A stretch of DNA of 64,000 nucleotides from Pseudomonas sp. HN11. Lineage in GTDB: Bacteria > Pseudomonadota > Gammaproteobacteria > Pseudomonadales > Pseudomonadaceae. This document shows positions 1-64,000 of this stretch, piece after piece. A program made the translations under genes and the position numbers. The notes under the pieces were generated by a model. It had not been told where the DNA came from and did no database searches. It saw nothing but the letters and a program-made list of their open reading frames with translations. Each line of letters begins with the position of its first letter. Within the stretch, counting starts at the first letter, position 1. The DNA lies in the NCBI RefSeq assembly GCF_021390155.1, contig NZ_CP089985.1, forward strand, positions 2,925,001 through 2,989,000. Reading direction: 5' to 3'.

Positions 1-1655
1 AGCGTGGTGGTCGATTTGAACGTGGTATCTCACAACATCCAACAGTTGATGACCGTGTCCACGTGGTAACTCACGCAGACTTGGCAGCCATCTACGGGGC
101 TGTCGATCCGCAAGACTACGTTCCGATAGGACACCTTGCTAGTGCAGAAGCAATTCCGGCTTTAGTGAATATCAATCGCCTGATAACTAGGCATAGTGCA
201 GTGGTGGGCACAACAGGGTCAGGCAAATCAACAACAGTCGCCGGGCTATTAAATGCGCTTTCAGACCCGTCGAGATATCCTGCTGCACGAATTTTAGTCT
301 TGGATATACATGGGGAATACGCGAAAGCGCTTTCAAATAGGTCTACCGTTTTTAGGGTCTCTGCTGATTCAGCACAAAATGAGACAGCGTTGAATATCCC
401 GTTTTGGGCATTGAGTTTTGATGAGCTAGTACCGTTCGCATTTGGGCGGTTAAATGATGCCCAAGCTTCTGCTGTAACAGACGCAATCGTCGAGCTGAAG
501 CGTGAAGCATTGTTGAATTATCCTCGTACTGGAGTAGAACTTGAGGATGTTACAGCCGACACTCCGGTCCCGTTCTGCATTCATAAATTATGGTTTGAAC
601 TTCATCGCCGTGAACACCACACGCTTATTCCAAGGCCGGGCGCGGCGGCAGGCGAGGTCGAGCATGCATACGTTCTAGACAATACTGGGCACCCGCAGGA
701 GTTGGGTGACGCGATGAGCGTGCGTCCGCCGCTCTACAGAACTGTTAAAACTACAGGGGCCGCTGATGAACGTGTCCAACTAGGCTCGGGAACAATTGGG
801 ATACGTGCCCAACTTGCTTCTTTAGCATCCAAGCTGCGTGATCCCAGATTGGCATTTTTGTTTCGGCCCGGTGATTGGGCTCCCGCACTAGATGGTCATG
901 TGGTCAAGGACGTCGATGAATTATTACGCGACTGGATCGGCTCTGATCGACCGGTTTCAATTCTTGACCTATCGGGAATTCCGTCGAACATTCTAAGTGA
1001 TCTGATTGGCGCAATGCTTAGGGTATTATATGACGCAATCTTTTGGGCTCGAAACTTACCGGAAGGTGGGCGAGAACGTCCACTATTGCTCGTGCTGGAA
1101 GAGGCCCATGCGTACCTATCACGCGAAAATGAAGGTTCTGCTTCAGCAGTTGTAAGGCGCATTGCAAAAGAGGGTCGAAAGTATGGCGTCGGTATGATGC
1201 TAGTTAGCCAGCGTCCAGCAGAGATCGATACGACTATTCTCTCTCAATGTGGAACGTTGTTCGCGCTCCGACTGGCGAATGATAGTGATCGTGGACATAT
1301 AGCCAGTGCCGCAGCGGATAACCTGAAAGGCTTGTTCGAGATGTTGCCCGTGCTACGTACGGGGGAAGCAATTGTGGTCGGTGAAGCTGTAAGCCTGCCA
1401 ATCCGAGCATTGATTACGCCGCCACCGATTGGGCAGAGACCCGACAGCGTCGACCCGAAGGTAGTAGTTAGGCAAGTTAATGATCAGGGCAGTCAGCTTT
1501 TTGAAGGGCCTGGAGGTTGGGCCCAAGAAGTGGGTGTATCTGATTACTCTATACTAGTGAAACAGTGGCGAAAACAGTCTTCTCGTTACGAACATGAGCC
1601 AGCAATTGTAGTGGCTCCCCAAGGGAATGAAGGAGTGGAACCTACAGATGATTGA
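1..1655 (+). CDS. HerA-family DNA-translocating ATPase (5' partial)
   Basis: The frame is open from base 3 to the stop at 1653-1655, so the true start lies before the window. The GTG at 63 is internal, because residues encoded by 3-62 already resemble the HAS-barrel N-terminal domain of HerA. Walker A (GTTGSGKST) is at 207-233, Walker B (LLLVLEEAH) at 1083-1109, and an SQRP motif follows near 1206. HerA proteins are hexameric ring ATPases that move DNA. In archaea they work with NurA in end resection. In bacterial islands they commonly form the second gene of anti-phage pairs with SIR2 or DUF4297 nucleases. The partner, if any, would be to the left, outside the window. The stop overlaps the next gene, which suggests translational coupling. 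The family is clear; a defence role is inference. Confidence 0.9.
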   Translation, partial: RGGRFERGISQHPTVDDRVHVVTHADLAAIYGAVDPQDYVPIGHLASAEAIPALVNINRLITRHSAVVGTTGSGKSTTVAGLLNALSDPSRYPAARILVLDIHGEYAKALSNRSTVFRVSADSAQNETALNIPFWALSFDELVPFAFGRLNDAQASAVTDAIVELKREALLNYPRTGVELEDVTADTPVPFCIHKLWFELHRREHHTLIPRPGAAAGEVEHAYVLDNTGHPQELGDAMSVRPPLYRTVKTTGAADERVQLGSGTIGIRAQLASLASKLRDPRLAFLFRPGDWAPALDGHVVKDVDELLRDWIGSDRPVSILDLSGIPSNILSDLIGAMLRVLYDAIFWARNLPEGGRERPLLLVLEEAHAYLSRENEGSASAVVRRIAKEGRKYGVGMMLVSQRPAEIDTTILSQCGTLFALRLANDSDRGHIASAAADNLKGLFEMLPVLRTGEAIVVGEAVSLPIRALITPPPIGQRPDSVDPKVVVRQVNDQGSQLFEGPGGWAQEVGVSDYSILVKQWRKQSSRYEHEPAIVVAPQGNEGVEPTDD

Positions 1656-1863
1656 TTTTTTTGAAAGTCCAGAGTCATCAACGATAGCAAGAGTTGGTTT
1701 TGATGATGAATCACTGATCCTAATTATCGAGTTCAAAACAACGGGGACGTATCATTATTTTGATGTGCCCCAGCATGTTTTTGAAGCGATGCGGGCTGCA
1801 CCATCCAGAGGCCAATTTCTTGCTCAGAATGTGAAGAAACAATTTCGCTATTCACGAGCCTGA
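1648..1863 (+). CDS. KTSC-domain small protein overlapping the HerA gene
   Basis: A 71-residue protein that is essentially a single KTSC domain. It has an opening S-x-S-x-I-A-R-V-G strand, a central YHY (the family's YxY motif) in GTYHYFDVP, and a terminal amphipathic helix. KTSC also occurs at the C-terminus of some lysyl-tRNA synthetases; its function is not well established and nucleic-acid binding is only a guess. I prefer the ATG at 1648, which overlaps the HerA stop by 8 bases and has AAGGAG at 1630-1635, although that spacing is long. An in-frame ATG at 1627 is the alternative. The overlap makes it a probable accessory subunit or modulator of the HerA module. Confidence 0.8.
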   Translation: MIDFFESPESSTIARVGFDDESLILIIEFKTTGTYHYFDVPQHVFEAMRAAPSRGQFLAQNVKKQFRYSRA

Positions 1864-1873
1864 TTAGATCAAT

Positions 1874-1910
1874 CTGTACAAGCCTTTGCTGTGGCAAGGT
1901 GCTTGTACAG
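1874..1910. terminator. Hairpin between convergent genes
   Basis: Perfect 10-bp inverted repeat: ctgtacaagc at 1874-1883 and gcttgtacag at 1901-1910. The loop can itself pair partly (ccttTGC/GCAagg). It lies between the KTSC stop at 1863 and the convergent resolvase stop at 1936. No long T-tract follows, so it may be a bidirectional terminator or simply a stable 3' end. Confidence 0.55.
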
Positions 1911-1935
1911 TGCTTGGTCATAATGTTCATGGATT

Positions 1936-2565
1936 TTAATGCGAGCTCGGTGTAACGCGTTTGATCCGGTATACGGTCGCAATCCCTACGTCCGCGAGTT
2001 TGGCGATGTCATCAGCCGACATTGTTGGATGTTTAGCCATCAATGACTGTACCTTTGCCCACTTCTCTACGTTCTTGCCTTTCCCTGTAGGCGTCCAGTT
2101 CGGGTCTGCAAGGCGTTTGTTTTCCAATCCTTGCTTGATCCGTTCAACACGTTTTTCTTGATCAAGACGCGCCATCGTCGCCATTAGGTCTAACAGCATA
2201 CTGTTGATGACTTCCATTATCTGGCCGGTAATTCCCTTGTCTTCAATTACCATGTGGCTTGTAGGCAGGTCTGCAATGACGAGACGTAGACCTTTTGCTT
2301 TGATCTTGGCTTTCAGTGTTTCCCAATCCGTTTGGGATAGGCGGCTTAAACGGTCAACACTTTCACAGACAATGCATTCACCGGATTGTGCTGCATCCAG
2401 CAATCGCATCAACTGTGGACGATCTAGCGTAGTACCACTGATGTGTTCGGAGTAGATGCCAGCAATGGTGAGGCCCTTCTCGCTTGCGAATGATTCAAGG
2501 CTTGCCTTGGCACGTAGTGCGTCTTGGTCTTTAGTGCTGGCTCTGAGATATAGGTGTGACTTCAA
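1936..2565 (-). CDS. Small serine recombinase (resolvase/invertase family)
   Basis: A 209-residue serine recombinase. The N-terminal catalytic domain (residues 1-140) has the nucleophile serine in LRASTKDQD (Ser10) and the conserved ESVDRLSR and GLRLVI segments. A C-terminal helix-turn-helix of the Hin type (residues 165-205) ends in GIATVYRIKRV. The length is normal for resolvases and invertases, which resolve cointegrates or invert short segments. It is transcribed leftwards towards the KTSC gene. The AT-rich upstream stretch with inverted repeats is a plausible binding (res-like) region and promoter. It is separate from the large serine recombinase near the island edge and could maintain or invert part of the element. 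Confidence 0.9.
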   Translation of the reverse strand: MKSHLYLRASTKDQDALRAKASLESFASEKGLTIAGIYSEHISGTTLDRPQLMRLLDAAQSGECIVCESVDRLSRLSQTDWETLKAKIKAKGLRLVIADLPTSHMVIEDKGITGQIMEVINSMLLDLMATMARLDQEKRVERIKQGLENKRLADPNWTPTGKGKNVEKWAKVQSLMAKHPTMSADDIAKLADVGIATVYRIKRVTPSSH

Positions 2566-3086
2566 TTTTGATTATCCTTTGGTCGTTGTTTTGATAGATA
2601 AATGATAATTCTATCATATAGCTATCTGCAATAGGTTTTTGGTAGTGTCAAGCGTGAGGTAATCGGACTACCAGATAAGTAGACCTATTTGATAGTCGGC
2701 CTTGGGTTATCGGAGTTCTCGTTGCTGCTGGTATTTTCATAACGGCTGGTATCGAGTCGAAATGGAATAATACGTAGGAAGCTATCTTTCAGTGGTCTTT
2801 CTATCTGCGTTCACCCTGAGCTGCACTGGATGACATACGGTGCCGATTGGGCTGCATATTTCTACTGGAAAGAGTCCGTCTGGCTCTTGGGGTGCCGCAT
2901 CGGTTGACGAGCCCTTGGGAATAAGGCCGATGAATATTCTGCAAAACCGATTCACAGGCCCTGTGCGAGCCATCAATTTGCAATCACTTCATCCAGTTGA
3001 TAGGTTTATGAAGGTATTTCGCTCTGGTCTGCCGCTTAGCCTGGTCGAAGTAAATGGAGTTGATAATCGACGTTACGAGGTAGCAA
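2566..3086. other. Intergenic region with inverted repeats upstream of the resolvase; otherwise no convincing gene
   Basis: Bases 2592-2630 are AT-rich with nested inverted repeats: atgata-attc-tatcat inside an outer gatag/ctatc pair. This suits binding sites of the neighbouring resolvase. An open frame at 2840-3112 (+, GTG start) could encode 90 residues and ends in a segment (RRYEVANGFH) faintly like the end of a ParB-type domain. It has no good ribosome binding site and overlaps the start of the next gene, so I treat it as a possible remnant only. Confidence 0.4.
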
Positions 3087-3938
3087 ATGGATTTCACAGT
3101 CATCGACGTTGAGACCGCAAACCCCAATCTTGCCAGCATCTGTCAGGTGGGAATTGCCGTATTTCGAGCAGGTCAATTGCACGAAACATGGAGTTCGTTT
3201 GTTAATCCGAACGATTACTTTCACCCGATGAACGTTTCTGTGCATGGAATTGACGAATCGATGGTCTCGTCAGCTCCATCTTGGTCCGACGTTTATGATC
3301 AGATTTTGCCTTTTGTGACGGGGCAAATCGTGGCTAGCCATATGCCGTTTGATCGCACAGCGACACTGCGAGCGTGTCAAAATGCGGACTTGCCCCATTT
3401 TGATTGTTCTTGGCTTGACACCGCGAAGGTTGCCCGCCGAGCATGGTCCGAGTTCTCCCGGTCGGGCTACGGATTGAAGAATCTTGCGTCCTTTTTTGAA
3501 ATTCCTTTCGAGCATCATGATGCCCTAGAAGATGCGCGTGCTGCGGGGGAGATATTGCTTCGTGCAATCGCTCATACCGGGTCCACGGCTTCGGAGTGGT
3601 GCTCGCTCGTCAACATGCCGCTGTCTGCACTGAATGCAGTAGAAGGGCTATCGGTCAATCAAGACGGTGTCTTAGCAGGGAACGTCGTAGTGTTTACTGG
3701 AGCACTGTCCATCCCGCGCCAAGACGCGTCTGCCATGGCCGCAGAAGGTGGTTGCGAGATCGGCCTGGGAGTTACGAAGCAAACCACGCTACTGGTAGTT
3801 GGTGATCAAGACATCACCCGATTGGCCGGGAAAAATAAGAGCTCAAAACACCTCAAAGCCGAACAACTAATTTCAAAGGGGCAAAAAATTCGCATCTTGG
3901 GTGAAAGCGACTTTCAGGCGTTACTGCGGCCATCGTGA
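3087..3938 (+). CDS. DnaQ-like 3'-5' exonuclease with C-terminal BRCT domain
   Basis: A 283-residue protein. The N-terminal half (residues 1-170) is a DEDDh exonuclease domain: FTVIDVET gives the first Asp/Glu pair, ASHMPFDRTAT the second Asp, and EHHDALEDAR the catalytic His and last Asp. The C-terminal 90 residues form a BRCT-like domain (GNVVVFTGALS, then VTKQTTLLVVGDQD and KHLKAEQL), as in bacterial DNA ligase and in epsilon-like exonuclease fusions. It should trim DNA or RNA 3' ends, with BRCT tethering it to DNA ends or a partner. ATG at 3087 begins directly at the exonuclease fold. It stands alone between the resolvase and the XRE gene. DNA repair for the element, or nuclease-based immunity, are both possible. 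Confidence 0.88.
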   Translation: MDFTVIDVETANPNLASICQVGIAVFRAGQLHETWSSFVNPNDYFHPMNVSVHGIDESMVSSAPSWSDVYDQILPFVTGQIVASHMPFDRTATLRACQNADLPHFDCSWLDTAKVARRAWSEFSRSGYGLKNLASFFEIPFEHHDALEDARAAGEILLRAIAHTGSTASEWCSLVNMPLSALNAVEGLSVNQDGVLAGNVVVFTGALSIPRQDASAMAAEGGCEIGLGVTKQTTLLVVGDQDITRLAGKNKSSKHLKAEQLISKGQKIRILGESDFQALLRPS

Positions 3939-3999
3939 TGGGGTAGTGATATTGATCGAGTTAGTAGTGCAAGCAGTCGATTGTGAGCAGCGATATGGA

Positions 4000-4233
4000 C
4001 TAAGGGTGCTCGTCAAGCATGTTTTCCAAATCGGATATCAATACAGAGGGGGAGCACTTCAAGGCGTTTGCTAGCTTAAACAGTATCGCAATCGTAGGGT
4101 AGTGAATCCCCCGTTCTATCAGACTGACGTAGTTACGCTGTATATCAGCATCATGTGCAAGCTGTTCCTGGGTCAGTCCAGCTTCCTTGCGTTTTTGCCG
4201 CAGTACCTTTCCGAAAGCTAAGCCGATATCCAC
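4000..4233 (-). CDS. XRE-family HTH repressor
   Basis: A 77-residue single-domain Cro/CI-type regulator. The HTH runs over residues 10-64: VLRQKRKEAGLTQEQLA for the first helices, NYVSLIERG for the recognition helix, and the usual YPTIAILFKLANAL. It has no extra ligand or protease domain. It is divergent from the envelope cassette starting at 4341, and the gap between them carries palindromic operators, so it most likely represses both directions. Confidence 0.93.
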   Translation of the reverse strand: MDIGLAFGKVLRQKRKEAGLTQEQLAHDADIQRNYVSLIERGIHYPTIAILFKLANALKCSPSVLISDLENMLDEHP

Positions 4234-4255
4234 GTTTGCAGCCCCATCTCAAAGA

Positions 4256-4333
4256 CGGGTCACTGTCGGTGATGGCTGTTCGTACGTCCTCACAGTATAC
4301 TGTGAATATTGAGTTCAAATTCACAGTAACTGA
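4256..4333. promoter_or_regulatory. Cluster of palindromic operators between XRE repressor and envelope cassette
   Basis: A perfect 16-bp palindrome, TCACAGTATACTGTGA, lies at 4290-4305. A second imperfect copy (TCACAGTAACTGAG) starts at 4321, and a looser tcac...gtga element lies near 4260-4272. The spacing is suited to dimer binding, and the sites sit upstream of both divergent genes. Assignment to the adjacent XRE protein is inferred from position. Confidence 0.7.
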
Positions 4334-4340
4334 GGTCGGT

Positions 4341-4565
4341 ATGAAGCTATACGCATCTATTTTCATCGCAGCAATCAGCATGCCCTTGGCAAGCCTGATC
4401 GGTATCTGTTCGCTGGAGTTTGGATACGTCTCCAGCATCCGGCAGGCCCTTGGCGTGGGGGTAGTCGTTGCGGCTGTGACGCTTATCCTTTCGGTCATCC
4501 TGTTCATTTGCGGTATCCCATCGACACTGCGGCGCCTACGTGTTCAGCGAAGCGCCAGCAACTGA
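4341..4565 (+). CDS. Small two-helix membrane protein
   Basis: A 74-residue hydrophobic protein with two predicted membrane helices (about residues 4-27 and 36-60) and a basic tail (TLRRLRVQR). ATG at 4341 is preceded by GAGG at 4331-4334. A longer frame upstream would cross the operator region and read back into the XRE gene, so I reject it. It is the first gene of a three-gene rightward cassette (4341, 4583, 4865) under the divergent XRE operators. No family was recognised. A tiny double-pass protein could be a membrane toxin, exclusion protein or channel partner, but nothing in the sequence decides this. Confidence 0.65.
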   Translation: MKLYASIFIAAISMPLASLIGICSLEFGYVSSIRQALGVGVVVAAVTLILSVILFICGIPSTLRRLRVQRSASN

Positions 4566-4582
4566 TTCAGAAAGGGGCCGTA

Positions 4583-4846
4583 ATGCGAAAAATATCAGCC
4601 AGTCATGAATCTACTGTGGTCAAAGTAAGATCGAAAAGCCTGTTGGCGGCAATCGCGCTGAATACATTGCTTCCAGGGGCTGGCTATTTGTACATGGAAC
4701 GTTGGGTCGCGGGTATTCTCGGTGGCGCGCTAGTTGTCGCAATCTTCATACGTAGCCCATGGGAGCACTTACTGCTGGTTTGGATGTTTGCTAATTTTAT
4801 CATGATGATTGATATGTGCTTGTTGAAAGCACGAAACAACTTCTAG
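4583..4846 (+). CDS. Small membrane protein, TM2-like
   Basis: An 87-residue protein with a charged N-terminus and two or three hydrophobic stretches. The segment ALNTLLPGAGYLYMERWVAG resembles TM2-family proteins, in which a PGxGxxYxG-type turn links helices. ATG at 4583 has AAAGGGG at 4571-4577 as ribosome binding site. It lies 17 bases after the previous gene and 18 before the next, so the three are surely one operon. Function unknown. Confidence 0.7.
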   Translation: MRKISASHESTVVKVRSKSLLAAIALNTLLPGAGYLYMERWVAGILGGALVVAIFIRSPWEHLLLVWMFANFIMMIDMCLLKARNNF

Positions 4847-4864
4847 CACTAAAAAGGTACTTTT

Positions 4865-5695
4865 ATGAGGTTTGCGTTGTTCATGTTTTTGTCAACTATG
4901 GCGTCTGTAACATATGCCGCCACAACTGATCCTACTGCATGGGGGCAATTCAATACGCGTATGCATGAAATGTTGGACACCACTGGGTGGCATTTTGATC
5001 AGGCGATGGATACGAAGCAAATTGCAAAGGAATATCAATCTAACCAAGCAAGAGCCCAGATTAAATTCAGTAAACCTGGTATATACCGTGGAAGGGTCAG
5101 TAAGGTCATGATGGATGACCAAGGGGCCTTCTTGGTTATTGATCAAGGGAAGAGTGCCGCCGCTACTGTGCATTTGGCTGGTTATCAGGCTTGGCCATGG
5201 AAAACGTCTGGAAGCAAATCAGAAATTTTAGGAATTCAACCTTTCATTGAATTTGCCGCGAATTTTGATGCGGGACAAGAGTTGTTTTTCCAATGTCGGC
5301 GCGTCGAATTTGGTCTGGGAATATACTTGAGAAACTGCTTGGTTTTTCCGCCTGTCGTCGCGGCAACAAAGTTTGCTCCTGAATTAATTAATGAAATAGA
5401 TATTGGCGCAGCTTTTGAGGATATGATCAAGGCAAGAGCCTCTGAAGGCTGGTCTAGGCCACCATCGTTACAGAGCGGGTTAGAGGTTGAATTGCAAATC
5501 GCGCTGAAAATGGACGGTGTGGTTGATTCGGTTGTTGTGACTAAGAGCAGTGGTGACACATTGTTTGACAAGTCTGCCGTAGCCGCATTGAAAAATATTG
5601 GTCGCTTGACAGAGATGCAAGAAATGAAACCATCTGACGTCAATCGTTATAGGTTATTCACTATGAAATTAAAGCCAGCTGATTTGACACTTTGA
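4865..5695 (+). CDS. Exported protein with OB-like middle and TolA/TonB-type C-terminal domain
   Basis: A 276-residue protein with a cleavable signal peptide (cleavage near VTYA-ATT, residues 16-19). Residues 55-155 read like a small beta-rich OB-type domain (GIYRGRVSKVM...FLVIDQG). Residues 190-272 match the TonB/TolA C-terminal fold: GLEVELQIALKMDGVVDSV, then SSGDTLFDKSAVAALKNIG. It lacks the N-terminal anchor and linker of true TonB or TolA, so it would be a free periplasmic protein presenting a TolA/TonB-like domain. Such a domain could interfere with TolA- or TonB-dependent import of phage or bacteriocins; that is inference. It is the last gene of the XRE-controlled cassette. Confidence 0.72.
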   Translation: MRFALFMFLSTMASVTYAATTDPTAWGQFNTRMHEMLDTTGWHFDQAMDTKQIAKEYQSNQARAQIKFSKPGIYRGRVSKVMMDDQGAFLVIDQGKSAAATVHLAGYQAWPWKTSGSKSEILGIQPFIEFAANFDAGQELFFQCRRVEFGLGIYLRNCLVFPPVVAATKFAPELINEIDIGAAFEDMIKARASEGWSRPPSLQSGLEVELQIALKMDGVVDSVVVTKSSGDTLFDKSAVAALKNIGRLTEMQEMKPSDVNRYRLFTMKLKPADLTL

Positions 5696-5782
5696 TTAAC
5701 TGTGCGCCTTGGTCTTGATGCGGCTTCTGGCGGCCTGTGGGCCTCTTTGGGTTGCTTTAGTTTCCTGTCGCTAGCTGTCCAG

Positions 5783-6436
5783 CTAGAGGCCGACAAAAGC
5801 TCCTAGATCGCCTTCCAGGGGGTTTTCTGTAAGCGTGTGTTGTTTGGCAAGGCGTAAGTTTGGTTTGCCATTCTTGCGCCATTGTTTCAGTAATGACGTG
5901 ACCTTTCTACTTCCACTCCACAGTTGGTGCCTATTTGGTTTCGATTTGATCTTGGCTAGATATGTCATCCACTTGAAAAAGCTGTCTAAGTCTTCCAGAC
6001 TTTGTAAGTGGTGGCCGTATGCGTCATGATCCGGACCGATTATGGAATAGTCCGCTAGTTTTCCTTCGTGTTTGAGTTTGGCATGTATATGTTGAAGGCT
6101 TGCTTTTTTATCTTTTTTGTCATTGAGAATGACAGCGTGATGATGATGTACCCCAGTTTCATCATTTTCAGTAACGGTAACCCTCAATGGTAAATAGTTG
6201 GATTTTTTCCTGTAGTAGTTGTTGATGTTGGCGCTGTATTCGGCTGGGGACATTTTGTCTGTGAATCGTGTTCTGACGTGATAGCCTCTGGGGTGTCGTA
6301 GCGTTTCTGTCGCACCATATACCAGTACGTAAAGTGCTTGAATTATGTTTTCAAATGATGGGTATCCAGCATTGCATTTGATTGGTACTCCCATGTAATT
6401 GTCTTGGATGTACCGTTGCTTCGGTGAAGTGGTCAT
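5783..6436 (-). CDS. YagK/YfjJ-family (inovirus Gp2-like) protein
   Basis: A 217-residue protein with features of the YagK/YfjJ C-terminal family: an N-terminal segment FENIIQALYVLVYGATETL, then LPLRVTVTENDETGVHHHHA with a His-rich strand, and a C-terminal YLAKIKSK plus basic tail. Relatives sit in filamentous phages (Gp2) and in phage satellites or cryptic prophages, and are linked to replication initiation. It is transcribed leftwards, separately from the envelope cassette, and is AT-rich compared with the chromosome. It marks this part of the island as phage or satellite derived. Confidence 0.7.
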   Translation of the reverse strand: MTTSPKQRYIQDNYMGVPIKCNAGYPSFENIIQALYVLVYGATETLRHPRGYHVRTRFTDKMSPAEYSANINNYYRKKSNYLPLRVTVTENDETGVHHHHAVILNDKKDKKASLQHIHAKLKHEGKLADYSIIGPDHDAYGHHLQSLEDLDSFFKWMTYLAKIKSKPNRHQLWSGSRKVTSLLKQWRKNGKPNLRLAKQHTLTENPLEGDLGAFVGL

Positions 6437-6610
6437 GTTTTCTAGCTTAGGCGTATGGCGTAGCTGATTCCTTTGATGGTTGTTGGTTTGACAATAGAGA
6501 ATTAAATATCCTGTGTTTCGATATCGCGCTGGGCCAAGCCCGCCGCTGGTTTTAGGCGAAATGTGTGTTTGTAAGTCATCAATTTTCTGATCGGGTGGTG
6601 CTCTGTGCGG

Positions 6611-8218
6611 TCAGTTGCTGATGGATGTATAAAAATCATACATCGCTTGTTCTTTGGGGGAGGTTTCAACTGGTGCTAACGTGTTAATGCCTTGTGAGCG
6701 TTGTATAGCAAGCATATTTTTGAAAAGCTCCAAGCGCTCTTTTGTTAATGTCCCTTCTCGGTTTGTTATGTGATGAATTTGGGCGGCAGTCGAAATTCGA
6801 TATGCTTGTTTTTTTCTGTCATATCCTTCGTACGTGCATTTGCTAAACTCGTTGCCCTTGGTGCTTGCCTCAATGCGACCATTGGTGTAGCACTTTATAT
6901 TGAACGCAGCGGATTGAAGTAAAGCATTTAGTCTCATCGGGTGGTCTGCAATCAGTTCGTATTGGTAATCCCATGCCATGTTGTATGTGGAGTTTTTTTC
7001 TGTGCTGTCATCTATAATGAAAATCTTATCGCGTTCCAGGTTTTTTCTTTCCTTTGTCAGTGCGGCAATTTGCACATCTATCTCTGGGACCTGCCCGTAC
7101 TTCATCAGGGATGTCACAAGGGTTTGTATCTTTTCACTGATATTGCGTAACTGCCCTTCAATGACGATAAGTTTTTTCCTGCTTGTAGAAAGCTCCAGGT
7201 TTTTCATGGCCGTTTCAACAGCCAGTGTTGCAGTGTCGTTGCAGATGTGTAGCAAAATAGGCACTGGAAAAGATTTGTTGTTCTGGCACCTTAAGTCGCC
7301 GTAAGCACAACGAGTTGTACAGCGCATAGTGAATGGGCTATGTTTGTTGATTTTTACCTGCATGTTTGCGCCGCATTCACCACATTTGATAAGCCCGGAT
7401 AGGAAGTGTGTGCGTGCTGCTGTTGCAGGCTTGTACTCGTCTGAAAATCGCTGCTGCACTTGGTAGAATAGTTCTTCTGAAACAATGGGAGGGTAGATTT
7501 TCCATTCCTTCCAGTACCCGATTGCTATTCTGTTGGTAAGCCAACGTCTAATTGTGCTTGGGTTGATTTTTGCAAACGTTATATGCATGCTAATTAACCG
7601 TTTCAGGATTCTTCTTTCCCCGATTCCGGCTAGTGCATCCTCAAAGGCTCCTTTCATCGCCAGGGCGATTTCATCTTTTATTATTCCATTTGAATCAAGC
7701 CAGATTGGTGTCCTACGTTTTGGGATGATGCCATTTGCGGCAAGCTTTTCACGTGCCCTGTAACTTTTCTTGATTCGTTCTGACAGTGAGGCGCTGTACA
7801 TATATGCCTGCTGTACCTTTCCGACTAAAGACCATATCTGCTCGGATTTTATGATTGGGCCATATGTACAGTTGTCTTGTAATGTTATTATTTGTACCTT
7901 TGCGCTGACGATCTGATTGATTAAGGAGATCATTTCCATTTCTTGCAATCTACCAATGCGGTCGATTGCTTCCACGAGTATTACATCACCTTCTTTTATT
8001 TCGCCTTGGTTTATGGCTTCCAGTAGTTGTCCGAAACCATGTTTTAGATGGTCACCTTTGGATGCTGATCGCCCTAGGTCTTCGAACTTTTTTGGGTATA
8101 ACTTGTAGCTTGGATTGTTTTCAATCCATTCGGCTATTAGTTCTTGTTGTCTAGCTAAACTAGTGCCTTTTCCTTGTTTTGTACTCGAAAAACGAGCATA
8201 ACCTACCGCATAGGGCAT
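6611..8218 (-). CDS. Large serine recombinase (site-specific integrase)
   Basis: A 535-residue large serine recombinase. The N-terminal resolvase domain starts YARFSSTKQGKG with the catalytic serine at about residue 11. A recombinase domain follows (about 190-275), then a zinc ribbon (IKCGECGANMQVK, with a second Cys set in RCTTRCAYGDLRC) and a coiled-coil region (370-420). These proteins integrate phages and islands unidirectionally between attP and attB. It lies 200 bases from the point where miaE is interrupted and reads away from it, the usual position of an integrase gene beside its attachment site. It is probably the enzyme that inserted this element. AT-rich codon use separates it from the flanking chromosome. 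Confidence 0.93.
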   Translation of the reverse strand: MPYAVGYARFSSTKQGKGTSLARQQELIAEWIENNPSYKLYPKKFEDLGRSASKGDHLKHGFGQLLEAINQGEIKEGDVILVEAIDRIGRLQEMEMISLINQIVSAKVQIITLQDNCTYGPIIKSEQIWSLVGKVQQAYMYSASLSERIKKSYRAREKLAANGIIPKRRTPIWLDSNGIIKDEIALAMKGAFEDALAGIGERRILKRLISMHITFAKINPSTIRRWLTNRIAIGYWKEWKIYPPIVSEELFYQVQQRFSDEYKPATAARTHFLSGLIKCGECGANMQVKINKHSPFTMRCTTRCAYGDLRCQNNKSFPVPILLHICNDTATLAVETAMKNLELSTSRKKLIVIEGQLRNISEKIQTLVTSLMKYGQVPEIDVQIAALTKERKNLERDKIFIIDDSTEKNSTYNMAWDYQYELIADHPMRLNALLQSAAFNIKCYTNGRIEASTKGNEFSKCTYEGYDRKKQAYRISTAAQIHHITNREGTLTKERLELFKNMLAIQRSQGINTLAPVETSPKEQAMYDFYTSISN

Positions 8219-8418
8219 TATTGACCTTCGTTATATTAATTAAGTTTGGGTGCCGCCGATGTTCTGGTGCTAGGTATGCTGCACTGGCGGGGCTTTTCGT
8301 TCAGATGAATAATTTATAACATGCGAATATCACAGGATAAACATTGGCTGAAAATATAAGGGGCTGCTTTTGTGTCGGGTGGCATGCACAGGTTCGTAGC
8401 GGTAATGCAGATATTAGC
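8219..8418. other. Integrase promoter region and island/chromosome junction (att)
   Basis: This 200-base stretch is AT-rich near the integrase start and holds no gene. MiaE coding sequence resumes at 8419, so the recombination crossover should lie just before it, near 8400-8420. The exact att core cannot be fixed without the other end of the element. Part of this stretch should also carry the integrase promoter. Confidence 0.65.
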
Positions 8419-8913
8419 GAATTCAAGGCTGCCAGCACGGCCCTGAGCCTGATTGCCAAGTACTACAGCCATGTCGACCTGATCAACATGATGTCGCGCC
8501 TGGTCCGCGAAGAGCTGGTGCACCACGAACAGGTCATGCGCCTGATGAAAAAGCGCAAAGTCGAGTTGCGCCAACTGAATGCCGGGCGTTACGCCTCGGG
8601 TTTGCGCAAAGTCGTGCGCACACACGAGCCCGTCAAACTGGTAGACACCCTGGTAGTTGGCGCGTTTATCGAAGCCCGCAGTTGTGAGCGTTTCGAAGCA
8701 CTGGTGCCGCATTTGGACGAAGAACTCGGCAAGTTCTACTTCGGTCTGCTGAAGAGCGAGGCGCGGCACTTTCAGGGTTACCTGAAGCTGGCCTATCAGT
8801 ACGGTGACGCCAAGGATGTTGCCCAGGTGATTGAGCGGGTAAGGGGCGCCGAGCAGGAACTGATCGAGTCACCCGATATCGAGTTCCGCTTTCACAGTGG
8901 CGTGCCAGCCTGA
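8419..8913 (+). pseudogene. miaE: miaE 3' fragment, tRNA-(ms2io6A)-hydroxylase, split by island
   Basis: The last 164 residues of MiaE, the di-iron ferritin-like enzyme that hydroxylates ms2i6A37 in tRNA. Homology begins at EFKAASTALSLIAKY and includes the iron-site segments REELVHHEQVM and IEARSCERFE and the normal C-terminus (FRFHSGVPA). About 39 N-terminal residues of the roughly 200-residue family are missing. The 25 codons before 8419 come from the element and do not resemble MiaE. A TTG at 8344 could in theory start a chimera, but it has no convincing ribosome binding site. The gene's 3' end overlaps the convergent MFS gene by 45 bases, as in an undisturbed chromosome. Confidence 0.88.
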
Positions 8914-10068
8914 GGCGACCGCCAGGCCAATCAGTGCAGTAATCCCGGCCAGCAACAGGATCACCGTCTGCGTGCCCAACGGGGCTGCCAGCAGCGCAAT
9001 CGCCAGGCCCGCCAAGGGCTGCGGCAGGTTATTGAGCAGGGTGATCACTCCCACGGTCTTGCCAAAATCCTGCACGGGAATCACCCGCTGACGGGTGCTG
9101 CGCAGGTAGACGTTGAACATCTTGTCGAAGCCGGTGACCAGTAGGAAGCCCACGGCATACAGCCAGATGCCGGGGCTGGCCGCCATGATCACGGCGCCCA
9201 GCGCAATCATCGAATACGACAACCCGCCCAGCACTTTCAGCGGCAGCCCGGCCCGCGCCAGGTAAAATAAAATCCCGATGGTCACCAGGGCGCCAGCCGC
9301 CTGCAGCAGGGCATAGGTGTCCTTATCCTGTGCAAATTGGCCGGTCACCATGGCCGCAGACGTGGCCAGCGTGACGCCAATGATCAGGTTCACGCCCACG
9401 GCCAGCGTGATGATCCGCTTCAGTTCCGGCAGGCTGCGGATATGCCCGAAGGCAATCTTCAGCGGTTGCAGCCAGATATCCCGGTGTTGCTCGAAGGTCT
9501 CCAGGCTGACGGTGCTGGAGCGTTGCCACACCCGCATTGCCAGGTCAGCCAATAAGAACAGCCCGGCCACCCCGAGTACGACCCAGTGCCAGGCCCACAC
9601 TTCCAGCATCAGCGCCGCCACCAAGGGCCCTAGCACCAGCCCGCTCTGGTCGGCAATCTGCGAATAGGAGAGCGTCTTGGCGTAGCTGTACTGTGGGAAC
9701 ACATGGGGCATCAGCACTTCCCGCGCCATGATGCCCTGGGTAGTCAGCACGCCGCAGAGCGCCGAGAGCAGCACGATCCAGACGATTGTGTCGAATACCC
9801 CGTACAAAACCACGGCCATCATGCAAGCCAACGCCCGGTACACCTGGCTGATATGCAGGATGCGCACCGGCGCGAACTTGTCGCACAATGCGCCGCATAC
9901 CGGGAACGCGAGATAACGCGGCAGCGACTCGATAAAGAACGCCAGCCCGGCCCAGGCTACGCTCTGAGTGGTCTGGAACACGATCAAGGGCACGATAAAC
10001 AGCAGAATCTGGTCGGCCAGCCGCGACAGAAACAATGAGACAAAGAACGCCAGATAATCCTTGCGCAT
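8869..10068 (-). CDS. MFS transporter
   Basis: A 399-residue major facilitator with 12 predicted helices. The first begins LAFFVSLFLSRLADQILLFI, and the A-motif-like loop is FPVCGALCDKFAPVR. It resembles drug or siderophore exporters of the MFS_3 type; no substrate can be assigned. ATG at 10068 is followed at once by a typical amphipathic start. The gene is convergent with miaE, whose 3' end it overlaps, and divergent from the response regulator gene at 10226. Confidence 0.85.
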   Translation of the reverse strand: MRKDYLAFFVSLFLSRLADQILLFIVPLIVFQTTQSVAWAGLAFFIESLPRYLAFPVCGALCDKFAPVRILHISQVYRALACMMAVVLYGVFDTIVWIVLLSALCGVLTTQGIMAREVLMPHVFPQYSYAKTLSYSQIADQSGLVLGPLVAALMLEVWAWHWVVLGVAGLFLLADLAMRVWQRSSTVSLETFEQHRDIWLQPLKIAFGHIRSLPELKRIITLAVGVNLIIGVTLATSAAMVTGQFAQDKDTYALLQAAGALVTIGILFYLARAGLPLKVLGGLSYSMIALGAVIMAASPGIWLYAVGFLLVTGFDKMFNVYLRSTRQRVIPVQDFGKTVGVITLLNNLPQPLAGLAIALLAAPLGTQTVILLLAGITALIGLAVASGWHATVKAELDIG

Positions 10069-10225
10069 ACAACTCCCTGTGGATGGCGTTAAAGAATGCA
10101 GGTTATTTGTTAAAAACTCTTAAAAGCATGAAGCTTCGTCGGCCAATGCTGGCCAGCTGATTTAGTTGCCCAGCTTGCCACCTATAATGCCTGCTCTTCA
10201 ATCGGCTTCTGCACACTGAGAACTT

Positions 10226-10933
10226 ATGGAAAACCTGGGGTTGGGCAAGGTGTTGCTCGTTGAGGACGACGAAAAGCTCGCGGGGTTGATCGCGCATTTT
10301 CTGTCGCAGCATGGCTTTGAAGTGCGCGTAGAGCACCGGGGCGACGAGGCCCTGGCGGCGTTCCTCGACTTCAAGCCGAAGATCGTTGTGCTCGACCTGA
10401 TGCTGCCCGGCCAGAGCGGCCTGCATGTGTGCCGTGGGATTCGCGCGGTGTCCGACACGCCTATCGTGATCCTCACGGCCAAGGAAGACGACCTGGACCA
10501 TATCCTGGGCCTTGAGTCCGGTGCCGACGATTACGTGATCAAACCGATTAAGCCGCCGGTTCTGCTGGCCCGCCTGCGCGCGCTGCAACGACGCCAGGCA
10601 CCGGAACCTGCGGTACGCGGGGCGCTGGCCTTTGGGCGGCTGGCCATTGATCGCAGTTGCCGGGTGGTCAGCCTGGGGGATGACAAGATCGACCTCACCA
10701 CCATGGAGTTCGAGCTGTTGTGGTTGCTGGCCAGCAACTCGGGGACGATCCTGTCCCGTGATGACATCCTCAACCGTATGCGCGGCATTGCGTTCGACGG
10801 CCTCAACCGCAGTGTCGATGTGTATATCAGCAAACTGCGCAGTAAGCTCAACGACAACCCCCGCGAACCGGTGTGCATCAAGACCATCTGGGGCAAGGGC
10901 TATCTGTTCAATCCGTTCGCGTGGGAGGCCTAG
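10226..10933 (+). CDS. parR: OmpR-type response regulator, ParR-like
   Basis: A 235-residue two-component regulator. The receiver domain (residues 8-120) has the acidic pair in LLVEDDEK, the phosphorylated Asp in VVLDLMLPGQSG, Thr in VILTAKE and Lys in DYVIKP. The OmpR/PhoB winged helix (135-230) ends RTIWGKGYLF-like (KTIWGKGYLF). It directly precedes the sensor kinase, with one stop-start junction (10933/10934). Its length, the kinase length and the neighbouring mipA and beta-lactamase-like genes match the parRS locus of P. aeruginosa (PA1797-PA1799 region), which senses cationic peptides and polymyxins. RstA is the closest alternative name, so the exact symbol is less certain than the family. 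Confidence 0.72.
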   Translation: MENLGLGKVLLVEDDEKLAGLIAHFLSQHGFEVRVEHRGDEALAAFLDFKPKIVVLDLMLPGQSGLHVCRGIRAVSDTPIVILTAKEDDLDHILGLESGADDYVIKPIKPPVLLARLRALQRRQAPEPAVRGALAFGRLAIDRSCRVVSLGDDKIDLTTMEFELLWLLASNSGTILSRDDILNRMRGIAFDGLNRSVDVYISKLRSKLNDNPREPVCIKTIWGKGYLFNPFAWEA

Positions 10934-12211
10934 ATGCTGCGGCTCTATATCCGCCTGTACATCATCCTGGCGCTGGGCCTGGCGGGGGCGATCTGGCTGG
11001 TCAACTACACCTACGACGAACTGCTGCCCGAAGCCAACGAAACCTATAATCGTGAAGCGATGCGCGGCCCCGCCTATAGCCTGGTGGAGCAATTGCGCCC
11101 TTTGCTTGGCGATGCCCGCGAGGCGCGCCTCAGCGAGCTGCAAACCCACTATGGCCTACAACTGGAATTGGTTCAGCGCGATGACCAGGCGTTGAGCCAA
11201 CGCGAACAACAATTGCTCGCCGCGGGACAGTTGGTGGTACGTGGCGACTTCATGGAATTTATCGCCAATATTGATGGAGGCCCGCAACTGCTCAATATCA
11301 AGCTGCCTGATGAACCGAGGTGGCTGTATGTGTGGGCCTATAGCCTGCTGGGATTGTGCCTGGCAATCGTGCTGTATTTCTGGGTGCGCCCGCACTGGCG
11401 TGACCTGGAGCATATCCGCCTGGCCGCGCAACGGTTCGGGGACAATGACCTTCGTTCGCGCATTCTGCTGCCGCGCCGCTCCACCGTGCGCGAGCTGGCC
11501 GGGCACTTCAACCAGATGGCCGAGCGCATCGAAAGCCTGATCGCCAATCAGCGCGAACTCACCAACGCCGTGTCCCACGAACTGCGCACGCCGATTGCGC
11601 GCCTGTCGTTCGAACTCGATCAGCTCAAGCAACAGGGCGATCCGCGCCAGCGCGGCGAATTGATCGCGGACATGTACGCGGACCTTGGCGAGCTGGAAGA
11701 AATGGTTTCCGAACTGCTCACCTATGCCAGCCTGGAACGTGGTGCCACCCAGGTCACCCGTGAGCGCATCGAGGCCCACAGCTGGCTCGACAGTGTGATC
11801 GGCAGCGTGGCCCTGGAGGCTGAAGCGGCGGGCATCCAGCTGTCGTTGCGCACCTGCGAGGTGGACTTTGTCCAGATCGAACCGCGCTTCATGGCGCGTG
11901 CGGTGATCAACCTGTTGCGCAATGCGATCCGTTACGCCGAGCGCCGTGTGGAAGTGTCGCTGGTCAAGTTCGGCAACGGTTATGAAGTGCGGGTGTGTGA
12001 CGACGGGCCCGGTGTGCCGGAGGACGGTCGCTCGAAGATTTTCCAGCCCTTCATGCGCCTGGACGCCAGCCGCGACCGCCGCACGGGTGGTTTTGGGCTG
12101 GGCTTGGCGTTGGTGCAGCGGGTGTCGCAGTGGCATGGCGGCCAGGTGCAGGTGCTGGATTCGGAATGGGGTGGGGCCTCATTCCGAATGACCTGGGCGT
12201 ATGCCGAGTAA
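10934..12211 (+). CDS. parS: Sensor histidine kinase, ParS-like
   Basis: A 425-residue membrane kinase. TM1 is at residues 5-25, followed by a periplasmic sensor loop of about 110 residues, TM2 at about 136-156 and HAMP (157-210). The phospho-acceptor H-box is NAVSHELRTPIARL. The ATPase has the N-box LLRNAIRYA, G1 VCDDGPGVP and G2 GGFGLGLALV. ATG at 10934 abuts the regulator's stop. It should phosphorylate the regulator encoded just upstream. The facing mipA gene is notable because MipA-type barrels modulate ParS in P. aeruginosa. RstB is an alternative relative. Confidence 0.75.
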   Translation: MLRLYIRLYIILALGLAGAIWLVNYTYDELLPEANETYNREAMRGPAYSLVEQLRPLLGDAREARLSELQTHYGLQLELVQRDDQALSQREQQLLAAGQLVVRGDFMEFIANIDGGPQLLNIKLPDEPRWLYVWAYSLLGLCLAIVLYFWVRPHWRDLEHIRLAAQRFGDNDLRSRILLPRRSTVRELAGHFNQMAERIESLIANQRELTNAVSHELRTPIARLSFELDQLKQQGDPRQRGELIADMYADLGELEEMVSELLTYASLERGATQVTRERIEAHSWLDSVIGSVALEAEAAGIQLSLRTCEVDFVQIEPRFMARAVINLLRNAIRYAERRVEVSLVKFGNGYEVRVCDDGPGVPEDGRSKIFQPFMRLDASRDRRTGGFGLGLALVQRVSQWHGGQVQVLDSEWGGASFRMTWAYAE

Positions 12212-12217
12212 AGCCGG

Positions 12218-13021
12218 TTAGAAGGTGTACTCCAATACGCCCATCACCGACGTTTGCAGCCGCCGCTCAACAATCGGGCTCTTGCCCGCTTCATCCGCCA
12301 GGTACTGCACATCCAGCAAGGTCGAGAACTGGGTGTGCTCGCTGATCGGCAGGCTCCACACCAGGTTCATGCCATTACTGATATTGCCCGCACCTGCTTT
12401 ATAGGCTTTGAAGCGGCTGCGCGCGGCCTGGCCGGTGGTCACGCCGTACCAGGTCTGCAAGTAGTCACGGTCACCGAAATGGCTGCTGAGGCTGGCGTCG
12501 ACGGAGCCGAAACGACCTTCGTACAGCTGGGTGCCCAGGCTCAGCTCCAAGTGTGTGAATGCCTTGCCGCTGTCCTTGTGGTCGTCTTCCTTGAGTGCAT
12601 GTTCCAGGGTGGCGCCAACAATCATGCCGCCCAGGTTATAGCTGGCACTCACGCCCACTTGCGGGCGTGCCTTGATTTCGCCCATGCCTTTGAGGCGCTT
12701 GGAACCAAGGCGCATGGACTCGTTTTTGTCCTTGCGCGAAGCACTGGCACCGACGTAGGCACTGAAACTCAAGGCGTTGCCGTCGTAACCCCAGCCCAGG
12801 CCTTTTTCGGTGTCGAGAAAAATCCCCCACGGGCTGACGATGGCACCGCCGATGACGGGGGCGGTCATGCGCTCGTCGCTGCCGCTGTAGCGGGGCAGGT
12901 TGGCCACGCCGGCCTTGAGGCTATAGGCCCAGTCTTCGGCCAGCACGTTATCGGCTGCTGTGAGCAGGCACAGAGAGGTGAGGGCCAGGCAGAAGTTTTT
13001 GGAAGGCATCAGGGTTTTCAT
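12218..13021 (-). CDS. mipA: MipA/OmpV-family outer membrane protein
   Basis: A 267-residue protein with a signal peptide (cleavage near VLAEDW, about residues 22-29), then beta-barrel sequence of the MipA/OmpV family: YSLKAGVANLPRYSGSDE at the start and GVLEYTF with terminal Phe for BAM recognition. MipA was described as a scaffold between MltA and PBP1b, and homologues are induced by polymyxins and act on two-component sensing. It starts 6 bases after the end of the upstream hydrolase gene (13027), forming a two-gene operon convergent with the two-component pair. Confidence 0.88.
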   Translation of the reverse strand: MKTLMPSKNFCLALTSLCLLTAADNVLAEDWAYSLKAGVANLPRYSGSDERMTAPVIGGAIVSPWGIFLDTEKGLGWGYDGNALSFSAYVGASASRKDKNESMRLGSKRLKGMGEIKARPQVGVSASYNLGGMIVGATLEHALKEDDHKDSGKAFTHLELSLGTQLYEGRFGSVDASLSSHFGDRDYLQTWYGVTTGQAARSRFKAYKAGAGNISNGMNLVWSLPISEHTQFSTLLDVQYLADEAGKSPIVERRLQTSVMGVLEYTF

Positions 13022-13026
13022 GGGTG

Positions 13027-14841
13027 TCAGAAACTCAAGGGTGGATGGGTGCGTTTGAAGGAGTAGCCTGAGGCGCTCAGGCCGTTGATCTGGCGGCTGA
13101 CGGTGTCGCCCAGGCCATAGCCGTTGCCGGCCAGTACGGCGTGGGCGTTGTCGACGGGCAGCAGGATGTAGTCGGTCAGCGGCTCGTCATGCAGTTGGCC
13201 GCGAATCACCAGGAAGCCGTCTTCCAGGCGCACGCTAATGCCGCTCAACGGCGCATCGGGCTCATGGGTGTTAAGCACTTGATAGGTGCCGACGGTCTCG
13301 GCCCACGCCATAGGCAGCGGCGGCGGGTCGATGCGTTCGCCGATGGCAATGCGCTGGCCGTGGCTGCGCGCGGTAAGCATCTGCCGGCCTTGCACGGTGA
13401 TCACATCGAGTTGCACGCGGCCCAGTTCGCCGAGGTCTTTGAGCCAGAAACCGAGGACCTTCTTCTGCGCGCGCAGCCAGCCGTGATCGTCGCGGAGCAA
13501 TTCAAAGTTGTAGCCGGCCAGTTCGCCGTGCAGCCGATTGGCGTCATCCTTGATCCGAAACACGCCCCAGGCAGTCGCATAAAACCCGGCCAGGCGTTTG
13601 CGGTCGATGGCGGCGGGCACTTGGCGCAGCTTGAGCCCGTGGCGGGGGGCCTGGCAGTCGTCGCTGCACACCGGTTTGCCGGTTTGCGCCTCAAGCATCA
13701 GGCGCAGGGTGTCGGTGGTCAGCGCCGCAATCAGGTCTTCGGCGTTGCTGTCATTGGCCATGATGATCACCGCCAATTGATGGTCCGGCAGCAAAGTCAG
13801 TTGCGCGGCAAAATCATCGCCACCGCCGCTGTGCTGGAAGGTGCGCACCCCAGGGCCGATCGGCTCATCACCGCACGGCGCGAGAAACCACGCCAGGCCG
13901 ATCTGGCAATCGAAGTCCAAGGCGTTGCCGGTGTTCTGCTGGGTGAACATGTCATCGATGGAATGGCTGGCCATCACCCGATTGCCCTTGTAGAGGCCCT
14001 GGGCGAACAGCATCTGCACGTAATGGCTGAGGTCCTTGGGGCTGGCCCACAAGCCGCTGGCGGCAAGGTCACGGACCTGGGCGTCGGGGCTGGCGACACC
14101 GGCTTCATAGCCCTGGGCGCGATAGCCGATTTGCGCAGCGGTCCCGACAAAGCTCGCGCGGTCCATCGCCAGCGGCTTGAGCAAGCTGTGTTGCAATTGG
14201 GCTTCAAAGTCCTTGCCGCTGCTGCGCTCGATGGCGGCGCCCACCAGGGCATAACCCAGGTTGGAGTAGGCGACTTGCGTGCCGGGCGGTGTACTCAACC
14301 ACACGCCGGACACACGCATCGGCATCTGCCCCATTGCATAGCTGCTGCGCAGGTCACGCAGGTGCTCACTGGGCAGGCCGGATTGATGACTCAGCAGGCG
14401 CCGCAAGGTGATGGCGTGGTCGGCTGCCTGTTGATCGGCGTGGAACCGCGAACGCACATAGAACTCGCGCAAGGTCTGCTGGATGGGGGCGTCCAGTGCC
14501 AGTCGCTGCTGTTCAACCAGTTGCAGAGCAGCGCTGGCGGTGAGCAGTTTGGAGATCGCGCCGGCACGGAATGCGGTGTTTGGGGTCACCGGCAGCCCCC
14601 TGGCTTTGTCGGCCATACCGAACCCGCGGGCCCAGATCAACTCCTGGCCATTGACCAGCGCAATGGACAGGCCGGGGACATTGGCTTGGGCCATGTCCCC
14701 GGGGATCCGGGCCTGCAGGTAGCGAATGATTGCGCTGTAGTCGCCCTTGGCGATTGGCGGTGGGGCAGGGGGTTGCCCATGGCAGCCGATACTGCCCAAC
14801 AGGCAACCGAGCAATGGAAGACCGCGCAATGTGCGAAGCAT
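13027..14841 (-). CDS. Serine hydrolase of the beta-lactamase/DD-peptidase fold (class C-like)
   Basis: A 604-residue exported protein. Signal or lipoprotein leader: LLGCLLGSIGC, with a possible lipidated Cys. The penicillin-binding-type domain has the catalytic SxxK in RAGAISKLL, YxN in YSNLGYAL and an HSGG third motif. About 200 C-terminal residues form extra beta-rich domains as in the PbpE/ClbP-like group. True beta-lactamase activity is doubtful because of the length; peptidase or esterase activity is likelier. I start at ATG 14841; ATG 14850 is three codons upstream. It forms an operon with mipA, and a beta-lactamase-like gene in this position also occurs beside parRS of P. aeruginosa. 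Confidence 0.85.
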   Translation of the reverse strand: MLRTLRGLPLLGCLLGSIGCHGQPPAPPPIAKGDYSAIIRYLQARIPGDMAQANVPGLSIALVNGQELIWARGFGMADKARGLPVTPNTAFRAGAISKLLTASAALQLVEQQRLALDAPIQQTLREFYVRSRFHADQQAADHAITLRRLLSHQSGLPSEHLRDLRSSYAMGQMPMRVSGVWLSTPPGTQVAYSNLGYALVGAAIERSSGKDFEAQLQHSLLKPLAMDRASFVGTAAQIGYRAQGYEAGVASPDAQVRDLAASGLWASPKDLSHYVQMLFAQGLYKGNRVMASHSIDDMFTQQNTGNALDFDCQIGLAWFLAPCGDEPIGPGVRTFQHSGGGDDFAAQLTLLPDHQLAVIIMANDSNAEDLIAALTTDTLRLMLEAQTGKPVCSDDCQAPRHGLKLRQVPAAIDRKRLAGFYATAWGVFRIKDDANRLHGELAGYNFELLRDDHGWLRAQKKVLGFWLKDLGELGRVQLDVITVQGRQMLTARSHGQRIAIGERIDPPPLPMAWAETVGTYQVLNTHEPDAPLSGISVRLEDGFLVIRGQLHDEPLTDYILLPVDNAHAVLAGNGYGLGDTVSRQINGLSASGYSFKRTHPPLSF

Positions 14842-14935
14842 GAAGAGCACCCAAGAGGTGGTTTGGATGCTCGAATGCTAGGGGCGCTGCGCCCCGAGGT
14901 CTTTGGCAGCTTTGTCGAGAAACTGTCAAAGACTG

Positions 14936-15424
14936 TTAACGGGTAATGCCGTGTCGCTCATGCCATTGGGCGATGGATTCCTCAGGGTATTCATCGAACT
15001 GCAGGTCACCCTTGCGCAGGGTGACTTCCACCCATGGCGCCTTGGAGCCGAGCATCAAGTGCGTATGTGCCGGTGGCACCGGCAAAGGCGTGTCGATGGC
15101 CGAGGCAAACGGATGGATCAACTCCGGCCATTGCGGGCTGAACAACCATAAGGCGCTGCCGCACTGCGAACAGAAATGCCGTTCGGCGGTACTCGCATGG
15201 GCACGGCTGGCGCCTTCGGGCTTGAGCTTGGCGTGGTAGATCGAAATGAACTTGCGCCCGCGTACCTTCAAGCTGTTGGTGTCACCGGCCAGGTTGATCG
15301 CATAGCCGCCACCGCCCTGGGTTTTGCGACAGATCGAGCAATAGCAGCGTTGGTAGGGGTAGGGGTGGTCACTGGAGAGGCTGAACGTGACGATGCCGCA
15401 GTGGCAGGATCCTTCGAGCTGCAT
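14936..15424 (-). CDS. GFA-family (glutathione-dependent formaldehyde-activating-like) protein
   Basis: A 162-residue zinc protein of the GFA (Mss4-like) fold. Zinc-binding sets are visible: GSCHCG near the start, CYCSICRK around residue 30 and HFCSQCGSALW around residue 85. Family members are annotated as glutathione-dependent formaldehyde-activating enzymes, but most have no proven activity. It stands alone between the serine hydrolase and the LysR gene, with its own ATG at 15424. Confidence 0.85.
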   Translation of the reverse strand: MQLEGSCHCGIVTFSLSSDHPYPYQRCYCSICRKTQGGGGYAINLAGDTNSLKVRGRKFISIYHAKLKPEGASRAHASTAERHFCSQCGSALWLFSPQWPELIHPFASAIDTPLPVPPAHTHLMLGSKAPWVEVTLRKGDLQFDEYPEESIAQWHERHGITR

Positions 15425-15457
15425 GGGCTGACTCCTTGGGTGAGATGACTGTTCAGC

Positions 15458-16348
15458 TTAGGCGCTTTGTGGCATCAACGTGGCGATCAAGGCGCGAATG
15501 GTGCCGGGCAACGCCTCCAACTCCCGCACCAGGATGCTGCGCTCGCGAATCGCCCAGGGTTCGTCCAGCTTCACCGTCACCAGCTGCATGGTGCGGCTAT
15601 GACGCACGGCGGCCGACTCCGGAATGATACCAATCCCCACACCGGCTTCGACCATTCGGCAGATTGCTTCGAAACTCGACACCTGGATACGCAGCGACAA
15701 GTGTTTGCCCAGCCGTTCGACGTGTTCGCGCAAAAAACTCAGTAAGGTGCTGCCTTCATGCAGGCCGATATGCTGGTAGGCGAGGGTCTGTTCCAGTGTG
15801 ACTGACGGTTGCTCCGCCAGTGGATGGTCGACCGGCACCATCAATACCAGCTCATCCGTGCTGAAATGCAGCACCTGCAAACCCGCCGCTTCCACCGGAC
15901 CGGCGATAATCCCCATGTCGCTGGTGCCGTCGAGCACGCCACGCACGATATCGCGGGACAGGCGTTCCTGGAGGTCGACGGTCACGCCCGGCCGTTGGGA
16001 CAGGAAGCCTGCCAGTATTTCCGGCAGAAACTCGGTGACCGCCGTGGTATTGGCGAAGATGCGGATGTGCCCCGCTGAATCGACGCCGTATTGGGTGAAT
16101 TCGCTCTTGAGATAGTCCACCTGGCGCATGATCAACCGTGCATGGTGCAGCAAGCGCTCACCGGCGGGAGTGATCTCCACGCCACGGCTGTCGCGGTACA
16201 GCAGGCGGGTGTCGAGTTGGCCTTCGAGGGCTTTGATCCGGGCGCTGGCGGCGGCCGGCGAAAGGAACGCTCGCTTGGCGCCCTGAGTCAGGCTGGGGGA
16301 TTCGGCGATATGGATGAACAGGCGCAGGTCGGCCAGATCGAAATGCAT
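15458..16348 (-). CDS. LysR-family regulator of the itaconate operon (ItcR/RipR type)
   Basis: A 296-residue LysR regulator. The N-terminal HTH is FDLADLRLFIHIAESPSLTQ followed by SPAAASARIKALEG. The rest is the periplasmic-binding-protein-like effector domain. The ATG at 16348 fits the family start and has GGGAG just upstream; a longer frame to 16459 lacks homology. It is divergent from the itaconyl-CoA hydratase gene with 131 bases between, the classical layout for a LysR activator and its target. In P. aeruginosa the same gene order (PA0877 and onward) responds to itaconate, so itaconate is the expected effector. Confidence 0.88.
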   Translation of the reverse strand: MHFDLADLRLFIHIAESPSLTQGAKRAFLSPAAASARIKALEGQLDTRLLYRDSRGVEITPAGERLLHHARLIMRQVDYLKSEFTQYGVDSAGHIRIFANTTAVTEFLPEILAGFLSQRPGVTVDLQERLSRDIVRGVLDGTSDMGIIAGPVEAAGLQVLHFSTDELVLMVPVDHPLAEQPSVTLEQTLAYQHIGLHEGSTLLSFLREHVERLGKHLSLRIQVSSFEAICRMVEAGVGIGIIPESAAVRHSRTMQLVTVKLDEPWAIRERSILVRELEALPGTIRALIATLMPQSA

Positions 16349-16479
16349 GCAAGGCTCCCGGGACAGGATGGCGGCGTTCAGCATAACCGAACGCTGGTTT
16401 ATTGAAATGCAAATTCTCAGAACGGATGCACACTTGCATGATCCGGGGCAGACACTCACTGCCCGAGGACCTGCACCCG

Positions 16480-17298
16480 ATGAGCGCCACCGATTGGATC
16501 GGCCGAAGCGAAACCGCCCACGACCACCTCAGCCAAAACCTGCTCAAGCGAATTGCCGCCACCTTCGGCGAGGCCGTGCCCGAGGATGGCGCAGACATCC
16601 CGCCGTTGTGGCAGTGGTGTTTCTTCCAGAACCCGTTGCCGGAAACCGCGTTGGGCACCGACGGCCACCCGGCCCGTGGCGGCTTCCTGCCGCCGGCCGA
16701 CAACCGCAATCGCATGTGGGCCGGTGGGCGCATCGAGTTCCGGCATGCACTGCGTGCTGGTGAGGCCGCGACGCGCGTATCGACCATCACTCAGGTGGAA
16801 GAAAAAACCGGTCGCACCGGCTCGCTGTTGTTTGTCACTGTGCGCCACGACTATTCCCAGGATGGCCGCGTTGCGATCCGCGAGGAACAGGACATCGTCT
16901 ATCGCGAGCCCACGCCACCCAAATCTGGCAGTGGAGAAGCGCTTGAGCAGGGTGACTGGTCTGAAGCCGTCGACCCCACGCCAACCCTGTTGTTTCGCTA
17001 CAGCGCCGTGACCTTCAACGGTCACCGCATTCATTACGACTACCCCTACGTCACTGGCACCGAAGGCTACTCAGGCCTGGTGGTGCATGGGCCCTTGATC
17101 GCCACCCTGAACCTGCGCGCATTCTGCCGTGCCCATCCAGATAAAACCCTGCGCCGTTTTGCCTATCGCGGCGTGCGCCCGCTGATTGCACCGCAGCCAT
17201 TTGAAGTGGGCGGGCGCGTGAGCGAAACCGGTGTGGCACAACTTTGGGCCGGTAACGCCGATGGCCTGGCGCAAAAAGCTGAAGTCTTTTTCGAATAA
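16480..17298 (+). CDS. ich: Itaconyl-CoA hydratase (MaoC/hot-dog family)
   Basis: A 272-residue hot-dog fold hydratase, matching Ich of the P. aeruginosa itaconate pathway (PA0878). It hydrates itaconyl-CoA (via mesaconyl-C4-CoA) to citramalyl-CoA. The second half carries the hydratase signature FRYSAVTFNGHRIHYD with the Asp/His dyad region, followed by GLVVHGPL. The N-terminal half is the degenerate hot-dog repeat typical of this long MaoC type. ATG at 16480 follows GAGG at 16465; the longer frame from 16402 runs into the promoter region. It is the first gene of the operon. Confidence 0.88.
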   Translation: MSATDWIGRSETAHDHLSQNLLKRIAATFGEAVPEDGADIPPLWQWCFFQNPLPETALGTDGHPARGGFLPPADNRNRMWAGGRIEFRHALRAGEAATRVSTITQVEEKTGRTGSLLFVTVRHDYSQDGRVAIREEQDIVYREPTPPKSGSGEALEQGDWSEAVDPTPTLLFRYSAVTFNGHRIHYDYPYVTGTEGYSGLVVHGPLIATLNLRAFCRAHPDKTLRRFAYRGVRPLIAPQPFEVGGRVSETGVAQLWAGNADGLAQKAEVFFE

Positions 17299-17326
17299 TC
17301 CAATAACAACAGGCGGAGAGCCGTTA

Positions 17327-18490
17327 ATGAACCCCAATGACAACGAAGAACTCAATGCCATCCGCGAAGGCGTGCGCGCCTTGTGTGCCGAATTCGATGC
17401 CGCTTACTGGCGCAGGATCGACGAGGAAAAGGCCTTCCCCGAAGCCTTTGTCAAGGCGCTGACCGACGCCGGCTGGCTGTCGGCGATGATCCCTGAAAAA
17501 TACGGCGGCTCTGGTCTAGGTCTGGCTGAAGCCTCGGTGATCCTTGAAGAGGTGAACCGCTGTGGCGGCAACTCCGGCACCGTGCACGGACAGATGTACA
17601 ACATGTTCACCCTGCTGCGGCATGGTAGCGAAACGCAGAAACGCTTCTACCTGCCCAAGCTCGCCAGCGGCGAATTGCGTCTGCAATCGATGGGCGTGAC
17701 CGAGCCCACCACCGGCACCGACACCACCAAGATCAAGACCACGGCGATCAAGCGTGGCGACAAATATGTGATTAACGGCCAGAAGGTGTGGATCTCGCGG
17801 ATCCAGCATTCCGATCTGATGATCCTGCTGGCGCGCACCACGCCATTGGCCGAGGTGAAGAAAAAGTCCGAAGGCATGTCGATCTTTCTGGTGGACCTGC
17901 GCGAAGCCATCGGCCACGGCCTGACCGTGCAGCCCATTGCCAATATGGTCAACCACGAAACCAACGAGTTGTTCTTCGACAACCTGGAATTGCCCCTGGA
18001 CAGCCTGATCGGCGAGGAGGGCAAGGGCTTCAAATACATCCTCGATGGCCTGAACGCCGAGCGCACCTTGATCGCCGCCGAATGCATCGGTGATGGTCGC
18101 TGGTTTATCGAAAAGGCGAGTGCCTATGCCCGCGACCGCGTGGTGTTCGGCCGGCCCATCGGGCAGAACCAGGGCGTGCAGTTCCCGATTGCCGAAGCGC
18201 ATATCGAGATCGAAGCCGCGGACCTGATGCGCTGGCGTGCCTGCGAGGAATACGACAGCGGCGCCAATGCTGGCGCGAGCGCGAACATGGCCAAGTACCT
18301 GGCGGCCAAGGCGTCCTGGGAGGCGGCCAACGCCTGCCTGCAAACCCACGGCGGTTTCGGCTTTGCCTGCGAGTACGACGTGGAGCGCAAATTCCGCGAA
18401 ACGCGCCTGTACCAGGTGGCGCCGATCTCCACCAACCTGATCCTGTCCTACGTGGCCGAGCATCTGCTCGAACTGCCACGCAGCTTCTGA
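17327..18490 (+). CDS. Acyl-CoA dehydrogenase of the itaconate operon
   Basis: A 387-residue acyl-CoA dehydrogenase with all domains. The N-terminal helical part includes MIPEKYGGSGLG; the middle has MGVTEPTTGTDTTKIKT and the FAD/substrate loop KVWISRI; the C-terminal flavin-binding helices include GRPIGQNQGVQF and QTHGGFGFACEYDVER. The start at 17327 has GGCGGAGAG upstream. In P. aeruginosa a homologue (PA0879) sits in the same place. Its reaction is not needed for itaconate itself; oxidation of 2-methylsuccinyl-CoA to an unsaturated C5 dicarboxyl-CoA is a reasonable inference that would widen the pathway's substrate range. Confidence 0.87.
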   Translation: MNPNDNEELNAIREGVRALCAEFDAAYWRRIDEEKAFPEAFVKALTDAGWLSAMIPEKYGGSGLGLAEASVILEEVNRCGGNSGTVHGQMYNMFTLLRHGSETQKRFYLPKLASGELRLQSMGVTEPTTGTDTTKIKTTAIKRGDKYVINGQKVWISRIQHSDLMILLARTTPLAEVKKKSEGMSIFLVDLREAIGHGLTVQPIANMVNHETNELFFDNLELPLDSLIGEEGKGFKYILDGLNAERTLIAAECIGDGRWFIEKASAYARDRVVFGRPIGQNQGVQFPIAEAHIEIEAADLMRWRACEEYDSGANAGASANMAKYLAAKASWEAANACLQTHGGFGFACEYDVERKFRETRLYQVAPISTNLILSYVAEHLLELPRSF

Positions 18491-18500
18491 GGGCCTGACC

Positions 18501-19850
18501 ATGAGCCATACCCAAGCCTTGTGTCGGTTCCTGGCCGAACTGGATTACGCGCAATTGCCCGAGGACGTGCTGGCACGCACCGAAGAGTTGTATCTGGACT
18601 GGCTGGCCTCGGCCCTGGCCAGCAAAGGCGCACACCCGATTCCGTTGTTCGAGCGTTATGCGCAGAAAATGGGCCCGAGCAGTGGCCCGGCGCAGGTGAT
18701 CGTCAATGGCGGCAGCAGCAGCGCGTATTTCGCCGCGCTGGTCAACGCGGCTTCATCTCATCTGGTGGAGCAGGACGACCTGCACAACAGTTCTGTCCTG
18801 CACCCGGCGACCGTGGTGTTTCCCGCTGCGCTGGCGGCCGCTCAGGACCTTGGCAAATCCGGCCGCGACGTGTTGCTGGCGTCGGTCGCCGGTTATGAAG
18901 CCGGTATCCGCATCGGCGAATTCATGGGCCGTTCCCACTATCGCATCTTCCACACCACGGCCACCGTCGGCACTCTGGCTGCAGCGGTGGCTGTAGGCAA
19001 ATTGCTGGGTTTCAACGAAGAACAATTCATCAACCTGTTGGGCAGCGCGGGCACCCAGGCTGCCGGGTTGTGGGAGTTCCTGCGCGATGCCGCCGATTCC
19101 AAGCAACTGCACACGGCGAAAGCGGCGGCGGACGGCTTGCTCGCCGCGTACCTGACGGCGGAGGGGCTGAGCGGTGCGCGCAATATTCTAGAGGGCGATC
19201 AAGGGCTGGCGGCGGGCATGTCCAGTGACGCCGAACCTGCCAAGTTGTCTGCCGACCTTGGCAGCCGCTGGGCGTTGCTGGAAACCTCGTTCAAGTTTCA
19301 CGCGTCGTGCCGCCATACCCATCCTGCCGCCGACGCGTTGTTAGACCTGATGCAACGCGAAGGCCTGCATGCCGAACAGATCGCCCGCGTGGAAACCCGC
19401 GTGCATCAAGGCGCCATCGATGTGCTCGGGCGCGTCAACGTGCCCGCCTCTGTGCATCAGGCCAAGTTTTCCATGGGCACCGTGCTGGGCCTGATCGCCG
19501 TGCATGGCAAGGCCGGGCTCACAGAGTTCCATGAGCTGGCGTTGACCGACCTGGCCGTCGCCACCTTCCGTGACAAAGTCAGCATGACCCTCGACCCCGA
19601 AGTCGATGGCGCGTATCCCCAACGCTGGCTGGGCCGAGTCACCGTCACCACACTGGATGGCCGCACATTGCACGGCGCCATCGACGAACCCAAGGGCGAT
19701 CCGGGCAACACCCTGAACCGTGCGGAGCTGGCCGACAAATTCCTGCGCCTCACCCAGTTCAGCAACGCCCGCACATCGGCCCAGGCCAATGCCCTGATCG
19801 ACAAGGTCTGGGACCTGCGCAACGCCGCATCCATGGCCGACTGGCTTTGA
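18501..19850 (+). CDS. MmgE/PrpD-family protein in the itaconate operon
   Basis: A 449-residue MmgE/PrpD protein, corresponding by position to PA0881. Family features include LYLDWLASALA, the AALVNAASSHLVEQDDLHN active-site helix region, FHTTATVGTLAAA and KFHASCRHTHPAAD. The family contains 2-methylcitrate dehydratase (PrpD), iminodisuccinate epimerase and cis-aconitate decarboxylase, the enzyme that makes itaconate. Its substrate here is unknown; a C5/C6 dicarboxylate or tricarboxylate is likely from context. ATG at 18501 follows the dehydrogenase stop by 10 bases, and the next gene begins 9 bases after its end. Confidence 0.88.
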   Translation: MSHTQALCRFLAELDYAQLPEDVLARTEELYLDWLASALASKGAHPIPLFERYAQKMGPSSGPAQVIVNGGSSSAYFAALVNAASSHLVEQDDLHNSSVLHPATVVFPAALAAAQDLGKSGRDVLLASVAGYEAGIRIGEFMGRSHYRIFHTTATVGTLAAAVAVGKLLGFNEEQFINLLGSAGTQAAGLWEFLRDAADSKQLHTAKAAADGLLAAYLTAEGLSGARNILEGDQGLAAGMSSDAEPAKLSADLGSRWALLETSFKFHASCRHTHPAADALLDLMQREGLHAEQIARVETRVHQGAIDVLGRVNVPASVHQAKFSMGTVLGLIAVHGKAGLTEFHELALTDLAVATFRDKVSMTLDPEVDGAYPQRWLGRVTVTTLDGRTLHGAIDEPKGDPGNTLNRAELADKFLRLTQFSNARTSAQANALIDKVWDLRNAASMADWL

Positions 19851-19859
19851 GGAACCGTC

Positions 19860-21053
19860 ATGACTAACCCTAGACCGCTGGACGGCATCACCGTTGTCAG
19901 CCTGGAACACGCGATTGCCGCGCCATTCTGCACCCGTCAATTGGCCGACCTGGGCGCCCGGGTGATCAAGGTCGAGCGCCCCGGTGCCGGCGACTTTGCC
20001 CGTGGCTACGATGAGCGTGTGCGCGGCCTGGCCTCGCATTTCGTGTGGACCAACCGCTCCAAGGAAAGCCTGACCCTGGACCTCAAGCAGGACGAGGCCG
20101 GTACTATTCTCGAGACGTTGCTGGCCGATGCCGATGTGCTGGTGCAGAACCTGGCGCCTGGCGCCGCCGCGCGCATGGGCCTGTCGTTCGAGACGCTGCA
20201 TGAGCGCTTCCCACGCCTGATCGTCTGCGATATTTCCGGCTATGGCGAAGGCGGGCCCTACGAGAAGAAGAAGGCCTACGACCTGCTGATCCAGAGCGAG
20301 GGTGGGTTTCTCTCCGTCACCGGCGGCCCTGGCGAAGACCAGATGGCCAAGGCCGGTTGTTCCATCGCCGACATTTCGGCGGGCATGTATGCCTACAGCG
20401 GCATCCTCTCGGCGCTGCTGCTGCGTGGCAAGACCGGGAAGGGCAGCCGCATCGACGTGAGCATGCTTGAAAGTCTGGTGGAATGGATGGGTTACCCGAT
20501 GTACTACGCGTTCGATGGTGCACCCCAGCCACCGCGAGCCGGGGCGGCGCATTCGACGATCTACCCCTACGGGCCGTTTCCCACTGGTGACGGCGGCACA
20601 GTGATGCTCGGCCTGCAGAACGAACGCGAATGGGCGGCGTTCTGCGACAAGGTACTGCTCACCCCGGCGTTGGCGACCGACGAGCGTTTCTCCGCCAATT
20701 TCAAGCGCTCGGCGAACCGCGAAATGCTGCGCCGGATCATTGTCGACAGCTTCGCTCAGTTGGATGCCGAGGCGGTGATCCGGCGCCTGGAAGACGCGCA
20801 GATTGCCAGCGCCCGCGTTAACGATATGCAAGGCGTATGGGAACACCCGCAACTCAAGGCGCGAGACAGCTGGCGCGAGGTTGACAGCCCGGCCGGTCCG
20901 TTGCCGTCGTTGCTGCCGCCGGCACGCAATGCTGCCTTCACCCCGCGCATGGACGCTGTTCCAGGCTTGGGGCAACACAGCCAGGGCATTCTCGACAGGC
21001 TCGGTTACTCGGCGGACGCCATCGACGGCCTGCGCGCGCGCGGCGTTATCTAA
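19860..21053 (+). CDS. ict: Itaconate CoA-transferase (class III, CaiB/BaiF)
   Basis: A 397-residue class III CoA-transferase. The start ITVVSLEHAIAAPFCTRQLADLGARVIKVE is classical for the family, followed by NRSKESLTLDL. The catalytic Asp is in SIADISAGMYA (Asp171), and MLESLVEWMGY follows. With Ich and Ccl it forms the pathway itaconate to pyruvate plus acetyl-CoA: this enzyme transfers CoA from succinyl-CoA to itaconate. The order matches PA0882. Start at ATG 19860, 9 bases after the PrpD-like gene. Confidence 0.9.
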   Translation: MTNPRPLDGITVVSLEHAIAAPFCTRQLADLGARVIKVERPGAGDFARGYDERVRGLASHFVWTNRSKESLTLDLKQDEAGTILETLLADADVLVQNLAPGAAARMGLSFETLHERFPRLIVCDISGYGEGGPYEKKKAYDLLIQSEGGFLSVTGGPGEDQMAKAGCSIADISAGMYAYSGILSALLLRGKTGKGSRIDVSMLESLVEWMGYPMYYAFDGAPQPPRAGAAHSTIYPYGPFPTGDGGTVMLGLQNEREWAAFCDKVLLTPALATDERFSANFKRSANREMLRRIIVDSFAQLDAEAVIRRLEDAQIASARVNDMQGVWEHPQLKARDSWREVDSPAGPLPSLLPPARNAAFTPRMDAVPGLGQHSQGILDRLGYSADAIDGLRARGVI

Positions 21054-21071
21054 CAATAAGGAATTCAACAG

Positions 21072-21887
21072 ATGCCCAAGCCATTGGTACGTTCGGCGTT
21101 GTTTGTGCCCGGTAGCCGACCGGAGCGATTCTCCAAAGCCTTGGCCAGTGGTGCCGACGCGGTAATCGTGGATTTCGAGGATGCGGTGGAAGAACCGCTC
21201 AAGCGCCAGGCGCGGGATAACCTTGGGGCGTTTTTGACGGCCAACCCCGCCGACCAGGTGTGGGTGCGTATCAACGCACCGGAACATGCCGAGCATTTTG
21301 AGGATGTGGCGTTCTGCAAGGCTCATCCCAATGTGGCCGGCGTCCTGTTGCCGAAGGTCGAAAGCGCGGCGCAGGTTGCGGTAGTGGCGGCAACCGGCAA
21401 AGTCATCTGGCCGATCATCGAGAGCGCGCGCGGTTTGCTGGCGGTGGCCGAGATCGCCCATGCAGCGCAGGTGGAACGCCTGTCATTCGGCGGCCTGGAC
21501 CTGGCGCTGGACCTCAACTTGAGCAGCAATTCCCCGGCCGCCCAGTTCGCCCTGGACCAGGCGCGCCTGGCGCTGATCGTGCATTCCCGCGCGGCGGGAC
21601 TGGTTGCACCGCTGGACGGCGTGCACCCGGCCATCGATGACCCTGAAGGCCTGCGCCGCTCGATCCGGCATGCCTATGAAATGGGGTTTGCCGGCGCGTT
21701 GTGTATCCACCCCAAGCAGGTGGCAGTGATTCACCAGGCGTTGGCGCCGAGCGCCGAAGACTTGGCCTGGGCCCGGCGGGTAGTGGATGCCGGTGCCCAT
21801 GGGGCAGGGGCCTATCAGATCGATGGGCAGATGGTGGACGCGCCGGTGTTGCTGAGGGCGCAACGGCTGTTGGCGGCTCAGCTCTAG
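21072..21887 (+). CDS. ccl: Citramalyl-CoA lyase (HpcH/HpaI, CitE-like)
   Basis: A 271-residue TIM-barrel lyase. The family start RSALFVPGSRPERFSKA and metal-site helix VIVDFEDAVEE are clear, followed by VLLPKVESA and FGGLDLALDL. It cleaves citramalyl-CoA to pyruvate and acetyl-CoA, the last step of itaconate catabolism (PA0883 equivalent). It is coupled to ict with an 18-base gap and a purine-rich ribosome binding site (AATAAGGAATT). Start at ATG 21072. Confidence 0.9.
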   Translation: MPKPLVRSALFVPGSRPERFSKALASGADAVIVDFEDAVEEPLKRQARDNLGAFLTANPADQVWVRINAPEHAEHFEDVAFCKAHPNVAGVLLPKVESAAQVAVVAATGKVIWPIIESARGLLAVAEIAHAAQVERLSFGGLDLALDLNLSSNSPAAQFALDQARLALIVHSRAAGLVAPLDGVHPAIDDPEGLRRSIRHAYEMGFAGALCIHPKQVAVIHQALAPSAEDLAWARRVVDAGAHGAGAYQIDGQMVDAPVLLRAQRLLAAQL

Positions 21888-21983
21888 CGTTCGCCCACGC
21901 CGAACGCAGGTATCAAAAAATCGAAATTCACTACACGCGTGACATCAGGCACTTTGCCTTACAACACAACAATAAGAAGGTGA

Positions 21984-22973
<990 letters not shown>

Positions 22974-22994
22974 TCGCGGGTGGTACCGAGCGCC

Positions 22995-23089
22995 AATGTG
23001 GAAGCGTGCTTGCTCGCGAAAGCGGTGGGTCAGTCAGCAGGGTTATCAACTGGCAGACGGCATTCGCGAGCAAGCCCGCTCCCACATTT
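22995..23089. repeat. REP-type inverted repeat pair inside the operon
   Basis: The left arm (22995-23020) contains gcgtgcttgctcgcgaa and the right arm (23063-23088) contains ttcgcgagcaagcccgctc, so the two can form a long hairpin closed by aatgtgg/cccacatt. This is the common palindromic repeat of P. fluorescens genomes. Its position between the binding-protein gene and the membrane subunits suggests mRNA stabilisation or attenuation, giving more binding protein than permease. Confidence 0.85.
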
Positions 23090-23147
23090 CGAGCCGGTTC
23101 CATCCTGAGCCTTGCATAACCCATCTCATTTTTTCGCGAGGTTTGCC

Positions 23148-23780
23148 ATGCAAACGCTAAGGCGCGTCTGGGAGCACCTGGAGGAAGGCTTTATTGCCTT
23201 CCTGCTGGCCGCCATGACCCTGGTGACGTTCGTCTACGTCATGCTCAACAACATCTACACGCTGTTCTTTGCCCTGGCCGACAAGTGGGCGTGGAGCAGT
23301 CACTTCTTCGGCGCCTTGGGCGACCACACCATGACCTGGGCGCAGGACATGACCTGGAGCGTGGCGCTGACCAAGGCCATGTTCGGTTGGCTGATCTTCT
23401 TCGGTATTTCCTATGGCGTACGCACCGCCGGCCACCTCGGCGTGGACGCGCTGGTCAAACTGACCAAGCGCCCGGTGCAGCGAGTGCTCGGCATGCTCGC
23501 CTGCCTGTGCTGCCTGGCCTACGCCGGGTTGTTCATGATCGCCAGCTACAAGTGGGTGAGTGCGGTGATGGGCGCGCATATCGGCGCCGAGGACCTCGAC
23601 CAGTACGGCATCGATGTGGGCGATATCGTGATCATCGTGCCCATCGGTTTTGCCATGGTGTTTATCCGCTACCTGGAAATTTTCTACCGTATCTTTACCC
23701 ACCGCCAGGTCGGGTTGGGGCTGGCCGATGAGGCCGGTGAGGCCAGCAAGTTGGCCGGCAGCCATGAGGAGCGTCACTGA
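23148..23780 (+). CDS. TRAP transporter small membrane subunit (DctQ type)
   Basis: A 210-residue protein with four predicted membrane helices: FIAFLLAAMTLVTFVYVML, then ALTKAMFGWLIFFGISYGV, MLACLCCLAYAGLFMIASY and IVIIVPIGFAMVFIRYLEI. It keeps the DctQ pattern RTAGHLGVDAL after the second helix. ATG at 23148 follows CGAGG; the longer TTG frame from 23112 is unlikely. The stop overlaps the next start (TGATG at 23778-23782). Confidence 0.88.
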   Translation: MQTLRRVWEHLEEGFIAFLLAAMTLVTFVYVMLNNIYTLFFALADKWAWSSHFFGALGDHTMTWAQDMTWSVALTKAMFGWLIFFGISYGVRTAGHLGVDALVKLTKRPVQRVLGMLACLCCLAYAGLFMIASYKWVSAVMGAHIGAEDLDQYGIDVGDIVIIVPIGFAMVFIRYLEIFYRIFTHRQVGLGLADEAGEASKLAGSHEERH

Positions 23781-25060
23781 TGGCCGTGCTCTGTCTGTTT
23801 CTACTGTTGTTCGTGTTCATGTTTCTTGGCGTGCCGATCGCGATTTCCCTGGGTCTGTCCGGGGCGGTGTCGATCCTGATGTTCAGCCAGGACTCGGTGA
23901 GTTCCCTGGCGATCAAGCTGTTCGAGACCTCTGACGCCTATACCTTCCTGGCGATTCCATTCTTCCTGCTCTCCGGTGCGTTCATGACCACCGGCGGCGT
24001 GGCGCAGCGCCTGATCGATTTTGCCAACGCCTGTGTCGGCCATATCCGTGGCGGCCTGGCGATTTCGTCGGTGCTGGCGTGCATGCTGTTTGCGGCGCTG
24101 TCGGGTTCGTCCCCGGCCACAGTGGCAGCGGTGGGTTCGATTGCCGTGGCGGGGATGGTGCGTTCCGGATACCCGAAAGAGTTCGGTGCGGGGATCATCT
24201 GTAACGCCGGGACCTTGGGCATCCTCATCCCGCCGTCGATCGTGATGGTGGTGTATTCGGCGGCCACTGAAACCTCGGTCGGCAAGTTGTTCATGGCCGG
24301 CGTGATTCCGGGATTGCTGCTGGGCCTGATGCTGATGATCGCGATCTACATCGTCGCGCGCATCAAGAAGCTGCCGGCGCAGCCACGTGCGACCTTCCGC
24401 GAGTGGCTGACCTGCGCACGCCGCGCGTTCTGGGGCCTGTTGCTGCTGGTGATCATCCTGGGTGGTATCTACAGCGGCATGTTCACCCCGACCGAAGCGG
24501 CAGCGGTGGCGGCGGTGTACTCGGCGTTTGTCGCGCTGTTCGTCTACAAGGACATGAAGCTGCGCGAGTGCCCCAGGGTGTTGCTGGAATCCGGGCGCCT
24601 GGCGATCATGCTGATGTTCATCATCGCCAACGCCATGCTCTTTGCCCATGTGCTGACCACCGAGCAGATCCCCCAGGAAATCACCGCGTGGGTGCTGTCC
24701 GAAGGCCTGACGCCCATTGGTTTCTTGATCATGGTCAACGTAGTGTTGCTGATCGCCGGCAGCTTCATGGAGCCGTCAGCCATCGTGCTGATCCTGGCGC
24801 CGATCTTCTTCCCGATTGCCATGAAGCTGGGCATTGACCCGATTCACCTGGGCATCGTGATGGTGGTGAATATGGAGATTGGCCTGGTTCATCCGCCGGT
24901 GGGGTTGAACCTGTTTGTGACCTCGGCGGTGACGGGGTTGACCCTGGGGCAGACTATCCGGGCGGCGTTGCCGTGGCTGATGATCTTGTTGGTGTTCCTG
25001 ATCATGGTCACGTACTTGCCATTCATTTCACTGGCGTTGCCGCATTGGCTGGGGATGTAA
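23780..25060 (+). CDS. TRAP transporter large permease subunit (DctM type)
   Basis: A 426-residue permease with about 12 helices. Characteristic DctM stretches are FLGVPIAISLGLSGAVSIL, FFLLSGAFMTTGGVAQRL, ALSGSSPATVAAVGS and GILIPPSIVMVVYS, with a C-terminal GLVHPPVGLNLFV. It couples sodium-driven transport to substrate delivered by the DctP-type protein. It is translationally coupled to the small subunit. It closes the operon; a stable hairpin follows 14 bases after the stop. Confidence 0.92.
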   Translation: MAVLCLFLLLFVFMFLGVPIAISLGLSGAVSILMFSQDSVSSLAIKLFETSDAYTFLAIPFFLLSGAFMTTGGVAQRLIDFANACVGHIRGGLAISSVLACMLFAALSGSSPATVAAVGSIAVAGMVRSGYPKEFGAGIICNAGTLGILIPPSIVMVVYSAATETSVGKLFMAGVIPGLLLGLMLMIAIYIVARIKKLPAQPRATFREWLTCARRAFWGLLLLVIILGGIYSGMFTPTEAAAVAAVYSAFVALFVYKDMKLRECPRVLLESGRLAIMLMFIIANAMLFAHVLTTEQIPQEITAWVLSEGLTPIGFLIMVNVVLLIAGSFMEPSAIVLILAPIFFPIAMKLGIDPIHLGIVMVVNMEIGLVHPPVGLNLFVTSAVTGLTLGQTIRAALPWLMILLVFLIMVTYLPFISLALPHWLGM

Positions 25061-25073
25061 CAGGGTCAAAAAA

Positions 25074-25108
25074 TGTGGGAGCGGGCTTGCTCGCTCCCAC
25101 AGTTTAGT
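25074..25108 (+). terminator. Hairpin at the end of the itaconate operon
   Basis: A perfect 10-bp stem, tgtgggagcg (25074-25083) with cgctcccaca (25092-25101), has an 8-base loop and is followed by a T-rich stretch (gtttagttttg). The core is that of the local REP repeat, so a REP half seems to serve as terminator for both the operon and the convergent ampC (ends at 25122). Confidence 0.8.
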
Positions 25109-25121
25109 TTTGTATCGGGCC

Positions 25122-26276
25122 TCAATGGTCCAGCGCACTCAAGATCGCATGGGCCACTTTCACGCGCTCAGCATTCGGGTAGTTCTTGTTCGCCAGAATC
25201 ACCACCCCCATTCCTTTGCTTGGAACATAGGCCACATAAGCACCAAAGCCATTGGTCGAGCCGGTTTTGTTCACCAGCGTGTCGGCATGCGGCGCCTGAG
25301 GTGGGGTCAGCCATTTCACCGGATGCGGCTCCACCGCCATTTTTGTCGAGTTACCTTCCACCAGAGCATCCCGCTTGATCGGGTACGGGTACATCTCCCA
25401 GCCCAACCCCTGGGTCATGCCCTCGACGGTGTAGTAGCCGGTGTGCGTAGTGGTGATGGCTTGTTGCAGCACTGGGTCCAGTTTCGCCGGGTGCATATTG
25501 ACCTCGACGTAATGCAACAGGTCCGAAGCACTGGTCTTGATGCCATAGGCCTCGCTGTCCATCGCGCCGGGGCCCACTCGCACAGGTTTTCCATCCTTGC
25601 CATAGCCTTGGGCGTACAGGTCCATCTGGCTCTTGGGAACAGTGACGAAGGTGTGCTTGAGCCCGAGTTTCGGCAGCAGGGTTTTCTCCATCACTTGATC
25701 AAACGGCTGCTTCAGGCTCTGCGCCGCCAGGTAGCCGAACAGGCCCAGGCTCGGGTTGGAATACAGGCGGTGGGTACCCGGGGCGAAGTCGGGTTTCCAC
25801 TGCTGGAAGTAGCCGATCATGTGCTGGGTGTTGTCCGCCGCGCGGGGAAATTGCAGGGGCAGGCCGCCGGCGGTGTAGGTACCCAGGTTGAGTAGGCTGA
25901 TGTGGTCGAACTTACCATCGCGCAACGCAGGCAGGTACTGGCTGGCCGGACCGGTGAGGGTCAGTTTGCCGCTCGCCACGGCATAGCCGGCGAGGGTGGC
26001 GGTGAAGGTCTTGCTGACCGAGCCGATTTCAAACAGGGTGTTCTCACTGACAGGCTGTTTGGCGTCTTTACTGGCAACGCCGTAGTTAAAGTATTGCGCC
26101 TTGCCGTCCTTGACGACACCGACAACGAGACCTGGAATAGACTGTTGCTGCATCAGCGGCTTGACGCTGGCGTCCACCACGGCGCGCAGGTCGTCGGCGG
26201 CCAGGCAGTGGCCGGTGGCGAGAAATAACGCCAGGGCGCCCAAGTTACGCACTCCGGACAGGGAGAGTTGAGGCAT
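25122..26276 (-). CDS. ampC: AmpC class C beta-lactamase
   Basis: A 384-residue class C beta-lactamase. The signal peptide cleaves near CLAADD (residues 24-27). Catalytic motifs are SVSK, YSN (in RLYSNPSLG) and KTG (in LVNKTGSTNG), at the expected spacing. Total length and the QPVSENTLFEIGSVSKTF context are typical of chromosomal AmpC of the P. fluorescens group. The ATG at 26276 is chosen because it begins the signal peptide; the longer frame to 26402 runs through the promoter into ampR. The divergent AmpR gene indicates inducible expression controlled by cell-wall muropeptides. Confidence 0.95.
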   Translation of the reverse strand: MPQLSLSGVRNLGALALFLATGHCLAADDLRAVVDASVKPLMQQQSIPGLVVGVVKDGKAQYFNYGVASKDAKQPVSENTLFEIGSVSKTFTATLAGYAVASGKLTLTGPASQYLPALRDGKFDHISLLNLGTYTAGGLPLQFPRAADNTQHMIGYFQQWKPDFAPGTHRLYSNPSLGLFGYLAAQSLKQPFDQVMEKTLLPKLGLKHTFVTVPKSQMDLYAQGYGKDGKPVRVGPGAMDSEAYGIKTSASDLLHYVEVNMHPAKLDPVLQQAITTTHTGYYTVEGMTQGLGWEMYPYPIKRDALVEGNSTKMAVEPHPVKWLTPPQAPHADTLVNKTGSTNGFGAYVAYVPSKGMGVVILANKNYPNAERVKVAHAILSALDH

Positions 26277-26404
26277 GATATCGCTTCCATGAGAGTGATC
26301 GATTGAATGAAGAGCCTGCGCGGGCGTGGCCAATGTAGGCAGTTCGCGGGCGTTGGGCAAACGATGATATCTCGTACCTGCCATTAGATTAATTGGGGTC
26401 AAGC
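26277..26404. promoter_or_regulatory. ampC-ampR divergent control region
   Basis: A 128-base gap between the divergent starts, the standard site for AmpR binding and both promoters. LysR-type T-N11-A dyads can be drawn here, for example around gatcgattgaatga (26298-26311), but I cannot single out one operator by eye. Confidence 0.55.
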
Positions 26405-27283
26405 ATGCTGCGCTCCCATCTTCCCCTCAATGCCCTGCGTGCCTTTGAAGCATCGGCCCGGCATTTGAGTTTTACCCGCGCCGCCATCGAGTTATGCGTG
26501 ACCCAGGCGGCGGTCAGCCATCAAGTCAAAAGCCTGGAAACGCAGTTGAACGTGACCTTGTTCAAGCGCCTGCCCCGTGGCCTGATGCTCACCAGCGAAG
26601 GCGAAACCCTATTGCCGGTGGTGCGAGATTCGTTTGACCGCATCGCCCAGACCTTGAGCCAATTCGAAGGCGGGCATTACCGTGAAGTGCTCACGGTGGG
26701 CGCGGTCGGCACCTTTGCTGTGGGCTGGTTGCTGCCACGGCTGCCCGAGTTCCTGGCGCGTTACCCGTTTATCGACCTGCGCCTGTCCACCCACAACAAC
26801 CGCGTCGACGTGGCGGCCGAAGGCCTGGATTATGCGATCCGCTTCGGCGCGGGTGCCTGGCACGGCACCGACGCCTGTGAGCTACTGGCAGCGCCTCTCA
26901 CCGTACTCTGCGTGCCGCTATTGGCCGAGCAACTGCACGCACCGGAAGACTTGCTCAAACACACCTTGCTGCGCTCCTATCGCACCGATGAATGGAACCT
27001 GTGGTTCCAGGCCGCCGGTTTGCCCGCCGATACCCTGGTGCCGCGCAGCATCGTGTTCGATTCTTCGTTGGCGATGATGGAAGCCGCCTTGCAAGGCATC
27101 GGAGTGGCACTGGCGCCGGCGATGATGTTTTCACGGCAACTGGAGAGCGACGTGATCCGCCAGCCCTTCAACGTCGGCATCAGCACGGGCAGCTATTGGT
27201 TGACGCGTTTGCAGTCGCGGGCTGAAACGCCAGCGATGCTGGCCTTCAAGGGCTGGTTGCGGGAAATGGTAAAGCAGGGCTGA
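26405..27283 (+). CDS. ampR: AmpR, LysR-type regulator of ampC
   Basis: A 292-residue LysR regulator starting LRSHLPLNALRAFEASARHLSFTRAA, the AmpR/GcvA-type HTH, followed by CVTQAAVSHQVKSLE. The effector domain includes YAIRFGAGAWHGTDACELL and VFDSSLAMMEAALQG, as expected of AmpR, which reads UDP-MurNAc-pentapeptide (repression) and anhydro-muropeptides (activation). ATG at 26405 is preferred over the TTG at 26393. Divergence from ampC settles the identity. Confidence 0.93.
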   Translation: MLRSHLPLNALRAFEASARHLSFTRAAIELCVTQAAVSHQVKSLETQLNVTLFKRLPRGLMLTSEGETLLPVVRDSFDRIAQTLSQFEGGHYREVLTVGAVGTFAVGWLLPRLPEFLARYPFIDLRLSTHNNRVDVAAEGLDYAIRFGAGAWHGTDACELLAAPLTVLCVPLLAEQLHAPEDLLKHTLLRSYRTDEWNLWFQAAGLPADTLVPRSIVFDSSLAMMEAALQGIGVALAPAMMFSRQLESDVIRQPFNVGISTGSYWLTRLQSRAETPAMLAFKGWLREMVKQG

Positions 27284-27779
27284 AAATCTTTTTTTTGAAA
27301 CATAACGAATTATTTGCCAGGATTCGGCGCCCTACCGCGACACATGCACTGAGTCATCTCATGGACACACCGCGCCCGTCAGCTCGCATGCCCACCTGAC
27401 CCAATTGCACAACCAGAAGAGGCTGCGCTCTGCCCACACCGCACGCATGCTCGAAGAAATGATGGCGGGGTACGAACAGGCGTTAAAGGACAAACCCGAC
27501 CAAGCGCCGCCGCGTCCGTCCCAGGCCAAGGCGGATATCTATAGTAGCGAGCTTGCTCGCCTCTACAGGGTTGTTTAGCCACATCTGCCGATGAAATGTG
27601 CCCACCGAAGACAGTCAAAACTGACAGCCTATTACATCGCTAATTGTAGGACGGCTCTTGATCGTCCACGCCCTATTGAAGCTCCAAATCTTGCCCGCCT
27701 AGAGTAGCGCCAGCAGCGATCCATGTAGGACTGGCGTTGCAGCTCCGCAACCAACTAGATAGATAAAAGAGTGCACGCG
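27284..27779. other. Gene-poor gap before the T6SS remnant
   Basis: 496 bases without a supported gene. A start-less open frame (about 27330-27579, +) contains a plausible protein-like stretch, RMLEEMMAGYEQALKDKPDQ, ending at a REP-like palindrome, so it may be a gene tail left by a deletion. The palindrome gcgagcttgctcgc at 27547-27560 is a REP core. No tssK, the usual gene before tssL, is present. Confidence 0.5.
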
Positions 27780-28286
27780 ATGAGTGACGCCATTTCGAAC
27801 AGAGCCACCCACACAGAACCAACACCTGCCACCTCGCCCGAAAATACCCTTGAGCCGACGTCTACTGGCACCAAACCTGAACCTCTGCTCGCAGATCCCG
27901 AATTCGATATGCGTGGCCTGGCCTGGAACCCGCTATGCGACGCCGCCACGCCCCTGATCGGACTGGTCATCCGCCTGCGCCGTCTGGACCAGCACGACGA
28001 TGTGCCCGCGCTGTACCAAAGCGTCAGCAACCAGATCACCACAATCATGGAAGAAGTCAACCAGCTCGACTACGACGCCGGCATGCTCAAGGCCTACTCC
28101 TACAGCCTGTGCCTGTTGTTGGATGAGGTAGTCATGAGCACTACCTGGGGCAAGTCCTCCACTTGGAGTGCACGCTCACTGCTCAGTCAGTTTCATGAGG
28201 AGACATGGGGCGGCGAAAAATTCTTTACCGTTATGAACAACATGATCCCCGAAGCGGCCAGGTACCAGCATGTGCTGGAGTTCATC
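27780..28286 (+). pseudogene. tssL: tssL (dotU/icmH) 5' fragment of a T6SS
   Basis: About 169 residues of TssL, the inner-membrane component that joins TssM in the type VI secretion membrane complex. The DotU cytoplasmic domain is recognisable: RGLAWNPLCDAATPLIGLVIRLRRL, YSLCLLLDEVVMSTTWG and HEETWGGEKFF. Homology stops in YQHVLEFI near 28284. The frame then runs on as a nonsense Ser/Pro-rich tail to 28460 because it has been joined out of frame to vgrG. The missing part would include the end of the domain and the membrane anchor, so it cannot be functional. ATG at 27780 is the normal start. Confidence 0.88.
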
Positions 28287-30232
28287 CCCGCGAATACTGC
28301 GTACAGGCAGGCGAAACCGACCTCGATTTCATCACCCGCCTCGCAGCCGAAGAAGGCCTGCTCTACACCTTCGAACACCGCGCCGACGGCCATACCCTCG
28401 TCCTCACCGACCGCGTCGGCGGCCTGGGCACCATCGGCACGCACACCAATTGCCCGGTGATCTACCAGCCCATGAGCGGCGGCGACGCCCTGGAACCGGC
28501 ATTGACCCGCTTCCACTACACCGAACAAGTGCGTACTGCGCGCCAGGTGCAGCGCGACTACACCTTCACCCACCCACGCTACAACCAGCAACACACCGCC
28601 ACCGGCGACCAGGACCTAAACAACCAGCACAAGGACTACGAACGCTACGACTATCCCGGGCGCTACAAACGCGACATCGCTGGCAAGCCCTTTACCAAGA
28701 CCCGCCTGACCGCCCTGCGCAACGACGCCAAGCTGGCTCATTTGGAGGGCGACGATGAACGCCTGCAACCGGGGTTGGCGTTCGACCTCAACGACCATCC
28801 GCGTGAGGACTTCAATGATCGCTGGCGCACCATCGCCATCGAGCACGAAGGCACGCAACACACCAGCTTGCAGGAAGAATCGTTTGGTAGCGGCCTCGGT
28901 ACGTCTTACACGTTGAGGGCCAGCGCCATCCGCTGGACCTCCGACTGGAAGGCGCCGCTATGCGACAAACCCTGCATCGACGGCCCACAGATCGCCACGG
29001 TAGTCGGCCCACCGGGTGAGGAGATCTATTGCGATGAATGGGGCCGGGTCAAGGTGCAGTTTCCGTGGGATCGCTCGGACAAAAACAACGACCACAGCTC
29101 GTGCTGGATTCGAGTGACCCAAGGCTGGGCCGGGGCGACTTGGGGCTCGATGGCCATCCCACGTGTGGGTCAGGAGTTAGTGATCAGCCACCTGGATGGA
29201 GATCCTGATCAGCCGATCGCCACTGGAACCGCGTACAGGCAGACCAACCTGCCGCCTTACGCGCTGCCCAAACACAAGACTCGAATGACCATCAAGAGCC
29301 GAACCCATAAAGGCGAAGGTTTCAATGAGCTGCGCTTTGAGGATGAGCTGGGGAAGGAAGAAGTTTATATCCATGCCGAAAAAGACAAGAACGTCCACAT
29401 CAAGCACAACAACACCACCTACGTGGGTAACGACCGAAGCGAGAAGGTCGAACACGACGAGCAGGTTGAAATTGGTCGTAACCGCAGCGAGCGAGTAGGT
29501 AACGATGAGCGCATAGCTATTGTTCAGGACCAGCATCTGGAGGTGGGCCGTGATCGAATTCAAATGCTGGGGCGCAATCATCACACCAGCGTCGGCGGGG
29601 ACCGAGTCGAGGAAATTGCCAACAACCGGCATGATAAAATTGCCGCTGACCATAACATCCAGATCGGCGGCAGTGCTGAGCAATCAGTCCGGAACCACTA
29701 CTGCCTGTCCGCTGGGCAACGCATTGAGCAAAAAACGACAGTGTTCGATGTCACATCGGGCGAACGCATTGTTCTGAGAGCCCCCGGTGGCAGCATCACG
29801 ATTGATAGCGATGGCATTACCCTTGATGGGCTGACCATCAAGATCAAAGGCCCCGTCACCACGGATGCAATCGGTACGGGCAATCCGCTTGGCAGTCCAC
29901 AATCGCCTCCCGCACCGCTTGGAGCATTCCTGGGACGTTACACGTTGCTGAAGAACGATCAACGTGCTTTCGCGGGCTATCGATATCGCATCACCGATGG
30001 CGCCACCCTACTCACCGAAGGCCTGACCTGCCCCCAAGGGGGAACTGACTGGACTGTTACCGAGTCATCCAAATCCGTGCAGGCCCATAAGGCAATCATG
30101 CGCGACGATCAACGAATCACCGAAACCTGGCAGCCCTATCTGATGGCTTTCGATGATGAAGCCCCACCCGTAGAGGCCGAGGCCATTTTTCCTGATGACT
30201 TTCTTGCTCAATACAGTGGAGACCTCGACTGA
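28283..30232 (+). pseudogene. vgrG: vgrG (tssI), 5'-truncated T6SS spike gene
   Basis: Homology to VgrG begins at PREYCVQAGETDLDFITRLAA, so roughly the first 130 residues of the gp27-like base are lost. The rest is intact: OB/gp5 region (PPGEEIYCDEWGRVKVQFPWD, then CWIRVTQGWAGATWG, PRVGQELVISHLDGDPD), needle repeats (runs of VGxDRxExVxxx) and a DUF2345-type beta-helix (GERIVLRAPGGSITIDSDG). A C-terminal extension (GYRYRITDGATLLTEGLT) is of the kind used to load effectors. An in-frame ATG at 28205 could start a protein, but its first 26 residues are out-of-frame tssL sequence. Its stop overlaps the effector start (tgATG at 30230-30234). Confidence 0.88.
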
Positions 30233-31110
30233 TGCCAGTAGTCCCCATTGCCCGAACTCTCGCTCACGTTATCGACAGAGCCTATCGAGCTTATCGAGCG
30301 AACCAGGCTTATGAAAACGCCAAGACTGCCACCGAGCTGGCCCAACTCGCAGTAGAGATTAACGAGCGAAGAAAGCAGATCAAAAACATGCTTCAAGACA
30401 CTATCGAAGCAATGACGCGTGAAATCGATATTAAAAGCTCCACATTTGCCGCAGTGGACCGGGGCGGCAATAGCACGGCTTCTCGCAGAGGCAAGGAGAA
30501 CTTGAATTTCAAGGAATACATCGAACGTAAAGTGCCTTTTCGCCCAGCCATTAGCCAAGTGTGCACAGTTGCCCTACAGATGCCGATCAAGGTGCCACGC
30601 CGCATTCGTAAGAAGATCGCTGGCGACAGAGTGGAAACCACGATTGAGGTTGCACTCAAGCAGTTCACGGCCTCGCTGTTCTTTGAGTCCGTGGACGAGG
30701 CGCTGGAATGGCGAAGTCCACTCAAGGCCGAGCCAAACTACAACCAAAGCAGCCAAAAAGCGTTGCTTGGCGATCCAGCAACTCGCCCCAAACGGTTTGG
30801 CAGCGCGATACAGCCATTCTGGCCCCGCCCGCGTTCTCTGGCACCGGATCTGGTGGTCGTGGAATACCGCCAGGAACCGTTTGAGATCGAAAATGTATTT
30901 GCGGCGGTCGAGATCAAGTTTCCAAGGGATTGGGTAAAACAAACACAAATAGACCAATACGCGGAGCTTATGCAGCCGAGAACTGGAGCCAATCGAAAAA
31001 AGATTGGGCGGGAGAAAGTGGCCTTACTACGGGTGCCGGAGGATTGCACTGGCTTTGAAACGGATAACAAACAGACCCCTACATCCAAAGGCACAAAAAA
31101 CAGGAGGTGA
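30232..31110 (+). CDS. T6SS effector with C-terminal VRR-NUC nuclease domain
   Basis: A 292-residue protein coded directly after vgrG with overlapping stop and start. Its N-terminus is helical and charged (YENAKTATELAQLAVEINERRKQIKN), probably the part that meets the VgrG tip. The C-terminal half has a PD-(D/E)xK nuclease core of the VRR-NUC type: SLAPDLVVVEYR, then AAVEIKFPRDW, then QIDQYAEL. VRR-NUC effectors such as TseT-like and TseV-like proteins degrade DNA of rival cells. The frame is complete, so the toxin may be intact although its delivery genes here are broken. Context plus motifs make the role likely; target specificity is unknown. Confidence 0.87.
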   Translation: MPVVPIARTLAHVIDRAYRAYRANQAYENAKTATELAQLAVEINERRKQIKNMLQDTIEAMTREIDIKSSTFAAVDRGGNSTASRRGKENLNFKEYIERKVPFRPAISQVCTVALQMPIKVPRRIRKKIAGDRVETTIEVALKQFTASLFFESVDEALEWRSPLKAEPNYNQSSQKALLGDPATRPKRFGSAIQPFWPRPRSLAPDLVVVEYRQEPFEIENVFAAVEIKFPRDWVKQTQIDQYAELMQPRTGANRKKIGREKVALLRVPEDCTGFETDNKQTPTSKGTKNRR

Positions 31111-31112
31111 AC

Positions 31113-32678
31113 GTGAGTACAACCCATAATTTGTTTGATGAAGATGAGCGTGATGAATTCATTGCAGAGCTCAAGGAGTGGCCAAACACTGATTGGGGGA
31201 CAGACGATGCCCGACACAGCGTCAGCCCGTTCATCAATTTCTATTTCCCCCCTGGCCCGGACAACCACAAAGAGGCAGCTCTGCTGATGGTGGATATCCA
31301 CGAAGCCTTCGAACAACTTCTTGGCAAGCCTTACACCGTTGGCACCCACCCAGTCTCGGAACGCCCACACCCATACGGCTCGGCACGCCTGCCGGACCTA
31401 CGTGAACAGGCCAGGAAAAGTCTCGACGACGAATCCTTTGTTTTTAATTTTACCGACGAAAAAAATCATGCTTCGTCACCGACGACAGCAGGATATTTCT
31501 GGCGCACATGGTTCAAAAGACACGAAGGAAGAGACACCGCGTACTCCTCAATCACGTTCTATTACCGCTGGCAATGGTGGCGGGACAACCGCGAAGCGTG
31601 GCGCCGCTTTGTGCTCAAGACCATTGACCTGCTCAAGGCGCATCAGGTCTACAGTGGCTTCGCCATGGCCAACCCACTCGAATTTGGTACGCGATCAGCC
31701 GTCACCACTTGGGAGCGAGCACTAGCCCCCAACTTCTACGGTCTGGATATCGACTACGCATTTAGCATGCGCGGCGAACTGCTCGACGGCATCCGCCCCC
31801 CCACTTGGGCCTTCCTGCTCGCCGACCACTGGCGCGAGAAACTTGACCTGACCCGCGAGCAAGTACGTACGGCGCTGTCTCACCCACGCATCAGCATCAC
31901 CGAATTACAGAGCGGCCAATGGATCGAACTGGGCGAACAACCAGAATTGTATCCGGTGGAACAGGGTGTACCCGAACTGCCCATGCTCTTGAACAAAATG
32001 CTCAAGCCTATCCGCTGCGATGAGTTGGGATTGCTGGGCTTCGGCCAATGGGACGGCGATCCCAACGAGCGTTTCACTGACGCTGACAGCCGTCGCTGGA
32101 TGGCCCGCTTTGACGCTGACAGCGATTGGCCTACGCCAACAATGCGCTTCATTGCTCCATCGCCCATACCTTCCGTCCAAGCCTCTACGCCAATACCTCT
32201 TCGTATGGTAGCGGGCACAGCTTGCATTCAAGCCGGATGGTGGCTGGTTCCAGGGCAGGCGGAAACCCGGCGAGCCTTCAAACAGGGCGAGATCATGCCA
32301 GGCCTCAATGCGGCGCCCACAGACGATTTGGTGACATGGCAGCGTGACCTTGATCAGACACCACCAGAGCCTGCCCGCTATGCCAATACCCATGATCCGG
32401 CTCCTCGCGCAGGACGCTGGGAAGTTGAAAGCGACCGCTTCATCGCACACGATGTTCAGTTGAACGAACCGCTACCCGCCCACGAAGGCCGGGTCGTGCG
32501 CTGGCACTGGACCGTTAGCGGCATGCGTGCGAACAGCGGGCAACCCTGTCCATATCCGGGTGCCTGGGTGTGTGAATATAAGCCGGGGAGTAAGCAAGTC
32601 ATCGAGCATGGCGTTCCGATGCCGACCGTGGATGGGGAGAGAGTCGTCTGGTTTTGGATGGGACTGGAGCCATCGTAA
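31113..32678 (+). CDS. T6SS immunity protein, DUF3396 plus C-terminal Imm71/72-like domain
   Basis: A 521-residue protein. Residues 20-330 look like DUF3396 (type VI immunity family): SPFINFYFPPGPDNHKEAA, TFYYRWQWWRDN and LEFGTRSAVTTWERA. Residues 365-520 contain AGTACIQAGWWLVPGQ and RRAFKQGEIMPG, resembling the Imm71/Imm72 immunity family. The start is taken as GTG 31113, which has AGGAGG at 31102-31107 at 5-base spacing; GTG 31107 overlaps that site. It is coupled to the nuclease gene (stop at 31108-31110), as toxin-immunity pairs are. Presumably cytoplasmic, binding the nuclease. The double-domain layout is unusual, and half of it may protect against a second toxin. Confidence 0.82.
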   Translation: MSTTHNLFDEDERDEFIAELKEWPNTDWGTDDARHSVSPFINFYFPPGPDNHKEAALLMVDIHEAFEQLLGKPYTVGTHPVSERPHPYGSARLPDLREQARKSLDDESFVFNFTDEKNHASSPTTAGYFWRTWFKRHEGRDTAYSSITFYYRWQWWRDNREAWRRFVLKTIDLLKAHQVYSGFAMANPLEFGTRSAVTTWERALAPNFYGLDIDYAFSMRGELLDGIRPPTWAFLLADHWREKLDLTREQVRTALSHPRISITELQSGQWIELGEQPELYPVEQGVPELPMLLNKMLKPIRCDELGLLGFGQWDGDPNERFTDADSRRWMARFDADSDWPTPTMRFIAPSPIPSVQASTPIPLRMVAGTACIQAGWWLVPGQAETRRAFKQGEIMPGLNAAPTDDLVTWQRDLDQTPPEPARYANTHDPAPRAGRWEVESDRFIAHDVQLNEPLPAHEGRVVRWHWTVSGMRANSGQPCPYPGAWVCEYKPGSKQVIEHGVPMPTVDGERVVWFWMGLEPS

Positions 32679-32703
32679 TGGCGACGGATGGCAGCCAAAT
32701 ACC

Positions 32704-33017
32704 AAATACGACTTTTTTGGCATCCGAGCTCCTGTTGACCTGGCGGACAATCACCACCGCCTGTCGGGACAGGAGCACTATGTACGGCGGGATGATCTTT
32801 TCTCCTTGCGCAGGTGAACCTGAAGTTGCTTGACCTGCACTGGCGGAATGATCCAAAGCCCGCGTTCCATGTCAAATTGCTCCGGTACTGCCGAGTGCAG
32901 TTCGCCTGTTCGCACACCGGTCAACAGCAACAGGTATAAACCCGACCGGGTGGCCGAACGCCCGCCGTACTGACGCAACGTGCGCAGGAATGCTGGCAAC
33001 TCGTCCATACGCACATT
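32704..33017 (-). pseudogene. Tyrosine integrase remnant (P4-type), frameshifted
   Basis: The segment ELPAFLRTLRQYGG... LLLTGVRTGEL (33005-32880 on the minus strand) is the box-I region of P4-type phage integrases, including the catalytic Arg of VRTGEL. Homology continues through RGLWIIP and then jumps frame at a TTTT run (32798-32801, AAAA on the coding strand) into KIIPPYIVLLSRQAVVIVRQV. The N-terminal part and the HxxR/Tyr region are absent. It is a dead fragment marking the right border of the T6SS-effector segment. Confidence 0.8.
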
Positions 33018-33210
33018 GTCGGAGCTAGGTACTGGAACTATGAACCGAAAGTTGGCGACATTTCTAATCTGGGTGTATGGACCGGACAAATGGTTGACGA
33101 GTGTGCGGGGACTTGGCCCCCTATGGGTTCACTGTAGATCTCATGCTGCAGCTGCGCAGCCCGGCGGCAAGCCCGCTCACCATAGCAAGCCCCCTACATT
33201 CAGACCTCCG
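33018..33210. other. Spacer with a degenerate REP core
   Basis: No gene was found. Bases 33150-33192 contain cggcaagcccgctcacc and agcaagccccc, decayed versions of the local REP repeat, just downstream of the dienelactone hydrolase gene. Confidence 0.45.
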
Positions 33211-34098
33211 TCAGGCCAGGTATTTGTTGAACCAGCCTAGAGTGCGTTCCCACGCCAGATTCGCCGCCGCCTCGTCATAGCGTGGCGTCGAATCGTTATG
33301 AAAACCGTGATTGGCGCCCTTGTAGATATACGCCTCATACCGGGTGCCGGCGGCCTTGAGCGCCTGCTCATACGCCGGCCAACCCTCGTTGATCCGCGTG
33401 TCCAGCTCACCGAAATGCAGCATGATCGGCGCCTTGATCCGTGGCACGTCCTTGGCCTCCGGCTGGCGCCCGTAAAACGACACAGCCGCGCCCAGTTCCG
33501 GATAAGCCACCGCCGCCGCATTGGTCACGCCGCCGCCATAACAGAAGCCGGTAATCCCGACCTTGCCGGTGCTGCTGTCGTGGTGCATCAGCCATTCGAT
33601 GGCGGCGAAGAAGTCGTTCATCAGCTTGGTCGGGTCGACGGTCTGTTGCAGGGCCACGCCTTTTTCATCGTTGCCGGGGTAACCGCCCACCGAGGTCAGG
33701 CCATCCGGGGCCAGGGCGATGAAGCCGGCTTTGGCCAGGCGGCGGGCGACGTCTTCGATGTAGGGGTTGAGGCCGCGGTTTTCGTGGACCACCACCACCG
33801 CCGGCAGCTTGCCCGTGGCCTTGGCCGGGCGCACCAGGTAGCCGCGCACGGTGCCGTTGCCTTTGGGTGACGGATAGGTGATGTAGTCGGCGAGGATGTC
33901 CGGGTCGGTGAATTTCACCTGTTCGGCCAGGGCGTAGTTGGGGCTCAGGGCCGCGAGCAGCGCCGAGGCGGTCAGGCCGCCGAAGGTGAAGAGTGCGGCG
34001 CGGTCGAGAAATTCGCGGCGGTTGATCTTGCCGTGGGCGTAGCCGTCATAGAGTTCCAGCAGTTCGGGGGCAAAGTCTTTCGCGGTGAGACGAGTCAT
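33211..34098 (-). CDS. Dienelactone hydrolase family protein, Tat-type leader
   Basis: A 295-residue alpha/beta hydrolase. After about 25 residues comes [16 protein letters not shown], a twin-arginine-like leader, so export or a membrane-near location is possible. The catalytic triad is Cys in GFCYGGG, Asp in GELDTRI and His in KGANHGFHN, the dienelactone hydrolase set, with the [15 protein letters not shown] segment of the carboxymethylenebutenolidase group. The substrate is unknown; YghX-like proteins are close. ATG at 34098. Confidence 0.88.
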
Positions 34099-34141
34099 CG
34101 GTGCATCCTCGATTAGCGGTGGCGGTCAATGTAGCTCAGGA

Positions 34142-34636
34142 TCAGTCCTCGCGACCATGGGCGGCGGCGGCCAATAGGCCGGTGTCGACGCGCACGAAAA
34201 TGGAATCGCCGATGGCGGTCAGCACGTCCCCGGCGTACACCTCGCAGATTACGCGGGTTTTGCGACCCACCTCGCCGTCGACACGCGCACGCAGGGTGAG
34301 GGTGATGCCCATGGGCGTCGGCTTGATGAATTTGATCCCCAGGTTACCAGTGACGCAGTCGATGCGCGGCAGGCTGCTGGGTTCGCGCCCTTCGGCGTGG
34401 TAGTGGTAGGCCATGGCGGTCCAGTTGGAGTGGCAGTCCACCAGCATGGCGATCAGGCCGCCGTAAACCAGGTCGGGCCAGCCACTGTATTGGGCGTCGG
34501 GTAGGTGTTCGGCGACCAGGTGGATGCCGTCTGCGTCCCAACGGCTCTTGATGTGCAGGCCATGGGGGTTGCTGGCGCCGCAGCCGTAGCAGATGCCTTC
34601 CGGCGCGGTGATGTCCTGGAGTGAAGGGGCGTGCAT
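34142..34636 (-). CDS. PaaI-family hot-dog thioesterase
   Basis: A 164-residue single hot-dog domain protein of the PaaI/4HBT type. CYGCGASNPHGL near the N-terminus and GWPDLVYGGLIAMLVDCHSNW (active-site helix with Asp) are characteristic. It should hydrolyse acyl-CoA thioesters; the substrate is unknown. It starts at ATG 34636, very near the divergent YceI transcript. Confidence 0.86.
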   Translation of the reverse strand: MHAPSLQDITAPEGICYGCGASNPHGLHIKSRWDADGIHLVAEHLPDAQYSGWPDLVYGGLIAMLVDCHSNWTAMAYHYHAEGREPSSLPRIDCVTGNLGIKFIKPTPMGITLTLRARVDGEVGRKTRVICEVYAGDVLTAIGDSIFVRVDTGLLAAAAHGRED

Positions 34637-34759
34637 GCAGCGTCCTTATTATGGTTGGGGCGACTACTCTGTTTAGCAGGACAAACGCCTGAAGGGAATA
34701 AATCCATGGTGTGGCGTGTTAGGTCAGTACCTTGTGTCCTTTCCTCAGCGGAGCGTTGC

Positions 34760-35326
34760 ATGAAACGTCTTATGTCCCCGGTCACGGTACTGGCCCTGAT
34801 GCTTGCTTATGGTTCCAGCGCCCAGGCGGTGGAGTACAAGGACGTCAACCGCACCGCCAGCCAGATCAGCTTCACCTACAAGCAATTGGGGCAGCGGGTG
34901 TACGGCACGTTCAGCGAGTTTGAAGGTACCTTGACCTTCGATACGCAACAGCCGGAAGCCGGGCATGCCTTGCTCAAGATCCAGCTCGCCAGCATCGATG
35001 CGGGCAGCCCGGACGCGAACGACGAGCTGCAACGCGCGTCCTGGTTTGATACCGCCACGTTTCCGGTGGGCGTGTACGAATCCACCGGCGTCAAAGCCTT
35101 GGGGGACAACCGCTACACGATCAGCGGCAACCTGACCATCAAGGGCACCACGCGCCCGGTAGACGTCGACGTGGTGCTCAAGGAGCAAAGCGGCATTGGT
35201 GTGTTCGACGGCGAGTTCGTCCTCAAGCGCGGCGACTTCAAGATCGGCGAGGGCGAATGGGCCGGCAACAGCGTGGTGTCCAACGACATCAACATCAAGT
35301 TCAAGATGGTCGCGCCCCAGCGTTAA
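34760..35326 (+). CDS. YceI-family periplasmic lipid-binding-like protein
   Basis: A 188-residue YceI protein. The signal peptide ends near SAQAVEY (about residue 22). The lipocalin-like barrel has YKDVNRTASQISFTYKQLG, ASWFDTATFPVG and GNLTIKGTTRPVDVDV, all family hallmarks. ATG 34760 gives a normal signal peptide; the in-frame start at 34631 overlaps the thioesterase gene. Its last four bases overlap the convergent DMT transporter gene (35323-35326). Confidence 0.9.
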   Translation: MKRLMSPVTVLALMLAYGSSAQAVEYKDVNRTASQISFTYKQLGQRVYGTFSEFEGTLTFDTQQPEAGHALLKIQLASIDAGSPDANDELQRASWFDTATFPVGVYESTGVKALGDNRYTISGNLTIKGTTRPVDVDVVLKEQSGIGVFDGEFVLKRGDFKIGEGEWAGNSVVSNDINIKFKMVAPQR

Positions 35327-36213
35327 CGGGCGAATTTCTTCGCGCCGGCCACGCAGCCGATCACCGCGACCGTCACCAGTACCATGCCCAGGCTGACCTG
35401 CTCGTGCAGCAGGCCCGCCGCCAGCGCCAGGCCAAAGAACGGTTGCAGCAACTGCAACTGACCGACGGCGGCGATACCACCCTGGGCCAGGCCGCGGTAC
35501 CAGAACACAAAGCCGATCAGCATGCTGAACAGCGACACGTAACCCAGGCTCAACCAGACGGGCAGGCTGATGCCGCTGAAACTCGACGGCGCAAGCATCA
35601 GGCTCAACGGCACCACCACCGGCATCGACACCACCAGCGCCCAGCAGATCACCTGCCAACCGCCCAGGCTGCGCGACAGCTTGGCGCCTTCGGCGTAACC
35701 CAGGCCGCACACCAGCACCGCCAGCAGCATCAGCAGATCGCCGGCGGGTGCGGCGCTCAAGCCTTGGGCGACGGCATGACCCATCACCAACACACTGCCC
35801 AGGATCGAAAATATCCAGAACACCGGACGTGGGCGCTCACCGCCGCGCAACACGCCAAACACGGCGGTAGCCAGGGGCAGCAGGCCGATGAACACGATGG
35901 AGTGGGCCGAGGTCACGTATTGCAGCGCCAGAGCGGTGAGCAAGGGGAAGCCAATCACCACGCCAAGGGCGACAATCGCCAGCGGCACCCATTGGTTGCG
36001 CGCGGGGCGTTTTTCCTTGAATAGCCACAGCAAAGACACGCCGAGGACGGCGGCGATCGCGGCACGGACCATGGTGAGAAACACTGGGTCGAATTCCATC
36101 ACGGCCAATCGTGTGGCGGGCAATGAACCACTGAAAATCACCACGCCGATAAAGCCGTTGATCCAGCCTTGGGTGCTGGTGCCCAGTGTGTTGAGAGGGG
36201 ATGTGCGTTCCAT
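35323..36213 (-). CDS. EamA/DMT-family transporter
   Basis: A 296-residue protein with ten predicted helices in two EamA repeats, for example GFIGVVIFSGSLPATRLAV at the start and GYVSLFSMLIGFVFWYRGLAQGG in the second half. Such proteins export amino acids or metabolites. It is divergent from the MocR regulator gene at 36303 with 89 bases between, which suggests that regulator controls it. Confidence 0.88.
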   Translation of the reverse strand: MERTSPLNTLGTSTQGWINGFIGVVIFSGSLPATRLAVMEFDPVFLTMVRAAIAAVLGVSLLWLFKEKRPARNQWVPLAIVALGVVIGFPLLTALALQYVTSAHSIVFIGLLPLATAVFGVLRGGERPRPVFWIFSILGSVLVMGHAVAQGLSAAPAGDLLMLLAVLVCGLGYAEGAKLSRSLGGWQVICWALVVSMPVVVPLSLMLAPSSFSGISLPVWLSLGYVSLFSMLIGFVFWYRGLAQGGIAAVGQLQLLQPFFGLALAAGLLHEQVSLGMVLVTVAVIGCVAGAKKFAR

Positions 36214-36302
36214 GAGGAGTGCCCGAAGCCAGAGGGGTTGCGTTCAAGCCATCCTAGGGGCGAGGATTAAGACAATCAAAAAATTGTCATGGATACATCC
36301 CC

Positions 36303-37628
36303 ATGCCGCGCGCCCGCTACAAGTCCCTGGTCGATACCTTTGCCGAAGCCATCCGCAGCGGGGATATGCCGCCGGGCACACGGCTGCCGACGCATCGACA
36401 ACTGGCTGCCAACCATAGCCTGGCGCTGGCCACTGCCAGCCGCGTGTACACCGAGCTTGAAGCCATGGGCTTGGTCAGCGGCGAAGCCGGGCGTGGCACC
36501 TTCGTGCGCGAGATCTCTTTGCCGCCGGGGCAGGGCAGTGGGCAGATGACGGTGGCGGCGGGCGCGCTCGATCTCAACTTCAACTACCCCTCGTTGCCGG
36601 GCCAGGCGGACCTGTTGCGCATGGCGTTGCGCCAGCTGGCGTTGTCCGGCGACCTCGAAGCCCTGTTACGTTACCAGCCCCACGCCGGGCGCCTGCATGA
36701 GCGCGCAGCCTTTGCGCGGCATTTGCTCAGTCGAGGGCTCAGTGTGGACGCTGAGCAGGTGCTGCTGGTCAGCGGCGCCCAGCATGGGCTGGCGGTGATA
36801 ATGATGGCATTGCTCAAACCTGGGGATGTGATCGCGGTGGATGCGTTGACCTATTCGGGGTTCAAGGTGCTGGCCGAGACCCTGCACCTGGAAATGCTCG
36901 CGATTCCGGTGACGCCGACCGGCCCGGACTTGGAGGCCTTGCAGAACCTGTGTCGCAAGCGCCCGGTACGTGCCGTGTACAGCATGCCGACTCTGCACAA
37001 TCCCCTCGGTTGGGTGATGGAGCTGGCGCAGCGCGAGCAATTGGTGTCTATCGCCCGTCAGCACAATCTGATGATCATCGAAGACGCGGCCTACGCGTTT
37101 CTGGCTGAAGACGCACCGCCACCGGTGGCGACGCTGGGGCCGGAACGCACGGTGTACGTGGGCGGGCTGTCGAAAAGCGTCGCGACGGGTCTGCGCGTAG
37201 GGTTTATCGCGGCACCGGTTGAATGGGTAAAAACCCTGGAGCGCACCATCATGGCTACCACCTGGAATGTGCCCGGCGTGATGAGCGCGATTGCGGTGGC
37301 ATGGCTGGAGGATGGCACCGTGACGCAGCTTGAGGCGCAAAAGCGCGAGGATGCGCAGGCCCGCCAGGCCCTTGCCGCCCAGGTGTTCAAAGGGCTGACC
37401 ACCATCAGCCATCCCTCGTCGTATTTCTTGTGGCTGCCATTGGCGGAAGACGCCCGGGCGGATCAGGTCGCCATGATTTTGCAGCGTGACAACATCTCCG
37501 TGTCCACTGCCGAGCCGTTTGCTGTATCGGGGCATGTCCCGCATGCGTTGCGTTTGGCCTTGGGGTCGGTGCCGATGTCGGCACTGCGCGAAGCGTTGTT
37601 CAAGGTGCGCAAGGTAGTGGCGTGGTGA
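36303..37628 (+). CDS. MocR-type regulator (GntR HTH plus aminotransferase-like domain)
   Basis: A 441-residue fusion. Residues 1-70 form a GntR winged helix: IRSGDMPPGTRLPTHRQLAA and SRVYTELEAMGLVSGEAGRG. The rest is a fold-type I PLP domain with HNPLGWVM, IIEDAAYAFL and the PLP lysine in YVGGLSKSV. MocR proteins sense PLP or amino compounds and often control a divergent transporter or PLP-related gene; here the DMT exporter is the candidate. ATG at 36303. Confidence 0.92.
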   Translation: MPRARYKSLVDTFAEAIRSGDMPPGTRLPTHRQLAANHSLALATASRVYTELEAMGLVSGEAGRGTFVREISLPPGQGSGQMTVAAGALDLNFNYPSLPGQADLLRMALRQLALSGDLEALLRYQPHAGRLHERAAFARHLLSRGLSVDAEQVLLVSGAQHGLAVIMMALLKPGDVIAVDALTYSGFKVLAETLHLEMLAIPVTPTGPDLEALQNLCRKRPVRAVYSMPTLHNPLGWVMELAQREQLVSIARQHNLMIIEDAAYAFLAEDAPPPVATLGPERTVYVGGLSKSVATGLRVGFIAAPVEWVKTLERTIMATTWNVPGVMSAIAVAWLEDGTVTQLEAQKREDAQARQALAAQVFKGLTTISHPSSYFLWLPLAEDARADQVAMILQRDNISVSTAEPFAVSGHVPHALRLALGSVPMSALREALFKVRKVVAW

Positions 37629-37648
37629 GCCGGTTTCAACGGCTCACC
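37624..37648. terminator. Hairpin between convergent genes
   Basis: Perfect 9-bp stem ggtgagccg (37624-37632) and cggctcacc (37640-37648) with a 7-base loop, overlapping the MocR stop codon and lying just before the convergent gene's end at 37657. Probable bidirectional terminator, though it lacks a T-tract. Confidence 0.55.
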
Positions 37649-37656
37649 GCTGGGCA

Positions 37657-38088
37657 TCAGTACTTGTAGGCCTGACGTCCGATCAGCAGCCATTTGCCTT
37701 TCTGTTTCTGCCAGACCTGGAAGTTGTCGATGTCGGTAGGCACTTCAACACCGCTGTTCACGGCCAGGGCGTGGAAATGGTTGCGTACCAGCGCGGTATC
37801 ACCTTGCAGGGTGATGGTCTGGTTTTGCATTTCCAGGGTTTTGAAGGCGCTGGTGTGGGTTTCCAGGTCAGCGATGAATTGGTCTTTGTTCTGCACCTTA
37901 CCGCTGGAGTGGCCGTAGGTGAGCTTGTCGGCCGTCAACGCGTGAAGCTGCTTGAGGTCCAGGTGCAGCATGGCTTGGGTCAGTTGGTCGACCGCTTGGG
38001 CCACCTCCTTTTCGGCAGGGGCAGGCGCGGCCGCGACATAACCGCTGAACAGGCACAGAAAACCGATCAGCACTTTGACGTTTTGCAT
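37657..38088 (-). CDS. Exported NTF2-like (DUF4440) protein
   Basis: A 143-residue protein with a signal peptide (FLCLFSGYVAAAPAPA, cleavage near residue 20) and an NTF2-like/SnoaL fold: VAQAVDQLTQAMLHLD, LTADKLTYGHSSGKVQNKDQFI and NFQVWQKQKGKWLLIGRQA. It could bind a small ligand or be an enzyme; no active site is evident. ATG at 38088. Its upstream region carries a 13-bp motif also found before the MFS gene at 52.5 kb. Confidence 0.8.
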   Translation of the reverse strand: MQNVKVLIGFLCLFSGYVAAAPAPAEKEVAQAVDQLTQAMLHLDLKQLHALTADKLTYGHSSGKVQNKDQFIADLETHTSAFKTLEMQNQTITLQGDTALVRNHFHALAVNSGVEVPTDIDNFQVWQKQKGKWLLIGRQAYKY

Positions 38089-38130
38089 GGTGTTTCCTTA
38101 TTGTTGTTGGGGGTTGGCACGACAGCTTGA

Positions 38131-38241
38131 GTCGTCGTACAACCATGCAATATTTCGGATGAGGAAGGAAAGTGAAATTTCGAAACCTCCTCAAAATATT
38201 AAGTTTCAAGGCGTCGTAAGACAGTTTTTTATTTGTACGAC
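38131..38241. promoter_or_regulatory. Possible GntR-type operator sites
   Basis: gtcgtcgtacaac at 38131-38143 is the exact reverse complement of gttgtacgacgac at 52449-52461. A further ttgtacgac lies at 38233-38241. The half-site resembles those of FadR-subfamily GntR regulators. Binding is not shown by the sequence alone. Confidence 0.4.
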
Positions 38242-38307
38242 ATCTCAACACCTTGTTAAGGCGCGAGGATTTTATGCTGACCTACGCGTGTGAAATGCGG
38301 CTGAAAA

Positions 38308-38393
38308 TGGGGGAGCTGGCTTGCCTGCGATAGCCTCACCTCGGTATCTCTGAGAGACCGAGGCGCCTGCATGCGGGCAAGCCCGGCTCCCAC
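38308..38393. repeat. REP-type inverted repeat pair
   Basis: gggagctggcttgcctgcga (38311-38330) pairs with tgcgggcaagcccggctccc (about 38373-38391). This is the second REP subtype in this window, with a TGCGGGCAAGC core, sitting just downstream of the amidase gene end. Confidence 0.8.
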
Positions 38394-38406
38394 GCAATCC
38401 CTGCGT

Positions 38407-40116
38407 TTAGCCTGCTGCCAACGGCGGGGTGCGCGGCGGAACCAGGCGTTTGTTGCCGGTCGCCTCATACGCCGACGCAAACCGCAGCAACGCCGAATCG
38501 TCATACGCCCGCCCGGCAAAGGTCAGGCCCACCGGCATGCCGATATCTGCCATCACGCCCATTGGCACGGTGACGGTCGGCACGCCCAGATGGCGGATAG
38601 CGAGGTTGCCGTTGGCCACCCAGACGCCGTTGCTCCAGGCAATATCGGCAGAGGTTTCGTTTACGTCAGCATCCGCCGGGCCGACGTCGGCTACGGTCGG
38701 GAACAACACCGCATCGAGGCCGAGCTTATCCATCCAGTCTTCCAAGTCGATCCGCCGGGTCTGCTCCAGACCGCGCAGGCCGTCGGGGACGGTGCTGATT
38801 TCGTTCCACGGGGTGATGCCGCGTTCGGCCATGCGCACGTATTCGTCCATGCCCGCCGCCAGATCATCCTCACGGTTGGGCAGGGTGCCGGGGTCGTGGG
38901 GGAAGATCTTCGGCCCGTCCACATCCGCCAGGCGGTTGAGGGTGGGGTCGTTGTTGGCGCGCAGGAAATCATCGAAGGCCCAGGCCGACAGCTCCCACAG
39001 TTCGTCGTGGAGGAATTCTCTGGACACCAGCCCGCGGGTAAACACGGTGGGCGCGCCAGGGCGGTCGCCTTCGCAGTTGGACACCAGCGGGAAGTCCACG
39101 TCGATGACTTCGGCGCCGGCCGCCACCAGCGCCTGGCGTGCGTCGTTCCACAGGTCGATCACACTGGCGCGGGTGTTGATCTTCTGCCCGGTCGGACCAC
39201 CGATGCCAGGTTTCTCACTGGTGCCGGCGTCGGGGTCGGCATTGATATACATGCGCGGCACGCCAAAGCGTTTGCCCGCGAGGGATTCGGCAGTCACGGC
39301 CAGATCAGCGTAGGACGCCGGGCGCACCGAGGCGACGCTCGGGATCGGCACCCAGGGTTGCAGGCGCCACAGGTCGCCACGGGTGTCCGGGTCTTCGGCC
39401 ACCACCACATCGAGGACTTCCAGCAGATCAGCCATGGTGCGGGCGTAAGGCACCACCACGTCCATGGTTGGCGTGAGCGGCCAGTTGCCGCGTACCGAGA
39501 TCACGCCACGCGACGGCGTGTAGGCGCACAGGCCATTGTTGGACGCCGGGCCACGTCCGCTGGACCAGGTTTCTTCAGCCAGGCCAAAGGCGGCAAAGCT
39601 TGCCGCCGTCGCGGTGCCGGCGCCGTTGGACGAGCCGGAGGCAAACGGCGCCGTCAGGTAGCCGGCGTTATACGGGCTTTCCGCCCGGCCATACACGCCA
39701 CGCTGCATGCCGCCATTGGCCATCGGCGGCATATTGGTCTTACCCAGGCAGATGGCGCCGCCGCCGCGCAGGCGCTCAATGGTGAATGCATCACGCTGGG
39801 CGACCAAATGGGCAAATGCCGGGCTACCGGAGGCGGCAGTCAGGCCCTTGACCAGGTAGCTGTCTTTGGCGGTGTAAGGAATGCCATCCAATGGCCCCAA
39901 CGTTTCGCCTTTGGCCCGGCGCGCATCGGACGCCTCGGCTTCTTTCAAGGCGTCGGGGTTGCGCACCACCACCGAGTTCAAGGCGGTGGCGGTGTGCGGA
40001 CCGTCATAGGCATCGATCCGCGCCAAGTAGGCCTTGACCAGTTCAACGGCCGTGGTCTGGCCGGATTCAAGCGCAGCGCGCAATTGGGCAATGGAGACTT
40101 CAGTAACTTGCATCAC
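38407..40116 (-). CDS. Amidase signature family enzyme
   Basis: A 569-residue amidase. The catalytic Lys is in IPYTAKDSYLVKG, and the Ser-rich signature in FASGSSNGAGTATAA and ASNNGLCAYTPSRG provides the cis-Ser and nucleophile. The C-terminal region includes GVPTVTVPMG and the AYEATGNKRLVPP tail. It hydrolyses an unknown amide; the sequence is of the long AmiE/GatA-like type rather than GatA of the amidotransferase. ATG at 40116. The neighbouring XRE gene is upstream on the same strand, 54 bases away. Confidence 0.88.
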   Translation of the reverse strand: MMQVTEVSIAQLRAALESGQTTAVELVKAYLARIDAYDGPHTATALNSVVVRNPDALKEAEASDARRAKGETLGPLDGIPYTAKDSYLVKGLTAASGSPAFAHLVAQRDAFTIERLRGGGAICLGKTNMPPMANGGMQRGVYGRAESPYNAGYLTAPFASGSSNGAGTATAASFAAFGLAEETWSSGRGPASNNGLCAYTPSRGVISVRGNWPLTPTMDVVVPYARTMADLLEVLDVVVAEDPDTRGDLWRLQPWVPIPSVASVRPASYADLAVTAESLAGKRFGVPRMYINADPDAGTSEKPGIGGPTGQKINTRASVIDLWNDARQALVAAGAEVIDVDFPLVSNCEGDRPGAPTVFTRGLVSREFLHDELWELSAWAFDDFLRANNDPTLNRLADVDGPKIFPHDPGTLPNREDDLAAGMDEYVRMAERGITPWNEISTVPDGLRGLEQTRRIDLEDWMDKLGLDAVLFPTVADVGPADADVNETSADIAWSNGVWVANGNLAIRHLGVPTVTVPMGVMADIGMPVGLTFAGRAYDDSALLRFASAYEATGNKRLVPPRTPPLAAG

Positions 40117-40170
40117 GTTTTTTTCGCCGCCTTCACGTGGGGGTATGGCGGCAGTCTACGTACAGATATT

Positions 40171-40959
40171 TCACAAAACCAGCGCGGCATAATCCGCATA
40201 GGCGCCGCGCATCACCTGCCAGGTGGTCTCGTCCGCAGGAATCAGATGTTCGATCCGCAGGGAGGTGAGGGTGATGTCCTGGGGCATGCCGAAGGTGGTG
40301 AAGGTCGACAGAAAGCTCAGCTCGCCCTGTCGTGAGCGCACGCGCGTCAGCACCAGTGGGGGCAGGTGCGCGGGCAGTTCGGTGTTGGTCGGTGTCGGCA
40401 AACTCGCCAGTAATGCAGCCAGTTCGGGATTGCCCAGCGCTTCACGGCTGGCGCGCTGCCAGGCCAGGGTTCGGATCTCGTCAGCATTGATCAGATGATC
40501 GCCCAGCCCCCCCGGTTGCAGCAGCGTGGTCAGCAAGTTCAAGCCCTTGGCCGCGTCCGGCGGAATGCCCACCAGCTCAAACAGCACGCCAGCACTGGCA
40601 TTTGCCGCCAGCACTTCCCACTGGCTGCCCAACAAAATGGCAGGGGCCGGATTGTTGGCGTGCAGCACATGGCCGACGGCTTCGCGGATCGCCGCCATTG
40701 CGGGTGAGGCGAGTGGGGTGGCGGCATAGCGTGGGGCGTATCCGGCAGCGAGGAATACGCGGTTGCACTGCTCCAACGGTGCCTCCAGCGTGGTCAACAG
40801 GTTGTGCAACGTGCCGGGGCTCGGCTTGGCCCGTCCGGTTTCGATGCAACTGAGGTGGCGCTGGGAAATGCCGGTGATCAGGGCCAGGTCGAGTTGGCTC
40901 AACTTGGCGCGCCGACGCAATTGGCGCAGTTGTTCGCCGACGGTAGCAGGTTTGTCCAT
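40171..40959 (-). CDS. XRE regulator with MmyB-like ligand-binding domain
   Basis: A 262-residue regulator. The N-terminal XRE HTH is LRQLRRRAKLSQLDLALITGISQRHLSCIETGRAKPS. Residues 90-260 form the MmyB-type PAS-like domain: YAPRYAATPLASPAM and WEVLAANASAGVLF. MmyB domains bind fatty acids or similar ligands in described members. The ATG at 40959 is preferred; an in-frame upstream start would add 13 residues with no homology. It may regulate the divergent DUF2834 gene and/or the amidase. Confidence 0.88.
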   Translation of the reverse strand: MDKPATVGEQLRQLRRRAKLSQLDLALITGISQRHLSCIETGRAKPSPGTLHNLLTTLEAPLEQCNRVFLAAGYAPRYAATPLASPAMAAIREAVGHVLHANNPAPAILLGSQWEVLAANASAGVLFELVGIPPDAAKGLNLLTTLLQPGGLGDHLINADEIRTLAWQRASREALGNPELAALLASLPTPTNTELPAHLPPLVLTRVRSRQGELSFLSTFTTFGMPQDITLTSLRIEHLIPADETTWQVMRGAYADYAALVL

Positions 40960-41042
40960 GGCGGAATCATGACCTCCGAGGTCATTGCGAGGGGCCAAAC
41001 CTTATCACTAAGGTGGGCCTCTATCACGCCAAGGAAGAGATC

Positions 41043-41348
41043 ATGAATAGTCGCCATATCACCCTGGCCGGTTTGCTGGGATTTTCGCTCTACACCCTGG
41101 CGACGATGCTGACGGCCGAGCAGTCGCTGTTGGCCTTTGGCCGAGAATTGATGTCGCGGCCGGACACCGCGCAGGTGGTGATCGACCTGTACCTGATGGC
41201 GGTGCTGGCGTGCGCATGGATGTACCGGGATGCGCGGCGGCGCGGGCGCTCGGTGGTTTCACTGCTGCCATATTTTGTGCTGACGGCGGTGTTTGTGTCC
41301 GTGGGGCCGTTGCTTTATCTGGTGGTGAACGGAGGCCGGGATGAGTGA
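41043..41348 (+). CDS. DUF2834 membrane protein
   Basis: A 101-residue protein with three predicted helices (about residues 8-26, 45-62, 70-92), the last containing LLPYFVLTAVFVSVGPLLYLV, as in DUF2834 proteins. ATG at 41043 follows AAGGAAGAGA. It is divergent from the XRE-MmyB gene with 83 bases between. Function unknown. Confidence 0.8.
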   Translation: MNSRHITLAGLLGFSLYTLATMLTAEQSLLAFGRELMSRPDTAQVVIDLYLMAVLACAWMYRDARRRGRSVVSLLPYFVLTAVFVSVGPLLYLVVNGGRDE

Positions 41349-41374
41349 GCTTTTGCATGTCTGGTGGTTCCCAC

Positions 41375-41927
41375 TTAACAATAGGGCGTGCTTCCCGTTC
41401 TATCCACCAACCGGATGCTGTCGCGCCCGCCGCGCTTTGTTTCATACAGCGCGGTGCACCGCGCCGATGCTCAGCGATTTGCCATGGGGCCGCAGCAAGA
41501 AGCTGGCGCGCAGCGTCGGCAACGCCACCAGTAGCGACTGCACCGCCAGCATCGCTTTGGACCATGAAGGGTCGACTGGCAGCATCAGCATGCCCAGCCA
41601 GACCAACAGCATCAGCATGCCCAGCCAGACCAACAGCATCAGCAGCCACAATAACGACAAGCGCGTTTGGGTGAACTGCGCCACGCCGAGCAAAAACAGG
41701 AAGTGCGCGGTCACCAGCAGGCCGTTGGCGAACCAGATGCCGATCGTCAGGTAGCCATTGATGCGCAGCAGGGCGAGGGTTGAACCGATGCTGATCGTGG
41801 CGAAACCGGCGCTCCAGCACAGCAGCGAAAGTTCGCGCACGCTGCGCCATTCAACGGCCAGGTACAGGGCGGCGGCGGCTGCCAGGGCAACGGTGAGCGC
41901 CAAAATCGTAGGAGGGTCGAGCGTCAT
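41375..41927 (-). pseudogene. Broken diguanylate cyclase (membrane domain plus last residues of GGDEF)
   Basis: The first 140 residues are an intact-looking multi-helix membrane sensor domain (TILALTVALAAAAALYLAVEW onward). The frame then stops at 41442. One base out of phase, at 41452-41375, lies ALYETKRRGRDSIRLVDR, the typical C-terminal end of GGDEF domains. The GGDEF core, about 150 residues, is missing. A perfect 16-bp palindrome (gcgcggtgcaccgcgc, 41449-41464) sits at the join. A 27-bp tandem duplication (41581-41634) lies within a membrane helix. It is therefore a deletion product. Confidence 0.8.
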
Positions 41928-42029
41928 GTGCTGCCGGGTCTGCCAGGGTTGCGTTGAAAACCGCGATTGTAAGCCTTCGTGCGGCCTTTTCGGAGGCGTT
42001 ACTGGCGAACGGCTATCAACGCTGTCGAG

Positions 42030-43154
42030 TTACCGCAGGGGCACGGTCGCGCGAAACACCGTACCCATAGCCAGATCTGACTCGACTTCAAGCACACCCT
42101 GGTGGGACGTCACAATTTCAGACGCGATGAACAAGCCCAGCCCAAGGCCTTCCGTGGGGCCGTGTTCAATCACCGACCGCTGGGAAAAGCGCCCCATGGG
42201 ATTGAAGATAAACGGCAAGACATCGCCCGGGATGGGATTGCCTTGGTTGTGCACAGTGAATACCACGGTGTCTGCCGACGCGGCCAATTCGACTTTGATT
42301 GGTGTATGCGCATCGCCGTGTTGCACGGCATTGCTGATGATGTTGGAAAACACCTGTTCCATGCGTGGGCCATCGAAGGAACCAATGGCTTGGGCGTTCG
42401 CTTCGAACAAGATGTTTGAATCGGGATGAAACGCGCGGATCTCGTCGACGATACGTTCGCAGATCGGTGCAAGGTCGACCTCCGTGCGTTTGACCGGAAT
42501 GCCTGGCCCCATCTGACAACGTGTCAAATCCAGCAGATCGCCGACGATCTGGCTGGCGCGTTGGACACTGGTGTAGATCTGCGTGGCGACACGGCTGCCG
42601 CGCTCGTCCACGGTGGGCGAGCGCCTGAGCATATCGGCGCCCAGCAGAATCGCGCCCAGCGGCGTGCGCAGGTCGTGACCGAGGATGCCCAGGAACACAT
42701 TGCGCGACGCTTCTACGGCGCGCGAATAACTGGCGATAGATTCTGCGAGTGCCTGGTCGATAGCCTCATGAAAGCGGTTCATGTCATCGACTTCCAGCGA
42801 CGTACCGTGTTTGATCTGATCGAGCCACTGGCTGAGCACGCTGGTGCGCAACGCGCGGTATTCGGACACCATCTGGTCGATGGAGAACCCCGCCATCAAG
42901 CGTGTCACCGCATGGGTTTCAGCCGGGGTTTCGTTGTCATTCTGCGGTGCCAGCCCTTGAGCCTTTTCAATGCGTTCCTGCACCGTCTGGGTGGTACGCA
43001 GGTCGAGCACGATAGCGCGAAGCATCTGCTCGGCATGATCACGAAGGCCCGCACGGTCGAGGTCAGCGCCTGGCGTCTGGATGGTCCGGGCAAAGTCTTC
43101 CCAGGCCTGAAGGATCGGCTCGAGGTTCGTGAGAATAAAGTCTGGCAGGCGCAT
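42030..43154 (-). CDS. Soluble sensor histidine kinase with RsbRD-type N-terminal domain
   Basis: A 374-residue kinase without membrane helices. Residues 5-145 form an all-helical domain like the RsbR N-terminal/RsbRD sensor (PILQAWEDFARTI..., SEYRALRTSVLSQWL). The H-box is GILGHDLRTPLGAI; the ATPase has NIISNAVQHGD, VHNQGNPIP and EGLGLGLFIASEI. It has no adjacent response regulator, so its partner is elsewhere. Start at ATG 43154 (MRLPDFI). Confidence 0.85.
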   Translation of the reverse strand: MRLPDFILTNLEPILQAWEDFARTIQTPGADLDRAGLRDHAEQMLRAIVLDLRTTQTVQERIEKAQGLAPQNDNETPAETHAVTRLMAGFSIDQMVSEYRALRTSVLSQWLDQIKHGTSLEVDDMNRFHEAIDQALAESIASYSRAVEASRNVFLGILGHDLRTPLGAILLGADMLRRSPTVDERGSRVATQIYTSVQRASQIVGDLLDLTRCQMGPGIPVKRTEVDLAPICERIVDEIRAFHPDSNILFEANAQAIGSFDGPRMEQVFSNIISNAVQHGDAHTPIKVELAASADTVVFTVHNQGNPIPGDVLPFIFNPMGRFSQRSVIEHGPTEGLGLGLFIASEIVTSHQGVLEVESDLAMGTVFRATVPLR

Positions 43155-43273
43155 GTGGGAGGTCCTTGGGTGGCGGCGAGCAGAACGTTCGCAAAGCTGC
43201 CAAACAAGGATTTAAGCACGGATTGGCACCGCGCAGGCCTCCTTGCCTGCGTCAGTCCGGCTGACAGGGGGAG

Positions 43274-44485
43274 TCAGGCGCCCTTGGTCGAGGGCAGCAA
43301 TATCGTCAGGATGCCCACCAGCGGCAGGAACGAGCACAGTTTGTAGACGTACTCGATACCGTGGGTATCGGCGAGCAAACCGAGCAACGCCGCGCCTATC
43401 CCACTGAACCCGAACATCAGGCCAAAGAAGATCCCGGCGATCATGCCGACGTTACCGGGCAACAGTTCCTGGGCATACACCACAATGGCCGAGAAGGCCG
43501 AGGCGATGATGAACCCGATCACCACGCTCAACAGCGCCGTCCAGAACAGGTCGACGTAGGGCAGGGCCAGGGTGAATGGCGCGGCCCCCAGGATGGAGAA
43601 CCAGATGACCTTCTTGCGTCCGATCTTGTCGCCGATCGGGCCGCCCGCGAAGGTACCGACGGCCACGGCGCCGAGGAACAGGAACAAGTACATCTGGGAG
43701 CTTGCGACCGACAGTTGGAATTTTTCGATCAGGTAGAAGGTGAAGTAGCTGGTCAGGCTGGTCATGTACCAGTACTTGGAGAACACCAGCACCGCCAGCA
43801 CCACCAGGGCAAAGGTCACGCGGCCTTTGGACAGGCCATGGGTGGCTTGGCCGCCTTGCTTGAGCTTGAACAGGTTGAGGTGATGGCGATACCAACGGCT
43901 CAAACCGTAGAGCACCAGGATGGCGAATACCGCAAACAGCCCGAACCAGGCGATATGGCCCTGGCCGTAAGGAATGATGATCGCCGCCGCGAGCAACGGG
44001 CCCAAGGCGCTGCCGGTGTTGCCGCCGACCTGGAACGTCGACTGCGCCAGACCGTAGCGACCGCCGGAAGCCAGGCGCGCGACGCGGGAAGTTTCTGGGT
44101 GGAAGGTCGACGAGCCGACGCCCACCAGGCCCGCCGCGAGCAGGATCGCCGGGAAGCTGCCGACAAACGCCAGCATCAGGATGCCGATCAGAGTGCAGAC
44201 CATGCCCGCCGGAAGCAGCCACGGCTTGGGGTGGCGGTCGGTGTGGTAGCCGATCCATGGCTGCAGCAGGGACGCGGTCAGCTGGAAGGTCAGCGTGATC
44301 AGACCCACCTGGGTGAAAGACAGACCGTAGTTGGCCTTGAGCATCGGGTAGATCGACGGCAGCACGGCCTGGATCAGGTCGTTGATCAAATGCGCCAAGG
44401 CGCAGGCGCCCAGGATGCGCATGACCAACGGGCTGGCTTGGGGTGTCGTGGTTGCAGCGGCGGGTGACGCGGTAAGGGTCGACAT
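43274..44485 (-). CDS. fsr: Fosmidomycin-resistance-type MFS exporter Fsr
   Basis: A 403-residue MFS transporter of the Fsr family: ALAHLINDLIQAVLPSIYPM near the start, QPWIGYHTDRHPKPW, STFHPETSRVARLASGG and GGNTGSALGPLLAA are diagnostic. Twelve helices. The ATG at 44485 is chosen; the longer frame to 44545 enters the divergent promoter region. It pumps fosmidomycin and related compounds in E. coli. It is divergent from an AraC regulator that probably controls it. Confidence 0.93.
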   Translation of the reverse strand: MSTLTASPAAATTTPQASPLVMRILGACALAHLINDLIQAVLPSIYPMLKANYGLSFTQVGLITLTFQLTASLLQPWIGYHTDRHPKPWLLPAGMVCTLIGILMLAFVGSFPAILLAAGLVGVGSSTFHPETSRVARLASGGRYGLAQSTFQVGGNTGSALGPLLAAAIIIPYGQGHIAWFGLFAVFAILVLYGLSRWYRHHLNLFKLKQGGQATHGLSKGRVTFALVVLAVLVFSKYWYMTSLTSYFTFYLIEKFQLSVASSQMYLFLFLGAVAVGTFAGGPIGDKIGRKKVIWFSILGAAPFTLALPYVDLFWTALLSVVIGFIIASAFSAIVVYAQELLPGNVGMIAGIFFGLMFGFSGIGAALLGLLADTHGIEYVYKLCSFLPLVGILTILLPSTKGA

Positions 44486-44631
44486 GCAGGCATTCCATAC
44501 AAGGCAGCTAATCAGAGGCGGCAACTTCTTAAGGTCGCCATCCATTACAAAATGATTCGGTGTTCATGCTAGATTCGGCGGCAATGCCTGTCTCGCGTAA
44601 TTCGGGCGACAACTATCGCAAAAAGGGCGAA

Positions 44632-45405
44632 ATGATCAAGCCACTGAATGAATTTCTCCAGGAAATCAACGAAGGCGCCTGGGCGGTCATCAGTTCCGCC
44701 ACGGATTACCCGGAAAACTGGGTGATCCCCGACCACAGCCATGAGAAGCATCAACTGCTCTACGCCATCGAAGGCGTGATGGTGGTGTACTCGGCGTTGA
44801 ACCAGTGGACGGTGCCGCCCAATCGCGGCATCTGGATGCCCGCCGGGCAAGTGCATTCGCTGCGGTGCGTAGGCACCCTGAAAATGCGCAGCGTGTTTGT
44901 GCGCCCGGATCGCTTCCCGAACATGCCGGAGGAGCCGAAGACCGTGAGCATTTCGCCGCTGCTGAGCGAGTTGATCAAAGCGTCGGTGAGCTTGAAGCCG
45001 CCGTATGCCGAGGACTCGCGGGACGCGCGGATCATGCACCTGATCCTCGACGAACTGGCCATCCTGCCGGCATTACCGTTGTCCTTGCCGCAGCCCGCCG
45101 ACCCGCGCCTGCAACGCATTTGCCTCGCGTTGCAGGACGAACCGGGCGACGCCTCCACTGTGGCGCACTGGAGCGAGCGCCTGAGCCTGGACCAGAAGAC
45201 CATCCAGCGCCTGTTCCGCAAGGAAACCGGTATGACCTTTGGCCAATGGCGCCAGCAGGCACGCTTGCTGTTGGCGCTGGAGCGTATTGCGGTGGGTGAG
45301 AAGGTAATCGATATCGCCCTGGAACTGGGCTATGAAAGCCCGAGTGCCTTTACCAGCATGTTCAAGAAACAGTTCGGTAAGACGCCGAGTCACTTTTTCA
45401 GGTAG
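44632..45405 (+). CDS. AraC-family regulator, cupin type
   Basis: A 257-residue regulator. The N-terminal cupin domain is HSHEKHQLLYAIEGVMVVYS-like (DHSHEKHQLLYAIEG) with PPNRGIWMPAGQVHSLRC. The C-terminal double HTH is KTIQRLFRKETGMTFGQWRQQARLLLAL and SPSAFTSMFKKQFGKTPSHF. ATG 44632 has AAAAGGGCGA just before it; ATG 44560 or 44584 are possible longer starts. It is divergent from fsr, with about 146 bases of shared control region, so it likely acts on that exporter. Confidence 0.87.
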   Translation: MIKPLNEFLQEINEGAWAVISSATDYPENWVIPDHSHEKHQLLYAIEGVMVVYSALNQWTVPPNRGIWMPAGQVHSLRCVGTLKMRSVFVRPDRFPNMPEEPKTVSISPLLSELIKASVSLKPPYAEDSRDARIMHLILDELAILPALPLSLPQPADPRLQRICLALQDEPGDASTVAHWSERLSLDQKTIQRLFRKETGMTFGQWRQQARLLLALERIAVGEKVIDIALELGYESPSAFTSMFKKQFGKTPSHFFR

Positions 45406-45416
45406 CGCAGCCGCAT

Positions 45417-45545
45417 TTAGCGCGGGATAAGTGGATTAAGCGAGTTTATGGCGATAACACAGCAGCCCGCCACGAAAATCGCCACGCCTATTAAAGTACG
45501 AAGTTTAATGCGTGAATGAAACAGATGTGTTTTATCGATAGACAT
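45417..45545 (-). CDS. 42-residue single-pass membrane peptide after the Mn-catalase gene
   Basis: A short gene. ATG at 45545 is preceded by AAGGAGGAG on the minus strand (about 45551-45560), a near-ideal ribosome binding site. The product has a basic N-terminus (HSRIKLRT) and one hydrophobic helix (LIGVAIFVAGCCVIAI), ending PLIPR. It starts 48 bases after the catalase stop on the same strand, so it is probably co-transcribed with it. No family recognised. Confidence 0.7.
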   Translation of the reverse strand: MSIDKTHLFHSRIKLRTLIGVAIFVAGCCVIAINSLNPLIPR

Positions 45546-45593
45546 AACACTGCTCCTCCTTGAAACGGAAGCGTTTGCACGCTTCCATCTTAC

Positions 45594-46481
45594 TTACAGG
45601 GTTTTTTTGAATTGTTCTAAACCCGATCCCAGGTCGGCTCCGGTGATAGGGTCGGCAGCAGGATCCGAGGCGGTCCTGAGTTTCATGGCTTCCAGTACCG
45701 TTTCGTCGGCAGCGTCCAGCGTCACGCTGGCCGTGCCATCGCCACCGTCCACGGCAGGGTGTGGATTTTCTACATAGTCAAAGTCTTCGTCATTGTTCCA
45801 GGCACCTCGCAAGTTGGGTTCGCCATTGGACATGCTGAAATACGTGCGTGCGAATTCAGGCATACCGGGCAATTTGCCTTGAGGGAAATTGGGTTGTATG
45901 GAGTGCAGAGCTTTTTCAAACGACTTCTGGTGGGCGATTTCGCGTGTCATCAAAAAGCCGAGGGCCTCCTTGACGCCGGGGTCATCGGTCACGTTGATCA
46001 GACGCTCATAGAGGATCTTGGCGCGCGCTTCGGCGGCGATGTTGGAGCGAAAGTCCGCAGTAGGTTCGGTGATCGAATCCACATAGGCAGAGGTCCACGG
46101 CACGCCGGCGGAGTTTACCAGGGGGGCACCGGCGCCGTATAACAGGCTGGTGATGTGTGAGTCGTTGCCCGCACCGTTGATGGCACGGTACAGCTCGCCT
46201 TCTTCCTGTACGCCCTCGGCGAGTTGGCCTTTGGCGCCTCGGTTGAGCATGACGATGATGGAGCCGACAATTTCCAGGTGGCTCAGTTCTTCAGTCGCGA
46301 TGTCCATGAGCAAGTCCTTGCGGCCCGGATCTTCCTCCGCCAACGCCTGAGTGAAATAGCGCGCGGCAGCGGCCAGCTCGCCGTTGGCGCCACCGAATTG
46401 TTCCAGCAGCAAGTTGGCCAACCCTGGATTGGGCTGGGCAACGTGCACGGTGTATTGCAGACGCTTATTATGTAAAAACAT
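45594..46481 (-). CDS. katN: Manganese catalase
   Basis: A 295-residue di-manganese catalase. Ferritin-like four-helix core: GGANGELAAAARYFTQAL, the metal-binding ATEELSHLEIVG and REIAHQKSFEKAL, and the entry segment DSHITSLLYG. Disproportionates hydrogen peroxide without heme. The length is that of the KatN-type family, with an acidic C-terminal tail (PADPITGADLGSGLEQF). ATG at 46481. Such genes are commonly under general stress control, but no promoter was resolved here. The 42-residue membrane peptide gene follows. Confidence 0.93.
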   Translation of the reverse strand: MFLHNKRLQYTVHVAQPNPGLANLLLEQFGGANGELAAAARYFTQALAEEDPGRKDLLMDIATEELSHLEIVGSIIVMLNRGAKGQLAEGVQEEGELYRAINGAGNDSHITSLLYGAGAPLVNSAGVPWTSAYVDSITEPTADFRSNIAAEARAKILYERLINVTDDPGVKEALGFLMTREIAHQKSFEKALHSIQPNFPQGKLPGMPEFARTYFSMSNGEPNLRGAWNNDEDFDYVENPHPAVDGGDGTASVTLDAADETVLEAMKLRTASDPAADPITGADLGSGLEQFKKTL

Positions 46482-46760
46482 GGGTTATTCCTCATCACAG
46501 GTAAGAGCGCACCTACTTATTAACTAAGGCGATCAGTGCGTGCTTAATATGGGAGAAGCGCGACAGTGCTTTAATTGTTTTTATTATGAGTCGGGTCGAT
46601 CAGTGGTCGTTGCGGGAAAGTTCAAGTTATATAAGTCGTGGTTGCATTAAATTAAAAGCCGCCGCTGGTCAGCTCGTCTATTAATGAGTTGAACATCTGC
46701 CTTTGGTTTTTGAACAGATTAACAGGGCCGGAACATTTCCGGCCATTTGGGAGGTGCATC
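46482..46760. other. Control region of the Mn-catalase gene and the PLD-N-like gene
   Basis: 279 bases between divergent genes, more AT-rich than the surroundings (tttaattgtttttattatg near 46570, ttataagtcg near 46633). Both promoters must lie here. I see no further gene and no confident operator. Confidence 0.45.
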
Positions 46761-46982
46761 ATGGAAGTGACTTACTTTTGGATCGGCGTGACCACGCTTC
46801 TCCTGCTCCTGGACTTGTGGGTGCTCAACAGCGTGTGGCGCAGCGATCACCCCTCCGGCGTAAAGGCTCTGTGGACCGCATTGGTCGTCGTGCTGCCCCT
46901 TGTCGGGCTGGTGATTTGGGCCATTGCCGGGCCACGCGGCGTGACCAAGGGGCCCTCTTCACCGGAACACAGCAAGGGCTGA
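46761..46982 (+). CDS. Small membrane protein with PLDc_N-like domain
   Basis: A 73-residue protein with two helices (about 5-27 and 37-58), the second KALWTALVVVLPLVGLVIWAIAGPRG, matching the PLDc_N (phospholipase D N-terminal) membrane domain seen alone in many small proteins. ATG at 46761 with GGGAGGT at 46749-46755. Function unknown. Confidence 0.82.
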   Translation: MEVTYFWIGVTTLLLLLDLWVLNSVWRSDHPSGVKALWTALVVVLPLVGLVIWAIAGPRGVTKGPSSPEHSKG

Positions 46983-46996
46983 ACCGCGCCGGGCGG

Positions 46997-49549
46997 TCAC
47001 CCCAGCAGACGGTTGAAGGTGTCGATGTCCAGCGGTCGGCTCAAGTAGTAGCCCTGGCCTTCATCACAGGCCACCGCCTGGAGCATGGCCAGGTGCTCGG
47101 CGGTTTCGATGCCCTCGGCGGTCACGGTCAGCGACAGGGCCCGGCCCAGGCCGACAATCGCCTGAATGATCGCCTTGTCGTCCTCGCTTTCCTCAAGCCG
47201 ACTCAGGAAGCTGCGGTCGATCTTTAAACCATCAAACGGGAACGCCCGCAGGTAGCTCAGGGATGAGTAGCCCGTGCCGAAGTCATCCATGGCGATGCGC
47301 AGGCCCAACTGCTTGAGCGTGTGCATGACCTCAAGCGCCCCGGTGGCGTCTTCGAGCATGACGCTTTCGGTGATTTCAAGTTCCACGCGTGCCGGGTCGA
47401 TACCAGAAGCGTTCAGCGCCTGTCGTGCGCGCTCCACCAGGTTGCCGCGCTTGAATTCCGTGGGCGACAAGTTCACCGAGACAAAAAGATGCTCCGGCCA
47501 CTGCGCTGCGCATGCGCATGCGGTGTCGAGGACCCAGTCGCTCAACGCCAGAATCAGCCCGGATTCTTCGGCGATCGGGATGAAGGTGTCAGGCGCGATC
47601 AGCCCACGCACGGGATGTTGCCAGCGAACCAGCGCTTCGGCGCCGACCATCTGCCCATCGGCGATGCGATAACGGGGTTGGAAATACAGGCGCAGCTCGC
47701 CGTGTTTGATCCCATAGCGCAGGTCGCTTTCCAGGCGTCGACGTTCGATAATCCGCGTGTTCATGTCGCCGGAGTAGAAACGCCAGGTATTACGCCCCGC
47801 AGCCTTTGCCTCGTACAAGGCAATGTCGGCGTAGCGCAACATTTCCGTGGCTTCGCGGGCATCGTTGGGGGCGATGGCGATACCAATGCTGGCACTGACA
47901 AACACCTCTTGCTCGTCGATTCTGATCGTGCGCTCGATGGATTCGATCAAGCGCTTGCACAGGGTTTCGACTTCGTCTTGCGTGCCTGCATCGGTCAGGA
48001 TCAGTACAAACTCATCACCGCCGATGCGCGCGACCAGGTCGCCATGACGCACGCAGTCGGCCAGTCGGGAAGCCACTTCGTTGAGCACCCGATCACCGGC
48101 AGCGTGTCCAAGCAAGTCGTTGACCGGCTTGAACCGGTCGAGGTCCAGGCTGAGCATGACCAACGGCTGCTCCAAGGAGGACAAGGCCTTGAACTTGCCC
48201 TCCAAAAACGCCTGCAGGCGCGTGCGATTGGGCAGTCCGGTGAGGGCGTCATGCTGGGACAGGAACTCGATTCGTCGACGGGCCTCGACTTCCTCCGTCA
48301 CATCGGTGGCGGTGCCACGAAACCCGCCACACGGCATCTGCCGTGCGGACAGCCGAGTGCAACGTTCCAGCCCCAGTGCATCGACGTAACGACACTGCAC
48401 GCTGATATCCGGGCGCCGCCCAGGTGCGCTGAGCCACTGGGACAGCAGGCCGCTTTCGGTCTCCAGCAACTCGTTCATCGTGGCGCCGATCCAGGCATTG
48501 CGCACCAGCCCGGTCACGCCCTCAAAGCGTTCCGACAGGTAGGTAAAGCGCCAGCGGGCGTCGATTTCCCAGACCCAATCGGAACTGGCTTCCACCACAT
48601 CGCGAAAGCGGGCTTCGCTGGTGGCCAGGGCATTCTGGCTGTTTTGCAGCGATGAATGGCTGGCGTCCAGGGCGAGTGCGGCGGCGGTGGCGCGGCGCGA
48701 AATGACCCAGGTCATCACGCACACCAGCAACGCTGCCAGGCTCAGCAGCGGCAGGCCTACGCCCATCAGGCGCAAACCCGGGCGGGCGGGTTCCCAGTGC
48801 AGGCTACCGGCCGCACCGTTGTTGCCGAGGGGAAAGAGTAAGGTCTTGCCGATCTCATCGGGGGTGGCGATGTGCAATTTGTCCACGCCGAACTCATCGC
48901 CGAGCACCGTCAGTTTGGCGCTGTCGAGGATGTCGACAAAGATCAGCACGGACGCGGTGCGACCGTCGGGTAGCACCGTGGGGTCGGTGCCGGGGGTGAT
49001 GGCGGCGGCGGCCACCACGGCAGGGCTGCCGCGCACGTTGATAAAGGCCGTGGCGGGTGTCTCATTGGCGGCGCCCGCGCGAGCCTGCTCGAGAATCTCG
49101 GTGATGGGGCCGCCGAGCCACTGGGTGAGTTCGACTGCCTGCAACTGGCCGTCAACGACGGCATACACCGTGCGGTTGGCGTCGTCGACCACGAACAGGC
49201 CTTGAAAGCCGAAATCATCGAACAGCGTCGCGCCGATGTTGCCACGGACAAAGGCCCAATCGGTGTCTACCGTCATATGCAAATGTGTGTAGGCGTCGCT
49301 CCAGAAGGCGTAGTCCTTGACCGTCACTCGCAGGGACTTTTCCAGCGATTGCACGGCTTTACGGGTATAGAACGCACTTTCAACCTGCTCGGAGCGGTCC
49401 AATTCCTGGGCCAGGTAAATCAGCGAACAGGCCGCGGCAGCGAAGACCACGGCCAGCAGGCCCATGAACCTGTGCAGTGACGTGCGTGCCAGCGACAGGC
49501 TGGTGCGGTGAGAGAGCGAGCGGACGATAGGAGCGAGAGTGTTCGGCAT
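46997..49549 (-). CDS. CHASE4-PAS-GGDEF-EAL cyclic-di-GMP enzyme
   Basis: An 850-residue membrane protein. TM1 at about residues 28-50; periplasmic CHASE4-type domain 55-235 (VKDYAFWSDAYTHLH, FQGLFVVDDANRTVYAVVD); TM2 at about 255-275; PAS 310-420 (VVEASSDWVWEIDARWRFTYLS). The GGDEF domain has an intact RIGGDEFVLI near residue 508. The EAL domain has GAEALVRWQHP near 636, DDFGTGYSSLSYLR and a C-terminal EGQGYYLSRPLD. Both halves keep their catalytic signatures, so it could make and degrade c-di-GMP. ATG at 49549. It probably senses an extracellular signal through CHASE4. Confidence 0.9.
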   Translation of the reverse strand: MPNTLAPIVRSLSHRTSLSLARTSLHRFMGLLAVVFAAAACSLIYLAQELDRSEQVESAFYTRKAVQSLEKSLRVTVKDYAFWSDAYTHLHMTVDTDWAFVRGNIGATLFDDFGFQGLFVVDDANRTVYAVVDGQLQAVELTQWLGGPITEILEQARAGAANETPATAFINVRGSPAVVAAAAITPGTDPTVLPDGRTASVLIFVDILDSAKLTVLGDEFGVDKLHIATPDEIGKTLLFPLGNNGAAGSLHWEPARPGLRLMGVGLPLLSLAALLVCVMTWVISRRATAAALALDASHSSLQNSQNALATSEARFRDVVEASSDWVWEIDARWRFTYLSERFEGVTGLVRNAWIGATMNELLETESGLLSQWLSAPGRRPDISVQCRYVDALGLERCTRLSARQMPCGGFRGTATDVTEEVEARRRIEFLSQHDALTGLPNRTRLQAFLEGKFKALSSLEQPLVMLSLDLDRFKPVNDLLGHAAGDRVLNEVASRLADCVRHGDLVARIGGDEFVLILTDAGTQDEVETLCKRLIESIERTIRIDEQEVFVSASIGIAIAPNDAREATEMLRYADIALYEAKAAGRNTWRFYSGDMNTRIIERRRLESDLRYGIKHGELRLYFQPRYRIADGQMVGAEALVRWQHPVRGLIAPDTFIPIAEESGLILALSDWVLDTACACAAQWPEHLFVSVNLSPTEFKRGNLVERARQALNASGIDPARVELEITESVMLEDATGALEVMHTLKQLGLRIAMDDFGTGYSSLSYLRAFPFDGLKIDRSFLSRLEESEDDKAIIQAIVGLGRALSLTVTAEGIETAEHLAMLQAVACDEGQGYYLSRPLDIDTFNRLLG

Positions 49550-49622
49550 TGTTTCCCGCAGGGCGTCGCTGCAAGTCAGGGATATTCGTTGCTATCGGCT
49601 GCGGCGGGAAAAAACTGAGCGT

Positions 49623-50126
49623 TCAGGCGTCACCGGCCGTCAAGTTCGCATAGAAGATACAACCGATCAGCCGTGCAAACAGGCTCAGGGTTTCCGGCAG
49701 GTTGGGATCGTCGAACAGCATTGCCTGTGAATCCAGGGCACACAGGGCACCGAACAGACGGCCGTCGGGTAGGAAGATTGGCGCACCGGCGTAGCTCTCG
49801 ATGGCAAACTGCTTGACCACTGGACGCGCGGCAAAGCGGCCATTTGCGCTGATTTGGGGAATGAACAAAGTATGTGGATTGATGCAGAACTCACTGCACA
49901 GGGTCGTTTCCAGATCGAGCACGTCGTCAACATGAATCCCCATGTCGGCGGTATCGTGAACCGAGCACACCACCCATTCCAGGTCGGTGAACTTGGCGAT
50001 ACCGGCGAAGCGCATCCCGGTGAGGCGGGTGACGAGGTTCAGGATACTGGTGGTCGCTTCGATTTCGGCGATGGCGGCGCGTTCATCTGCGCTGAGTAAC
50101 GATGCTGCGGTAACGCTTGGAACCAT
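49623..50126 (-). CDS. GAF-domain protein
   Basis: A 167-residue single GAF domain: LVTRLTGMRFAGIAKFTD, VLDLETTLCSEFCINPHT, VVKQFAIESYAGAPIFLPDGRLFGALCALD and a terminal helix. It lacks an attached output domain, so it may act in trans on a signalling partner, for instance the c-di-GMP protein that lies 73 bases downstream on the same strand. ATG at 50126. Confidence 0.85.
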   Translation of the reverse strand: MVPSVTAASLLSADERAAIAEIEATTSILNLVTRLTGMRFAGIAKFTDLEWVVCSVHDTADMGIHVDDVLDLETTLCSEFCINPHTLFIPQISANGRFAARPVVKQFAIESYAGAPIFLPDGRLFGALCALDSQAMLFDDPNLPETLSLFARLIGCIFYANLTAGDA

Positions 50127-50178
50127 TAGTGAACACTCCAGAAGCGCGGTGGATCACGCCACCGCGCTGGGTCAGGGC

Positions 50179-51681
50179 TTAATTGATACGGGGATGCTGC
50201 TCGACCAAATTCTTGCGCTTGGCTTCGAGTTCGGCTATCTCGGCATCGATCTCTTCTATCTTCTGCTCGATGTTATCGTGGTGTTCCTGCAGCAACTCCT
50301 TGGCTTCTTCCATGTCCGACGCCGCCGGTGCTGCACCGCGCAGCGGCTTGTTGGCGGTTTCCTTCATGGTCAGGCCGGTGATCAGGCCGACCACGGCAAA
50401 TACCATCAAGTAGTAGGCGGGCATGTACAGGTCGTTGGTGCTTTCCACCAGCCAGGCCACGGCGGTCGGTGTGAGACCGGCGATCAGTACCGACACATTG
50501 AACGCACTGGCCAATGCACTGTAGCGCAAATGGGTGGGGAACATCGCGGGCAACGTCGAAGCCATCACGCCGATGAAGAAGTTCAGGATCACGGCAAGGA
50601 TCAGCAAACCCGCGAAGATCAGGCCGATCTTGCCGCTGATGATCAGCATAAACGCCGGGATCGACAGGAACAACAGGCCGATACTGCCGCCGATGATGAA
50701 GGGTTTGCGGCCGATCTTGTCGCTGACAAAACCAATGAACGGCTGCACGAACAGCATGCCAACCATGATCGCGATGATGATCAACACGCCGCTGTTTTCT
50801 TTGTAGTGCAGGTTATGCGACAGGTAGCTCGGCATGTAGGTGAGCAACATGTAGTACGTCACATTGGTCGCCGCCACGATGCCGATGCAGGTCAACAGGC
50901 TGCGCCAATGCTTGGTGGCGACCTCCTTGAACGAGACTTTGGGGCCGTGGGTCAGGCCTTCGCGGTCGCCTTGTTCGAGTTTGTCCATGTGTTGCTGGAA
51001 CGCTGGGGTTTCTTCCAGCGCATGACGCAGGTACAGGCCGATGATGCCCAGGGGCAGGGCAAGGAAGAACGGCAGGCGCCAGCCCCACGACTCGAAGTCG
51101 GCTTCGCCCAAGATGCTGGATATCAGCACCACCACGCCCGCGCCCAGCACGAAACCGGCGATGGAGCCGAAGTCGAGCCAACTGCCGAGAAAGCCGCGCT
51201 TGCGGTCCGGGGCATACTCGGCGACGAAGATTGACGCGCCGGTGTATTCACCTCCTACCGAGAAACCCTGGGCCATTTTGCACAGCAACAGCAAAATCGG
51301 CGCCCAGATGCCGATAGAGGCATAGGAGGGGATCAGGCCGATGGCGAAGGTGCTCAGGGACATGATCACGATGGTCGCGGCGAGAACCTTTTGCCGTCCG
51401 TATTTATCGCCCAGTGCGCCGAAGAACAGGCCGCCCAACGGACGGATCAGGAAAGGCACGGAAAAGGTGCCCAATGCAGCGATCATTTGTACGCTGGGCG
51501 AGGCGTCGGGGAAAAACACCTTGCCGAGCACGTAGGCGACAAAGCCGTAGACACCAAAGTCGAACCATTCCATGGCGTTACCCAAGGCGGCAGCGGTGAT
51601 TGCCTTGCGCACCTTGGTGTCGTCGACGATGGTGATGTCTTTCAATCCGATGGGCTTGACGCTTTTCTTACGTAATTTCAT
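50179..51681 (-). CDS. proP: ProP osmoprotectant/proton symporter
   Basis: A 500-residue MFS symporter of the metabolite:H+ group. AALGNAMEWFDFGVYGFVAYVLG, GALGDKYGRQKVLAATI, GGEYTGASIFVAEYAPDRKRG and SWGWRLPFFLALPLGIIG are the ProP pattern. The C-terminal 45 residues form a heptad-rich coiled coil (LLQEHHDNIEQKIEEID...), the part that tunes ProP's osmotic threshold in E. coli. The ATG at 51681 begins MKLRKKSVK. It imports proline, glycine betaine and ectoine under osmotic stress. Confidence 0.9.
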   Translation of the reverse strand: MKLRKKSVKPIGLKDITIVDDTKVRKAITAAALGNAMEWFDFGVYGFVAYVLGKVFFPDASPSVQMIAALGTFSVPFLIRPLGGLFFGALGDKYGRQKVLAATIVIMSLSTFAIGLIPSYASIGIWAPILLLLCKMAQGFSVGGEYTGASIFVAEYAPDRKRGFLGSWLDFGSIAGFVLGAGVVVLISSILGEADFESWGWRLPFFLALPLGIIGLYLRHALEETPAFQQHMDKLEQGDREGLTHGPKVSFKEVATKHWRSLLTCIGIVAATNVTYYMLLTYMPSYLSHNLHYKENSGVLIIIAIMVGMLFVQPFIGFVSDKIGRKPFIIGGSIGLLFLSIPAFMLIISGKIGLIFAGLLILAVILNFFIGVMASTLPAMFPTHLRYSALASAFNVSVLIAGLTPTAVAWLVESTNDLYMPAYYLMVFAVVGLITGLTMKETANKPLRGAAPAASDMEEAKELLQEHHDNIEQKIEEIDAEIAELEAKRKNLVEQHPRIN

Positions 51682-51834
51682 GCGGGGCACTCTAAAGCAG
51701 AACAGGGGAGGTGCCATCGTTGCAATGGCACCGCTCTGTCAGTTCAGATACAAGCGGACATGAAATAATTCACCGCTATCTGCGTTTTTTTGCAGATGGC
51801 TTGAACTTTACAGATTCGCAGGTGAGTAATCCGC

Positions 51835-52365
51835 ATGTCCGACATCGCCCCACGCCTGACCTACCGCCGACCACAACCCAGTGACGTGCAGCGATTGTTC
51901 GCGATCTACGGCGATCCGCAGACCAATCTGTTCAACCCCTCCGGCCCCATGGCCAGCCTGGAGGTAGCTCAACGCCTGCTGGATCATTGGCTCGAACAGT
52001 GGGCTACCCAAGGCTACGGTTGGTGGGCGATTGCACGCGTCGAAGCGCCGGATGACATCATCGGTTTTGGTGGAATCGCGCCGATGGACTACCTGACCAC
52101 AAGACGCATCAACCTGGGTTACCGGTTTGCGGTGCAAGCCTGGGGCCAGGGCTATGCCACCGAATTAGGGCGTGAAGCGTTGGCGTTGGCATTCGAAACG
52201 CTCGGGCTGCGCGAAGTGTTCGGATTGGTGCGACCAGAGCATACGGCCTCCATCCGCGTACTGGAAAAGATCGGCATGCAACCTTTCGATGTGCTTGATG
52301 ATGTGGCGGGCAAGGCGCCAAGCCTGGTATTTCGGATTTGTCATCCTACAACTGCATTTAACTGA
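51835..52365 (+). CDS. GNAT N-acetyltransferase (RimJ/RimL-like)
   Basis: A 176-residue GNAT protein of the ribosomal-protein acetyltransferase type: LTYRRPQPSDVQRLFAIYGD, GYRFAVQAWGQGYATELGREAL (acetyl-CoA pyrophosphate loop QAWGQGYA) and VRPEHTASIRVLEKIGMQ. Substrate unknown; it may acetylate an antibiotic or a protein. ATG at 51835. Confidence 0.88.
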   Translation: MSDIAPRLTYRRPQPSDVQRLFAIYGDPQTNLFNPSGPMASLEVAQRLLDHWLEQWATQGYGWWAIARVEAPDDIIGFGGIAPMDYLTTRRINLGYRFAVQAWGQGYATELGREALALAFETLGLREVFGLVRPEHTASIRVLEKIGMQPFDVLDDVAGKAPSLVFRICHPTTAFN

Positions 52366-52448
52366 TATTTCATACACCCGCGAAATGCCTGGATAAACGG
52401 CAATCTTTCAGATTGACAGCGTTCAGTCGTCCCGATATAAAAGTCGAA

Positions 52449-52461
52449 GTTGTACGACGAC
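52449..52461 (+). promoter_or_regulatory. Possible operator before the ExuT-like gene
   Basis: gttgtacgacgac lies 48 bases before the ATG of the MFS gene and is repeated exactly, in reverse, at 38131-38143. It is overlapped by catatgacgttacatatg, a near-palindrome (52460-52477). Position and half-site type suggest a GntR/FadR-family regulator, which often controls sugar-acid transporters. Confidence 0.45.
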
Positions 52462-52508
52462 ATATGACGTTACATATGTCCTACCTAACAAAAATAAAAA
52501 GTGATGCC

Positions 52509-53912
52509 ATGAACTTGAACGAGCCCATCAACGCTCACCGCGTTGGCCAAGCTGTAGGCAATTATCGCTGGACCATCTGCGCGATGCTGTTTTTCGCGAC
52601 CACCGTCAACTACCTCGACCGTCAGGTGCTCAGCTTGCTGGCGCCGCAACTGTCCACGCAATTTGGCTGGAGCAACACCGACTACGCCAACATTGCTGCG
52701 GTGTTCCAATTCGTCTACGCGATTTCCATGCTGTTCGCCGGGCGCTTTGTCGACAAGATCGGCACCAAGGCGGCTTATGTGGTGGCGATAGGCATTTGGT
52801 CCACGGGCGCCATCATGCATGCGTTCTCGGTGCCGATGGGCGAAGGCATCGCGGCCATCAGCGCTGCGATTGGCCTGGCGGTGATTCCGGTATCGATTGC
52901 CGGCTTCATGTTATCGCGTGCGGTGCTGGCAATTGGCGAAGCGGGTAACTTCCCGATTGCGATCAAGGCCACTGCCGAGTACTTCCCCAAGAAAGAACGC
53001 TCGCTGGCCACCGGCATCTTCAACTCCGGTGCCAACGTGGGCGCAATCCTGGCGCCGATCTGCGTGCCATTGATTGCAGGCCTCTGGGGCTGGGAAGCCG
53101 CGTTTATCGTGATTGGCGGCTTGGGTTTCGTGTGGGTTGCTGTGTGGATCGCGCTGTACCAAAAGCCGGAGGAGCAAAAGCGCTTGTCGCCCGAAGAACT
53201 GGCGTACATCCGCAGCGACCAGACGGTTCAGCCCTTTACTCCGGCACCGGCCGGCGCCGTGGAAAAGAAAGTTTCCTGGTTCAAGCTGCTCACCTATCGC
53301 CAGACCTGGGCCTTTGCCTTCGGCAAGTTCATGACTGACGGCGTGTGGTGGTTCTTCCTGTTCTGGCTGCCCACCTACCTGTCGGCGCAATATGGCATGA
53401 AGGGCGCCGATATCGTGATGCCGCTGGCGGTGCTGTACAGCATGACCATGGTCGGCAGCATCGGCGGCGGCTGGTTCCCCAGCTATTTCATGGCGCGTGG
53501 CGATGCACCCTACGATGGCCGCATGAAAGCCATGTTGGTGATCGCGCTGTTCCCACTGGTGGTGTTGCTGGCACAGCCGTTGGGCTACATCAGCTTCTGG
53601 GTGCCGGTATTGCTGATCGGTGTGGGCGCCTCGGCGCACCAGGCGTGGTCGTGCAATATCTTCACCACCGTGTCGGACATGTTCCCGCAGAAAACCGTGG
53701 CTTCGGTGGTCGGCATCGGCGGCATGGCCGGCGGTCTGGGCGGTGTGGTGATGACCAAGATCGGCGGATGGGTGTTCGACTATTACAAGTCAGTTGGCGA
53801 TATCCACACCGGCTATATGATCATGTTCGCCATCTGCGCGCTGGCCTACTTGGTGGCCTGGAGCGTGATGAAGACACTGGTGCCGCGTCACAAGGAAATC
53901 ACCGACCTGTAA
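52509..53912 (+). CDS. MFS sugar-acid transporter, ExuT/GudP-like
   Basis: A 467-residue anion:cation symporter family (ACS) transporter. NYRWTICAMLFFATTVNYLDRQVLSLLAPQ is the signature start; FAGRFVDKIGTKAAYVV, GEAGNFPIAIKATAEYFPKKERSLATGIFNSGANVGA and GASAHQAWSCNIFTTVSDMFP follow, as in hexuronate and galactonate transporters. The ATG at 52509 is used; an upstream in-frame start would read through the operator motif. It stands alone, with no catabolic gene beside it. Its 3' end overlaps the convergent DMT gene by 14 bases. Confidence 0.88.
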   Translation: MNLNEPINAHRVGQAVGNYRWTICAMLFFATTVNYLDRQVLSLLAPQLSTQFGWSNTDYANIAAVFQFVYAISMLFAGRFVDKIGTKAAYVVAIGIWSTGAIMHAFSVPMGEGIAAISAAIGLAVIPVSIAGFMLSRAVLAIGEAGNFPIAIKATAEYFPKKERSLATGIFNSGANVGAILAPICVPLIAGLWGWEAAFIVIGGLGFVWVAVWIALYQKPEEQKRLSPEELAYIRSDQTVQPFTPAPAGAVEKKVSWFKLLTYRQTWAFAFGKFMTDGVWWFFLFWLPTYLSAQYGMKGADIVMPLAVLYSMTMVGSIGGGWFPSYFMARGDAPYDGRMKAMLVIALFPLVVLLAQPLGYISFWVPVLLIGVGASAHQAWSCNIFTTVSDMFPQKTVASVVGIGGMAGGLGGVVMTKIGGWVFDYYKSVGDIHTGYMIMFAICALAYLVAWSVMKTLVPRHKEITDL

Positions 53913-54876
53913 TTGTCACGGGCAAGGCGGTGTCCAGCCTGGCTGTCAGGATGATGCGCACCGCCATGAGCACGCCGATCAGCACTGCCGCCAGGCCTGC
54001 TGCTTCCATGAGTGTCGGGCCACGGCGTGCGAAACCCAGGCCGAGCAAGGTGGCGAACAGTGATTCAAGGGCAATCAACTGGCCACTTAATACCATGGGC
54101 AAGCGACGCGTCGCGACGTTCCAGGCCCAGGCGCCGACCACGCTGGACATCACGGCGATGACTAGCGCCCAGGCATACAATGGCGCTGCCTGTTCAAGCC
54201 CAGCGCCGAGGACTGGCAGCCTCAGCAGCCCCAGGGCCTGCATAAAGGGCCACAGGCAAAGCGCAGCGATGCCGGCGCCTGCCAGCATCAACGCTGTCCA
54301 TAGCCCGGTCGTCTGAGCCGGCAACTTCACCAGCTGTTGTTGATTGAGCACGCTGAACAGCAGCCATAAAACCACGGCACCCAGCGAACAAAGCAGCCCC
54401 GCCAGCCACGAATCGGCACTCAATGACGGTTGATGAAGGTTGCCCAGGTTCGACAACGCCAGCCCTGCCATCAGACACGACAAGGGAAGGATCAGCCTGC
54501 GCCATTCGACCGTCTTGTGCCGGGCATTGCCCAGCAACGCGAGCAACACCGGCACCATCCCGACCATCGCCGGTGTGAGCACCGGCCCCGTAAAGTGCAC
54601 GCCGGCGGCAATGCATACGCCATAACCGAGGCAACCCAACGCGCCCAGCGCACCTGCAAGTAACTGTTGGCTGGGCGTGATCAGGTGCAAATGGGCGCGA
54701 CACAGGAGTATCCCGCCGGCGCCCAGCACGCCGACGAACAGGAATCGCATGAGCATCAGATCGTAAAGGCTGTAGTCGCCGGTAACGTAGGGGGCGACGA
54801 AGTTCAGCGCCCAGCCGAGGGTTGCAATCACTGCAAGGAACAGCCCGATAAGTATTGAAGCACGTGCAGAATTCAT
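53899..54876 (-). CDS. DMT/EamA-family transporter
   Basis: A 325-residue protein with about ten helices: ILIGLFLAVIATLGWALNFVAPY at the start and ALVIAVMSSVVGAWAWNVATRRLP in the second EamA repeat. The ATG at 54876 (MNSARA) gives a normal N-terminus; ATG 54888 is also possible. It is divergent from a LysR regulator gene at 54970, its likely controller. Substrate unknown. Confidence 0.85.
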   Translation of the reverse strand: MNSARASILIGLFLAVIATLGWALNFVAPYVTGDYSLYDLMLMRFLFVGVLGAGGILLCRAHLHLITPSQQLLAGALGALGCLGYGVCIAAGVHFTGPVLTPAMVGMVPVLLALLGNARHKTVEWRRLILPLSCLMAGLALSNLGNLHQPSLSADSWLAGLLCSLGAVVLWLLFSVLNQQQLVKLPAQTTGLWTALMLAGAGIAALCLWPFMQALGLLRLPVLGAGLEQAAPLYAWALVIAVMSSVVGAWAWNVATRRLPMVLSGQLIALESLFATLLGLGFARRGPTLMEAAGLAAVLIGVLMAVRIILTARLDTALPVTITGR

Positions 54877-54969
54877 CCGGTTATCCATCAAGTAATGGAT
54901 ACGCATGGTGCCTAGCCGCACAGCCGTGCTACAAACGAGTTTTCGGTCCTCAATACATAACCATAGATT

Positions 54970-55878
54970 ATGAATGAACTGGGTAAAGCCTTACCGCCCC
55001 TTGCCAGCTTACTGCCCTTCGAAGCGGCGGCACGCCTGGAGAGTTTTTCCAAGGCAGCCGATGAGTTGCACATCACTCAGGCCGCGATCAGCCGGCAGAT
55101 CCGCGGGCTCGAGGACAACCTGGGTATCAAGCTGTTTCAGCGGCGCAATCGTGCCGTGTTCCTCACGCCGGCAGGGCGTGAGTTGGGGCGGGTGGTCAGC
55201 GAGGCGCTGCACAGCATCGGTGACGGCGCCACCCGCCTGCGCACGGTGCATCACAGCAACCGAGTGGTGCTGCTCTGCCAGCTGTGTGAAGCTTTTTATT
55301 GGCTGATGCCGCGTTTATCGACGTTTCACCAGCAATATCCGCATATCGAAATCCAGGTGGTGACCACCACACGACCATTGACTGAGTTCAACGACCCCTT
55401 TGACGTCGCCCTGCAAAGCACGCGGCGCGCGAGCGGGGCTCATTCGCTGATATTCACGGCCTCGGACGAAATCTTTCCGGTATGCAGTCCGCTCTACCTG
55501 GCCGTAGAGCAACCGCTGTCATTGAATGAATTGCAGCGTCATAGGTTCTTGCACCACAACGCGCCGCCGCCTCATTTGATGGAGTGGGATGAGTGGCTGC
55601 AGGCGTTTGGTCAGACGTTGGCCGTGGACGCGCGCGGTGCGACGTTCGATAGCTACCCGCTGATGTTGCAGGCGGCTGTGGAGGGGCATGGTATTGCCAT
55701 GGGCTGGCGTCGCACCGCGGGCCGGTTGATTGAAAGCGGCGCGCTGGTGAGGCCGTGCGCCGAGAGCGTGCACTTGCCCGAGGCGATTTCGGTTTATCGG
55801 CATCAAACGGCTGGCAAACGGGATGAAGTGGCGGCGCTGCTCGCCTGGCTTGCGGCGCAATTGCAGGAGGAGGGATGA
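54970..55878 (+). CDS. LysR-family regulator (GcvA-like)
   Basis: A 302-residue regulator with a GcvA/AmpR-type HTH: LASLLPFEAAARLESFSKAADELHITQAAISRQIRGLED. The effector domain includes FHQQYPHIEIQVVTTTRPL and SYPLMLQAAVEGHGIAMGW. It is divergent from the DMT transporter with 93 bases between, which suggests control of that exporter by an amino acid-like effector. ATG at 54970. Confidence 0.9.
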   Translation: MNELGKALPPLASLLPFEAAARLESFSKAADELHITQAAISRQIRGLEDNLGIKLFQRRNRAVFLTPAGRELGRVVSEALHSIGDGATRLRTVHHSNRVVLLCQLCEAFYWLMPRLSTFHQQYPHIEIQVVTTTRPLTEFNDPFDVALQSTRRASGAHSLIFTASDEIFPVCSPLYLAVEQPLSLNELQRHRFLHHNAPPPHLMEWDEWLQAFGQTLAVDARGATFDSYPLMLQAAVEGHGIAMGWRRTAGRLIESGALVRPCAESVHLPEAISVYRHQTAGKRDEVAALLAWLAAQLQEEG

Positions 55879-55898
55879 CAGGGGCGCTGTCGCCCCTG
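55879..55898. terminator. Hairpin between convergent genes
   Basis: caggggcg (55879-55886) and cgcccctg (55891-55898) form a perfect 8-bp stem with a 4-base loop, immediately after the LysR stop and 11 bases before the end of the convergent gene. A bidirectional terminator is the simplest reading. Confidence 0.6.
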
Positions 55899-55908
55899 CC
55901 GTGCACGG

Positions 55909-57201
55909 CTATTTATTAAGCGTCACCCGCCAAACGGTATTGGCCAGGTCGTCGGCGATGATCAGCGCGCCTTTCGGGTCCACTGTCACACCTACAGGGC
56001 GACCTCGAGTTTTGCCGTCATCACCACGAAAACCGGTGGCAAAATCGATGGGCTCACCGGACGGTTTGCCATTGCTGAACGGCACAAAGATCACCTTGTA
56101 GCCCACCGGATTGTCACGGTTCCAGCTGCCGTGCTCACCTACGAATACACCGTCGGCGAATTTCTCACCCATCTGCAGAATAGAGAAGTCCACGCCCAAT
56201 GCCGCTACATGGGAGCCCAAGCTGTAGTCCGGTTTGATCGCGGCGGCGACTTTGGCCGGGTTCTGCGGCTGGGCACGCGGGTCGACATTTTGGCCCCAGT
56301 AGCTGTAGGGCCAGCCATAGAAGGCGCCTTCACGCACCGAGGTCAGGTAGTCCGGCACCAGGTCGGGACCCAGTTCATCGCGCTCGTTGACCACGGTCCA
56401 CAGTTGCCCGGTCTCCGGCTGGATGGTCAGCGCCGTCGGGTTGCGCAGGCCTGTTGCATAAGGCTTGTGCGCGCCGGTTGCGGCGTCGATCTGCCAGACC
56501 ATCGCACGGTCGATCTCCACCTCCATGCCGCGCTCGGTGACATTGCTGTTGGAACCGATACCCACGTAAAGCTGGCTGCCGTCGGCGCTCACCGCCAGGG
56601 ACTTGGTCCAGTGGTGGTTGATCTGCGCCGGCAGGTCGGTGACCTTGGTGGGCGGGCCGGCGGCCTTGGTCTGGCCGTCGGCGTAGTCGAAACTCACCAG
56701 CGCATCCTGATTGGCCACGTAGAGTTTGCCATTGGCAAACGCCAGGCCGTAAGGCGCGTTGAGGTTTTCCGCGAACACGGTCTTGAGTTCATAGGTGCCG
56801 TCACCATCGGCGTCACGCAGCAACGTCAGGCGGTTGCCACTCTTGACCTTGGTGTTGCCTTCGGCCTTGATCAGGCTGGCGATCACATCCTTGGGCTTGA
56901 GCTTGGCTGCGCTGCCGCCACGGCCTTCGGCGACGAGGATGTCGCCGTTGGGCAGCACCAGGGTCTGGCGCGGGATGGCGAGGTCGGTGGCGATCGCGGT
57001 GACGCTGTAACCTTCTGGCACCTTGGGTTTGTGCTCACCCCAGGGCGCAGGCTCGGCAATCTTCATGCTCGGTAGCAGGCTGCTCTGCTGTTCCGGCAAC
57101 TTGGGGTCAGGGCCGCGGGCCTGGGTTTTGTCGCCGTCACCCCCGCAGGCAGTCAGCAAGAAGGCAGCGCTCAATAGGGTCAGTGTGCTGGACGTTTTCA
57201 T
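55909..57201 (-). CDS. L-sorbosone dehydrogenase-like beta-propeller lipoprotein
   Basis: A 430-residue protein with a lipoprotein signal (LLSAAFLLTACGGDGDK, lipidated Cys in LTAC). The body is a soluble glucose/sorbosone dehydrogenase-type propeller: ALPRQTLVLPNGDILVAEG-like (IPRQTLVLPNGDILVAEG), ADGSQLYVGIGSNSN, ATGLRNPTALTIQPETGQL and VGEHGSWNRDNPVGYKV. Such proteins may use PQQ, but cofactor binding is not assured from sequence. The ATG at 57201 overlaps the stop of the upstream DUF2231 gene (57198), so the two are coupled and may share an electron-transfer or sugar-oxidation role. Confidence 0.85.
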   Translation of the reverse strand: MKTSSTLTLLSAAFLLTACGGDGDKTQARGPDPKLPEQQSSLLPSMKIAEPAPWGEHKPKVPEGYSVTAIATDLAIPRQTLVLPNGDILVAEGRGGSAAKLKPKDVIASLIKAEGNTKVKSGNRLTLLRDADGDGTYELKTVFAENLNAPYGLAFANGKLYVANQDALVSFDYADGQTKAAGPPTKVTDLPAQINHHWTKSLAVSADGSQLYVGIGSNSNVTERGMEVEIDRAMVWQIDAATGAHKPYATGLRNPTALTIQPETGQLWTVVNERDELGPDLVPDYLTSVREGAFYGWPYSYWGQNVDPRAQPQNPAKVAAAIKPDYSLGSHVAALGVDFSILQMGEKFADGVFVGEHGSWNRDNPVGYKVIFVPFSNGKPSGEPIDFATGFRGDDGKTRGRPVGVTVDPKGALIIADDLANTVWRVTLNK

Positions 57202-57623
57202 GGGGCAACTCCCGAGCGCAGATTGGTCAGGCCGATCCACGCCGCCACCAATGCCAGTAGTGTAACGATCACCGACAGGAACAGGCCTGCAGGCATCATG
57301 GCGTAGGCATCTTTGGCATGTTGAAAGGCATTGATCAGGCCGAGTACCCAGGCGGCGAACAACGATAGAAAATACGCGGCGGGCCGTCCGGACTTGCGTT
57401 CGGCGCGAAGCAGATTGACCAGTGCGAACAACAGCGCCAATCCACTGAACGCCAATGCACCGGCGATCAGCCAGGACGCAAAGTTAGCCCACTGAATCTG
57501 GAAAGTCTGGCCGTAGGCAATGTCGCTGAGCAACGCGCCCAGAAACAACGGCACGCTGCCGGCCAGCAAGATCGCATGCAGCGGTCCTGGTCTGGTTGCG
57601 TAGTAGGTGGGAAGGGTAGTCAT
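57198..57623 (-). CDS. DUF2231-type membrane protein
   Basis: A 141-residue protein with four predicted helices. GPLHAILLAGSVPLFLGALLSDIAY at the start and ANFASWLIAGALAFSGLALLFALVNLL are DUF2231-like. ATG at 57623. The 4-base overlap with the sorbosone dehydrogenase-like gene shows an operon. In other bacteria DUF2231 proteins accompany heme or PQQ proteins, so it could be the membrane electron acceptor; this is inference. Confidence 0.82.
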   Translation of the reverse strand: MTTLPTYYATRPGPLHAILLAGSVPLFLGALLSDIAYGQTFQIQWANFASWLIAGALAFSGLALLFALVNLLRAERKSGRPAAYFLSLFAAWVLGLINAFQHAKDAYAMMPAGLFLSVIVTLLALVAAWIGLTNLRSGVAP

Positions 57624-57723
57624 AGGGGTGGCGGCTCCTTATTGTTCAGCGCTCCTGGATTCAGGGCACGCAGGCTTTGCATAGGAAAGGAGCACGACGT
57701 TTGTCAGAAAGTTCACAGATGTT

Positions 57724-58035
57724 TCATGTCGAGATGTTTTCGTACCACTCGGCATACGGCGTATTGGCAACTTGACACCGATTGAAGTCCGGACTTGCGT
57801 CACTCCACCACACCGGGCCGCGTTCACCGAGTGCCACCTTGGCGCGCTGTACCTGTCGCCGCGCGAGCTTCAAAGCTTGCGAGTCGTTGGACGCCTTGGC
57901 TGCTTTGACCGCACGGCGGGCCTCCATCAATTCATGGACCCAACGCTGCCGAGTATCTTCGTCCAATGCAGGGTTGGTGCAGCGCCAGAGTTGGCCCTTG
58001 ACCACAAAGTAGCGCCCATCCGGCGTGTTAATCAT
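57724..58035 (-). CDS. Conserved hypothetical protein
   Basis: A 103-residue soluble protein. The N-terminal half, GRYFVVKGQLWRCTNPALDE, looks like a small folded module; the middle is a basic helix rich in Ala, Lys and Arg (EARRAVKAAKASND). The end, VWWSDASPDFN, is Trp-rich. I recognise it only as a common Pseudomonas hypothetical. Its ATG lies within the end of the 34-codon gene upstream, so translation should be coupled. Confidence 0.7.
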   Translation of the reverse strand: MINTPDGRYFVVKGQLWRCTNPALDEDTRQRWVHELMEARRAVKAAKASNDSQALKLARRQVQRAKVALGERGPVWWSDASPDFNRCQVANTPYAEWYENIST

Positions 58036-58132
58036 GGTGCCAACGCAGTACCCGCAGCACGCCCCACATCATCGAAATCACAATCGCCATCCATCCGGCG
58101 AATAGGCTGAAGAGTGTCATTGCAAGGTTCAT
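58028..58132 (-). CDS. 34-residue membrane peptide overlapping the next gene
   Basis: ATG at 58132 is preceded by GGAGGTGG on the minus strand, a strong ribosome binding site. The product is nearly all one hydrophobic helix (LFSLFAGWMAIVISMMWGVL) with a short basic tail (RVLRWHHD). Its TAA stop overlaps the ATG of the following gene by 8 bases (58028-58035), typical of coupled bacterial genes. No known family. Confidence 0.68.
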   Translation of the reverse strand: MNLAMTLFSLFAGWMAIVISMMWGVLRVLRWHHD

Positions 58133-58274
58133 AACCACCTCCGTTGCGCTGTCGTCCTCTTAGGTGACCCCCGGTCCAAACCAGGATTCAACTTAATTTT
58201 CCGAGTGAACCCCTGGCAGGGTTGCTCGCCTAAGGTCCTATAATCCCCATGACCGCTCACCACCAGGCCTTTCC

Positions 58275-59303
58275 ATGACCCATCCTCGCATCGGCTTCGC
58301 ATGCCAATACAAGCATCCCGAACGCCTGCTGTCGGCCAGCGCCTTGAAGTTGATCGAAGGCCCTTTCAACCCTCGCACCACCACGTTGCGCTGGATGGAC
58401 AGCGTCACCCCGCAAGTGGCATGCGACAAACTGGTGGAAGTGGTCACTCATAACCTGGCTGCCCAGATGCGCTTGTTGGCTTATGTGGCCGAACTGCCGC
58501 CGACCTTGCGCATGTTGCGCCTGAGCAGCGATCTGCTGCCGTTCTACAGCCACCCGAAAGTCGCCGCTGCGTACAAAGACCCGGCGATCGAGCGCCAATT
58601 GGTGGAGGGGTTCGCCGCCATCGGTGAGTTGGCCCGCGCCTCGGATATCCGCCTGTCCTTCCACCCCGGCCAGTACTGCGTACTCGGTTCTGAGAACCCC
58701 GGCGTGGTGGAAAACAGCCTGGCGGAATTCGAATACCACGCCGACATGATCCGCATGATGGGCTATGGCCGGCACTTCCAGGACCTCAAGTGCAACGTGC
58801 ACATTGCCGGGCGTCTTGGTGTGGAAGGCACCCGTGCGGTGTGGTCGCGCCTGTCGGAAGTAGCGCGCAACTGCATCACCTTCGAGAACGACGAAAAAAC
58901 CTACGGGCTCGACCACTGTCTGCAAGTCGCCGACCTGGCGCCGGTGGTGCTGGACATTCACCACTGCTGGATCCACGAAAACGACTACATCGACCCCGAC
59001 TCGGAGAGGGTTGCCCGCGTGATTGAAAGCTGGCGTGGCGTGCGCCCCACCATGCATTACTCCCAGCCGCAGGAAGTCTTGCAGGAACTGGGATTCGGCG
59101 CCGAGCACAAACTGGAAATGGATGCGCTGTTACAGGTGGTTTCCAAGCGCGACCTGTACGCCCATAGCGCCCAGATGTGGAACCGCTGGACCAACGACTA
59201 CGCGCTGCAGTTTCTCGACCGCTTCGACATCATGCTGGAAGCCAAGGACAAAAACGTGGCGGCGTTGGCCTTTTATGAACACTTCAAGCGACATTCAATC
59301 TAG
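58275..59303 (+). CDS. uvsE: UV DNA damage endonuclease UvsE (UVDE)
   Basis: A 342-residue TIM-barrel endonuclease. RIGFACQYKHPER, LRMLRLSSDLLPFYSHP, SFHPGQYCVLGSE, ITFENDEKTYG, DIHHCWIHEN and RPTMHYSQPQ carry the conserved metal-binding His, Glu and Asp residues of UVDE. It nicks DNA 5' to UV photoproducts, starting an alternative excision repair. ATG at 58275. The kinase-like gene follows after 18 bases and is probably co-transcribed. Confidence 0.92.
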   Translation: MTHPRIGFACQYKHPERLLSASALKLIEGPFNPRTTTLRWMDSVTPQVACDKLVEVVTHNLAAQMRLLAYVAELPPTLRMLRLSSDLLPFYSHPKVAAAYKDPAIERQLVEGFAAIGELARASDIRLSFHPGQYCVLGSENPGVVENSLAEFEYHADMIRMMGYGRHFQDLKCNVHIAGRLGVEGTRAVWSRLSEVARNCITFENDEKTYGLDHCLQVADLAPVVLDIHHCWIHENDYIDPDSERVARVIESWRGVRPTMHYSQPQEVLQELGFGAEHKLEMDALLQVVSKRDLYAHSAQMWNRWTNDYALQFLDRFDIMLEAKDKNVAALAFYEHFKRHSI

Positions 59304-59321
59304 AAGAAGGAGCCTTCACCC

Positions 59322-59801
59322 ATGCCGACCCTGCACCTGCTCTGCGGCAAGATCGCCTCTGGCAAGTCCACACTCGCCAAGACCCTGGCCGCCAGGCACG
59401 GCGCCGTCATGTTCAGTGAAGACCATTGGCTCGCCACGCTTTATCCCGGTGAAATAAGCTCTATTTCTGATTACCTTGCTCGCTCCCAGCGCATGCGCGG
59501 TGTGTTAGGGCCGCTGGTCACCCATCTGCTGCAGTCGGGTGTCAATGTGGTGCTGGATTTTCCTGCCAACACCTTGGCCAATCGCGAATGGCTGCTGGGG
59601 TTGGCACAGGTCGCCAAAGTCCGGCACTGCCTGCATTACCTTGAACTGGACGACGCCACCTGCCGGGCCCGACTGCATGCGCGCAATGCACAGGGCGAGC
59701 ATGACTTCGCCGCCACCGATGCCGAGTTTGACCTGATCACCCGTCACTTCTGTGCGCCCAGCGAGTCGGAAGGCCTGGTGATTGAGAGGCACCGTCCATA
59801 A
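59322..59801 (+). CDS. P-loop kinase-like ATPase
   Basis: A 159-residue protein with Walker A in CGKIASGKSTLAKTL at the N-terminus, FSEDHWLATLYPG (substrate-binding Asp as in nucleoside or shikimate-type kinases), GVNVVLDFPANTLANREW (Walker B-like) and LELDDATCRARLHARN near the end with lid arginines. It resembles the AAA_33/zeta-toxin-like group of small kinases. Substrate unknown. It lies just after uvsE and may share its transcript. ATG at 59322. Confidence 0.85.
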   Translation: MPTLHLLCGKIASGKSTLAKTLAARHGAVMFSEDHWLATLYPGEISSISDYLARSQRMRGVLGPLVTHLLQSGVNVVLDFPANTLANREWLLGLAQVAKVRHCLHYLELDDATCRARLHARNAQGEHDFAATDAEFDLITRHFCAPSESEGLVIERHRP

Positions 59802-59864
59802 GCGGTTTCGGCCGTCCCTGGACATTGCCTTGGCCGTGAACGGTGACTTTAATCGCCGGCTTCC

Positions 59865-61802
59865 TCAGGACTTGAACCGTCCCACCAGTCCATTCAACTC
59901 ATCCGACAGGTTCGACAAGCGTCCCGAATCGTCCTGCGCCGAGTTGGCCAGGCTTTCCACCAGCCGTGCTTCGTCGTAGATCTGCTGGATATGCCGGTTG
60001 ATCTCTTCTGCCACGCTGTGTTGTTCCTCGGCGGCGGCGGAGATCTGCAGGTTCTGGTCGCGGATTTCATTGACCGACGTCTGGATGCCTTCAAAGCTGT
60101 CCCGCGCGCTTTCGATCGAAGCGACACTGGCCCGCGACAGGTCCAGGCAACTGCCCATCTTCTGCGTGACTTCCTCGGTTTTACTGCCAAGGGTGCCGAG
60201 CAACTGCTCGATTTCGCCGGTGGAGTCGGACGTGCGCTTGGCCAGTGCGCGCACTTCGTCAGCCACCACGGCAAAGCCGCGGCCCTGGTCACCGGCACGG
60301 GCAGCCTCAATGGCCGCGTTGAGCGCCAGCAGGTTGGTCTGTTCGGCAATCGCACGGATAGTGCCAATGATCTGGTTGATGCTGCGGCTGCCGGCTTCCA
60401 GTTCGACCATGGCCTGGGATGATTCCGTCAGGCGGCGCCCCAGGCGGTTGACGTTATCAGTGGTGACTTCGATCTGCTGCTTACCCTCGGCCACGCGATG
60501 GTGGCCGTTCTCGGCGGATTGCGCCGCGCCGCTGCAGGAGCGTGCGACTTCGTTGGCGGTGGCGACCATTTCGTTGAACGCAGTAGAGACAAGCTCGACC
60601 GCCTCGCGCTGGCGTCCGGCCGCCTCGTTCATGTTGTGCGCCACTTGGCTGTTGACCTTGGACGCGTTCTGCAAGTTGGCCGAGGCCGCGCCGATGTGCT
60701 GGATCAGTTGACGGATAGCGGCGAGAAACTTGTTGAACCAACCGGCCAGTTCGGCGGTTTCATCCTTACCCTGTACGTGCAGTTCGTGGCGCAAGTCGCC
60801 TTCGCCCTGGGCGATGGACTGCAAGCCGGTACTGACCTGGCCGATAGGCTTGACGATGACCTTGGAGAACGCTGCCGCTATCAGTCCGAAGATCAATACC
60901 AGTACGGCGACGATGATGGCGGTGAGGTAGGTCATGCGGGTGGCTTCGGCCATCACTTCGCGGTGTTCGATCAGCCCGATATAGCGCCAGCCGAGGCCGG
61001 GGGACGTCCACACGTTGGCCATGTAGCGCACGCCGTCGATCATCACTTCGGTGGAGCCCTGAGGTGTTTCGGCCAAGTGCGCATAAGCAGCGCCCAGGTC
61101 TTTGAGCGGCTTGAAACTGTGGGCGGTGTCGCGCGGGTCCACCAGCACCACGCCGTCTTCGATCAGCATCACGTAGCCGCTTTCTCCCAGCTTGATGCTC
61201 TTGACCAGTTCCGTGAGGTTTTTCAGCGAGACGCTGACCACGAACACGCCTTTGGCCTTGCCGTTTTCCAGCATTGCACGCGCAGTGCCCACCAGGGCGA
61301 CATCGTCTTTGTCGTAGTAATACGCGGGCGTACGCACGGTCTTGCCGGGGCTGGCCATAGCCGCCTTGTACCAGGGCCGGGTGCGCGGGTCGTATTTGGC
61401 CAGTTGCGGGTCATCCGGCCATTTGGCGTAGGTGCCGTCCTCCAGGCCAATGGACAGGATGGCCGCCGCCGGGTGCGTTGCGCCAAAACGCGCGAAGCGA
61501 TCGATCACGGCTTGGGCCTCGGTCGGCATCGGCTGGCTGGCCGCGTCGGCGGGTTGATAGTTTTTCAGTGTGTTCACGGAGGTGTATACAGGGTCAGTCG
61601 CCATTTGATCGACGTTTTGCAGCGTGCCGTCGAAGAACTGGCGGATGTTGCCATCGATCTGACGGATTTCCCGAGTGCTGCCGTCGATGAACTGGTCCAC
61701 CGCCTGGGTCCGCGTATTCATGACCGAAATCACGGCCACCAGGCTTACCGGAATGAATGCAACGGAAACAAATGCAAGTACCAGCTTATTTTTTATTTTC
61801 AT
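59865..61802 (-). CDS. Methyl-accepting chemotaxis protein with dCache sensor
   Basis: A 645-residue chemoreceptor. TM1 at residues 5-25, a periplasmic dCache_1 domain (about 30-275) with [19 protein letters not shown] and [14 protein letters not shown], typical of amino acid-binding receptors such as PctA. TM2 about 285-305, HAMP next, then the long signalling hairpin with [32 protein letters not shown] at its tip. The ATG at 61802 ([11 protein letters not shown]) is the family-like start. The ligand is probably an amino acid or related metabolite, inferred from the DxR and YYYD-type sensor motifs. Confidence 0.93.
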
Positions 61803-61952
61803 CGAGACGACCATCAGCGTGAAGGGCGGCGCAAATCGGCGCACCTCTGTCAGGATTGCGGCGATTTGCTATCACTGCTGTTTCGGCCTGGCGCCGGTAA
61901 ATCTTTAGGGTTTTTTGTACACAATACAAATTGCTTATTGTTCTGTATCCAA

Positions 61953-64000
61953 TCAATACACATCACGCAGGTAGCGCTTCTGCTCACTGAGCTGGCGCCA
62001 GTAATCCACGGCACCCTCAACGCCAAGCCCGCCATGGGTTTGCGCGACCTGGCGCAGCGCTTGGTCGACATCTTTGGCCATGTGGCTGGCATCGCCGCAG
62101 ATGTACAGCTTGGCGCCATCCTGCAACCAGCTCCACAATTCGGCGCCCTGTTCGCGAATGCGGTCCTGCACGTAGATCTTTTGCGCCTGGTCGCGGGAGA
62201 ACGCCAGGCTCAAGTGGCTGAGCAGGCCGTCGCGCTGCATGCCTTGCAATTCGTCCTGGTAATAGAAATCGCTGGCCGCGTGCTGTTCACCGAAGAACAA
62301 CCAGTTGCGCCCCTGATGACCCAGCGCGCGACGCTCCTGCAAGAACGCGCGAAATGGTGCGATACCGGTGCCGGGGCCGATCATGATCATCGGCACGTCG
62401 CCGTCAGTGGGTGTGCGAAAGTGTTTGGAGGGCTGCACGAACAGCGGCACTTCGCCGTCGCCGACACGGTCGGCCAGGAAGGTCGAGGACACGCCCTTGC
62501 GCTTGCCATACCGCACGGCGGCGACGGTGAGGTGCACTTGCTGCGGGTAAGCCTTGGAACTTGAAGCGATTGAATACAGGCGCGGTTGCAGGCGTTTAAG
62601 AGTGCCAAGCAGTTCGTCCGCCGAACAGTCGATGGGGTAGGCATGCAGTACATCCGCCAGTTGCCGGCCCCACAGCCAGTTATTCAGTTCGGTTTTGTGC
62701 TCGGGGTTGAGCAAGCGCTTGAGACCTGGGTTGGCACTGCGTTCCGCGATGAAGGTCAAGGTGTCGCTGCTGGGCCGGGCGATTTCAAAATGCTGGGTAA
62801 GTGCCTGTTGCAAGGGGACATCGCCGAAGGTGTCGATGTTCACGCTGGTATGGCCGTTCAGGCGAGTGAGGTTGAGCAGTTCGTTGACCAGTTCAGGGCA
62901 GTTGCGTGGCCGCACTCCCAGGGCATCACCGGCCTCATAAGTGAGCCCGGAGTCGGCAAGGTCCAGGGCGAACTGGCGGGTCTCCTTGTGGGCGCTTTGC
63001 GGGTTCAGGTGTCGGTTGAGCAAGAGTCGTGATCCGTACAGCTTGGTTTTGCCGGCAGGTGTGGCGGTGACTGCAGGCTTTGCCGGGTTGAGGGTTTGCT
63101 GCAAACGCACCAGCCAGGCATCGGCACGTTCTTCGAATTCGGTGTCACAGTCGACGCGTTCCAGCAGGCGGGTGGCGCCCAGTTCCAGCAGGCGCTGGTC
63201 GAGTTTTTTGCCGTGGTTGCAGAACTGGTCGTAATTCGGATCGCCCAGGGCCAGCACCGCAAAGCGCAAGGAGTCCAGGCGCGTTTCGGCGGTACTGAGG
63301 CTGTGCCAGAAACCTTCACCATTGTCCGGTGGGTCGCCGTCGCCAAAGGTGCTGCTGATCAGCGCCAGGGTGTGGGTGCTTGCCAGTTTGCTCGCCGGAA
63401 AGTCCGACATCGCGCTCAGTTCCACGGTGATGCCCGCGTCGCGCAGGCGCTTGGCAAAGCGCTCGGCCAGGGCTTGGGCGTTGCCGGTTTGCGAGGCCCA
63501 CAGCAGAGTGACTGCCGGGGAGGGCGCGGCGAGGGGTTCGGTACGACTGAACAAACCACCGAGCAAACCGTCCAGCCACAGCCTGGACGCATCGGCCAGC
63601 GGCGCGCTCGCAGGCATCGTCGGTACGCCGATAGCGTGGCGCGCGGCGCTCGATTGCAGGCCACTCAGGAAACCGGCGAGGTAGGTGCGCTCACTGTCGC
63701 TCAGTGGCGGCGCTGGCAGGTGGCGGATGCCGGCTATTTCGGCGAAGGCGTCGAGGCGCGACATGGCGGTGTCCTCTGCTACGGGAGAAGGGAGGTCGAG
63801 GAATTGGTGGTCGATCAACTCGACACGGGCCAGGGCGACGGCGCAGCATTTGAATTCCGGCTGCAGGGAAATCGGGTCCACGGCGTCATTGGTCACCGCG
63901 TTGATCGCCAGGTTTTCGCCGAACACATCGTTCCAATGGAACGGCGCAAAACAGTTGCCCCGCTGCACTCGGTCGGTGATGACGGCGGGCAGTACCGCGC
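61953..64000 (-). CDS. Nitrate reductase-CysJ-like flavoprotein fusion (5' partial)
   Basis: The frame is open to the window's right edge, so the start is outside. Residues before about 63760 on the minus strand are the molybdopterin-binding end of an assimilatory nitrate reductase (QRGNCFAPFHWNDVFGENLAINAVT, with CCAVALARVEL). A linker follows, then a CysJ-type reductase: flavodoxin (LLWASQTGNAQALAERFAKRL, STFGDGDPPDNGEGFW, VLALGDPNYDQFCNHGKKLD), the FAD domain (RLYSIASSSKAYP, GVSSTFLADR) and the NADPH domain (MIGPGTGIAPFRAFLQER and terminal RYLRDVY). It would pass electrons from NADPH through FMN/FAD to nitrate within one chain. Such bifunctional annotations are known in Pseudomonas. A GTG at 63968 is internal. 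Confidence 0.88.
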   Translation of the reverse strand, partial: AVLPAVITDRVQRGNCFAPFHWNDVFGENLAINAVTNDAVDPISLQPEFKCCAVALARVELIDHQFLDLPSPVAEDTAMSRLDAFAEIAGIRHLPAPPLSDSERTYLAGFLSGLQSSAARHAIGVPTMPASAPLADASRLWLDGLLGGLFSRTEPLAAPSPAVTLLWASQTGNAQALAERFAKRLRDAGITVELSAMSDFPASKLASTHTLALISSTFGDGDPPDNGEGFWHSLSTAETRLDSLRFAVLALGDPNYDQFCNHGKKLDQRLLELGATRLLERVDCDTEFEERADAWLVRLQQTLNPAKPAVTATPAGKTKLYGSRLLLNRHLNPQSAHKETRQFALDLADSGLTYEAGDALGVRPRNCPELVNELLNLTRLNGHTSVNIDTFGDVPLQQALTQHFEIARPSSDTLTFIAERSANPGLKRLLNPEHKTELNNWLWGRQLADVLHAYPIDCSADELLGTLKRLQPRLYSIASSSKAYPQQVHLTVAAVRYGKRKGVSSTFLADRVGDGEVPLFVQPSKHFRTPTDGDVPMIMIGPGTGIAPFRAFLQERRALGHQGRNWLFFGEQHAASDFYYQDELQGMQRDGLLSHLSLAFSRDQAQKIYVQDRIREQGAELWSWLQDGAKLYICGDASHMAKDVDQALRQVAQTHGGLGVEGAVDYWRQLSEQKRYLRDVY

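Follow-up and report, generated by a model that had tools for sequence, protein, structure and literature searches.

The window analysed in this study, a stretch of 64,000 nucleotides (2,925,001–2,989,000) of the single-contig 6.27-Mb genome of Pseudomonas sp. HN11, carries at positions 4000–5695 a cassette in which an XRE gene on the minus strand faces three closely spaced plus-strand genes, M1, M2 and tolL. The XRE gene (4000–4233, minus strand) has a GTG start and encodes a 77-aa putative repressor of the XRE/Cro-C1 type (HTH_3, E 2.1e-16); a perfect 16-bp palindrome, TCACAGTATACTGTGA, lies at 4290–4305. M1 (4341–4565, plus strand) was recognized by its hydropathy peaks as a 74-aa membrane protein with two transmembrane (TM) segments, and M2 (4583–4846, plus strand) is an 87-aa membrane protein with a weak DUF6677 match (E 0.018). 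The third product (4865–5695, plus strand), for which the name TolL ('TolA-like') was coined in this analysis, is apparently exported and combines an OB-like N-terminal domain with TolA domain III (TolAIII), as indicated by profile, identity, structure-model and hydropathy evidence. A preliminary description of this DNA had proposed two small membrane proteins, an exported OB-like/TolA-type protein without its anchor, a divergent XRE gene and a palindrome; all were found here, and the cassette genes also recur jointly in other loci, as it had suggested checking.

Domains and predicted fold of TolL

The OB-like domain spans residues about 23–165 of TolL and TolAIII residues about 178–276. The TolAIII part (the last about 98 residues) is 60% identical to the TolA of the same genome. 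Identity to the nearest TolA of the set is 62% for the window protein and ranges from 54 to 84% over all TolL domains. The structure prediction that had been proposed as a check was run and gave a TolA fold, with TolAIII as the best match and TolAIII chains ranking above TonB chains. Of the 'TolA/TonB-like' domain originally described, the TolA part is thus upheld by identity and structure match and the TonB part is not; a block of siderophore-receptor import through TonB likewise found no support, since the domain is TolAIII. TolL scored above the cut-offs of two TonB-family C-terminal models (TIGR01352, 30.6 bits against 27.1; PF13103, 36.4 against 22), while its match to NCBIfam TIGR02794 (tolA_full) covered the C-terminal part only and, at 40.9 bits, fell below the curated cut-off of 59.45. 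A profile search gave no significant Pfam match for the N-terminus.

No hydropathy peak of TM strength was seen in the window TolL, whereas the TolA of the same genome has one. The window protein was therefore rejected both as a full TolA, having no N-terminal TM anchor to TolQR by hydropathy, and as a TonB energy transducer, having no TM-strength segment for ExbBD coupling and a domain for which TolAIII outranks TonB structurally. A motor-box regular expression matched none of 28 TolA controls and is hence uninformative for TolL. In seven of 120 relatives a hydrophobic peak lies past residue 35, so the absence of an anchor may not hold throughout TolL. The hydrophobic, signal-peptide-like N-terminus suggests export to the periplasm.

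Purifying selection was detected on TolL. Of 70 TolA-invariant positions, only 28 recur in 90% or more of TolL, and the most conserved windows of the domain do not include the edge that binds TolB and g3p. Conservation is high in the C-terminal segment that TolB displaces (P in 94, D in 93 and L in 96 of 96 distinct sequences).

Regulator and probable operator

The palindrome has a single occurrence in its own genome. Ten of a set of 398 Pseudomonas genomes contain it, and the reversed palindrome, used as a control, matched none of the 398. An XRE gene adjoins it in all ten: the window's own and nine related genes, with identities to the window protein of 99% (G030), 90% (G106), 82% (G396 and G148), 78% (G356), 64% (G043), 56% (G305 and G290) and 55% (G323). 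This conserved pairing strongly supports the regulator–operator idea of the preliminary description; the 16-bp palindrome very probably serves XRE as its operator. It is identical in five TolL loci with the window-type XRE (the window, L051, L043, L046 and L047); three others (L002, L044 and L045) have another XRE type, 30–34% identical to that of the window, and share a different inverted repeat, GATATCTGATTTTCAGATATT.

Five of the ten palindrome sites belong to TolL cassettes of types A or B, one lies in G106 and four are without TolL; judged by gene neighbourhood, the XRE–operator pair also fronts other putative envelope genes. In G106 the operator is followed by genes for proteins of 195 and 94 aa, with a type C tolL nearby on the opposite strand. 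In L095 (G043), L096 (G323), L098 (G305) and L100 (G290), the palindrome and an XRE gene (55–64%) precede the gene of either a lipoprotein-like protein of 91 aa or an exported-looking one of 99 aa.

Distribution of TolL and its partners

TolL is rare, being found in at least 11 of the 398 genomes, in one case as a fragment. Three N-terminal types, mutually without detectable sequence similarity, are fused to TolAIII. The third (type C) was seen in L103 (G106), in a TolL of 277 aa with a C-terminus 84% identical to the closest TolA, and a remnant of type B at 7609–7767 of L050 (G345), with 45 residues matched at 84%. The tree of TolL and TolA suggests more than one capture of TolAIII from TolA, not firmly, as it rests on 95 columns and its well-supported branches are compatible with a single origin. 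Types A and B were absent from the phage records searched and type A gave no match in a viral-contig scan, so no tie to a particular phage emerged; neither type A nor type B had a full-length copy on the plasmids searched.

M1 was found in seven of the 398 genomes, the match in G036 being partial, and each of the seven also has TolL. Among 11 related loci it was detected in seven, again with one partial match. It went undetected in the TolL loci L044 and L049. M2 is dispensable and accessory: besides the window it is present in two of the 11 related loci (L051 and L002), and a different 95-aa membrane protein occupies its slot in L047 and L048. The core of the cassette is accordingly the regulator, M1 and TolL. 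Directly before TolL in L044 (8954–9517), a 187-aa tRNA_anti-like (OB) protein, whose start resembles that of an exported protein, replaces M1 and M2.

Genomic island

The cassette is part of a roughly 10.6-kb island flanked by two copies of a gene which we take to be miaE-like, 70.7% identical as DNA. Comparison of the two puts the left one upstream of the window (about -2240 to -1638); the right one (8344–8913, plus strand), with an altered 5' part, ends the island, a layout repeated in L051. Next to the right copy is a large serine recombinase, SR535 (6611–8218, minus strand; Resolvase, Recombinase and Zn-ribbon domains), the probable island integrase. Convergent with tolL is R217 (5783–6436, minus strand), a possibly Rep-like protein with a stretch of HHHH, for which the only match was a very weak one to REP_ORF2-G2P (E 0.67); YagK/YfjJ-like (YagK_YfjJ_C) proteins take the same position in L043 and L044, and one in L045 is likewise convergent with tolL. 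L103 (2512–9819) is a sister island of the same plan, also by miaE-like genes, with relatives of SR535 (62%) and R217 (51%) and with two further proteins of 195 and 94 aa, the latter a membrane protein. Other TolL loci carry tyrosine integrases and helicase or YagK/YfjJ genes.

Upstream of the cassette are a DnaQ-like exonuclease with a BRCT domain (3087–3938, plus strand; RNase_T E 4.8e-15, BRCT E 1.1e-4), which matches the PADLOC candidate PDC-S48 (E 1.2e-30) and has an 88% relative in the TolL locus L045, and a small serine recombinase, SR209 (1936–2565, minus strand; Resolvase E 4e-23), with relatives of 85–87% in L043, L044 and L045. The left part of the island holds a SIR2–HerA pair, comprising a HerA-like ATPase (63–1655, plus strand; PADLOC HerA E 3.9e-136), whose frame begins before position 1, and an upstream gene at about -1465 to -266; in the near-identical L051 PADLOC matched SIR2 at E 2e-133. 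A KTSC-domain protein (1627–1863, E 6.4e-20) lies between HerA and SR209.

Counting genes within the fetched stretches around TolL, with island borders mapped for the window, PADLOC matches were obtained in five of seven TolL loci (10 proteins scanned): SIR2 and HerA in L051, PD-Lambda-2_B and ShosA in L002, RT_VI in L045 and L048, and MTase_II and Vsr in L046. The single proteins scanned from L043 and L047 gave none, and TolL, M1 and M2 each matched no PADLOC family at E 0.1. No tol-pal gene was found among the scanned window neighbours of tolL, those in other loci being judged by eye; tolA itself is about 2 Mb away.

Discussion

Filamentous phages and several bacteriocins use TolAIII as their handle for entry and bind it by beta-strand addition (PMC7391070, PMC4339652); in P. 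aeruginosa, TolA is used by phage Pf (PMC7047154). For E. coli TolAIII, PMC4339652 gives affinities of 1 uM for colicin N, 11.9 uM for G3p and about 40 uM for TolB, by which free TolAIII could engage invaders ahead of TolB. In PMC10424213, pIII-N1 in the periplasm confers colicin A resistance and a 4-log lower phage uptake, which shows that occupation of the TolAIII–pIII contact protects. Taken together, these findings led us to consider that TolL is a soluble periplasmic TolAIII decoy that keeps filamentous phages or bacteriocins from entering in a Tol-dependent way, a reading to which we give somewhat less than an even chance on the grounds of sequence and model. Exclusion of such invaders, an idea already put forward in the preliminary description, is in keeping with a domain specific to TolA, with the nearby defence genes and with published TolA biology (PMC4339652, PMC10424213, PMC7391070).

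On this reading the cassette would be a regulated module for envelope defence on mobile islands rich in defence genes. XRE bound to the palindrome would keep M1, M2 and tolL low, in line with their conserved pairing, and relief would lead to TolL being exported to the periplasm, as its N-terminus suggests. There its TolAIII, unlinked to the TolQR motor, would by homology and predicted fold offer the beta-strand-addition surface of the host TolA. The pIII-type adsorption proteins of filamentous phages and the translocation segments of Tol-dependent bacteriocins would then bind TolL instead of motor-linked TolA, and import would stall. The OB-like domain and inner-membrane M1 would probably help to position, oligomerise or retain the decoy, which is the weakest step. 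Several points count against the decoy: its binding edge shows no special conservation, only 28 of the 70 TolA-invariant positions are well kept, TolL domains are just 54–84% identical to the closest TolA, the phage records (types A and B) and viral contigs (type A) gave no link to a particular phage, and a soluble TolAIII could harm the host through TolB titration.

This last effect is the basis of the main rival explanation, in which free TolAIII binds the N-terminus of TolB and uncouples the host Tol-Pal system. The resulting tol-like state, with tolerance, vesicle release or a weakened envelope, would serve as exclusion or as an abortive response, and the host rather than the invader would be the target. 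It would account for the well-kept segment displaced by TolB, and strict operator conservation would suit a costly product; according to PMC4339652, cells that lose the TolA–TolB contact show the full tol phenotype, and colicin and phage-protein binding is blocked. Yet TolB–TolAIII binding is weak (40–250 uM; PMC7066135), so high TolL levels would be needed, and the figure of 28 well-kept positions among the 70 invariant in TolA speaks against this explanation too, which we regard as unlikely, though it may coexist with decoy action.

It is more doubtful still that M1 and M2 are the active agents, such as membrane-active exclusion peptides or an XRE-silenced toxin, with TolL as antidote, anchor or partner. 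The restriction of M1 to genomes with TolL would favour this, as would the XRE, whose similarity to antitoxins and control-protein regulators is only general; against it, two TolL loci have no detectable M1, nine of 11 related loci lack M2, and profile searches matched no toxin family to M1, M2 or TolL. Least probable is a helper extending Tol/TolB function or aiding entry of the element's own vector as a gain of uptake: the predicted intact fold under purifying selection would suit it, while the window TolL has no segment to couple to TolQR, defence genes are nearby, and phage records (types A and B) and viral contigs (type A) gave no phage link.

Compared with TolA, TolL is alike in sequence and predicted fold of its last domain, differs in having a signal-peptide-like start and an OB-like domain where TolA has a TM helix and domain II, and is encoded in a mobile island far from tolA. 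Llp of T5 and Cor of phi80 are superinfection-exclusion lipoproteins that bind and inactivate a receptor. Like them, TolL would be a small exported protein of a mobile element that blocks receptor use, but it resembles the receptor itself. Exported proteins of the tRNA_anti-like/OB-fold kind (PF12869; 3f1z) differ from TolL, the N-terminus of which lacks a significant Pfam match and is fused to TolAIII. Tolerance to colicin and phage mediated by pIII/N1 of filamentous phages (PMC10424213) involves the same periplasmic TolAIII–pIII contact; there the phage ligand sequesters TolA, while with TolL the roles would be reversed and the ligand would be sequestered by a captured TolA domain. Entry-blocking immunity would be the known kind and receptor capture the new element; no TolA decoy appeared among the open-access PMC papers listed for TolA mimicry or defence, a collection outside which most subscription papers lie.

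More tentatively, mobile defence islands may repeatedly have captured the host TolAIII as a soluble, XRE-controlled periplasmic decoy with exchangeable N-termini, a receptor-mimicry immunity mirroring pIII blockade. To our knowledge, few dedicated barriers to the entry of filamentous phages or Tol-dependent bacteriocins have been described. The conserved XRE–operator pair, found before other exported proteins as well, may serve as a 16-base tag to find more envelope cassettes. If the decoy reading is true, these cassettes would provide a defined, testable system for Pseudomonas resistance to both kinds of invader, and bacterial immunity would include the use of a captured host entry-receptor domain as soluble bait.
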